37,796 nucleotides of DNA, taken from assembly GCF_902143375.2 (NCBI RefSeq), contig NZ_CABFVA020000079.1, positions 1-37,796 of the forward strand, in the 5' to 3' direction. Positions 1-37,796 of the stretch are shown here, piece by piece. The DNA comes from Methylacidimicrobium tartarophylax. GTDB taxonomy: Bacteria > Verrucomicrobiota > Verrucomicrobiia > Methylacidiphilales > Methylacidiphilaceae. Numbering within the stretch: the stretch's first letter is position 1; each line of letters begins with the position of its first letter. Under the pieces are notes generated by a model that worked only from the letters and a program-made list of their open reading frames with translations, searched no databases and had not been told where the DNA came from. Position numbers and translations under genes: made by a program.

Positions 1-26
1 CGCCTTGCATCCAGGCCCATCCGCCG

Positions 27-63
27 CGCCTCGGGTACGAACTTTGTGAGACATGCAGGCTAG
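27..63. repeat. Dispersed 37-nt repeat, copy 1
   Basis: This stretch matches 10694-10730 at 32 of 37 positions by hand alignment and 18033-18069 at 28 of 37. The shared core includes TGTGAGACATGC and, with copy 3, the string CTCGGGTACGAACT. On the minus strand it reads TAG, five bases, then ATG TCT CAC, a short open frame running off the left edge. It ends just where the coding similarity of the truncated nucleotidyltransferase begins. Family unknown; it could be a degenerate transposon end or a small REP/MITE-like repeat. Confidence 0.6.
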
Positions 64-260
64 ACCTGGTGATCATCGGAGAAGGGCCGATCGGAATCGC
101 CCGGATGGCCGAGCTGGCCGAAGCGTTTTCGGAATCGGATCTGCCCTGGAAGGTCGATCTGCTGGACTGGGCCGAGGCGAGCGACTCCTTCCGAGGGATC
201 CTCGAAAAGGAGAAGGTCGTCCTCCAGGAAAAGGGAACGCCGACTCTTCGCACTCCGTAG
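63..260 (+). pseudogene. 5'-truncated MNT-type nucleotidyltransferase
   Basis: The frame reads DLVIIGEGPIGIARMAELAE, then SDLPWKVDLLDWAEASDSFR and EKEKVVLQ. This is the second half of small MNT-like nucleotidyltransferases (often MntA-type antitoxins paired with a HEPN toxin). The usual N-terminal part with the GSxxxGxxxxxSDxD active site is missing: just upstream lies the dispersed repeat at 27-63, whose sequence reads through in frame but looks nothing like the family. A GTG at 69 could start a peptide of 63 residues, but without the metal- and NTP-binding motif it should be inactive. No HEPN partner is visible. Probably a remnant cut at the repeat boundary; the alternative is that the true 5' end lies beyond the window with a divergent sequence. 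Confidence 0.6.
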
Positions 261-296
261 CAGTCTTGGGCGGCCCGCCCATGGGAACCAATCCGC

Positions 297-1565
297 CTAG
301 ACGGCCGAGCGGCGCCCCCGGGGTGCTCTTCCTCCGGGACGGCTTCCGGGACCTGCGAATCGCCTCGGACGAAACGGCCGCTCGGAGCGGGCTTGCGGCT
401 GCCGCTCTGGGTCAACTGCCGGGGCGGGAACGTCATGGTTGAAGCCCTCGGCCTGCTTGCGGGGGATGCCGCGTCCGAGGAAGCGCTCGAGGGAGCGGAG
501 CGGGCCCCGATCCTCCGGGGTCACGAAGCTGATCGCATCGCCGATGGCTTGGGCGCGGCCGGTCCGGCCGATCCGATGGACGTAATCCTCCGAGCATTGG
601 GGAAAGTCGAAGTTGATGACGTGGGAGATTCCGTCGACATCGATTCCGCGAGCGGCGATGTCGGTGGCCACGAGCACGCGGGCGGCTCCCGCCTTGAAAT
701 CGCGGAGCGCCCGCGTGCGCTGGCTCTGCGAGCGGTTGGAATGGAGAGTCACCGTTTTGACTCCGGTCTGCTCGATCTGGCGGGCCAGCCGATCGGCCCG
801 GTGCTTGGTGCGGGCGAAGACCAGGACCGTGTCGAGCTTCGGATCCTGCAGGAGATGGGAGAGGAGGGCCGCTTTCAAATGGGGGGCGACTTCGTAGACG
901 AACTGGGTGACCGTCTGGGCCGGATTCGCCCGCCGGCCGATCTCGATCGTGCGGGGAGAGCGCAGGAACTCCCGGGTGAGCGATTCGATTTCGGGGGAGA
1001 GGGTCGCGGAAAAGAGAAGGGTCTGGCGCTCCCGCGGCAGCTTCCGGAGAATTTGCCGGATGGCCGGCAGAAAGCCCATGTCCAGCATCCGGTCGGCTTC
1101 GTCGAGGACCAGATAGCGGATCGCCGAAAGGTCCCCATAGCCTTGGCCGTGGAGATCGAGGAGGCGGCCCGGGCAGGCGACCAGAAGATCGACGCCGGAG
1201 CGGAGTGCTTCGATCTGCGGACGCTCGCTCACCCCTCCGAAGACCGAGGCGGACCGCAGGGAAAGATGCTTCCCGTAGGTGCGGAGGTTTTCCTGGATCT
1301 GGGCGGCCAGCTCTCGCGTGGGTGCGAGGATGAGCGCCCGCGGTGCGCGGCGGGGGCCTTGGTGCGGCTGCTCGGAAAGCTTGGTCAGGATGGGACACGA
1401 AAAGGCGGCCGTCTTGCCGGTGCCGGTCTGGGCGATGCCGATGAGGTCATGGCCCGCCAGGATGGGAGGGATCGCCGCCGCTTGAATCGGGGTGGGCTCG
1501 GTGTATCCGGCTTCGTCGATGGCTTGGAGGATGGGAGCGCTGAGAGCGAGGTTGCGAAAAGGCAT
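297..1565 (-). CDS. rhlE: DEAD-box ATP-dependent RNA helicase, RhlE type
   Basis: An RNA helicase of 422 residues that unwinds short RNA duplexes in ribosome assembly or mRNA turnover. Motifs appear in order: Q motif GYTEPTPIQ (residues 20-28), Walker A AQTGTGKT (45-52), PTRELAAQ (82-89), GG doublet near 110, DEAD at 155-158, SAT at 186-188, and HRIGRTGR near the end of the second RecA domain. A basic Arg/Pro/Gly-rich tail follows, as in RhlE proteins. I start at the ATG at 1565 (MPFRNLALSAPILQAI), where RhlE proteins usually begin; the frame stays open for 146 codons further upstream but that part shows no family similarity. No clear Shine-Dalgarno is seen. It is the only gene of its transcription unit, divergent from the hydrolase at 1992. 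Confidence 0.93.
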   Translation of the reverse strand: MPFRNLALSAPILQAIDEAGYTEPTPIQAAAIPPILAGHDLIGIAQTGTGKTAAFSCPILTKLSEQPHQGPRRAPRALILAPTRELAAQIQENLRTYGKHLSLRSASVFGGVSERPQIEALRSGVDLLVACPGRLLDLHGQGYGDLSAIRYLVLDEADRMLDMGFLPAIRQILRKLPRERQTLLFSATLSPEIESLTREFLRSPRTIEIGRRANPAQTVTQFVYEVAPHLKAALLSHLLQDPKLDTVLVFARTKHRADRLARQIEQTGVKTVTLHSNRSQSQRTRALRDFKAGAARVLVATDIAARGIDVDGISHVINFDFPQCSEDYVHRIGRTGRAQAIGDAISFVTPEDRGPLRSLERFLGRGIPRKQAEGFNHDVPAPAVDPERQPQARSERPFRPRRFAGPGSRPGGRAPRGRRSAV

Positions 1566-1991
1566 AAAGATACCAACACTACGATGGAGCGGGCGGAAGC
1601 GCACGTTTTCTTTTCCTAAGGCGGCGGGGCCGGCCCCCTTCAGCAGGCGGCACGCTTCTTCACCATGTTTCATGGAAAGCTTGTTGGTTTTGGCGCTTCC
1701 CCTGGTATGGCGCCTCCGGTAGACTCCGCGCATGGGCTCCTCGCCGCATTCTTTGGCACTCTGGACGCGCTTGCGCCGGATAAGGATGCGAAGGCGGCTC
1801 GTCTCGAAACGGCCAAAGGTGATGTCATCGAGTCGATGAGCGCGGCTTCCTTGCCGGCGACAACCGCCGACTGCGCGAACCGATCGGCAACCTCCCGCCT
1901 CCATAAGTCGGGAGGCACCAATATTCTGCTCTGGAAACGGCAGCCCTGGTGGCGCAACCCGGAGCAATCTCGTTCCCGCAGAGGGGGAATC
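1566..1991. other. Intergenic region between rhlE and the hydrolase
   Basis: About 425 bases between divergent genes. Open frames run through it on both strands as extensions of the flanking genes, but none resembles a protein family. A hairpin with a 7-bp stem (CCTCCCG at 1891-1897, CGGGAGG at 1909-1915) lies about 75 bases before the hydrolase start, with no T tract. Promoters for both flanking genes must lie here, but I cannot place them. Confidence 0.4.
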
Positions 1992-3050
1992 ATGAGGAAG
2001 CACCGATACCCAAGCCTATTGCTGGCCATGGCGATCACGTTTCGTCTGGCGATCCCTTCGGGTGCTTGCACCCGTGCCGAATATCACGGATTGGACGACC
2101 TGAACATCACCGGACGCACCATGGACTGGAAGGAGCCGATCCCCGCCAGCCTATGGATTCTTCCCCGTGGCATCCATCATGACGGACGGGCCGGATCCCA
2201 TTCGGTCCAGTGGACGTCCAAATACGGCAGCGTGGTCGTGAGCGCCTTCGGAATCGCCTCGGCGGACGGCATGAACGAGAAGGGGTTGGTAACCAACATG
2301 CTCTGGCTACCGGGCTCCCAGTATCCGGAACCGGAACATCCCGACAACCGGTTGAGTATTTCGTTATGGGTACAGTATTTTCTCGATAATTTCGCCACGG
2401 TGAACGAGGCCGTGCAAGCGATGCAGGAGCATCCGCTCCAGGTAGTGTCTGACCGTATTCCGGGCACCAAGATCTACACCACCGTCCATCTGTCGATTTC
2501 GGACGCAAGCGGGGACAATGCGATCTTGGAGTATATCGATGGCAAGCTGATCATCCACCACAGCCGTGACGATCAGGTGATGACCAACGAGCCTGCCTAC
2601 GATCAACAGTTGGCGCTCGCATCGTATTGGAACCAAGTCGGCGGCACGGTATTCTTACCCGGCACGAACCGTTCCGCCGACCGTTTCGCCCGGGCTTCTT
2701 TTTACATCCACGCGATCCCAAAGACCGCCAATGCCGCCGAGGGCGTTGCCGAGGTGATGAGCGTGATGCGCAACGTGTCGGTGCCCATCGGTATTTCCAC
2801 GCCGGACAAGCCGAATATATCGAACACGCGCTGGCGTGTCGTGGCCGACCAGAAACACCTGAAGTACTACTACGACGCGGTGACCGCTCCCAATACCTTC
2901 TGGGTCGATCTGAAGAAGGCCGATTTTCAGGTCGGCGCGCCTGTGCTCCGGCTGCCGCTGGAAGCGAATGAGATTTACTCGGGCGATGCCCTCAAGGATT
3001 TCAAGCCCTCCAAGCTTTTCCAGTTCCTGCCGGTCTTGCCCAAGGAGTGA
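1992..3050 (+). CDS. Secreted choloylglycine hydrolase / penicillin V acylase family Ntn amidase
   Basis: A 352-residue linear-amide C-N hydrolase of the conjugated bile acid hydrolase family (N-terminal-nucleophile fold). The first 25 residues form an export signal ending IPSGA, so cleavage exposes Cys26 (CTRAEYH) as the catalytic N-terminal nucleophile. Supporting motifs are GRTMDWK (oxyanion/catalytic Asp), TNEPAYDQQ (conserved Asn) and GTNRSADRFARAS (catalytic Arg). The start is the ATG at 1992, preceded by GAGGGGG; the longer open frame upstream lacks a signal. Likely acts in the periplasm or outside. The substrate cannot be told from sequence: penicillin V, N-acyl-homoserine lactones and bile salts are all used in this family, and bile salts are unlikely in a free-living host. 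Stands alone, followed by a palindrome and the island remnant. Confidence 0.88.
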   Translation: MRKHRYPSLLLAMAITFRLAIPSGACTRAEYHGLDDLNITGRTMDWKEPIPASLWILPRGIHHDGRAGSHSVQWTSKYGSVVVSAFGIASADGMNEKGLVTNMLWLPGSQYPEPEHPDNRLSISLWVQYFLDNFATVNEAVQAMQEHPLQVVSDRIPGTKIYTTVHLSISDASGDNAILEYIDGKLIIHHSRDDQVMTNEPAYDQQLALASYWNQVGGTVFLPGTNRSADRFARASFYIHAIPKTANAAEGVAEVMSVMRNVSVPIGISTPDKPNISNTRWRVVADQKHLKYYYDAVTAPNTFWVDLKKADFQVGAPVLRLPLEANEIYSGDALKDFKPSKLFQFLPVLPKE

Positions 3051-3064
3051 ACCGTGCTGAGCTT

Positions 3065-3080
3065 GCGGGAGGCCTCCCGC
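3065..3080. other. 16-bp perfect palindrome after the hydrolase gene
   Basis: GCGGGAGGCCTCCCGC is a perfect 16-bp palindrome 15 bases after the hydrolase stop codon. It could form a hairpin in RNA and help end transcription, but no T tract follows, so it is not a standard intrinsic terminator. Confidence 0.4.
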
Positions 3081-3154
3081 CCGCGCTCGGCGTACCGCCG
3101 CGATGAGGGAAAGCAAGTTCCGCTGCGAGCATCGGAGACAACGGCCTCTTTAAG

Positions 3155-3403
3155 GTGTTCCGAATCTGGTTGGTCCTTGATCTCGCGCTCAGCCTCTTCT
3201 GCAGGCTTCGGACGGCGGAGCGGGACCGGCTCGACCTCGCCAGCGGCCGGTTTGCGCTGATCGAGAAGAGCTGCGAGTTTACGCTCCTTCCTTGGCGGCC
3301 GGTTCTCGAGTGCAATCTCGGCAGGGAGGTTTCTGGAGTTGCGCGTGGCGAGACGATCTCCCGGACGCTCGGCCGGCAGCGCCGCGGACTATCGATCTCG
3401 TGA
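3155..3403 (+). pseudogene. C-terminal fragment of a DUF3363-type relaxase
   Basis: The frame contains ERDRLDLASGRFALIEK, then EFTLLPWRPVLE, GREVSGVARG and LGRQRRGLSIS before a stop at 3403. This pattern is typical of the extreme C-terminus of plasmid/ICE relaxases (VirD2-like, DUF3363). Similarity starts near 3215; the preceding residues do not fit, and the nicking domain with its catalytic Tyr and His triad is absent. It is therefore a remnant of a conjugative or mobilisable element. It sits between a 15-nt direct repeat of the tRNA-Arg 3' flank (3162-3176) and a toxin-antitoxin pair, in line with a decayed integrative island. Confidence 0.6.
3162..3176. repeat. Candidate distal att site (near-copy of tRNA-Arg 3' flank)
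   Basis: GAATCTGGTTGGTCC here matches GAGTCTGGTTGGTCC at 4468-4482 at 14 of 15 positions, in direct orientation. The second copy covers the 3' end of the tRNA-Arg gene, a classic integrase target. The 1.3 kb between the copies contains a relaxase fragment and a toxin-antitoxin pair but no integrase. Confidence 0.4.
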
Positions 3404-3430
3404 TCCGCAGGAAAGAAAGGCTTGCTTAAT

Positions 3431-3448
3431 AGTAACATATATGTGACT
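3431..3448. promoter_or_regulatory. Palindromic operator of the toxin-antitoxin pair
   Basis: AGTAACATATATGTGACT is an 18-nt palindrome with one mismatched pair around the perfect core ACATATATGT. It ends 2 bases before the toxin ATG and is AT-rich against a GC-rich background. Toxin-antitoxin operons are commonly autoregulated by the HTH antitoxin binding such a site. A -10 element inside it would give a very short or leaderless mRNA. Confidence 0.55.
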
Positions 3449-3450
3449 AT

Positions 3451-3768
3451 ATGAGCGTTGGGCCAACCGTCGTCGAGTATGTCCGGGCGGATGGGTCGAA
3501 CCCGTACCGGGCCTGGTTCGATAGCCTGCATGCGCAAGCCGCCGCTAAGGCGGCAAGCGCGGTAGTACGGCTCGAGCTGGGCAACCTGTCACGGGTGAAA
3601 TGGATCGGTACCATTGGTGAGTATCGCATCGATTCGGGGCCGGGCTACCGGATCTACCTCGGCAAGGACGGCGATAAGCTCATCATCCTGCTCGGCGGGG
3701 GCACGAAGCAGCGCCAGCAGGCCGATATCGAGCGCGCGAAGGTGATGTGGGAAGAATACCGGAAGTGA
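3451..3768 (+). CDS. RelE/HigB-like toxin (phage-derived Gp49-like, COG3657 type)
   Basis: A 105-residue addiction-module killer protein. The family pattern is clear: VVEYVRADGSNPYRAWFDSL at the start, RLELGNLSRVKW in the middle, GPGYRIYLGKDGDKLIILLGGGTKQRQQADI and AKVMWEEY at the end. Members are ribosome-dependent mRNA interferases. It is the first gene of a two-gene unit; the antitoxin follows 41 bases downstream, the HigB-HigA order. The 18-nt palindrome just upstream suggests autoregulation. Length is normal and no disruption is seen, so it is probably active. It lies inside the suspected island remnant between the relaxase fragment and tRNA-Arg. Confidence 0.85.
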   Translation: MSVGPTVVEYVRADGSNPYRAWFDSLHAQAAAKAASAVVRLELGNLSRVKWIGTIGEYRIDSGPGYRIYLGKDGDKLIILLGGGTKQRQQADIERAKVMWEEYRK

Positions 3769-3809
3769 AAGGCGGCAGCAGCAAGGCTGCGCGGGAAGAG
3801 GTGAACGAG

Positions 3810-4133
3810 ATGGTACTGACGCGGGATTTCGAGGAGACGATCGTCGAACGCGTCCGCCGTGATCCGAACTTTTCCAAGGCTCTGCTCGACGAGGCGGCCA
3901 CGCTGTTCCTCAACGGGGAGGCCGATACTGCGCGTCTTGTCCTGCGCGATCTCGTCAACGCGACCGTGGGCTTCGAAGCGCTTGCGGTGGAGACGGGAAA
4001 GCCCGCCAAGAGTCTTCACCGCATGCTCTCGAAGAGCGGCAATCCGACGATGGACAATCTCGCCGTCATCCTCGGCGTGGTCCGGAAGAAGCTCGGTGTG
4101 GAGATCAAGGCGCACGCAGTCGAAGCAGGTTAG
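3810..4133 (+). CDS. HTH antitoxin of the RelE/HigB-like pair (COG3636 type)
   Basis: A 107-residue antidote protein. MVLTRDFEETIVERVRRDP at the N-terminus is the typical opening of COG3636 antitoxins, followed by LVNATVGFEALAVETGKPAKSLHRMLSKSGNPTMDNL, a helix-turn-helix of the Xre/HigA sort, and a short tail. I take the ATG at 3810, with AGAGG about 8 bases upstream, because family members begin there; a GTG at 3747 in the same frame would overlap the toxin end by 22 bases and add residues with no family match. It should bind and neutralise the toxin and repress the operon through the palindrome at 3431-3448. Confidence 0.85.
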   Translation: MVLTRDFEETIVERVRRDPNFSKALLDEAATLFLNGEADTARLVLRDLVNATVGFEALAVETGKPAKSLHRMLSKSGNPTMDNLAVILGVVRKKLGVEIKAHAVEAG

Positions 4134-4476
4134 CGTGCGATATTGCCGCCCCCGAAGAAAGGGAACTGGGCGACCAACGAACCCAACTGTTGGGCCGTCG
4201 CAAAAAGCCTGTTCCCGTCCATGCACTAAGGATCGGAAAAGCGAGGCAAGCTCGGCAATCCGCCGTCAAGAAGGATCGACGGAATCGAAGTATCCTTGGC
4301 AGCCAGTCCCCGGGCACAAAATCCGTCGAAAACGGATGGCAAGAACACCGTTTCTTGCCATCCCTCAATGGCAAATCTGCCCCCTCCGGGCATTCCATTC
4401 AGCGGGGAGCTAGGAAAAGCAAGTCACGTTGCAATCACCAGAGGAAACTGCTTCTGTAAGTCGCTTTGAGTCTGGT
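4134..4476. other. Gene-free stretch between the antitoxin and tRNA-Arg
   Basis: About 340 bases with no convincing coding sequence on either strand. It contains the strong hairpin described at 4334-4363 and the proximal att-like repeat at its right end. This is probably residual non-coding DNA of the island. Confidence 0.5.
4334..4363 (-). terminator. 12-bp hairpin, probable terminator of the tRNA-Arg transcript
   Basis: GGATGGCAAGAA (4334-4345) and TTCTTGCCATCC (4352-4363) form a perfect 12-bp stem with a 6-base loop. On the minus strand the stem is followed by GTTTTC, a short T run, and it lies 114 bases beyond the tRNA 3' end. A second, overlapping hairpin (ATCCGT at 4321-4326 with ACGGAT at 4332-4337) could compete with it. 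Confidence 0.5.
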
Positions 4477-4482
4477 TGGTCC
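4468..4482. repeat. Proximal att-like repeat over the tRNA-Arg 3' end
   Basis: GAGTCTGGTTGGTCC overlaps the last bases of the tRNA gene on its minus strand and pairs with 3162-3176 (14 of 15 identical). The suspected island lies on the 3' side of the tRNA, as expected for tRNA-targeting integrases. Confidence 0.4.
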
Positions 4483-4550
4483 CGGGCCGATTCGAACGGC
4501 CGACCAACGCTTTAGGAAAGCGCTGCTCTGTCCTGCTGAGCTACGGGACC
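4477..4550 (-). tRNA. tRNA-Arg (anticodon CCU)
   Basis: The minus strand folds as a complete cloverleaf: acceptor GGTCCCG with CGGGACC, D stem GCTC/GAGC, anticodon stem GCGCT/AGCGT (one G-U pair) with loop TTCCTAA, and T arm GGCCG-TTCGAAT-CGGCC. The loop gives anticodon CCT, which reads the rare arginine codon AGG. The discriminator base is A and the CCA end is not encoded. The 3' end overlaps a candidate attachment repeat. Confidence 0.93.
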
Positions 4551-4752
4551 GTCTCCGGCTTGCCAAGAAGGTCGGGGATGCCGAGGCTGGCACGCCCGGA
4601 TCCGTCAGGACTAGCTTAGGCGAAGCGGCAGGCGAGGACAAGGCTCCGGTGCGGGGCGCCGGCCGATTCGGGCCAAAGAGCTTCGAGCGGAAGGAGGGAA
4701 AACGCTTGCTCTCGGGACGTCTCGGGCGGAATGATCCCCTCGCTTTTTCTCT

Positions 4753-6054
4753 ATGGGCTGGACGAAGGGGAAGTTGCTCACCAGGCTGGCGGCCCTTGCC
4801 TCGCTCTCCTTGACACTGGCGGGGTGCGCGCCGGTACCGAACGTTCTCCTCGGTGCCGATCCGCCCGGAGATCCTCCGAGCCATTCGATCCTTGACGGGG
4901 CCGGCGGCCCGAGCTTGGCGAAGCCGGGCAATCGCGTCACCCTCCTGTCCAGGGGGCCGGAATGGCTGGAGATCCTCTTTGCGGCCATGGAAGGGGCGCG
5001 GGACCATATCAACCTGGAATTTTATATCCTGGAGAATGTGCTCGTCCGCGGTCGGAGCCTGGAAGATCTGCTGATCGAGAAGCTCCGCTCGGGTGTTGCG
5101 GTGAACGTGATCCTGGATGGCTACGGCTCCCATAGGACCGGCCGCGCCGTCCTGGAGCGACTGAGGAAGGAGGGAGCAAGAGTCCTCGTCTTTCATCCGG
5201 TCAACGCGGAAACGATCCTGCGGATCGATGCGATCAACGAGCGGGATCACCGCAAGATCCTGGTGGTCGACGGCAAGGTGGGATTCGTGGGCGGGATCAA
5301 TCTCTACCCGGTCTACCAGAACCAGTCGGAGCCCGGCGCCGTCCAGCGGAGGGATTTTCATCACGTGCTCTGGAACGACCTGGTGGCGCGGATCGAGGGC
5401 CCCGCGGTGGTCGAGTTGCAGCGGGTCTTCTTTGCAACCTGGTCGAGAGAAAAGGGGCCGGCGGTCGTAGAGAAGGACTACTTCCCGAAGGTCGCGAAGG
5501 CGGGAGAGGAGCGGGTGCGGGTGATCGGAAGCGCGCCGAAGGAGAATCGGGCGCTCTACTACATCCAGCTTCTGGAAGCGATCCACGCGGCCCGGCGGAG
5601 GATCGATCTCTGCACCGGCTCTTTTGTCCCTACTCGTCAAATGGTCGAGGAACTCGTTCAGGCGGCCCGGAGAGGCGTCGCCGTGCGGCTCGTCCTGCCG
5701 TCGGCCCTCTACCATCCGGTGATCGAGATTGCCGGGAGCGCGGATTACGGGGCTCTCTTGCGAGCGGGGGTGCGGATTTGGGAGATGCCCGAGGAGGTGC
5801 TCCACGGCAAGCTCGCCACGATCGACGGGGCTTGGACCGCGGTCGGATCGTCGAACCTCGACGAGCGGAGCGTTCTCTTCAATCAGGAAGTCGATGCCAT
5901 CGTCTGGGGGAGGGAGACGGCTTCCACAGCCCGGGGGATCGTCGAAGAGAGGATCTTTCGGTCTCGGGAGATCGCGCTTGGACCATGGCGACGCCGGGAC
6001 GTCTTCGAGCGGGTGAACGAGTTCTTCGCCTCGCTCTGGCGCGTCCTTCTGTAG
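4753..6054 (+). CDS. Lipoprotein phospholipase D / cardiolipin synthase, first tandem copy
   Basis: A 433-residue protein of the PLD superfamily, ClsB-like. It carries a lipoprotein signal with lipobox LAGC (Cys25) and two HKD motifs: His166, Lys168, Asp173 in DHRKILVVDGKVGFVGG, and His351, Lys353, Asp358 in HGKLATIDGAWTAVGSSNLD. The family joins phosphatidylglycerol with a second lipid to make cardiolipin, or acts as a phosphodiesterase. Export and lipid anchoring are unusual, since most Cls enzymes are held by N-terminal helices on the inner membrane; this suggests action on the periplasmic face. The next gene is a close paralogue 13 bases downstream. No strong Shine-Dalgarno is seen before the ATG. 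The exact substrate is inference. Confidence 0.87.
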   Translation: MGWTKGKLLTRLAALASLSLTLAGCAPVPNVLLGADPPGDPPSHSILDGAGGPSLAKPGNRVTLLSRGPEWLEILFAAMEGARDHINLEFYILENVLVRGRSLEDLLIEKLRSGVAVNVILDGYGSHRTGRAVLERLRKEGARVLVFHPVNAETILRIDAINERDHRKILVVDGKVGFVGGINLYPVYQNQSEPGAVQRRDFHHVLWNDLVARIEGPAVVELQRVFFATWSREKGPAVVEKDYFPKVAKAGEERVRVIGSAPKENRALYYIQLLEAIHAARRRIDLCTGSFVPTRQMVEELVQAARRGVAVRLVLPSALYHPVIEIAGSADYGALLRAGVRIWEMPEEVLHGKLATIDGAWTAVGSSNLDERSVLFNQEVDAIVWGRETASTARGIVEERIFRSREIALGPWRRRDVFERVNEFFASLWRVLL

Positions 6055-6067
6055 AAACCCCTTCGCG

Positions 6068-7366
6068 ATGCACCAGACCGAAGCGCAGCTCCGCTTGGCA
6101 GGACTCGCCCTCTGCCTCCTCGTGCTCGTCGGCTGTGCGCGGACGCCGAAGATCGTTCTCCGGGAGGATCCGCCCGGAGATGCGCTCCGAGAGAACTTGG
6201 CCGCCGATGCGGCCTTGTTCCCGCGCCCGGTGGCGTCGGGCAACCGCGTGACGCTCCTGCCCGACGGTATGCGCACCTTCGAGGCGATGTTCGCGGCGAT
6301 GGAGCAGGCAGACGATCACATCAACTTGGAATACTACATCTTCGAGAATGTCCGCGTGGGGGGAAGGAGCCTCGAGGCTCTTCTGGGGCAAAAGCTCCGC
6401 TCCGGCGTCGCGGTGAACATTATCCTCGACGGTTACGGTTCCTACCGGACGGATCCCGCTGTCCTGGATCGGTTGCGGAAGGCGGGCGCGCGGATTCTGG
6501 TCTTCCGCCCGCTGACTCCGGAGACGATGCTCGAGGTGACCAAGGCGAACGATCGCGATCATCGGAAAATCCTGGTGGTCGATGGCCGAGTGGGTTTCGT
6601 CGGGGGCGTGAACCTCGCCCGGGTCTACGAGAATCACTCGGATCCCCGGGCGGCCGCGCGGGGTGACTTTCGCCACGCTTACTGGAGCGATATCGCCGCC
6701 CGGATCGAAGGGCCGGCGGTGGCCGATCTGCAGCGTCTCTTCTTTGCGACCTGGTCGAGCCAGCACGGGCCGGTGATGGAGCGGAGGAGCTATTTTCCGA
6801 AGGAGGCCGAGGTGGGAAGCGAGCGGGTGCGGGTGATCGGAAGCGGACCCGGACGGGATGAGGCGATCTATTATGGGAGCTTCCTGGAAGCGGTCCACAT
6901 CGCGCGCCGGAGCATCGATCTCTCGACCGGCTTTTTCGTACCCACCCGACAGGAGGTTCAGGAGTTGGCCCAGGCTGCTCGGCGCGGGGTCGCCGTCCGG
7001 CTCGTCCTGCCCTCCCCCGTCTATGACCGGGAAGTGCGCGCGGCGGGGAGAACCGACTACGGGCGGCTGCTCGGAGCCGGCGTCCGGATCTGGGAGGTGG
7101 AGGGGGCGGTGCTCCATGCGAAGTTCGCGACCATCGATGGAGCGTGGACCGCCATCGGGTCTTCCAACATCGACCGGAGAAGCGTGGTCTACAACGACGA
7201 GGTCGATGCCATCGTCTTCGGGGGAAAGACCGCGGGGGCCGCCCGCGCCATCATCGAGCGGAACATCTCCTGGTCCCGGGAAGTTACTCTTGGCGCGTGG
7301 CGTCATCGGGACTTCCGGGAGAGGGCAAACGAGTTCTTCGCCTCGTTCTGGCGCTTCTTGATGTAG
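6068..7366 (+). CDS. Lipoprotein phospholipase D / cardiolipin synthase, second tandem copy
   Basis: A 432-residue paralogue of the preceding gene, alike along its whole length, including the RVTLL, HINLEYYI, LDGYGS and RVRVIGS blocks. It has its own lipobox (LVGC) and both HKD motifs: DHRKILVVDGRVGFVGG and HAKFATIDGAWTAIGSSNID. Both active sites are therefore retained, so the pair comes from tandem duplication with both copies maintained rather than one decaying. The N-terminal segments after the Cys differ most. The 13-base gap implies co-transcription; the downstream recD2 may share the transcript. Possible roles are two lipid specificities or a two-subunit enzyme. Confidence 0.87.
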   Translation: MHQTEAQLRLAGLALCLLVLVGCARTPKIVLREDPPGDALRENLAADAALFPRPVASGNRVTLLPDGMRTFEAMFAAMEQADDHINLEYYIFENVRVGGRSLEALLGQKLRSGVAVNIILDGYGSYRTDPAVLDRLRKAGARILVFRPLTPETMLEVTKANDRDHRKILVVDGRVGFVGGVNLARVYENHSDPRAAARGDFRHAYWSDIAARIEGPAVADLQRLFFATWSSQHGPVMERRSYFPKEAEVGSERVRVIGSGPGRDEAIYYGSFLEAVHIARRSIDLSTGFFVPTRQEVQELAQAARRGVAVRLVLPSPVYDREVRAAGRTDYGRLLGAGVRIWEVEGAVLHAKFATIDGAWTAIGSSNIDRRSVVYNDEVDAIVFGGKTAGAARAIIERNISWSREVTLGAWRHRDFRERANEFFASFWRFLM

Positions 7367-7447
7367 ACGCCGGGGCGCGGAACGGAGAACGCGAAAAATC
7401 GTTGGTTTTCGCCCACATTGGCCGCAAGCTTCCCCGACAGGAGTCCC

Positions 7448-9658
7448 GTGTCCGCTTCCCTTTCCCCGTCCGAGAGCCTTTCCGGTCTCATCGAGCGGGT
7501 CACCTTTTTCAGCGAGGAGACGGGATTCTGCGTCCTCAAGGTTAAGATTGCGGGCCGGCGGGAGCTGGTGCCGGTGGTCGGCGCTCTTCCGTCGGTCGGC
7601 GCCGGGGAGTGGGTCACGGCCCGGGGACGATGGGTGCGGGAACGGGAGCATGGCCTCCAGTTTCGCGCCGAATCCCTTCGGACGACGCCGCCGACGACCT
7701 TGGAGGGAATCGAAAAGTACTTGGGAAGCGGGATGGTCAAGGGGATCGGTTCCGTTTACGCCAAGAAGCTCGTCGGGCGGTTCGGCGAGAAGATCCTCGA
7801 GATCATCGAGAAGGAGTCGGCAAGACTCGAGGAGGTCGAGGGCATCGGGCCCAAGCGCAGGGGGAGGATCAAGGAGGCCTGGAACGAGCAGAAGGCGGTG
7901 CGGGAGATCATGCTCTTCCTCCACTCCCACGGAGTCGGGACCAGCCGCGCCCTGCGGATCTACAAGATCTATGGGCCGGAGGCCGTGGAAACCGTCCGCG
8001 CCCAGCCCTACCGTCTGGCCCGGGACATTCCGGGGATCGGCTTTCAAACCGCCGATCAGATCGCCGAGCGCGTCGGCATTGCCAAAGATTCCCTCGATCG
8101 GGCCTGCGCGGGCTTAGTCCACCTGCTGTTAGAGGCGACCGAGTCCGGCCACTGCGCCCTGCCTCTGCCGCTCCTGCTCCAGAACGCGGAGAAGCTGCTG
8201 GAACTCGAGGAGCCGCGGCTGCGGGAGGCGATGGAGCGGTCGGTGGCGCAGGGGGACTTCGTTCTCGAGGGGGAGAAGGAGACTTGGGCCTTTCTGCCCT
8301 ATCTCAAGCGGGCGGAGGAGAGGATCGCCGAGCGGGTCGGCTCTCTTCTCTTGGGCTCTCCGCGCTATCCGGCGATCGACTGGGAGAAGGCGCTTACATG
8401 GGCGCAAGGGCGGACGGGAAAATCTCTCTCGGCGAGCCAAGAGGTGGCCCTGCGGCGCGCCCGGGAGAGCCGGATGCTCGTAGTGACGGGGGGCCCCGGA
8501 GTCGGGAAGACGACCTTTTTACAAACCCTCCTCCTGATCCTGGGAGCCAAGGGAGTGCGCATGCTTCTCTGCGCTCCGACGGGACGAGCGGCGAAGCGGC
8601 TGGCGGAAGCGACGGGAAGAGAGGCCAAGACCATTCACCGGCTGCTCGAGGTCCAGCCCGGGGCCGGAAGGTTTGCCCGGGACGAGGCTCGTCCGCTCGA
8701 GTGCGATCTGCTCGTCGTCGACGAGTGCTCGATGGTCGATCTCCCCCTCTTTGCCCATCTGCTGCGGGCGCTTCCCCGGGAGGCGGGCTTGCTGGTGGTG
8801 GGGGACGCCGACCAGCTTCCCTCGGTCGGGCCGGGCATGGTGCTCCGGGACCTGATTGGAAGCGGGGTGGTCCCCGTCGCCGAGCTCACGGAGGTCTTTC
8901 GACAGGCGGCGGAAAGCCGGATCATCGCGACCGCCCACCGGATGCGGCAGGGTCTTTTGCCGGAGCGGGAGGAGGGGAAGGAGTCGGATTTCTATTTCGT
9001 GTCGCGGGAGGAGCCCGAGCGGATCGCCGCAACGGTTTTGGAGATGGTGAAGACGCGCATCCCCAAGAAGTTCGGGTTGGATCCCCTTCGCGACATCCAG
9101 GTGCTCTGTCCGATGAATCGGGGCAGCCTGGGTGTCTTCGAACTCAACACGCGGCTGCAGGCGGAGCTCAATCCCCCGAAGCCGGGGGAGAGCGAGATCG
9201 AGCGATTCGGCTGGCGCTTCCGTCTGCGAGACAAGGTATTGCAGATCAAGAATAACTATCAGAAAGAGGTCTTCAATGGCGATATCGGCGAGGTGGCCGG
9301 GATCGATCCTGAGGAGCAGATCGTCCGGATCCGCTTCGAGGGCCGGGAGGTCGCGTATGATTTCGGCGAGCTCGATGAGCTTGCCCCCGCCTACGCGGTC
9401 ACGATCCATAAGTCGCAAGGCTCGGAATTTCCGGCCGTGGTCCTTCCACTGGCGATGCAGCAGTATCTTCTGCTCCAGCGGAACCTCGTCTATACCGCGC
9501 TCACCCGGGCCAAGCGGCTCGCCGTCCTCGTGGGCCAGTGGCGGGCTCTTGCCGTGGCGGTCAAGAACGACCGGATCGAGCGCCGCTTCTCCCGGCTGGA
9601 GCCGAGGCTCCGGCGGGCGTGCGGCGTATCGGAGGAAGCCTCCGTCCTCAGAGAATGA
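7448..9658 (+). CDS. recD2: ATP-dependent RecD2-like DNA helicase
   Basis: A 736-residue superfamily 1B 5'-3' DNA helicase of the RecD2 type, found where RecBC is absent. In order: N-terminal OB-like domain, tandem helix-hairpin-helix motifs (VEGIGPKRRGR near 130, DIPGIGFQTADQI near 195), Walker A GGPGVGKT (348-355), Walker B VVDECSMVD, motif III VVGDADQLPSVGPG, and the C-terminal VTIHKSQGSEF and YTALTRAKR motifs. I start at the GTG at 7448, which has AGGAG four bases upstream; a TTG at 7418 would add ten unlikely residues. It probably acts in replication-fork repair. Its last 11 bases overlap the end of queA, which is on the other strand. Confidence 0.93.
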   Translation: MSASLSPSESLSGLIERVTFFSEETGFCVLKVKIAGRRELVPVVGALPSVGAGEWVTARGRWVREREHGLQFRAESLRTTPPTTLEGIEKYLGSGMVKGIGSVYAKKLVGRFGEKILEIIEKESARLEEVEGIGPKRRGRIKEAWNEQKAVREIMLFLHSHGVGTSRALRIYKIYGPEAVETVRAQPYRLARDIPGIGFQTADQIAERVGIAKDSLDRACAGLVHLLLEATESGHCALPLPLLLQNAEKLLELEEPRLREAMERSVAQGDFVLEGEKETWAFLPYLKRAEERIAERVGSLLLGSPRYPAIDWEKALTWAQGRTGKSLSASQEVALRRARESRMLVVTGGPGVGKTTFLQTLLLILGAKGVRMLLCAPTGRAAKRLAEATGREAKTIHRLLEVQPGAGRFARDEARPLECDLLVVDECSMVDLPLFAHLLRALPREAGLLVVGDADQLPSVGPGMVLRDLIGSGVVPVAELTEVFRQAAESRIIATAHRMRQGLLPEREEGKESDFYFVSREEPERIAATVLEMVKTRIPKKFGLDPLRDIQVLCPMNRGSLGVFELNTRLQAELNPPKPGESEIERFGWRFRLRDKVLQIKNNYQKEVFNGDIGEVAGIDPEEQIVRIRFEGREVAYDFGELDELAPAYAVTIHKSQGSEFPAVVLPLAMQQYLLLQRNLVYTALTRAKRLAVLVGQWRALAVAVKNDRIERRFSRLEPRLRRACGVSEEASVLRE

Positions 9659-10721
9659 GCATGGCGTCGCCGTAGCTGTAGAAGCGGTAGCCGCACGCGA
9701 CGGCTTCCCGGTAGGCTTCGTGGAGGAGATCGAGGCCGGCAAAGGCGGAGACCAGCAGGAAGAGGCTCGACCGGGGAAGGTGGAAGTTGGTGAGGAGGGC
9801 GCCCGTGCGCTGGAAGGAGTAGGGAGGACGAAGGAAGAGGTCGGTCGTCCCGCTCCGCTCCCGGAGGTCAGGGACGCTTTCCAGGACGCGGGCGACGGTC
9901 GTCCCGACGGCCACGAGCCGACGCGCGGCTTGCGCCGCCTCCGCCAGTCCCGGCGGAACGGCCAGGCGCTCGGGATGGAGGCGGCCGGTCCGCCACTCCT
10001 CCGGGCCGATCGGCCGGAAGGTGCCGGGCCCCACATGGAGGGTGACGAAGGCATGAGGGAGACGGGCGAGGAGCCCCGGGGTGAAGTGGAGACCTGCGGT
10101 CGGGGCCGCCACCGATCCCGGCCTGCGGGCGAAGACGGTCTGGTAGCGCTCGAGATCGAAGGACGGTGTGACCGAAGCATGCTTGCGTCGCTTGCGGATG
10201 TAGGGCGGCAGCGGCGGGCTCCCGAAGCGTTCCAGGAGGAAGGGATGGGAAAAGCGCAGGAGGCGCTCCCCGCGGGAGCCGACTTCGACGACCTCCGCCG
10301 TGAGCCTCTCTTCGTCGGCCGTTCCGGGATGGGAGACGAAGAGAAGGGATCGCCCGAGCGAGGCCTTGCGGGCGGGCTCGGCGAGGGCTTTCCAGAGGAG
10401 AGGCTCCGGCTCCTCCAGGAGGAGGAAGGAGACCTGCGGCTCCCGGCAGGGAAGATAGGCCGGGATGACCCGGGAGTCGTTGAGGATCAGGAGATCGTCC
10501 GGATCGAGCAGGGTGGGGAGATCGCGGATCCGGTGGTGCGAGATCGAGCGGCTTCGGCGATCGAGGAGCATCAGCCGGGCTTCGGCCCGATCGGAGGTGG
10601 GGGCCAGCGCGATCCGCTCCTCGGGAAGAACGAAGGAGTAGGGAGCGAGATCCGGAACGGATCGATCGATAAGCGTGCCGCGCCCAACCGCTCCGCCTCC
10701 GGCATGAACTGTGTGAGACAT
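9648..10721 (-). CDS. queA: S-adenosylmethionine:tRNA ribosyltransferase-isomerase
   Basis: A 357-residue enzyme transferring ribose from SAM to preQ1-tRNA to give epoxyqueuosine. Family blocks are plain: LILNDSRVIPAYL, RYQTVFARRPGSVAAPTAGLHFT, HVGPGTFRP, GTTVARVLES and RTGALLTNFHLPRSSLFLLVSAFAG. QueA normally begins close to a FxYxLPEExIA stretch (here YSFVLPEERIALAP, near residue 28). The extra N-terminus (MSHTVHAGGGAVG) is encoded by the dispersed repeat at 10694-10730, which also supplies the only good ATG. The upstream gene's stop codon is just 5 bases before this ATG, so translation is probably coupled. Convergent with recD2, with 11 bases of overlap. Confidence 0.93.
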   Translation of the reverse strand: MSHTVHAGGGAVGRGTLIDRSVPDLAPYSFVLPEERIALAPTSDRAEARLMLLDRRSRSISHHRIRDLPTLLDPDDLLILNDSRVIPAYLPCREPQVSFLLLEEPEPLLWKALAEPARKASLGRSLLFVSHPGTADEERLTAEVVEVGSRGERLLRFSHPFLLERFGSPPLPPYIRKRRKHASVTPSFDLERYQTVFARRPGSVAAPTAGLHFTPGLLARLPHAFVTLHVGPGTFRPIGPEEWRTGRLHPERLAVPPGLAEAAQAARRLVAVGTTVARVLESVPDLRERSGTTDLFLRPPYSFQRTGALLTNFHLPRSSLFLLVSAFAGLDLLHEAYREAVACGYRFYSYGDAMLIL

Positions 10722-10730
10722 GCGGGCTAG
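10694..10730. repeat. Dispersed 37-nt repeat, copy 2 (spans a gene junction)
   Basis: Matches 27-63 at 32 of 37 positions; the longest identical run is TGTGAGACATGC. On the minus strand it contains the TAG stop of the upstream secreted-protein gene and the ATG of queA, so the repeat forms the coupling junction between two genes. Confidence 0.6.
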
Positions 10731-11578
10731 GGGACGATGGTCGGCTTGTCCGCCTCAAACGAGTAGCGCTCGACTTGGATCCAATGGCCGTCTTCCTTTT
10801 CGGGGGCCTTGTGAATCTTCACCTGGTCGACGACGAGCTTGCCGTTCCTTTCCGCCAGCCAGAAGTCGATGTCGTAGAACTTTTCCGGCTCGCCCTTCTC
10901 CCGAAAGTCGGTGCAGGCGAAGTAGTCCTTGTCCGGGATGCGGCGTACCGGATTGTGGATCTCGACGAACTCCAAGGGGATCTCCTGTCCGGTCTTCTCG
11001 TCCTTGATCCGGAGGATCCCGCCGCCTTCGCGAATCTTATCGGCGAGGTACTCATGGATGGCGGCCTTGACCTCCCAGGCCCGCTTGTACTCGGTGTGAC
11101 CGGGATGCTCGCTCACCGGGAGCCACCACCAGGGGACCGGAAGCCGGCTCACCAGCACCCAGCCCTCCCCCTCCTTCTGCGGAAGCTTGTGGATGCGGAT
11201 GTCCATGAGGACAAGCTTCTTGGCGCGCGGCTTGTACCAGAAGTCGAGCTCATAGGGTTTCGGGGGCTCGAACCCCTTTTCGTGGAAATCGACCGCGGCG
11301 AAGTAGCCGTAGCCGGAGAGCGTGCGGACCAACCGGATGTGATCGAAGAGAAGGGGAATCGTCCGGTTGGCGACCGGATCCGGGAAGGGGAAGACGCCCT
11401 GGTTTGCCTGGCTCTTCTCCTCGATGTAGCGCCGGGCTTCCGTTTCGACTTCTTTCTGGGTAAAAACTTCCTCTTCTTCCTGGGCGGCGGCCTGCCCTCC
11501 GAAGGAGAGAAAGGCAGCGAGCAGCGTGGAAGCCAGGGAAAAGCCGAGAAGGGCGCGTGGAGTTGCCGGAGCGGTCAT
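10727..11578 (-). CDS. Exported protein with two internal repeats, function unknown
   Basis: A 283-residue protein with a Sec signal (residues 1-32, ending GGQAAAQ). The rest is a duplication: residues about 43-145 and 168-271 align over their whole length. Shared signs are an ExxxYIxEK/EYLADK helix, then IPLLFDHI/IPLEFVEI, YFAAVDFHEKG/YFACTDFREKG, YELDFW/YDIDFW, and the closing IHKLPQKEGEGWVLVSR/IHKAPEKEDGHWIQVER. I do not recognise the family. The repeated strand-rich unit suggests a two-lobed periplasmic binding or structural domain. It starts at the ATG at 11578, back to back with the GntR regulator across a 63-base gap, and its stop codon is 5 bases before queA. Confidence 0.8.
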   Translation of the reverse strand: MTAPATPRALLGFSLASTLLAAFLSFGGQAAAQEEEEVFTQKEVETEARRYIEEKSQANQGVFPFPDPVANRTIPLLFDHIRLVRTLSGYGYFAAVDFHEKGFEPPKPYELDFWYKPRAKKLVLMDIRIHKLPQKEGEGWVLVSRLPVPWWWLPVSEHPGHTEYKRAWEVKAAIHEYLADKIREGGGILRIKDEKTGQEIPLEFVEIHNPVRRIPDKDYFACTDFREKGEPEKFYDIDFWLAERNGKLVVDQVKIHKAPEKEDGHWIQVERYSFEADKPTIVP

Positions 11579-11590
11579 GAGGAAAAATAT

Positions 11591-11600
11591 TGTAATTACA
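11591..11600. promoter_or_regulatory. Palindrome in the divergent gntR promoter region
   Basis: TGTAATTACA is a perfect 10-bp palindrome in the AT-rich 63-base gap between the exported-protein gene (minus) and the GntR-family gene (plus). It is a plausible operator for the neighbouring regulator, controlling both directions. The gap is too short to place promoters with confidence. Confidence 0.4.
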
Positions 11601-11641
11601 TCTTTTGATGTCAAGATGAGCAATCCGAAAAAGAGGACTGC

Positions 11642-12553
11642 ATGAAGACAAAGGGAAGCCGTGCGACGGGGAGCAAGACCAAGAAAAGGATTGGGAAGAG
11701 GGCGGACGCAAAGCGATCGCTGCCTCGTCACGAGGAACTGACCATCTGGCTGCGCGATCAGATCGAGTCGCGCTGCTATGCCCAGGGGGAGCGGCTTCCC
11801 TCGGAAAAGGAGCTCCAGGAGCGGTTCCGGGTGAGCCGCATCACGGTTCGACGGGCGCTTCAGACGCTCGAAGGTGACGGCCTCATCTTTCGCCGGCAGG
11901 GCGTCGGATCCTTTGCCACGAACGCCCGCCTGCGACAGGGGCTCGTGCGCCTCACCGATTTTGCCGAGGATATGACGAACGCCGGGGTGGAGCCGAGCTC
12001 GCTCCTCCTCTTTCAAGGCCCCGAGAAATCCAGCGTCAAGATCGCTTCCTGCCTTCGACTGAAGAAAGGAGAGTCCTGCTTCCGCCTGGACCGGGTCCGG
12101 CTGGGCAATGGGCAACCGATTGCGCTCGACCAGACCTGGCTCCCGAGCAAATACGGCAAGATGCTCGAGGGACGGGACCTGACGAAGGAGACGATTTACC
12201 GGATCCTGGGCGCGGGCCATGGCATCCCGATCCTGCGCGGTCACTACCGGATCGAGGCGGTGGAAGCCGATCCGGAGGTGGCCAAAGCCTTGGGGGTCGG
12301 GCAGCGTCGGGCGCTGCTCCTGATTTCCCGGCTCTCCTACACGTCGGAGGATCGTCCGATCTACTTTCAGAAGCGCTACTATCGTCCGGACCGGGTCGTC
12401 TACGAGGTGGAGCTCGAACGAGCCAGCCGGCACGAAGGGGGTACGATGCCGGTGGGCATGCCGCTGCGAAGCTTCGCTCCGGTCTTCTCCCCCATCCGGG
12501 ACAAGCAGAACGGCAAGGGCCGGGCGAAGGAGGCCGAGGGGAGGAGCGCATGA
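11642..12553 (+). CDS. GntR-family (HutC/UTRA subfamily) transcriptional regulator
   Basis: A 303-residue repressor-type regulator. A Lys/Arg-rich N-terminal stretch (about 25 residues) precedes the winged helix: LTIWLRDQIESRCYAQGERLPSEKELQERF, then VSRITVRRALQTLEGDGLIFRRQGVGSF, the standard GntR pattern. Residues from about 95 to 260 form the UTRA effector domain (LTDFAEDM, RLDRVRLGNGQPIALDQTWLP, LLLISRLSYTSEDRPIYFQKRYYRPDR). A GAGG sequence lies just before the ATG. The ligand is unknown; family ligands include amino sugars and urocanate. It overlaps the DoxX-like gene by 4 bases (ATGA), so the two are translationally coupled, and it is divergent from the duplicated exported protein, a likely target. 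Confidence 0.9.
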   Translation: MKTKGSRATGSKTKKRIGKRADAKRSLPRHEELTIWLRDQIESRCYAQGERLPSEKELQERFRVSRITVRRALQTLEGDGLIFRRQGVGSFATNARLRQGLVRLTDFAEDMTNAGVEPSSLLLFQGPEKSSVKIASCLRLKKGESCFRLDRVRLGNGQPIALDQTWLPSKYGKMLEGRDLTKETIYRILGAGHGIPILRGHYRIEAVEADPEVAKALGVGQRRALLLISRLSYTSEDRPIYFQKRYYRPDRVVYEVELERASRHEGGTMPVGMPLRSFAPVFSPIRDKQNGKGRAKEAEGRSA

Positions 12554-13047
12554 CGGTTGCGGAGCGCTGGCTGGCGATCTTGCGCATCCTGATGGGGCTC
12601 CTTTTTGTGGAAAGCGGAGTCCACAAGTTGAGTTGGGGAGGAACGGGAGAACGGTTGCCGATCCCGGCGGTTTCCGAACGATGGCAGGAAGCTCTGCCGA
12701 AGCGGCTTCTGGAGTTCGCCCAGAAGAATCCGATCGGCTGGTATCGCGCCTTTCTCTACCACACGGCGATTCCCAACGGCCGCCTCTTTGCCTCCCTGGT
12801 GGCTTGGGGAGAGCTCCTGCTCGGGCTCGCGCTGGCGCTCGGGCTCTTGGCCCGCTTCGCTTCTTTTGCGGGATTCTTTCTGGCGGGCAACTACTTTCTG
12901 GCCGACTTCTGGATGGGTCTCTGCCAGCGGAATCTGGGTCTTCTGCTCCTGACGATCTTCCTGATCCTCGGCTCGGCGAATGCAGGCCGATGCTGGGGCG
13001 TGGACCACTGGCTCTTCCCGCCCAAAAAGAGGGATCCGTCCGCGTAG
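12550..13047 (+). CDS. DoxX-like / TQO small-subunit-type membrane protein
   Basis: A 165-residue protein with about four membrane helices: residues 6-22 (WLAILRILMGLLFVESG), then VAWGELLLGLALALGLLARF, FAGFFLAGNYFLADFWMG and GLLLLTIFLILG. The N-terminal RILMGLLFVESGVHKL and the GELLLGLAL repeat match the DoxX/DoxD family, which includes the small subunit of thiosulfate:quinone oxidoreductase and many uncharacterised members. An insert of about 45 polar residues sits between helices 1 and 2. It overlaps the gntR stop by 4 bases. Whether it takes part in sulfur oxidation here is unclear, although a sulfite reductase gene lies convergently 6 bases away. Confidence 0.75.
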   Translation: MTVAERWLAILRILMGLLFVESGVHKLSWGGTGERLPIPAVSERWQEALPKRLLEFAQKNPIGWYRAFLYHTAIPNGRLFASLVAWGELLLGLALALGLLARFASFAGFFLAGNYFLADFWMGLCQRNLGLLLLTIFLILGSANAGRCWGVDHWLFPPKKRDPSA

Positions 13048-13053
13048 AGCGGA

Positions 13054-14781
13054 TCAGGCCGACGCCACGACTTTCGGTTCGGCCGCTTCCTCGTGGAACT
13101 GGTCGGGAGAGGGAAGCGGTCCGCGCGGACGAGTTCTTGCCCAGTATTGGCTGAAGCCCTCCTCGGGGAGCCGTTCGCGCGCGAAGGCCGTGAGGGTTCC
13201 GCGGACGATCTCGGGAATCTCCTCGAAGCCGACGCTCCGCTTCTCCAACCCGGCGAGCCGGTCGCCGGCAAGGCTTCCGCCCGCAAAGAAGGCGTACTTG
13301 CCCGGAGCTCGTCCGACGAAGGACAAGTCGGCGTTGTAGGGCCGGGAGCAGCCGTTGGGGCAGCCGCTCATCCGGATCAGGATCGGCTCATCCTGAAGAC
13401 CAAGCTCTTCCAGGATCCGATCGATCTTTTCCATGAGCGAGGGAAAGACGCGTTCGCTTTCGGCCAGAGAGAGTCCGCAAGTGGGAAGGGCGACGCAGGC
13501 ATGGCCGAGGCTCCGGGTCGCACTCTTCGGGGGTGCGGCGGAGATTCCGTATTCCGAGAGAAGTTCGGCCAGTTGGGCCTTCCGCTCGCGCGGAATCTGG
13601 GCCAAAAAGAGGTTCCCGTTGGCCGTGAGGCGAAGGGGAAAGCCGAAATCGAGGGCGATCTGCCGGAGCGCCTGGCGCAGACGAAAACCCGGCCGATCGA
13701 GGATGCGGCCGTTCTCGATGAAGAGGCCGAGGAAGAGCTTCCCATCGCCCTGCTCATGCCAACCCAAGGGATCGGCGACCGTGGTGAAGGAGAAAGGGCG
13801 CGGGGCTTCGGGCGCAAAGCTGAGGCGGGCGGCGACTTCCCGGCGGAGCCAGTCGATTCCCCGGTCGAGGAGAAGATATTTGAGACGGGCGCGCTTTCGA
13901 TCTTCGCGGTTGCCGTAGTCCCGCTGAACGGTCACGAGCGCCACCGCCGCTTCCCGAACCCGCTCCTTGGGAACGTAGAAGAGGGGTTCGGCCAGGTGCG
14001 GCTGGGTCTGGCGAAGCCCGTGGGTCATCCCATGGCCCCCGCCGACCAGGAGCGTATAGCCTTCGACTCCCTGGACGTTCGCGTGGGCGACCAGACCCAA
14101 GTCGTTGGAGAAGACATCGATATCGTTGCGCGGGGGAAGGGCGATCCCGATCTTGAACTTCCGGGGAAGATAGGTCGCTCCGTAGATCGGCTCCTCCTCC
14201 GTCGGACCCCCTTCTCCCAGGGGGAGCGGCTCCCCGTCGATCCAGACCTCGCTGTAGGCGCGGCTGCGGGAGAGAAAGATCTGACCGAGGTCGGACGCGA
14301 GCTCCTGGAGCTCGAGGTAGATCGGATCGGCGTTCGGAACCGGCGTGGCCAGCGTATTGCGCACCACGTCGCCGCACGCCCCCCAAGTGAGGATCCCGGA
14401 GGTGATGATCTCCGAAACGGCGCGGCGAAGGTCGGTCTTCCGAATCCCATGGAGCTGGACTCCTTGCCGGGTGGTGATCCGTAGGGTGCCGTTGCCCACC
14501 GTCTCCGCGAGGCGGTCCAGCGCAAGATATTGGGCGGCGCTGAGTCGGCCTCCCGGGGTCTTGGTCCGGATCATGAAGATCCAGTCCTTGTCGAGACCGG
14601 CCTTCCGCCGTTCGGCCCGCCGATCCCGGTCATCCTGTTGGTAGCTACCGTGGAATTTCAGGATTTGGGCGTCGGTGTCGGAGAAATGCGTCGAGGTCGC
14701 GTCGCGCAGCGCTTCCGCGAGCGTTCCGCGAAGTTGCCGGCTGTTTTCCTTGACCTGTTCGGCAGGACTTTTGGATTGCAC
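13054..14781 (-). CDS. cysI: Assimilatory sulfite reductase, siroheme-[4Fe-4S] hemoprotein subunit
   Basis: A 575-residue enzyme for six-electron reduction of sulfite to sulfide in cysteine synthesis. It has two ferredoxin-like/NiR-SiR half domains; the N-half contains TLRITTRQGVQLHGI, and the C-half binds the coupled cofactor with Cys429 and Cys435 (CVALPTCGLSLAESE) and Cys474 and Cys478 (SGCPNGCSRP). I begin at the GTG at 14781 (VQSKSPAEQVKENSRQLRG); an upstream TTG would add twelve hydrophobic residues not seen in the family, and GGAG lies 10 bases before this GTG. A -10-like TATACT (minus strand, 14804-14809) lies just upstream. No CysJ flavoprotein is adjacent, so the electron donor may be ferredoxin or a CysJ elsewhere. 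Confidence 0.92.
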   Translation of the reverse strand: MQSKSPAEQVKENSRQLRGTLAEALRDATSTHFSDTDAQILKFHGSYQQDDRDRRAERRKAGLDKDWIFMIRTKTPGGRLSAAQYLALDRLAETVGNGTLRITTRQGVQLHGIRKTDLRRAVSEIITSGILTWGACGDVVRNTLATPVPNADPIYLELQELASDLGQIFLSRSRAYSEVWIDGEPLPLGEGGPTEEEPIYGATYLPRKFKIGIALPPRNDIDVFSNDLGLVAHANVQGVEGYTLLVGGGHGMTHGLRQTQPHLAEPLFYVPKERVREAAVALVTVQRDYGNREDRKRARLKYLLLDRGIDWLRREVAARLSFAPEAPRPFSFTTVADPLGWHEQGDGKLFLGLFIENGRILDRPGFRLRQALRQIALDFGFPLRLTANGNLFLAQIPRERKAQLAELLSEYGISAAPPKSATRSLGHACVALPTCGLSLAESERVFPSLMEKIDRILEELGLQDEPILIRMSGCPNGCSRPYNADLSFVGRAPGKYAFFAGGSLAGDRLAGLEKRSVGFEEIPEIVRGTLTAFARERLPEEGFSQYWARTRPRGPLPSPDQFHEEAAEPKVVASA

Positions 14782-14865
14782 GCGCCTATTACTCCATAGA
14801 GTTAGTATATAAAACAAGCAAAAAAATCTCGGATTGCTCTTTTCCCTTAAATCCGCTTTTCCCGT

Positions 14866-15435
14866 TCAAGAACCGGGTTCGTTCCCGGGCTTCCACTTGA
14901 TGCTGCAGCCGATGCTGGGTCGCTGCTCGGCCGGAGCGGGTTTCCCGGCGAGGATGGCCTCGATCGCCGCCCGGAGGTCGCTGCCTGTGACCGGCATCGG
15001 ATTTCCCGGTCGGCTGGCATCGTACTGGCCGCGGTAGACCAGGCACTGATCCCGGTCGAAGAGGAAGAAATCGGGAGTGCAGGCGGCCCGGTACGCCTTG
15101 GCGATCTCCTGCGTCTGGTCGAACAGATATGGGAAAGGATAGCCGACCTCTTTGGCGACCTCCGCCATCTTCTCGGGCGCATCGTCCGGGTAGCGGACCG
15201 GGTCGTTCGCGTTGATGGCGACCGCCGCAAGGCCCCGGCGTTGAACCTCGGCGACCAGCTTGGCCAGGTGATGCTGGAGATGTTTCACGTAGGGGCAGTG
15301 GTTGCAGAGAAACATCACGAGGAGGGCCGGGGATCCGGCGAAATCGGAAAGGGAGACCAACTTGCCCGAGGGATCGGGTAGGGAAAAGAATGGGGCTCGG
15401 GTGCCCAGGGGGGTCATCAGGGATGCGGTCGCCAT
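14866..15435 (-). CDS. Thioredoxin-fold (AhpC/TSA-like) family protein
   Basis: A 189-residue cytoplasmic protein with FFSLPDPSGKLVSLSDFAG, LLVMFLCNHCPYVKH and ACTPDFFLFDRD. This is the pattern of the thioredoxin-like family with a CNHC redox pair (Cys44, Cys47) near the start of the fold and a cis-Pro motif CTPDFFLFD. Members are annotated as peroxiredoxin-like or thiol-disulfide proteins; the biochemical role is mostly unknown. It starts at the ATG at 15435, since the long open frame further upstream shows no family match. It lies just upstream of the sulfite reductase gene on the same strand, 84 bases away, so they could share a transcript or a redox theme. Confidence 0.85.
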   Translation of the reverse strand: MATASLMTPLGTRAPFFSLPDPSGKLVSLSDFAGSPALLVMFLCNHCPYVKHLQHHLAKLVAEVQRRGLAAVAINANDPVRYPDDAPEKMAEVAKEVGYPFPYLFDQTQEIAKAYRAACTPDFFLFDRDQCLVYRGQYDASRPGNPMPVTGSDLRAAIEAILAGKPAPAEQRPSIGCSIKWKPGNEPGS

Positions 15436-15576
15436 GGGAGGATTGTAAGAGGCGGGCGCAGGGGGATAAATCTTTTTCGAATGGAACCCCCGAAGAGGTT
15501 TTCCTTGCCGGAATTCCGTTCTTGGAGATAGCCTTTGCGCGTGAAGGGTAATGGAGGCAATCGAGAGGAAAATCCG

Positions 15577-16404
15577 ATGAGTACCGTAGAAAAAGAGACG
15601 GGCGAACTGGTCTGCATTCGCCGCTTTCCGGTCAAGTCGATGCGGGGCGAGGAGCTCGCTGCGGTGCGAGTCGGATCCCAAGGCCTGGTCGGCGATCGTC
15701 GCTTTGCCTTCCAGGATATGGAGACCGGAAAGTTCGTCAGCGCCAAGTACCCGGCGAAATGGGGCAAGATCTTCGACCTCCCGGTTTCTTGGGTCCGCTC
15801 CCCGGAAGAGTCGGAAGAGCCGGTCGTCCGCTTCCAGCTTCCGGGAGGGGAGTGGCGGCGGAGCGATGATCCCTCGTCGGCGGAGGTGTTCGGGGCTCTC
15901 TTCGGCAGGAAGGTGGCACTGCTCGCCTCTGCGCAGGAGACCGGCAGCCTGGAGGAGTACTGGCCCGATATCGAAGGGTTGGCCCACCGCGAGGCGACGA
16001 CCGATGAGAAGATGCCGCCCGGCACCTTCTTTGACGCTGCGCCGATCCACCTCGTCACGACCGCCACCCTCCGAACGCTGCGGGAGCTCTATCCGGAAGG
16101 CCTCTTCGAGGCCCGCCGGTTTCGGCCCAATTTCGTGGTCGCCCTCCCGGAGGGAGAGCGGGGTTTTGTGGAGAATCGCTGGATCGGAAAGCGGATCCGG
16201 ATCGGCGACTCGGTTCGGCTCGAGATCACGATGGGTTGCGGTCGTTGTGTCATGACGACCCTTCCTCAAGGGGATCTTCCCCGGGATCCGGGCATTCTTC
16301 GTACCGCGGCCCGCCACAACCACGCCGAGGTCGGCGTCTACGCGAAGGTCCTCTCCGAAGGTTGGGTCTGGAGCGGAGCCCCGGTCGAAGTAGAAGAGAG
16401 CTGA
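15577..16404 (+). CDS. MOSC domain protein, YcbX-like
   Basis: A 275-residue protein with an N-terminal MOSC_N beta-barrel (ELVCIRRFPVKSMRGEELAAVRVGSQGLVGDRRFAF) and a C-terminal MOSC domain (RRFRPNFVV, WIGKRIRIGDSVRLEITMGCGRCVMTT). The Cys pair in GCGRCVMTT includes the residue expected to bind the molybdenum cofactor sulfur. Related YcbX and mARC proteins reduce N-hydroxylated compounds or handle Moco sulfur. I use the ATG at 15577 with GAGAGGAAAA upstream; an earlier start at 15535 would add 14 polar residues. A lone gene, divergent from the thioredoxin-like gene with a gap of about 140 bases. Confidence 0.87.
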   Translation: MSTVEKETGELVCIRRFPVKSMRGEELAAVRVGSQGLVGDRRFAFQDMETGKFVSAKYPAKWGKIFDLPVSWVRSPEESEEPVVRFQLPGGEWRRSDDPSSAEVFGALFGRKVALLASAQETGSLEEYWPDIEGLAHREATTDEKMPPGTFFDAAPIHLVTTATLRTLRELYPEGLFEARRFRPNFVVALPEGERGFVENRWIGKRIRIGDSVRLEITMGCGRCVMTTLPQGDLPRDPGILRTAARHNHAEVGVYAKVLSEGWVWSGAPVEVEES

Positions 16405-16438
16405 CCGACTGAGCCGAGCCCGATTGGCTCCGCTATCG

Positions 16439-16876
16439 TTATTTCCCGGGCGTGGCGTTCGGGTTCGCAGCGCCAGGAAGAAGACAGCCTTTCTGTTTCC
16501 GCCACCGCTCCAGCAAGCCGGCCAGCAGGGATCCCAGGAAGCCGCCGGCCACATCGGCTGCCCAATCGCGAGGATCGGGCGTCCGGCCCGGAATGAGCCG
16601 CTGGTAGTTTTCATCGATCGCCCCGAGCAGGGCAACGGCGGCAACCGCCCAAGGCGTGCTTCCGACGGCCCGCCGGGCAAGCAGCCCGGCGCCCGAGTAG
16701 GCGGTGGCGTGGAGGAGCTTGTCGTTCACGTGGTTGAGTTCCTGCGGCAGCTTGGGCCCCGGGATGCTCGAGAGGGAGAGGAGGAGCAGGGCATAGAGGA
16801 AAAAGGCGATCCATCGGAGGGACCGCCTTCCCGAAATCCCCGGCGTGGGAGTCGTCTGTTTGGAGGTGGGGCTCAC
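16439..16876 (-). CDS. VanZ-like membrane protein
   Basis: A 145-residue protein with about four hydrophobic segments. The VanZ signature is LRWIAFFLYALLLLSLSSIPG, then NDKLLHATAYSGAGLLARRA, LLGAIDENYQRLIPGRTPDPRDWAADVAGGFLGSLLA. The conserved acidic E in the DE(N)YQ motif and the RxxDxxD-like stretch are present. It starts at the GTG at 16876, which overlaps the stop codon of the NusG-like gene (GTGA), so the pair is translationally coupled. VanZ proteins are linked to teicoplanin resistance in Gram-positives, but many sit with surface-polysaccharide genes; here the NusG partner hints at the latter. Confidence 0.83.
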   Translation of the reverse strand: MSPTSKQTTPTPGISGRRSLRWIAFFLYALLLLSLSSIPGPKLPQELNHVNDKLLHATAYSGAGLLARRAVGSTPWAVAAVALLGAIDENYQRLIPGRTPDPRDWAADVAGGFLGSLLAGLLERWRKQKGCLLPGAANPNATPGK

Positions 16877-17475
16877 GAAGCGGACTTGCCTTTCCCCGGG
16901 GTCGGTACCCCCAGGCTTTCCAGGACGCTCTTTCGGGTCGCCCGCAAGTCGGGGAGCACGACGTCGGAAGAGGAGACCTCGGTCTCGATCTGGCGGCCGA
17001 GCCAATCGAGGAGGATCCGGACCCGTTCCTTGCCGGGGAGGAATTTCCGGACGACCGCGTCAAGACCGCGAAAAGGGCCGGTGCCGATTTTGACCTCCAT
17101 GCCCGGCTCCAGGTTGGATTCCAAGGTGATCTGGTGGTCGGGGCCGAGAAGCTGACGGAGCTGGTCGGTGGCGGAGCAGGGGATCAAGGGGTAGCGTCCG
17201 CCGAAGTGGACGATCTTCGCCACTCCTTGTGCATAGCGGACGGCGTTGAGGCGCAAGAGCGGCTCGAAGCAGGCAAAAAGATAGCCGGGGAAGAGAGGCT
17301 CGGTGGTCCACGCCTGCTTGTCTTTGCGCAGGCGGCGATAGCGGATCAAGGGCAAGAGCGACTCCACATCCTCGAATTGGAGAAGAGATTGGTGGGCGAT
17401 CCGCTCGCGCTTGGGTTGCGTCTGCACACAGAACCACAACCGCAGGCCCGGGGGAAATATCGTCTGGTCCGGCAT
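16873..17475 (-). CDS. NusG paralogue, RfaH/UpxY-like transcription antiterminator
   Basis: A 200-residue protein with an N-terminal NGN domain (LRLWFCVQTQPKRERIAHQSL with the conserved W-F-V-x-T pattern, then EPLFPGYLFACFE) and a C-terminal KOW motif (LEPGMEVKIGTGPFRGLDAVV). These specialised NusG paralogues bind paused RNA polymerase and help transcribe long operons, commonly for polysaccharide synthesis. It starts at the ATG at 17475 (MPDQTIF); residues further upstream in frame are low-complexity. It shares the GTGA junction with the VanZ gene. No housekeeping neighbours (secE, rplK) are present, so this is not nusG itself. No polysaccharide operon lies in the window. Confidence 0.87.
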   Translation of the reverse strand: MPDQTIFPPGLRLWFCVQTQPKRERIAHQSLLQFEDVESLLPLIRYRRLRKDKQAWTTEPLFPGYLFACFEPLLRLNAVRYAQGVAKIVHFGGRYPLIPCSATDQLRQLLGPDHQITLESNLEPGMEVKIGTGPFRGLDAVVRKFLPGKERVRILLDWLGRQIETEVSSSDVVLPDLRATRKSVLESLGVPTPGKGKSAS

Positions 17476-17723
17476 CGGACAAAGAGGCCGGAAGATCGCG
17501 ACCGATCCGGCTCTGCTTGCGGCGGCTTGAGGATTAGCGCGGGAAGGGGGAAACGTCAAGGGAAGAGAGCGGGGCCGCAAGGGAGGGGCGGTCCTACCGT
17601 GTCCCGCCGCGGCATCCCTCTGCGTGATCCTCTCCCCGCCTGCCGAAGCCCGCCAGGCCTGCTCCCGGTGCACCAAAACATTACGCTTGCACCAGCTCCG
17701 TTTTGACCCCTAAGAGAAGCAGT

Positions 17724-17897
17724 ATGAAACCATTGACGATGCTCTCCCTTCTGTCCGTTTTGTTGTTCAGCGTCGCCGGACCGCTCCACGCCGATTCCAT
17801 GCTCGCAAAGAAGAAGGCCTCCTGCGCCTGTGCGGAAAAGTGCGCGAAGAAAGAGGCCTGCGCGGTCCATAAGCATAAGGATTGCGACTGTTCCTGA
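17724..17897 (+). CDS. Small exported Cys-rich, putative metal-binding protein
   Basis: A 57-residue protein. Residues 1-23 form a Sec signal (MKPLTMLSLLSVLLFSVAGPLHA), followed by a short mature part rich in Cys, Lys and His: CACAEKCAKKEACAVHKHKDCDC. Six to seven Cys and two His in about 25 residues suggest metal binding (copper, zinc) or iron-sulfur storage outside the cytoplasm, but I do not recognise a family. AAGAGAAG precedes the ATG at 17724. It stands alone, divergent from the NusG-like gene. Too short for firm assignment; codon pattern and signal peptide argue that it is real. Confidence 0.7.
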   Translation: MKPLTMLSLLSVLLFSVAGPLHADSMLAKKKASCACAEKCAKKEACAVHKHKDCDCS

Positions 17898-18032
17898 TCG
17901 CGGAGCCGGAAACGGATCTCTCCTTTCGCGGGCGGTCCAAGCGGCCGCCCGCGCCGTTCCTCCTGCAGAGGAACGCTCTCCCCGTCGATCGTGAGCCATG
18001 GCCCTGGGGGAGGGGTCGATCGAGGATCGCGG

Positions 18033-18069
18033 TCTCTCGGGTACGAACTGGGTCAGACAGGCAGGCGGG
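18033..18069. repeat. Dispersed 37-nt repeat, copy 3 (divergent)
   Basis: Matches copy 1 (27-63) at 28 of 37 positions, including an identical run CTCGGGTACGAACT (copy 1 positions 30-43). It lies in the gap of about 210 bases between the Cys-rich small gene and the acetyltransferase, not inside a gene. The gap holds nothing else I can identify. Confidence 0.5.
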
Positions 18070-18107
18070 AGGCCTGAAGAGGGACTGTGCACTCCCAGCC
18101 GGAGCGC

Positions 18108-18674
18108 TCAAGGGGTTGATGTTCCTTGCAGGACCAGTCGCAAGGGAATCATCGTCGATTGGGTGAACCCGAACTTCTCGTAGAACCCCCGGGCCTCTGC
18201 GTTCCGGGCATCGGTGAGCAGAGTCACTCGAGCGCATTGCCGTTCCCGGCAGAGCTGAAGCGCCCTCGCGAGAAGGGCGCTGCCGACCCCGGCTCCCCGT
18301 CGAGCCGGATCGATGACCATGTCTTCCAGGATGGCGACGCGAGCCCCGAGGGCGGTGGAAACCGAGTAGAGAAGGCTCACCATCCCGATCGGTCGTCCGT
18401 CTTCCTCTGCGAGCATGATTTCTCCGATCTGCGGATCGGAGAGGATCGCCCGTAAGCCCTGCTCCTGGAGTGCGCCATTCGGCGTAAATTCCTCTTCCTG
18501 GGAGAAGAGGATTTCCAGGAGACGGACGAGGACCGGGATGTCCTCGCTCGTTGCCATTCTCAGGTTCAACTCCGTCTTTGTAGCTCGCCCTTCCCGGCCG
18601 AACAATGTCGCAGACAGGCAACGCGCTCTGCTCCCTCGGTTTCCCTTGGGACCGGAGTTTCTTCGAGCTGCCAT
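18108..18674 (-). CDS. GNAT family N-acetyltransferase
   Basis: A GCN5-type acetyltransferase using acetyl-CoA. Family features run from LNLRMATSEDIPVLVRLLEILF through IGMVSLLYSV, ILEDMVIDPARRGAGVGSALLARALQLC (motif A with R-R-G-A-G-V-G pyrophosphate loop) and ARGFYEKFGF (motif B). The substrate is unknown. The first ATG (18674) adds about 37 low-complexity basic residues; the fold itself begins near 18569, where a TTG could be the true start, while the ATG at 18557 would cut into strand 1. Left end borders the repeat-containing gap. Single gene, divergent from the ATPase operon. Confidence 0.83.
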   Translation of the reverse strand: MAARRNSGPKGNRGSRARCLSATLFGREGRATKTELNLRMATSEDIPVLVRLLEILFSQEEEFTPNGALQEQGLRAILSDPQIGEIMLAEEDGRPIGMVSLLYSVSTALGARVAILEDMVIDPARRGAGVGSALLARALQLCRERQCARVTLLTDARNAEARGFYEKFGFTQSTMIPLRLVLQGTSTP

Positions 18675-18687
18675 TGCGGCTGACTCT

Positions 18688-18780
18688 TACAACGGGCGAA
18701 GCGGTCTCGCCGGGCAGCTCGCCTTCGTGGAGGTTGCGGCTAATGAGATAATTGCTCGTTTGCTGTGGCAGTTTGACTAA
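18688..18780 (+). pseudogene. Possible cytochrome P450 C-terminal scrap
   Basis: The frame ends YNGRSGLAGQLAF, VEVAANEIIARLLWQFD and a stop. This recalls the P450 heme-loop and L-helix region (GxRxCxGxxLAxxEx...ILARLLxxFD), but the heme-ligand Cys is replaced by Gly and nothing upstream fits the family. I regard it as a small degenerate remnant; chance resemblance is possible. Confidence 0.3.
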
Positions 18781-18831
18781 AAAAGGCGCAAGATTCCGTT
18801 GGAACGCGGCGACTGTCGCTTGGGAGATGTC

Positions 18832-20148
18832 ATGATCGTCAAAGTCGCTCTGGAAAACTGGAAGTCCTTCCGCGATCGGGTCGAATTTTCGATGGTCGCG
18901 AGCTCGGAACGCCAGCATGGAAACCGGGTGCCCCAGGTTCGCAAATACCGGACAAGGGTACTGCCGATCGCCGCATTTTACGGCGGCAACGCGTCCGGCA
19001 AGAGCAACTTCTTTCAAGCGCTGCAATTCGCAAAGAGGCTGGTCGTCCAAAGAATCGACCCGGATGACGTGATCCCGGTCGTGCCGTTCGGACAGGATGC
19101 GAAATGGGTGGAGCAACCGTCGCGTTTCCGCTTCGAACTGCTGATCGACGAGACCATCTACGAGTTCAGCTTTGCGGTGACCCAAAAGGAGGTGGTGGAG
19201 GAAAAGCTGGTGGTCAACGGCGCCAGAACGGAAACGGTGCTTTACGACCGGCGTAACGGGAAGCCCAATTTTGACCAGATCCTCGCGGAGGATCCGCGTC
19301 TCCAATTTGTCTTTGAAGGAACCCGGGAAAATCAGCTTTTCCTGAGCAACTCCGTATCCCAGAAAGTGGTTCGGTTCCGACCAGTCTATGACTGGTTCCG
19401 GAAGAACCTCGTGCTCATCGGACCCGATTCACGCTTTGCTGGCGTGGCACGGTTGCTCGATCCGGAGGAACGGCTTTCTTCGGCCGTGGCGGAAAAGCTA
19501 TGGGAGCTCGATACCGGGATCGCCCGCCTGGGCGGGGAGGAGATTCCGCTAGAGGCGGTTCCGCTTCTCGAAAAGGTTCGGAGCGATCTCGAGCGGCTGG
19601 CAGAGGGCAAAACCGTCTACTTGCCTTATAGCCCAGCGGAACAATTGGTCGTGAGCCGCAAAGCCGGAAAGCTTACCGTCCAGAAGGTCGTCGCGTATCA
19701 TCCGAAGGCGGATGGTGGGGAGGCGAGGTTCAACCTCGGTCAGGAATCGGATGGCACCCAACGGGTCATCGACCTCCTTCCCGCTTTTTTGGATCTGTCG
19801 GACCAGGATTCGAAGCGGGTCTATGTGATCGATGAGGTGGACCGCAGCCTGCACACCCTGCTCATCCGCCGGTTGGTCGAGGCCTATCTTGCGGGCTGCT
19901 CCACCCAGAGCAGAAGGCAGCTGCTCTTGACGACCCATGACGTCCTGCTCATGGACCAGGAACTCCTGCGCCGCGACGAAATGTGGGTGACGGAGAGGGA
20001 TGCCGGCGGGGTCTCCAAGCTGTTTTCGTTCAGCGACTACAAGGACGTCCGCTACGACAAGGATATCCGGAAGAGCTACTTGCAGGGTCGACTGGGGGGG
20101 ATTCCCCGGATTCTCTTGCAAGGCGCTTTGAGCGACTCGTGCCTCTAG
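18832..20148 (+). CDS. AAA15-type ATPase, RloA-like, probable defence module ATPase
   Basis: A 438-residue ABC/SMC-type ATPase without a transporter. MIVKVALENWKSFRDRVEFSM opens it, Walker A is GGNASGKS (51-58), the signature-like block is NLGQESDGTQRVIDLLPAFLDL, Walker B and D-loop are VYVIDEVDRSLHTLLIRRL, and the H-loop is LLLTTHD. This is the AAA15/AAA21 pattern of RloA and OLD-like ATPases. The ATG at 18832 follows GGGAG. The next gene is RloB-like, giving the known rloA-rloB pair originally noticed within type I restriction loci. In analogous systems (OLD, Gabija, PARIS) the ATPase controls a TOPRIM-type effector. No restriction genes are nearby. Confidence 0.87.
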   Translation: MIVKVALENWKSFRDRVEFSMVASSERQHGNRVPQVRKYRTRVLPIAAFYGGNASGKSNFFQALQFAKRLVVQRIDPDDVIPVVPFGQDAKWVEQPSRFRFELLIDETIYEFSFAVTQKEVVEEKLVVNGARTETVLYDRRNGKPNFDQILAEDPRLQFVFEGTRENQLFLSNSVSQKVVRFRPVYDWFRKNLVLIGPDSRFAGVARLLDPEERLSSAVAEKLWELDTGIARLGGEEIPLEAVPLLEKVRSDLERLAEGKTVYLPYSPAEQLVVSRKAGKLTVQKVVAYHPKADGGEARFNLGQESDGTQRVIDLLPAFLDLSDQDSKRVYVIDEVDRSLHTLLIRRLVEAYLAGCSTQSRRQLLLTTHDVLLMDQELLRRDEMWVTERDAGGVSKLFSFSDYKDVRYDKDIRKSYLQGRLGGIPRILLQGALSDSCL

Positions 20149-20168
20149 GAGACGAGGGGGGTAGGCGG

Positions 20169-20767
20169 GTGCGGCGCAAAATGCGGAAATTTCGTAGATG
20201 TGGGCGTGAGCTCCCTTACCGGAAGCTCTACGTGATTGCGGCCGAAGGTGAGCGGACCGAACCGCAGTACTTTTCCCTGTTTAAGGGGGATCGCCGATCC
20301 GAGTGCACTGCCTCAAGGTCGGTCGCGAAAGCTCGCCCCGGCAAGTCTTGAAACGGATGAGGTGTTATCTGCAAAAGGAACGGCTGAAGTCCACCGACGA
20401 GGCCTGGCTCGTGGTGGACAAGGATCAGTGGACGGATCCGCAGTTGGCCGAACTTCATGCATGGGCAGGGCAGAGCCAGAATTACGGTTTTGCGGTAAGC
20501 AACCCGAAGTTCGAGTATTGGTTGCTGCTTCATTTCGAGAAGGGAAATGGCGTAACCCGTTCAAGCGATTGCAATCACCGCTTGCGGACGCACCTTCCGA
20601 ATTACGACAAAAGGATCGATCCACGCCGCTTCACCCGGGAGCGAATCCTCGACGCCATAAAGAGAGCCAAGGAGCGCGACGTTCCTCCCTGCGAGGATTG
20701 GCCGCGATCCTTCGGCACGACGGTTTACAAGCTGGTCGAAAGCATTCTGGGTTACTCGCCCCCTTGA
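20169..20767 (+). pseudogene. RloB-like protein gene with a one-base frameshift
   Basis: Two frames together give one RloB protein of about 199 residues. The first (from GTG 20169) reads ELPYRKLYVIAAEGERTEPQYFSLFKG; the second reads IRVHCLKVGRESSPRQVLKRM, VVDKDQWTD, SNPKFEYWLLLHFEKGNG and SFGTTVYKLVESIL. The switch falls near the five-G run at about 20284-20288: one more G would restore LFKGGSPIRVHCLKVG. RloB typically has the EGERTExxYF, DKD and SNPxFExWLLLHF motifs, all present. As written, translation would stop at 20351. This may be a real mutation, phase variation at the G tract, or an assembly error. It follows the ATPase by 20 bases, with a GA-rich ribosome site. Confidence 0.8.
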
Positions 20768-20883
20768 CGGTCGGCGTCTCCTCCCGCTCTTCGCTCTTGG
20801 CAAAAGCCTTCCGAAAGGGATCCCCAGCTTCCTGGCCATAACGAAACGCGATCGGATCATAAGAAACCATTATTTCCATCATC

Positions 20884-20897
20884 AGCGCTTAAGCGCT
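20884..20897. promoter_or_regulatory. 14-bp perfect palindrome upstream of formate dehydrogenase
   Basis: AGCGCTTAAGCGCT is a perfect palindrome centred about 75 bases before the formate dehydrogenase ATG, in an otherwise gene-free stretch of about 200 bases. It is a plausible operator or mRNA leader hairpin; no known regulator motif is recognised. Confidence 0.4.
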
Positions 20898-20965
20898 TAT
20901 GTTTTGGGAGAGGTCGTCCCGGATGGGAGAGCGGCCTTTTTGGGAAACAATGATGGAGAGAAAAA

Positions 20966-22117
20966 ATGAAGATCCTGTGCGTTCTCTACGATGATCCCGT
21001 GAAGGGATATCCCCCTGTCTATGCCCGGGAGACGGTCCCGGCGATCGAGCGTTACCCGGATGGCCAGACGGTACCGAATCCGGAAAGAGTCGACTTTCAG
21101 CCCGGCGAGCTTTTGGGCAGCGTCTCCGGGGCGCTGGGCCTGCGGCGGTTCCTGGAGGAACGGGGACACTCGCTGGTCGTGACCTCGGACAAGGACGGAC
21201 CGAACTCGCGCTTCGAGAAGGAGCTCCCCGACAGCGATGTGGTGATTTCGCAGCCCTTCTGGCCCGCCTATCTGACCAAGGAGCGGATTGCCCGGGCGCC
21301 GAAGCTCAAGCTGGCGATCACGGCCGGGATCGGCTCGGACCATGTCGACTTGAAGGCGGCCAACGAGCGGAACATCACCGTGGCGGAGGTGACCTTTTCC
21401 AACAGCATCAGCGTGGCCGAGCATGTGGTGATGATGATCCTCTCCCTGGTCCGCAACTATCTGCCTTCCCACGACTGGGTGCGGGGCGGGGGTTGGAACA
21501 TCGCCGACTGCGTGGAGCGCGCTTACGACCTCGAAGGAATGCAGGTCGGGACCGTGGCGGCGGGCCGGATCGGCTTGGCGGTGCTGCGGAGGCTCAAGCC
21601 GTTTGATGTCGGTCTCCATTACACGGATCGGCATCGGGTGGCTCCGGAGATCGAGGCGGAACTGGGCCTCACCTACCATCCCGACGCGGCGTCGATGGTT
21701 CCCCACTGCGACGTCGTCACGATCAACTGTCCGCTCCATCCGGAGACCGAGCATCTCTTCAATGACGCGATGCTGGCCAAGATGAAACGGGGAACCTATC
21801 TGGTCAACACGGCTCGGGCGAAGATCTGCGACCGGGATGCGATCGTCCGGGCCTTGGAGAGCGGTCAACTCGCGGGTTATGCGGGAGATGTCTGGTTTCC
21901 GCAGCCGGCTCCCAAGGATCATCCGTGGCGGACGATGCCGCATGAGGGGATGACTCCGCACATCTCGGGGACGACTCTTTCCGCCCAGGCCCGTTATGCG
22001 GCCGGAGTGCGGGAGATCCTGGAATGCTGGTTCGCCGGGAAGCCGATCCGCAAGGAATACCTGATCACCGAAGGGGGGAAGCTGGCCGGCGTGGGCGCCC
22101 GCTCGTACAGCGTTTAG
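20966..22117 (+). CDS. fdh: NAD-dependent formate dehydrogenase
   Basis: A 383-residue cofactor-free formate dehydrogenase of the D-2-hydroxyacid dehydrogenase family: formate + NAD gives CO2 + NADH. The alignment keeps the numbering of the Pseudomonas sp. 101 enzyme: Asn146 (VTFSNSIS), Gly-rich loop GTVAAGRIG (195-203), Asp221 for NAD preference (HYTDRHR), Arg284 (NTARAK), Gln313 (FPQPAP) and catalytic His332 (TPHISG). Residue 145 is Ser where that enzyme has Cys, while Cys255 is kept. GGAGAG precedes the ATG. This is the last, NADH-yielding step of C1 oxidation in methylotrophs. Convergent with the LysR gene, with an 8-base gap. Confidence 0.95.
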   Translation: MKILCVLYDDPVKGYPPVYARETVPAIERYPDGQTVPNPERVDFQPGELLGSVSGALGLRRFLEERGHSLVVTSDKDGPNSRFEKELPDSDVVISQPFWPAYLTKERIARAPKLKLAITAGIGSDHVDLKAANERNITVAEVTFSNSISVAEHVVMMILSLVRNYLPSHDWVRGGGWNIADCVERAYDLEGMQVGTVAAGRIGLAVLRRLKPFDVGLHYTDRHRVAPEIEAELGLTYHPDAASMVPHCDVVTINCPLHPETEHLFNDAMLAKMKRGTYLVNTARAKICDRDAIVRALESGQLAGYAGDVWFPQPAPKDHPWRTMPHEGMTPHISGTTLSAQARYAAGVREILECWFAGKPIRKEYLITEGGKLAGVGARSYSV

Positions 22118-22125
22118 CCGCCTCT

Positions 22126-23127
22126 TCAAACCGGAACGTCGCCGTGGGCCATCGGGTCGGAACTCTGCTGGAGCTGATCCAGGAACGCGGCGGCGGCCGC
22201 AGAGCGTTGCGCCGGAGGGGGAGCGAGGATGGCGAGGCGCCACCACAATCCCTCGGGAGGGTTGATCCGTAGCGCGGCAAGCTCGGGATCCTCCCCCGAG
22301 AGGACGCTCGCCGCGACAAAGCCGATCCCGAGTCCCGCCCGGGCGGCTTCGATGAGACCCTGCGCGCTGGGTAGCTCGGTATGGCCCGGAGGCTCGATCC
22401 GCAGCGTGCCGAAGGCTCTCTCGACCGCCCGGCGGACCCCGGAGTCGGCTTCCCGCCAGAGGACCTTTTCCCCTTGTAGGTGACGGAGCGCCACGCCTGC
22501 GGGAAAGTCGCGCGCAAGCCGGCTCTTCCGCTGGACCACGAGCAGAATCTCTTCCCGGATCCAAGGCGTGCGGACGTAATCCGGCGGAGCGCTCCCCTCC
22601 AGTGGTTCCTCGACAAAGACCAGGTCGAAATCCTCCGCGCGCCCCACAATCTCCCGGGAGGATCCGGTCTCCATCTCGACCCGGATGCCCGGGTACCGAT
22701 CCTGAAAAGCGACCAAGGGGCAGGGGAGGTAGTAGCTCCCGATCGTGACGGTCAGGGCGATCCGGAGCCGGCCTTCGATCCGCCTCTGCAACCGCCGGGC
22801 GAATTCGCGGGCCGCCGCGACCCCTTCGGATACCCGGAGGGCGTGCTTGCGGAGCTCCTCCCCGGCGGGAGTGAGATGAAGATGGCCCTGCTCGAAACGG
22901 CAGAGGGGGTCGCCGACGGCCTCCCGCAGTCTCCGCAACTGAGCCGACACGGCTGCTTGGACGACGTGAAGGCGGCGGGCGGCCAGGCTTACGCTGCCAA
23001 GCTCGGTGATCAGCGCAAAAGCCAACAGGTGGCTCGGTTGGAGATCGGGAAGGTCGGAGGCTTCTCCATCGGCGATCTTGCTCGTGCCGCGTCCGTCCCG
23101 GCTGTGAGAATCGGGGGTGATGTCCAC
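22126..23127 (-). CDS. LysR-family transcriptional regulator
   Basis: A 333-residue LysR regulator. The N-terminal winged helix reads LLAFALITELGSVSLAARRLHVVQAAVSAQLRRLREAVGDPLCRF, and the effector domain starts near LRIALTVTIGSYYLPCPLVAFQDRYPGIRVEMETGSS. The effector half contains GLIEAARAGLGIGFVA, typical of CysB/CbbR-like members. The start is a GTG at 23127; about 30 residues before the HTH are polar and could be a wrong start. It is divergent from katG across 205 bases and convergent with formate dehydrogenase, so katG is the obvious candidate target. OxyR-type Cys residues are not seen in the usual places, so it is not a clear OxyR. Confidence 0.9.
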   Translation of the reverse strand: MDITPDSHSRDGRGTSKIADGEASDLPDLQPSHLLAFALITELGSVSLAARRLHVVQAAVSAQLRRLREAVGDPLCRFEQGHLHLTPAGEELRKHALRVSEGVAAAREFARRLQRRIEGRLRIALTVTIGSYYLPCPLVAFQDRYPGIRVEMETGSSREIVGRAEDFDLVFVEEPLEGSAPPDYVRTPWIREEILLVVQRKSRLARDFPAGVALRHLQGEKVLWREADSGVRRAVERAFGTLRIEPPGHTELPSAQGLIEAARAGLGIGFVAASVLSGEDPELAALRINPPEGLWWRLAILAPPPAQRSAAAAAFLDQLQQSSDPMAHGDVPV

Positions 23128-23231
23128 TAAAGACTACATCTTATCCGTCACCTCTTTACCGAGGCAATCGAAAGCCGTGGTCATCCCGGGCAAGCCGCTT
23201 GCAAGAAAGGCAGGCCAGCTTCCTGGGGATA

Positions 23232-23286
23232 TCCGATCCCCTCCATCGGAAAAATGCATTGTGCTCGTTCGCTTGAATGATATAGG
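23232..23286 (+). promoter_or_regulatory. katG upstream region: inverted repeat and candidate promoter
   Basis: TCCGAT (23232-23237) and ATCGGA (23245-23250) form a 19-nt inverted repeat with a 7-base spacer, a plausible LysR-type site. It is followed by TTGTGC (23259-23264), 16 bases, then TATAGG (23281-23286), a weak -35/-10 pair. The katG ATG is 46 bases further on, after GGGAGGGAG. Confidence 0.35.
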
Positions 23287-23290
23287 ATAG

Positions 23291-25519
<2,229 letters not shown>

Positions 25520-25559
25520 ACGAACCCTTGGAAGTTTGGGTCTGATCCGCCTCTTGAGC

Positions 25560-25904
25560 TCAGGATCCGGTTTTAGCCTTCTCCGCAGCCGCCTTCGCCT
25601 TACCGATCTGAACGGTGTTCGCCTGGAGCTTCTCGCCCGCTTTGCGGGCATGGATCACGACGCGCTCCCCGGGAACGAGATCGGCAACCGTGGCGGGCTC
25701 CTTCGTCTTCCCCTTGGAAATCTGCGAACGGTCGGTCAGCTCGACGGGAACCGACTTGCCGTCCCGCGACTTGACCGTGAGCACGTTCCCTTCCACGGAA
25801 GCAATCTCCCCGATGACATGGATCTCGTTGCCGTGCGCGAAGGTCGAAACCAAGCCGAAACCGAAGAGCAAGCAGGAAAGCAGAACTCCAACCGCGCCAC
25901 GCAT
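25560..25904 (-). CDS. Exported DUF5666-like small protein
   Basis: A 114-residue protein with a Sec signal (MRGAVGVLLSCLLFGFGLVSTFA) and a single small beta-barrel-like domain: IHVIGEIASVEGNVLTVKSRDGKSVPVELTDRSQISKG, then VADLVPGERVVIHARKAGEKLQANTVQIG. The pattern G-x-I-x-x-V-x-G-x-x-L-T-V and D-L-x-x-G-x-x-V matches the DUF5666 type. A Lys/Ala tail follows. GGAGG precedes the ATG at 25904. Role unknown. Convergent with katG. Confidence 0.75.
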   Translation of the reverse strand: MRGAVGVLLSCLLFGFGLVSTFAHGNEIHVIGEIASVEGNVLTVKSRDGKSVPVELTDRSQISKGKTKEPATVADLVPGERVVIHARKAGEKLQANTVQIGKAKAAAEKAKTGS

Positions 25905-26006
25905 CGTATATCCTCCCGTTTTCCAATCCTTTCGCCGTCCAGTGTTCTTCCCGCCGTTGCGGAAAGCGGACGCCAGTCCGGAGTCTACCGGCTCCCCGAT
26001 CTCCGT

Positions 26007-26597
26007 TCAAGGAGAGCTTTTCTCTTCCCCTTCCAGGAAGTTCTCCTCCTCCTGCTCCTCCGCGCGCTCCTTCGGGCCCTTCGGGTTGAGCTTCTCCATC
26101 TCGGCCTCCTCCTCGCGCGTGAGCTTCGGCAGGTGGCGGAGGAAGAGGACGAGCTTCCAGCTCTCCGCGTCGTGGCCCTCTTCTCCCCAAGCGGGCATTC
26201 CGGTCAGCCGGATCCCGTTGTGGATGATGTAGTAGAGCTCTCCGTCGGTGAGGCGCTGGGTCCCCCGCTTCCGCATGTCCGGAACGCGCGGATAGAGGTT
26301 CTTGCCCATCTCCGTCTGGCCGCTTCCGTTGTTCGCGTGGCACTGGGCGCAATGGTCGGCATAATGCTCCCTCCCCTGCTTCAGCCAATCCGGGGTTGGC
26401 GGAAAGGGATTCTCCTGCAGGCGCGCTTCTTCGGGGATCGAGAGGTGACGGAACTGTTTCGCCACGAATGCCTCCCAGGCGGGTGGAGCTTCGCGCGCGG
26501 TGAATCCCTGGCGGATCGCGAGAACAGCCCCCAGGATGGTGAGTGCTCCGACAAGGGCGAGTCCGCCGATCAGAAGAAAACCGAGGCTCCGCAACAT
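26007..26597 (-). CDS. Membrane-anchored monoheme cytochrome c
   Basis: A 196-residue class I cytochrome c with an N-terminal membrane helix (residues 5-28, LGFLLIGGLALVGALTILGAVLAI) that keeps it at the periplasmic face. Heme attachment is CAQCH (Cys83, Cys86, His87) in YADHCAQCHANNGSG; Met134 in GMPAWG is the axial ligand. The C-terminus is strongly acidic and charged (EEEAEMEKLNPKGPKERAEEQEEENF). I use the ATG at 26597; an upstream TTG gives 14 extra residues. It likely carries electrons between quinol and an oxidase or reductase. It is downstream of the HlyD-type gene on the same strand with a gap of about 100 bases. Confidence 0.87.
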   Translation of the reverse strand: MLRSLGFLLIGGLALVGALTILGAVLAIRQGFTAREAPPAWEAFVAKQFRHLSIPEEARLQENPFPPTPDWLKQGREHYADHCAQCHANNGSGQTEMGKNLYPRVPDMRKRGTQRLTDGELYYIIHNGIRLTGMPAWGEEGHDAESWKLVLFLRHLPKLTREEEAEMEKLNPKGPKERAEEQEEENFLEGEEKSSP

Positions 26598-26700
26598 TGG
26601 AGAGAGAATAAGGAGGAGATCCGTGCGAGGTCGAGGCAAGAACTCTCCCTTCCCGTATCGATCTGTCGAGCGCGCAAGCTCTTCCGGTGGCCGAGACCGC

Positions 26701-27975
26701 TCAGGGAGCGCCGGAAGGGACCGGGCGCACCGGGGGCATCCGGTTCGCGTCGATGATTCGGCGGATCTCCTCGGCGGCGCCGCGCAACTCGACCTCTTCG
26801 TCGTAGACCGAAGTCTGGTAGTCGGCGCGGAAGGCGCCCGGCGGAATCTCGGTGAGGGGCTCGAGGACCGGTCGGCCGCGCCGCCAGGTATCGATTCGGG
26901 TCACGCAGGAGAGTCCCGGCCGGAGCGGATGTTCCCGGAGCTCTTTGGGGTCAATCCGGATGCGGACGGGGACGCGCTCGACGATGTGGATATAGTTGCC
27001 CGTGGCGTTTTCCGGGGGGAGAAGCCCGAGGTTGTTGCCCGCGCTGGGGAGGATCCCTTCGATGACGCCATGGTAGAGGATCTTGCGAGGGTAGAGATCG
27101 ACGGTGACGCGCACCGGCTGTCCCGGCCGCACATGGGTGAGTTCGACTTCTCGGTAGTTCGCTTCGATCCAGAGATAATCCAAGGGAATGATCAGGAGCA
27201 GGGTTTTTTCCGGGAAGACCTCGTCCCCGGGCTGCACGGCCCGCTTGGCGACGTAGCCCGAGACCGGTGCGACCACATTGCGGCGGACATGGTCGAGGTA
27301 GGCGCTGCGGTAGAGCGCGGCCGCCCGGAGGACCTCAGGATTGGTGGAGACGGTCGTGCCTCGGATGCGGGCCTCGATGCTGGCGAACTGGTCCTCGAGA
27401 TCGCGAAGGACGGCTTCGGCCTCCCGAAGCTGCCATTCGGTATCCTCCACGAGCTGGAAGGAGACGGCGCCCTCGCGGACTACGCTCCGATAGCGGGAAA
27501 GGTCGGAGCCGATCCGGGAGAGGACCGCCTGCTGGGCCGAGACCCGGCTGCGGAGGGTCGCTGCCTGGCGAAAGAGGGTTTCGACCCGGCGCACCGCATC
27601 GGCCAACTCCGCCTCGGCGCGCTGGAGAGCGACCTTGGTCTTGACTCCGTCGAGTCGGACCACGAGCTCTCCCTTCCGGACATACCGGGTCGAGTCGGTG
27701 CGGACCTCGGTGACGGTCCCCGCCACCTGGGCTTTGAGGGGGACCAGGTTGCCGCTCACGTAGGCATCGTTGGTGGCCACCCAGAAGCGTCCCCAAAAGA
27801 GCCAGTAGAGGAGGAGCCCCAAGGCCAGAACCGCGAAGCCGCCCGTGAGAAGGCGCAACCGGCGGGACCGAACTTCCTCCAGGGTGAGGAGCCTGCTCCT
27901 GGGCTCCCTCTCCCGAGGGGGTACGATTCGTCTCCAGAGCAGCGCGAGTCGTTCGAGCAGGGGAGGATCGGGCAT
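26701..27975 (-). CDS. HlyD/EmrA-type membrane fusion protein of a tripartite efflux pump
   Basis: A 424-residue periplasmic adaptor. A single N-terminal helix (LLTGGFAVLALGLLLYWLFWG) is followed by NDAYVSGNLVPLKAQVAGTVTEVRTDSTRYVRKGELVVRLD (first lipoyl half), a long alpha-helical hairpin (ALQRAEAELADAVRRVETLFRQ to RDLEDQFASIEARIR), the second lipoyl half (RRNVVAPVSGYVAKRAVQPGDEV) and a beta-barrel. This is the EmrA pattern. The ATG is at 27975, 17 bases after the outer-membrane gene's stop, so it is third in the operon: EmrB-type transporter, OMF, then this protein. The longer open frame upstream is inside the OMF gene and not real. Confidence 0.92.
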   Translation of the reverse strand: MPDPPLLERLALLWRRIVPPREREPRSRLLTLEEVRSRRLRLLTGGFAVLALGLLLYWLFWGRFWVATNDAYVSGNLVPLKAQVAGTVTEVRTDSTRYVRKGELVVRLDGVKTKVALQRAEAELADAVRRVETLFRQAATLRSRVSAQQAVLSRIGSDLSRYRSVVREGAVSFQLVEDTEWQLREAEAVLRDLEDQFASIEARIRGTTVSTNPEVLRAAALYRSAYLDHVRRNVVAPVSGYVAKRAVQPGDEVFPEKTLLLIIPLDYLWIEANYREVELTHVRPGQPVRVTVDLYPRKILYHGVIEGILPSAGNNLGLLPPENATGNYIHIVERVPVRIRIDPKELREHPLRPGLSCVTRIDTWRRGRPVLEPLTEIPPGAFRADYQTSVYDEEVELRGAAEEIRRIIDANRMPPVRPVPSGAP

Positions 27976-27992
27976 GGGTCGGAGCCGCGCGG

Positions 27993-29459
27993 TTACGGGG
28001 TGGCTGGGGACTGGTAGCCGCCTCCGAGGGATTCGTACAGGGCGACGACCGATTCGAGGTGGGAAGCCGTCAGGCTGGAGAGGCGCAGCGACTGTTCCCG
28101 GGACGCCAAGGAGGCTTCGATCTGATCGATCCGGGTCACGAGGCCGGCCTTGTACCGGGAGTCGGTCAGCCGGGCGAAACGGTCGGCGGCGGAGAGCGCC
28201 GCATCCTGGGTCGCGAGGTTTTCCGCACTCTCCTTCCAATGGGCGAGCGCGTCGGCCACGGAGCGGGCGGCCCCAAGCACCGCGTCGTTGTACCGCTCCA
28301 CCGCGACATTATACTCCTCTTGCTCGGCGACCAGCCGTGCCGTGAGCTGGCCGCGCTCGAAGATCGGGAGCGTGATCGCCGGGCCGACCATATACATGAA
28401 GGCCTGGGCGGGGGTGAGCAGGATCGTGGCCATGTTCAGGGTTTGGAAGCCGGCGAAGCCGACGAGGTTGATGTTCGGGTAGAAGGCCGTCTTGGCGACG
28501 CGGACGCGCTGGGCGGCCGACTCTACGCGCCAGAGGGTGATGGCAACATCCGGGCGGTGGCTCAAGAGCTCCAGCGGGACCGAGGCCGGCAAGGGGAAGC
28601 GCTTCGGGAAGGAGGCGGGGGTGATCGGGATGGTCCGCCCCCAGTCCGGCCCTTTCCCTGCGAGCGCAGCGATCTCGTCTCGCAGCAGCGCAACCTCCCG
28701 TTCGAGGGTCTTCTCTCGCTGCCGGGCGGCAGCAAGCCGCTGCTCCAAGGAGTAGACCGGGAGCAGGGTGTCGATTCCCGCCTTGCGGTGGCGGGAGCGG
28801 GCCAGCGCGAGGTCCTGCTCGAGCTCGGAGACCATCTGCCGGACAATTTCCTCTTCCTCGGCTCGGGAGACGAGCTCGATGTAGCGGCGGGCCAGCGTCG
28901 TCGAAAGCGTGAGCTGGGAGAGGGCGAACTCGGCCATCGCGGCTTGCGCCTCTCCGACCGCGGCACGGATGCGGGATCGGTCTTCTCCCCAGAGATCCAC
29001 ATGGTAGGTGAAGAAGGCTGGAGCATAGTCGGCGAAAGCGAAGGAACGGCCGCCGAAGGGGCCGAAGAAGCTCGATCCGGGCACCTGCCAGAGGCCGAGG
29101 GTGTCGGGGAGCAGCCAAGGACGCCCTTCAAGGGAGGGCAGAAGCCGACCCCGCTCGTGCGCGGCGATCGCCCAGGAGAAGCGGATCCGATCGGCGGCCG
29201 CCCGAAGCCCTGGGTTTCCGGAGAGCGCTTCGCCGATCAGCCGATCGAGATCGGGGCTATGCAGTTGCTTCCACCAAATGGGCCGTGTCCATTCCGGGGT
29301 GGCACGGAGCGGTTTGACGGCTGCCAGGGTCTTTGCCATCGGGGGGAGCGGCATCTTTTGTGCGATCGGCGTGTCCTTGGGAAGGGTCGCGCATCCGCAG
29401 AGGCCGAGGGCGCCGGAAACGAGGGGAGCGACTCGGAGGAAAGGGAGGAATCGCCTCAT
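27993..29459 (-). CDS. Outer membrane factor lipoprotein (NodT/TolC family)
   Basis: A 488-residue outer-membrane channel of a tripartite pump. It has a lipobox LCGC (Cys23), then two copies of the OEP repeat: PIWWKQLHSPDLDRLIGEALSGNPGLRAA in the first half and LLSHRPDVAITLWRVESAAQRVRVAKTAFYPNINLVG in the second, with helical segments ELEQDLALARSRHRKAGIDTLL and DSRYKAGLVTRIDQIEASLASREQSL. The start codon at 29459 overlaps the transporter stop (ATGA), and the adaptor follows 17 bases after its stop, so all three pump parts are coupled. Confidence 0.92.
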   Translation of the reverse strand: MRRFLPFLRVAPLVSGALGLCGCATLPKDTPIAQKMPLPPMAKTLAAVKPLRATPEWTRPIWWKQLHSPDLDRLIGEALSGNPGLRAAADRIRFSWAIAAHERGRLLPSLEGRPWLLPDTLGLWQVPGSSFFGPFGGRSFAFADYAPAFFTYHVDLWGEDRSRIRAAVGEAQAAMAEFALSQLTLSTTLARRYIELVSRAEEEEIVRQMVSELEQDLALARSRHRKAGIDTLLPVYSLEQRLAAARQREKTLEREVALLRDEIAALAGKGPDWGRTIPITPASFPKRFPLPASVPLELLSHRPDVAITLWRVESAAQRVRVAKTAFYPNINLVGFAGFQTLNMATILLTPAQAFMYMVGPAITLPIFERGQLTARLVAEQEEYNVAVERYNDAVLGAARSVADALAHWKESAENLATQDAALSAADRFARLTDSRYKAGLVTRIDQIEASLASREQSLRLSSLTASHLESVVALYESLGGGYQSPATP

Positions 29460-31009
29460 GGAACTGTATTTCGAAGTAGCCAGCGTCGGCCCGAGCGGAG
29501 GAGTGGAGGCAGGGCGACGCCTACGGCGAGCAGCAGGAAGCCCCATGCGGCAAGGCGATAGGCGTCGTCCAGGCTTAGGATGTTGACATGGAGGAGGAGC
29601 CGGCGGGTGAGCCACTCCAGCGCTTGCTGGCCCTGCAGGCCCGACTCTGCGAGCTGCCGTCCGATCTCCTCGGGCTGCGTTCCAAAAGAAGGGAAGGTTT
29701 CGGTGAGACGGGCCTGGTCGAAGGCGCTCCGCCGGTAGAGGACCGAGCCGAAGCCAACGATTCCAAGGCCGCAGGCGAGCGTTCGGAAGGCGGCGCTCAG
29801 CTCGAGCGCGTAGAGCTGCTTGCGCGGAGAAAGACCGGAAACCAGCAGCCCGCCCATCGGCCGCAGAAGAGTTCCCAGGCAGAGGCCTTCGAGGAGTTGG
29901 GTTCCGAGCATCGGGAAGAACCAGGAACGCCGCTGGAAGAAGTCGTAGGAGCTGCTCAGCCAGCAATAGAGCGAAAAAAGGAGGAGGGTCATGGAGGCGA
30001 AGAACCGCGGCGGCTGGGCCTTCGGCGGCAGCTGGCTGAGAAATCCGGCTGCCGGCTTGGAGAGGAGGAAGAGCGGGAGGAAGATTTCGGCCGCGAGCAG
30101 GGAAGTGAAGCCGCCGAAGCCGGGAAGCTGAAGGCGGACGAGGAGGGTCGTCCAGAGGCCGAAAAAAAGGAAGAAGGCGGCGGTCAAAGACAGGATGCCG
30201 AGGGAGAAACCGGGTCGCAGAAAGAGGCGAAGGTCGACGAGCGGATGCCTCTCCCCCAGTTCCCAGACTACGAAGTAGGCGAGAGCGACGAGGCCGCCGA
30301 TGAGAAGGCCGAAGACGAGGGGCGAGTGGTACCAGTCGTAGTCGTCGCCCATGTTGAGAGCGGACTGGAGGGAGAGAATGCTCCCCGAGAGGAGGAAGGA
30401 GCCCACCCAATCCCATGAGGGTCTCCGGCGCATCGGAACTCTCGGGCCCAGGAGAGCGCAGAGTTCGCCGAGAAAGAGAAGGAGCGGCCCGTTCACCAGG
30501 AACCAGCTCCTCCAGCCCCACTGGGCTTCCATCCAGGCGCCGATCAGCGGGCTCAGCGAGTAAGGGGCGAGCCCGGCCATGCTCCAGAAGGACGCCAGGA
30601 GGGGCCTGCGTTCGACGGGATGACTCTCCAGGATGAGGGTCTGTCCTAACGGGACGCCGACGCCCGAGCCGAGACCTTGCAGGATCCGGCCGCCAAGAAA
30701 GGGCGGGAAGGAGGAAGCGGCAGCGCAGAGGAGACTTCCTCCCGCGACCGTCCAGGTCGCCCAGCGAAAGGCCCGAAGGGCACCGAACCGCTCCGAGAGC
30801 GACGGGCCGAGGACGAGGCCGAGGGCTTGGGCGGCGAAAAAGTCAGCCATGGTCCACGGGCCATGGCTCGGGCTGACCCCGAAGGCGCCCATCGCATGGG
30901 GATTGACCGCGTTGTAGGCTCCCGCATTGAAGAGCGCGAGGAAGTAGGCTGCAATCGCGGCGATCGAAAGAAGAAAGCGGCTCTTTCGCGAAAGTTCCTC
31001 TCCATTCAT
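29456..31009 (-). CDS. EmrB/QacA-type MFS drug-efflux transporter (DHA2)
   Basis: A 517-residue inner-membrane antiporter with about 14 helices. Motifs include SLSERFGALRAFRW (motif A-like loop), GRILQGLGSGVGVPLGQTLIL (motif C region), APYSLSPLIGAWMEAQWGWRSWF and LLVRLQLPGFGGF. It pairs with a dedicated outer-membrane factor and an EmrA adaptor, the EmrAB-TolC-type arrangement that pumps drugs or organic acids straight out of the cell. I use the ATG at 31009: the sigma-54 promoter at 31054-31069 would start RNA near 31043, giving a 34-base leader; an upstream TTG at 31039 would be almost at the transcript start. First gene of the operon; the last base of its stop region overlaps the OMF start. 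Confidence 0.92.
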   Translation of the reverse strand: MNGEELSRKSRFLLSIAAIAAYFLALFNAGAYNAVNPHAMGAFGVSPSHGPWTMADFFAAQALGLVLGPSLSERFGALRAFRWATWTVAGGSLLCAAASSFPPFLGGRILQGLGSGVGVPLGQTLILESHPVERRPLLASFWSMAGLAPYSLSPLIGAWMEAQWGWRSWFLVNGPLLLFLGELCALLGPRVPMRRRPSWDWVGSFLLSGSILSLQSALNMGDDYDWYHSPLVFGLLIGGLVALAYFVVWELGERHPLVDLRLFLRPGFSLGILSLTAAFFLFFGLWTTLLVRLQLPGFGGFTSLLAAEIFLPLFLLSKPAAGFLSQLPPKAQPPRFFASMTLLLFSLYCWLSSSYDFFQRRSWFFPMLGTQLLEGLCLGTLLRPMGGLLVSGLSPRKQLYALELSAAFRTLACGLGIVGFGSVLYRRSAFDQARLTETFPSFGTQPEEIGRQLAESGLQGQQALEWLTRRLLLHVNILSLDDAYRLAAWGFLLLAVGVALPPLLRSGRRWLLRNTVP

Positions 31010-31053
31010 GGACGCGGCTGGCTCGGCATCGTTTCCCAAGGCAACGAGCCTTC

Positions 31054-31069
31054 AGCAAATGGAATGCCA
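31054..31069 (-). promoter_or_regulatory. Sigma-54 -24/-12 promoter of the efflux operon
   Basis: On the minus strand the sequence is TGGCATTCCATTTGCT. GG and GC are 12 bases apart, exactly the TGGCACG-N4-TTGCW consensus of RpoN promoters (TGGCATT-CCAT-TTGCT). It points toward the transporter gene, whose ATG is at 31009, and lies beside the sigma-54 activator gene. An inverted repeat about 60 and 90 bases upstream of the start fits an activator site. Confidence 0.75.
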
Positions 31070-31100
31070 ACCCGCGTTTTCTCTAGGGGAGGTTGAAGGA

Positions 31101-31140
31101 TTTGGTGGAAAAGTATCTAAGAATCGTGGATTTCACCAAA
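31101..31140 (-). promoter_or_regulatory. Paired UAS for the sigma-54 activator
   Basis: TTTGGTGGAA (31101-31110) and TTTCACCAAA (31131-31140) are inverted copies with 9 of 10 matching bases, their centres 30 bp apart (three helical turns). They lie about 60 and 90 bases upstream of the predicted sigma-54 transcript start and just past the activator's stop codon, where enhancer-binding proteins usually bind. Confidence 0.6.
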
Positions 31141-31145
31141 AATGG

Positions 31146-33014
31146 TTATTTAGAAGAGCTATGAGGAGAAAGTAGTCCGAATTTCTTCATTCGAAATCGT
31201 AACGTATTCGGATGAAGGCCGAGGCGCATGGCCGCTCCTTGGGGACCGGAGATGCGCCAACGGCACTGCTTGAGCGCTTCGAGAATCTGCCCTTGTTCGA
31301 TCTCTTCGAGACGGTCCGGCAGCGGAGCAAGCAGCGTGGAAGTCGGGGGAAGGGCGACCGGAAGGAAGTCGATCTCCACCAGGGGACCTCGGGAAAGGAT
31401 GACGGCTCGTTCGATCACGTTCTGCAGCTCCCGGACATTCCCGGGCCAGGCATAGGCCCGGAGCCGTTCCATCGTTTCGGAGGAAAAGGCGAGCGCCGGC
31501 TTGCCCATCTTGGCGGCAAAGCGGCGGAGAAAGGAAGCGGCCAGCAGCGGAATGTCGCGAGGTCGTTCCCTGAGTGCGGGAATCCGGACCGGGAAGACGT
31601 GGATCCGGTAGAAGAGGTCCGAGCGGAAGCGGCCCGCTCGGACCTCCTGTTCCAGGCAGCGGTTGGTCGCGGCGACGAGGCGGACGTCGGCCCGCAGCGT
31701 CCGGCTGCCGCCGACGCGCTCAAACTCTCCTCCTTGGAGCACGCGGAGCAGCTTGGCCTGGGTTGAGAGAGGAAGCTCTCCGATCTCGTCAAGGAAGAGG
31801 GTGCCCTGGTCGGCCAGCTCAAACCTTCCTTTGCGCTCTTGGATCGCTCCCGTGAAGGCCCCTTTCTCGTGACCGAAGAGCTCGCTCTCGACCAGTTCCG
31901 GGGGGAGCGCCGCACAGTTGACACTCACCAGGATCGAGTCGTTCCGGCGACTCTTCTGGTGAATCGCGCGCGCCAGGAGCTCCTTGCCGGTTCCCGTCTC
32001 TCCTTGGAGGAGGACGGTCGTGTCGGTGAGAGCGACCTGTTCGACCTCCCGGAGGAGTTCCCGGACACTGGAGGAGTCGGTGAGGAATTCGCCGAAATCC
32101 TGTTCCTGGCGGAGCCGCTCGTCGAGGTAGTCCTTCTCCAGGCGCAGCCGGAGGATCGCGCGCTGGGCCTGGCGGAGGGCGCCCACGTCCCGGATACTCA
32201 AGGTGAAGAGGGGATCCTCGCCGACACGGCTTGCCGTGAGAGTGGCTTCGAGGGGAAACTCCTCCCCCGATTCCCGGAGGCCGTTCAACCCCTCAGGGAT
32301 CCAGACCGCATCCGCATCGGGTTCGGGCCGGCAGAGAGAGAGGAATCGGGCGAAGAGCCGGCGGCTTCGGGGGGAGAGGAAGGAATCGGCCCGCCGTCCG
32401 AGCGCATCGGCTCGAGCCACCCCGAAGAGGCGTTCAGCCGCTCGGTTGAAAAGCTCGAGTCGAAGATCCCTCCGGAAGGAGAAGAGGGCGTCCATCGAGG
32501 AGCCGAGAACGGCGGTCAGGCGCGCCTCGCTCTCCGCTAGCCTTTCCTCGGAGAAGCGCGGCACGGTCCGGTCCCGGTGGGTCTGAACGGCGGCCAGGAT
32601 CACTCCTGAGGGATCGGAAAGGAGGGTGGCCTGAGTCGCCAGATAGCGGCGCTCGCCGGAAGGAAACGAGCACCAGTGGTCGATCCGAATGTTGTCGGCG
32701 GAAAAGCGAGTCAGAATGCCGGCCGGATAGAACTCCGGAATGCGCTCGAGCTCGCGGTCGAGGAGGAGGTCGGCCAGCGTGGGAAGCCGCTCGGAAGAGA
32801 AGGCTTCGCGGTGGCGGTTCGTCTGCGTGACTTCCTCGGCTCCGAGTCCGGTCATCTGGGCGCACGCCCGATTCCAGAAAAGGACCCGATGGCGGGGATC
32901 CAGGATAAAGAGCGCTTCGGGAAGCTGATCGAGAAGGAGATCGGTCCGCGGGAGGGTTGGGATGCCGAGAGAGGGAGGGGGATCGGAGGTGGTCATGCCG
33001 ATGGCGGCCAGCAT
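31146..33014 (-). CDS. Sigma-54-dependent activator with two PAS domains and a Fis-type HTH
   Basis: A 622-residue enhancer-binding protein. Two PAS sensor domains (residues about 25-150 and 165-285) precede the AAA+ core: Walker A GETGTGKE (338-345), GAFTGA loop (385-390) that contacts sigma-54, Walker B GTLFLDEIGELPL (404-416), sensor FRSDLFYRIHVFPVRIPALRERP, then a Fis-type HTH (about 575-612, LEALKQCRWRISGPQGAAMRLGLHPNTLRFRMKKFGL). There is no receiver domain, so the PAS domains probably sense the signal directly. The HTH starts with an unusual ISGPQGAA run instead of the common (I)SGxxGAA(R/K). The RpoN-type promoter and UAS next door imply it switches on the efflux operon. The ATG at 33014 or 32996 is the start. 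Confidence 0.93.
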   Translation of the reverse strand: MLAAIGMTTSDPPPSLGIPTLPRTDLLLDQLPEALFILDPRHRVLFWNRACAQMTGLGAEEVTQTNRHREAFSSERLPTLADLLLDRELERIPEFYPAGILTRFSADNIRIDHWCSFPSGERRYLATQATLLSDPSGVILAAVQTHRDRTVPRFSEERLAESEARLTAVLGSSMDALFSFRRDLRLELFNRAAERLFGVARADALGRRADSFLSPRSRRLFARFLSLCRPEPDADAVWIPEGLNGLRESGEEFPLEATLTASRVGEDPLFTLSIRDVGALRQAQRAILRLRLEKDYLDERLRQEQDFGEFLTDSSSVRELLREVEQVALTDTTVLLQGETGTGKELLARAIHQKSRRNDSILVSVNCAALPPELVESELFGHEKGAFTGAIQERKGRFELADQGTLFLDEIGELPLSTQAKLLRVLQGGEFERVGGSRTLRADVRLVAATNRCLEQEVRAGRFRSDLFYRIHVFPVRIPALRERPRDIPLLAASFLRRFAAKMGKPALAFSSETMERLRAYAWPGNVRELQNVIERAVILSRGPLVEIDFLPVALPPTSTLLAPLPDRLEEIEQGQILEALKQCRWRISGPQGAAMRLGLHPNTLRFRMKKFGLLSPHSSSK

Positions 33015-33335
33015 AAAGAGGATAGCAGGGGAGAGAGAAGAGGGTCAAATCTGGGAGCGTCCTCTGCCTTGGCAAAGGACGCGGTTTTTTCTTGCTTCTT
33101 CCGGCGGGAGAAAGCTTGAAGAGCAGGGAGGAGAACCGTCTGCGCCGGTTCGGCTGCGGGCTGACCGATCGGCCGAATGGAATCGCGGTCCGTCGATGGG
33201 CAGGAGGCCCGGACGGTGGAAGCTCGGAAGAGCGCTTCCCGCTCCTTTTCATTTTTCCGAAAGAACCGGCGAAGAAGAGGACAAGGATTGGCATGGGTGG
33301 TATAAGGCCGGTGTGCCGGCTTCTCGGAAGCATTC
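33015..33335. other. Intergenic region between the sigma-54 activator and NnrS-like gene
   Basis: Gene-free and divergent. It holds a terminator-like hairpin (33057-33090) and a second hairpin GCCGG-TGTG-CCGGC at 33307-33320, close to the NnrS-like start, where it could mask the ribosome site. TATAAG at 33301-33306 resembles a -10 element but no convincing -35 is found. Confidence 0.4.
33057..33090 (+). terminator. Intrinsic terminator-like hairpin in the intergenic region
   Basis: GCGTCCT (33057-33063) pairs with AGGACGC (33076-33082), followed by GGTTTTTT. This is a good plus-strand terminator, yet no plus-strand gene ends upstream of it; the activator gene there runs on the other strand. 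It may end a small RNA or antisense transcript, or act as an attenuator in the nnrS leader. Confidence 0.5.
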
Positions 33336-34577
33336 ATGAATACGGATGTGACACCTGAGCTCAGCGGCCCGCTCCCGCCATCCGCCTTCCTGCGTCTTTG
33401 CGTGCGGGAGCCTTACCGGATCCTCTTTCCGCTGGGCACGGTTTTTGGTTTTTTGGGGGTCGCGGTCTGGCCGCTCGCCGCACTGGGATGGGCTCCTTCT
33501 CCGCCGGCCCAGAGCCATCCCCGGCTCATGATCGAAGGTTTTGTCGGTTCCTTTCTGATCGGTTTCCTCGGGACCTCCCTGCCGCGCCTCCTCGAGATCA
33601 AGCCGTTGAGCGGAAACCTGCTGCTGCTCGTGTCCGTCTCCCTCTTGACGGGAAGCGTCCTCCAACTCCTGGGCGGACAGTGGGCGGGTGACCTTCTCTT
33701 CGCCTTTTCGCTCCTTCTGCCCCTGACCTTTTTCGCCCTGCGTTTTCGAGCCTGGAAGGCGAGCGCGCCTCCGAGTTTTATTCTGGTGGTCTTGGGAGTG
33801 TTGGGAGCGGTGGCGGGTGCCTTCCTGCAGGCTGAGAAGACCGCCGGGATGCGGATGAGTCCTCTCGTCCAGCAGTTCAGCGCGCTTCTGCTCTTCCAAG
33901 GGCTGCCTCTTCTTCCCCTTCTCGGGTTGAGCGCTTTCTTCCTGCCGCGGCTCTACCGCGGGGAGAGCGAAAAAGCGCAGCCGACGGCAGATCACTCCTC
34001 GGGAGAACGGATCCGTTCCGCTCTGCTCGCCACGGCAGCGGGGCTGCTGATCCTCACCAGCTTCCTTCTCGAAGCAGGAGGCAGCCGGCTGCTGGGAGGG
34101 CTTCTGCGGGCGGCCACCGCCTTCGGCTATCTCGCGCTGACCTTGCCCCTCTCTCCGGAGCTCTTGGGCCGGGGAACCGTCGCGGCCGCTTCCCGGCTGG
34201 CGCTCGGCTTGTCGCTCCTGGGGCTGCTCCTCGCCTCCTTTCTCTCCCCAGCCGGTTCTCTCCATCTCTTCTTCCTGGGGGGAGTCGGGTTGATGATCCT
34301 GGCTGTAGGCGCTCGCGTCGTCTACGGGCTAAGCGGGAGGAGCTTCCTGCTTCAGTTCCGCTTCATCCCGTTTGAGTTTGCCATTGGCGGGCTGATGGCG
34401 GCGTTGCTGACAAGAATCGCGGCCGATCAGATCCCTTCCTGGCGATCTCCGCTTCTTTCGGTCTCGGCACTGTTCTGGATGGCAGCCCTGGCCCTCTGGA
34501 CGTTCGCCGTGCTCCCCTTCGTCCTTTGTCCGGATGCCGAACCGGAGGGCGAGAGCGAGGGAAATCCGGAAGCATAG
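33336..34577 (+). CDS. NnrS-like polytopic membrane protein
   Basis: A 413-residue protein with about 12 helices. The N-terminal EPYRILFPLGTVFGFLGVAVW and the following SHPRLMIEGFVGSFLIGFLGTSLPRLL match the NnrS family (usually H-x-x-x-M-x-x-G-F-x-x-x-x-x-x-G-F-L-x-T-A). NnrS proteins are heme- and copper-binding membrane proteins linked to resistance to nitric-oxide stress and to denitrification loci. The protein lies divergent from the sigma-54 activator. It is followed by a small exported-protein gene after only 16 bases, so the two may form an operon. Start at ATG 33336, GGAAG upstream. Confidence 0.8.
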   Translation: MNTDVTPELSGPLPPSAFLRLCVREPYRILFPLGTVFGFLGVAVWPLAALGWAPSPPAQSHPRLMIEGFVGSFLIGFLGTSLPRLLEIKPLSGNLLLLVSVSLLTGSVLQLLGGQWAGDLLFAFSLLLPLTFFALRFRAWKASAPPSFILVVLGVLGAVAGAFLQAEKTAGMRMSPLVQQFSALLLFQGLPLLPLLGLSAFFLPRLYRGESEKAQPTADHSSGERIRSALLATAAGLLILTSFLLEAGGSRLLGGLLRAATAFGYLALTLPLSPELLGRGTVAAASRLALGLSLLGLLLASFLSPAGSLHLFFLGGVGLMILAVGARVVYGLSGRSFLLQFRFIPFEFAIGGLMAALLTRIAADQIPSWRSPLLSVSALFWMAALALWTFAVLPFVLCPDAEPEGESEGNPEA

Positions 34578-34593
34578 AGAGGAGGTGGTCGAA

Positions 34594-35073
34594 ATGGGGC
34601 GCGTGGGACGGTGGTTTGCGGCGGCGATTCTCGGTTCGGTTTTCGCGGGCTTTCCCACCGACGTTCCGGCGGGAAGCGTACGCTGGGAGACCGAGAAGGA
34701 GCCCTTTCCGGGTCCCGCCTTTACCTTGAGTGCGCCCGCGCCGGCTTTTGAAAAGCATCAGGGGGTCTCCTTCTACGCTGCTGCACCTTCCTTCCAGTGG
34801 AAGGTTCTCGGGAAGCTCTACTATCGGGGAGCGACCGAGGTCTGGGCATCTCCCCTGGGACGGGGACGGCTCTGTGCGGTGGCCAAGGAGCATAGGTGTG
34901 ACACCCTGGTACTCATCAACCGAAACCTTACCTATCTGGGAACTCCCGATAATCCCAGGGATATTCCCCTCTCTTCCGGGATGCGCGGCTGGCGTCCGAT
35001 GGAGGAGTTCGGTCCCGCGAAGCCCCGTTACCGGGTCGACGCCTTTTTCCTGGCCGGGAGGCGGCAGCGCTAG
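34594..35073 (+). CDS. Exported hypothetical protein
   Basis: A 159-residue protein with an N-terminal signal (MGRVGRWFAAAILGSVFAGFPTDVPAG) and no family I recognise. The mature part is Pro/Ala/Tyr-rich near its start (SAPAPAFEKHQGVSFYAAAPSFQWK), has a Cys pair (RLCAVAKEHRCDTLV) that could form a disulfide, and ends VDAFFLAGRRQR. The ATG at 34594 has GGAGG 8 bases upstream; an upstream ATG at 34534 would remove the clear signal peptide. It is probably co-transcribed with the NnrS-like gene. Confidence 0.65.
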   Translation: MGRVGRWFAAAILGSVFAGFPTDVPAGSVRWETEKEPFPGPAFTLSAPAPAFEKHQGVSFYAAAPSFQWKVLGKLYYRGATEVWASPLGRGRLCAVAKEHRCDTLVLINRNLTYLGTPDNPRDIPLSSGMRGWRPMEEFGPAKPRYRVDAFFLAGRRQR

Positions 35074-35097
35074 GCGCGATCGGCGCTTGAGCGCGGG

Positions 35098-35658
35098 TCA
35101 GGGGTTGGGCTTGGTCGCTGGGCCCAGGAAGAGATAGGTGGCCCGGTAGGGAACACGGACGGTTTCGCCCGCGCTTGCGGGCGGTCTTGCGGGAGCGGCC
35201 CCGCCCGCAGTGGCGACCCGAAGAACATGCGTAACGCCCGAGAGCACTCCGGGCGAGCCGGTGCTGTGCACCGCGATCAGCAGCCAAGGGACGTCGGTCG
35301 GGCCGCGACCAGGGCACTGGGCCAAAGGAGGGAGCAATCCCACGATCCGGCTTCCGTCCTCCGCTTCCCAACAGGGACCTCGGAAATGGCGGCCGACCGT
35401 GGCTCCCGCGGAATCCTGGAGGGTTGCGTCCGGTTCAAGAAAGACCCACTTGAACGAAGCTTGGGACTGTACCGACGCCTGAGCCTTGTAAACCTGGAAC
35501 CCCGACGCATGGGCCGTCCAAACGAGCCGGGAGTCGGAAGGGAGGTCAAGGCTCGGCTCCCGCGAAGGAGTCTCTGCCAAGAGCGGTAGAGCGAACAGGA
35601 AGGAGAAAAGGCAACCGGCGAGAAGCCGGCACTGCCTCCGGCACAAAGAAATCCCCAC
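35098..35658 (-). CDS. Exported DUF3455 protein
   Basis: A 186-residue exported protein. After a signal (LLAGCLFSFLFALPLLA) comes the DUF3455 pattern: HASGFQVYKA, FKWVFLEPDATLQD, GATVGRHFRGPCWEAEDGSRIVG, DVPWLLIAVHSTG, GVLSGVTHVLRVATAGGAAP and VPYRATYLFLG. Members occur in the surroundings of bacteria and fungi with unknown function. I prefer the GTG at 35658, preceded by AGAGGAG; an earlier TTG start at 35679 would extend the signal by seven residues. It is convergent with the preceding exported gene. No other genes in the unit. Confidence 0.8.
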   Translation of the reverse strand: MGISLCRRQCRLLAGCLFSFLFALPLLAETPSREPSLDLPSDSRLVWTAHASGFQVYKAQASVQSQASFKWVFLEPDATLQDSAGATVGRHFRGPCWEAEDGSRIVGLLPPLAQCPGRGPTDVPWLLIAVHSTGSPGVLSGVTHVLRVATAGGAAPARPPASAGETVRVPYRATYLFLGPATKPNP

Positions 35659-35795
35659 TCTCGCTCCTCTTCTCACCAAGAAAAGAGAATCCGAAGAGGC
35701 GCCGAGCTGTCAAGCTCTTCGAGAGCGAGTCCTTCCCGTGGGACGTCCTCAACGATTCTCCTTGAATCCGGTTCTGGCGACAATAGCCTTGGGTA

Positions 35796-36338
35796 ATGAA
35801 CCAGGGCCTTCCTAATCCGCCGTGGCAGGAGCGCGTGGCCTCCCTGACCCCCGAAACGGTCGCAAGCAAGGCGGAGGAATTCTTTGGAAAAGGAGGCTTT
35901 CACTGCGCCGAATCGATGCTGCTGGCCTTCAGCGAGGCGCTCGGCGTTCCCGTGGATCTCCGCTACGTGAGGGGTTTCGGCGGAGGGCTCGGTCAGACCC
36001 GGTGCCTTTGCGGCGCCGTCAACGGCGCATCGGTCTTCCTCGGCCTTCTCCTCTCCGAGAGCCGGGGAGGACACCAACTCCGCGGGGGTGGACGCGATCA
36101 CGGGCATCACTCGGAAGTAGACCGAGCGATCCAAAAGCTGGAAGCTCTTTTCAAAGAACGCTACAAGGCCAATTGCTGTAAGTGGCTTACTCGGAAGATC
36201 GAGTGGGGTACTCCTTCTCATCTGGAGCACTGCGTCTCCCTCACCGGGGAAACGGCGAAGATGCTGCTCCAGGTTCTTCAGGAGGAGGTGAAAGCGGATC
36301 CGGCTTCGACCGCGCATTCCGCTCTTCGAGAGGCATAG
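35796..36338 (+). CDS. C_GCAxxG_C_C family redox protein
   Basis: A 180-residue protein of the C_GCAxxG_C_C family, which has Cys-rich motifs and often a redox or metal role next to electron-transfer genes. The Cys pattern is visible: FHCAESMLLAF, then RCLCGAVNGA, NCCKWLT and EHCVSLTG. Four conserved Cys positions with a Gly-Ala-Val-Asn-Gly core fit the family. A His-rich spot GRDHGHHSEV lies between. Start at ATG 35796 is assumed; no strong ribosome site. No recognised neighbour helps assign a pathway. Confidence 0.82.
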   Translation: MNQGLPNPPWQERVASLTPETVASKAEEFFGKGGFHCAESMLLAFSEALGVPVDLRYVRGFGGGLGQTRCLCGAVNGASVFLGLLLSESRGGHQLRGGGRDHGHHSEVDRAIQKLEALFKERYKANCCKWLTRKIEWGTPSHLEHCVSLTGETAKMLLQVLQEEVKADPASTAHSALREA

Positions 36339-36499
36339 CGTTCGCGCATCCATGGAAACTCCTGAAGGAGAAGCTTTAGATTCGCCGCGACGGTTGCAAC
36401 TTTTTCTTCGTAAGAGAAACGTTTGTGCTAAGCTTTCTAATAAGTGCTTCTTTTCCAAACGGAAGGAAGCGACGAAACCATGAAACAGAAGGAGAAACG

Positions 36500-36901
36500 A
36501 TGAAGAAGTTAACTCTCCTCTTGGCGTCGATTGCACTCCTGGGGATCGGATCGGCCGTCCAGCCTCTCCAGGCCCAAGAGCACCAGGGAGCCTCGATGCA
36601 GCTCCATCACATGCATCTGGTCATCAATCATGCGGTGCAGATGGCGGCCGAGGGTTGCAACCTGGCGATGCTCGGCGAGATGAATATGGCTCCTGGCATC
36701 GATGAGCAGGCCGTCGAGCACGGGAAAGGCATGATTCGAGAAGGGAAGGCGCTCGTAAAGAGCGTGCTGCAGAGTAAGGTGATGACAGAGCTGCACGAAA
36801 AGGGAGCGGGGGAAAGTAAGGAGATGACCTATACGCACAAATTAGCGACGGAGGCGCTCGCCTATATCGATCGGCTCGAAGAAATGCACGCGGCGAAGTA
36901 A
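36500..36901 (+). CDS. Exported His/Met-rich helical protein, function unknown
   Basis: A 133-residue protein. The signal is MKKLTLLLASIALLGIGSAVQPLQA, cleaved near AQA-QE; the rest is predicted helical and unusually rich in His and Met: MQLHHMHLVINHAVQMAAEG, then CNLAMLGEMNMAPG and a MTYTHKLATEALAYIDRLEEMHAAK end. No known family is recognised; such His/Met clusters can bind copper or other metals. AAGGAG precedes the ATG at 36500, and a good intrinsic terminator follows, so it is a one-gene unit. Confidence 0.72.
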   Translation: MKKLTLLLASIALLGIGSAVQPLQAQEHQGASMQLHHMHLVINHAVQMAAEGCNLAMLGEMNMAPGIDEQAVEHGKGMIREGKALVKSVLQSKVMTELHEKGAGESKEMTYTHKLATEALAYIDRLEEMHAAK

Positions 36902-36926
36902 TCTCGATCGGCAAGGAAAACCGAAC

Positions 36927-36982
36927 AAGGGGTTTGAGCGGCTGCCCACGTTCTCGGTGAGCGCCCGAGCCCCTTTCTTTTT
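36927..36982 (+). terminator. Intrinsic terminator of the His/Met-rich gene
   Basis: AAGGGG followed by TTTGAGCG pairs with CGCCCGAG followed by CCCCTT, an imperfect long stem with G-U pairs, and TTTCTTTTT comes next. It lies about 25 bases past the stop codon at 36901. Confidence 0.75.
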
Positions 36983-37003
36983 GCCACTCCCTGCTTGCCG
37001 CCT

Positions 37004-37600
37004 TTAGTGCTCAACCGGCTTTGTCCTTAATGTCGAGAGCTCCTGCTCGGCCGAACGCAAATTGTCCTGATCGAGCGCGTCCATCTGATGGCGGCAGTAG
37101 AGCATGCAACGGAGCACGACCACTTGGCGCATCAGGCTCCGTGTCAAGGCGAGCTTTTTCTGCCAAGTACGAAATTCGGGTGCCGAGGCGGCGGTCGGGG
37201 AGAGCGCGGATCCGGCCATCGGGAAGTGTGCCTGCCCGGGCAGGACTTGGTAGAGGATGATCGTCGGCGGATGAAAGAGGGGGTGGAAGTGCTTTCCGTC
37301 ATCGACGAGGTGAACCTCCCACTGTGCCGCGGCTCTCGACTGTTCCGGCTCCGGGACGATCTTCAGCCCTTCGATCTTCTCCCCAGGATAGAGATCTTTG
37401 CCGATCAGAGCCCGTATCCCGGCTTCTGCGGAAACCCCGCCCAGCGCGGGAGCGGAGCAGGAAGAGGCGGATGCCGCCGGGGACGGACCAGGCACGGGCT
37501 CGGCCCCCGAAGCAAATACGGCTAGCAGGGTGACGAGCAGAAGCCCGATTGCCGTTCCCAGCGGGACTCTCGCTTTGCGAATCGCGAGCATGCCGGCCAT
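37004..37600 (-). CDS. Exported hypothetical protein
   Basis: A 198-residue protein with a signal (IGLLLVTLLAVFASGA) and a Ser/Pro/Ala stretch with Cys after it. The centre reads LIGKDLYPGEKIEGLKIVPEPE, then QWEVHLVDDGKHFHPLFHPP and IILYQVLPGQAHF; the C-terminal part is helical (RTWQKKLALTRSLMRQVVVLRCMLYCRHQMDALDQDNL). I do not recognise the family. GAAGGAGAAGG precedes the ATG at 37600. It is convergent with the His/Met-rich gene. An upstream small ORF of 13 codons on the same strand starts at 37737. Confidence 0.65.
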   Translation of the reverse strand: MAGMLAIRKARVPLGTAIGLLLVTLLAVFASGAEPVPGPSPAASASSCSAPALGGVSAEAGIRALIGKDLYPGEKIEGLKIVPEPEQSRAAAQWEVHLVDDGKHFHPLFHPPTIILYQVLPGQAHFPMAGSALSPTAASAPEFRTWQKKLALTRSLMRQVVVLRCMLYCRHQMDALDQDNLRSAEQELSTLRTKPVEH

Positions 37601-37695
37601 CTTGCCTTCTCCTTCCTAGGCCACACCGCCGTCGCGCCTAAGATAGAAGATACCCCACTTTCCTGGGCAAGCAATGCCCGTGCCTTCCCACGCGA

Positions 37696-37737
37696 TCAGG
37701 CATGTCGGCTTAGGGCCTTAATTGTTGGGGTTCGCAT
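37696..37737 (-). CDS. Candidate 13-residue micro-ORF with a strong Shine-Dalgarno
   Basis: The minus strand reads AGGAGG, five bases, then ATG and codons for MRTPTIKALSRHA and TGA. The ribosome site is about the best in the window, far stronger than those of most real genes here. It lies about 95 bases upstream of the exported gene at 37600 and is followed by a small hairpin (GGGCA-N5-TGCCC). It could be a leader peptide controlling the downstream gene. No family known; coding status is unproven. Confidence 0.35.
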   Translation of the reverse strand: MRTPTIKALSRHA

Positions 37738-37796
37738 GATTACCTCCTAGAAAATCGCCGTCCGTTGCTGATCGGGCGTGCGGTGCTTCGGGAGGT

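Follow-up and report, generated by a model that had tools for sequence, protein, structure and literature searches.

A probable remnant of integrative elements with a surviving toxin-antitoxin pair at tRNA-Arg(CCU) in Methylacidimicrobium tartarophylax

The window analyzed here is a 37,796-nt stretch of Methylacidimicrobium tartarophylax DNA, corresponding to contig C79 (63% G+C) of a 2.33-Mb genome in 137 contigs. We propose that its segment from about 3098 to 4476 is what is left of at least one, and probably two stacked, integrative elements that a tyrosine integrase put into the tRNA-Arg(CCU) gene, a reading to which we assign a probability of about 0.86. Stacking is probable because the repeat at the left end of the segment is a second, decayed attachment arm. 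The original prediction of a decayed integrative island at this tRNA with an intact toxin-antitoxin pair was supported by the ARAGORN call of the tRNA (4477-4550, minus strand), by an arm behind it, by gene relics and by open toxin and antitoxin genes.

Comparisons within the genus covered seven genomes (G000-G006, with G000 being the genome of the window), and searches with arm models were run family-wide over 13 genomes. No Rfam family matched the window at the gathering threshold. The accessible part of a study of the Methylacidiphilum strains Kam1, SolV and V4 (PMC6688271) mentions neither an integrase nor tRNA-Arg.

Attachment arms behind tRNA genes

The tRNA-Arg(CCU) gene, the integration target, is intact, and homology to genus relatives resumes at its 3' end (4471-4477). 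Directly 3' of the tRNA lies a hairpin-forming attachment-site (P') arm with the motif TTTCCTCTGGTGA (4409-4477, minus strand), which scored 79.5 bits with R1, a covariance model built from four copies of the repeat. The second, decayed arm lies at 3103-3171 on the same strand and probably stems from an older element; taken alone it is weak (14.9 bits, E = 0.031), which counts against our main reading. The 15-nt repeat originally proposed to flank the island is present (3162-3176 and 4468-4482, 14/15 identical), and one copy covers the tRNA 3' end to the extent of its last 6 nt. It is, however, the edge of an ungapped 71-bp repeat comprising arm and core (3106-3176 and 4412-4482, 52/71 identical). 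Chance does not account for the longer repeat, as 300 dinucleotide shuffles reached 38 matches at most, whereas the 15-mer alone is modest, with 14/15 reached in 2 of the 300. An integron attC site was considered and rejected, since by eye the two ends of the 71-bp repeat lack matching core boxes.

A third copy of the repeat in the genome is located directly behind tRNA-Thr(CGU). Across the 13 family genomes, R1 found 15 matches with E no higher than 1, and seven of these have E below 1e-4. All seven begin at the 3' end of a tRNA gene, either Arg-CCU, Arg-UCU, Thr-CGU or Thr-UGU; four had been used to build the model and three are independent of it. The other eight are weak, and two of these lie about 20 nt from tRNA-Pro(UGG) on the Methylacidiphilum side (L184 in G009 and L185 in G007, E = 0.4-0.5). 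A second model, R2, built from four copies of a variant arm, gave six matches at E up to 0.1, of which two are independent of the model. Four of the six lie behind intact tRNAs and two behind copies of a tRNA 3' half beside intact integrase genes (contigs C49 and C101). Displaced tRNA copies downstream of the arms were looked for at ten loci including the window, and none of the other nine showed a convincing one.

Arms are present in four of the seven genus genomes. They are absent at Arg-CCU and Thr-CGU in G001, G002 and G005, and at Arg-UCU in G001, G004 and G005. Since the same tRNAs lack it in other species, the presence of the arm is variable, and it does not belong to the tRNA gene itself. 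That the arms form one conserved module for integrases hitting all four tRNAs, with a lineage that swaps its core and keeps its arm sites and with leftover arms perhaps retained as new tRNA trailers or terminators, appears quite unlikely to us.

We also considered the arm as a structured RNA, a reading that came out weak. In the seven type I arms, 79% of the stem cells are paired, above every slid control and equaled by 17 of 500 column shuffles; adding a pseudoknot (CCAGA/TCTGG) raises this to 84%, equaled by 5 of 500, with the alignment being fitted to the model and with inverted integrase sites able to yield the same pairing pattern. Changes on both sides of a pair were found in only 3 of the 13 stem pairs, and the fold z-scores of five type I sequences, among them the relic, ranged from -1.42 to 0.77.

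Relics and a toxin-antitoxin pair between the arms

At the left end, positions 3165-3176 (minus strand) hold a core remnant, TCTGGTTGGTCC, a candidate displaced tRNA fragment consisting of the last 6 nt of a tRNA copy and 6 trailer nt (ACCAGA), cut off at the junction with an integrase relic. The relic (3171-3235, plus strand; box I region of a tyrosine integrase) borders the left repeat on its inner side, in the orientation seen in intact elements. Over its 65 bp it shares 80% DNA identity with the integrase gene on contig C49 of the same genome (E = 4e-10) and 72% with that on C101, and these two are exactly the integrases that it matches. Its protein score of 69 compares with at most 45 in 500 shuffles. 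The earlier statement that the island has lost its integrase therefore holds for an intact gene, of which there is none, and has to be amended for this relic. The left edge of the relic and the core share TGGTCC/TGGTTCC, which suggests a deletion through microhomology at their junction.

The relic runs in frame into a relaxase C-terminal fragment (3224-3403, plus strand; DUF3363, RlxS-like). As originally predicted, this fragment is genuine: residues 24-76 of the ORF at 3155-3403 match Pfam DUF3363 with E = 1.4e-18, covering profile positions 320-372 of 375. What the window holds is a C-terminal piece, as opposed to the complete relaxase by which an integrative mobilizable element is recognized. 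The match is the only one for DUF3363 in the seven genus genomes, and the best plasmid relatives of the fragment are mostly alphaproteobacterial, some of them annotated as rlxS or DUF3363.

The toxin gene (3451-3768, plus strand) encodes a RelE/ParE (HigB-like) protein of the HI1419 family, matching NCBIfam TIGR02683 (upstrm_HI1419) with E = 1.3e-24 and 86.4 bits, above the cut-off of 62.85. It is followed by an antitoxin gene, probably of the HI1420 family (3810-4133, plus strand), whose match to TIGR02684 (dnstrm_HI1420) is weak and below the cut-off (E = 0.0078, 16.4 bits against 53.7); the toxin-first order of the pair was as predicted. The antitoxin frame is open from GTG 3747 (3747-4133), and its start is likely ATG 3810; many homologs align only from about residue 16-22. 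A scan of genome contigs for the antitoxin yielded 339 loci, of which 80 were kept. A relative of the toxin is encoded in 72 of these 80, whereas the relaxase fragment lies beside the pair in none of them, which also counts against the main reading. Alphaproteobacterial pairs are among the nearest (L039-L041; toxin 79-85% and antitoxin 71-80% identical). Among solved structures, the toxin hit a single de novo protein (E = 0.00099), which is not informative, and the antitoxin had no match.

Adjoining the toxin start is the near-perfect operator palindrome that had been predicted, TAGTAACATATATGTGACTA (3430-3449), with 9/10 arm matches (P = 0.0016, mononucleotide shuffles). Among 64 relatives with enough upstream DNA, 57 carry the operator near the toxin start at a threshold of at least 14/20, compared with 0 of 64 for a control stretch. 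A palindrome of at least 7/10 is less telling (47/66 versus 21/64 controls). With both genes open and the operator kept, the pair is intact as judged from its sequence, and toxin activity, autoregulation and addiction are presumed.

The remainder of the segment had been described as a gene-free tail, a description that had to be dropped. Positions 4178-4410 (minus strand) read as the truncated 5' end of an ISL3-family insertion sequence, with about 190 bp of leader and 44 bp from the start of the transposase gene. This stretch is 87% identical to copies in G006 that abut an ISL3 transposase ORF (L123, 5042-6250), and most genus alignments of it stop at 4410. A second ISL3 terminus was looked for and not found; in place of a complete element with transposase gene and terminal inverted repeats, the window retains 233 bp. 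Repeated sequence was also observed at the contig edges. Positions 1-62 recur in at least 39 further copies in the genome, with others in G003, and are not notably self-folding, while positions 37717-37796 are 96-99% identical to G006 stretches near transposase-like genes or tRNA-Thr and probably represent an insertion-sequence end.

Intact relatives, boundaries and competing readings

Contigs C49 and C101 display the same parts in an undamaged order: an integrase gene reading away, about 50 bp of a tRNA 3' half, then an arm. The half-copy on C101 is called a tRNA by ARAGORN, with a 5' half unlike that of the intact gene on C43. On C49, where the arm follows a tRNA-Arg(UCU) half-copy (L229, 2192-3554), RloB- and AAA-like genes come next; PADLOC models assign these to AbiL, which suggests stacked defense cargo. 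At another locus (L176, 2218-3584, contig C65), the arm behind tRNA-Thr(CGU) is followed by a gene for an Mrr-type restriction endonuclease. End overlaps indicating circularity were not found for contigs C49, C101, C188 and C43.

On the Methylacidiphilum side, an element of 9.8 kb is preserved in full in G009, bounded by a full-length tRNA-Arg(CCU) and a 45-nt tRNA copy. Its integrase is related, with a frame that ends about 50 bp from the tRNA copy. In G007 and G011 the alignment of this region passes through only one tRNA, and the element is missing (flanks 91-95% identical); beyond the tRNA copy, G009 has a further stretch of about 1 kb without a counterpart in these two genomes. The arm of G009 went undetected by both R1 and R2, a further point against the main reading. 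It contains the motif CCTCTGG twice, and the integrase side of the G009 element has TCTGGTAGAAG; both motifs are candidate integrase arm sites. Of 62 genomes from the order, 23 encode related integrases at a threshold of E = 1e-20. The C101 and G009 elements encode excisionase-like HTH and DUF3854 proteins, that of C101 matching DNA primase families, and no relaxase was found by Pfam among their proteins scanned. The relaxase scrap of the window may for that reason come from another element, which likewise weighs against the main reading.

For the segment itself, alignments of five of six genus relatives (G001, G002, G003, G005 and G006) break at 4471-4477 on the right; the sixth, G004, aligns only briefly close to the end of a contig and is uninformative. 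At the left boundary, only G006 among the relatives compared has the neighboring CBAH gene, and its match ends at 3080 (BLAST) or 3097 (local alignment). Breaks at or near the repeats were thus seen on the right in these five relatives and on the left in G006 alone. G006 shares both flanks, and between them lies a different island of about 6 kb with a variant arm. G001 and G005 have 1.27 kb with other genes between the tRNA and rhlE, which in G005 we take, by eye, to be NusG- and VanZ-like. The window matches this NusG/VanZ-like stretch of G001 and G005 at 16491-17465; as the stretch is not beside the tRNA here, the region has been rearranged. A clean, single-copy empty site for the exact window segment was not present among the relatives compared, which counts against our reading, so that the predicted empty tRNA-Arg site is seen only for the related G009 element. 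Near the tRNA, a pair of adjacent genes for phospholipase D-like proteins (4753-7366) shows about 70% identity between its members and is kept in genus relatives.

We suggest the following course of events. A tyrosine integrase of a kind still intact elsewhere in the genome would have inserted elements into tRNA-Arg(CCU), each incoming element bringing an arm, a core of about 50 bp copying the tRNA 3' half, and an integrase gene directed away from the core. Insertion would rebuild the tRNA and leave the arm just behind it, and a further element could stack at the same site. An insertion sequence may then have landed beside the intact arm and been truncated. Two deletions are assumed: one would have fused the integrase gene with the core remnant, perhaps by way of the TGGTCC/TGGTTCC that both contain, and the other the integrase with the relaxase, leaving the toxin-antitoxin operon under its own, presumably autoregulatory, operator. 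Lacking an integrase and the tRNA portion of the core, the segment is probably no longer able to excise, and the loss of both should lock the pair in the chromosome. The pair may be retained because cells that lose it would be poisoned, or by drift.

A piecemeal origin is unlikely, although several observations would suit it. The integrase scrap, the relaxase scrap, the toxin-antitoxin pair and the insertion-sequence end might have been gathered singly by illegitimate recombination at a rearrangement-prone spot, with the pair never having belonged to the tRNA-targeting element. In the seven genus genomes the relaxase family is confined to this locus, the pair is nearest to alphaproteobacterial ones, the proteins scanned from the intact elements include no relaxase, and genes from the tRNA site of G001 and G005 now lie at 16.5 kb in the window. 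Piecemeal gathering does not, however, explain why arm, core remnant and integrase relic follow the order and orientation of intact elements, or why all scraps are confined between two arms.

The two repeats could instead be attL and attR of one element only, with the left arm copy being its far end, and the 12-nt core match identical at both sites would fit this. We nevertheless regard it as decidedly improbable: the repeat continues through the arm, which is expected once in a single insertion, and C49 and C101 show a core followed by another arm. The flanking repeats first proposed are therefore more likely to be the starts of two stacked elements. There is, finally, only the slimmest chance that the hairpin represents a small RNA or a tRNA trailer passed on by vertical descent. 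It can fold, possibly with the pseudoknot, and its paired cells exceed all slid controls, yet the fold z-scores and the few two-sided changes speak against it, sister species lack the hairpin at these tRNAs, and its linkage to integrase genes with tRNA half-copies refutes this reading.

Relation to known systems

The remnant resembles the tRNA-gene islands covered, as far as the accessible part of the article goes, by Islander (PMC4383910), in which a tyrosine integrase targets a tRNA gene, the tRNA is rebuilt, a 3' fragment is displaced and tandem insertions are known. It differs in its tRNA fragment of 6 nt, its mere integrase scrap and its length of less than 2 kb, features for which the filters described there would reject it. 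With the 9.8-kb G009 and the C101 elements it shares a related integrase and the order of integrase and core; the target tRNA is the same in G009 and another in C101. Those elements differ by their excisionase-like HTH and DUF3854 primase-like proteins and by having neither a relaxase nor the toxin-antitoxin pair of the window among the proteins scanned.

The pair itself is arranged like the type II system HI1419/HI1420 (TIGR02683/TIGR02684), with toxin first, antitoxin second, adjacent frames and an operator at the toxin start, but its antitoxin falls below the curated cut-off and its flanks are relics. Like mosAT of SXT, which the accessible text of PMC2654960 presents as a toxin-antitoxin system stabilizing an integrated element, it is found on an integrated element. 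Whereas mosAT guards a mobile element, the element in the window would be dead, the pair alone surviving.

A limited literature search on Methylacidimicrobium genomes and genomic islands and on tRNA, attP and integrase satellites in Verrucomicrobia found no description of this element family, which seems to be undescribed so far but conventional. The segment would be a well-preserved example of an ordinary process, in which an element dies at a tRNA while a toxin-antitoxin operon and its operator survive. It also brings to light an element family of methanotrophic Verrucomicrobia that targets tRNA genes, the host being an acid-loving methane-eater. As the arm is recognizable, it can mark dead islands after the integrase has been lost, which makes it possible to trace such islands along with the genes that lie behind them; in the cases examined these include an Mrr-type restriction gene behind one arm and RloB/AbiL-like genes behind another.
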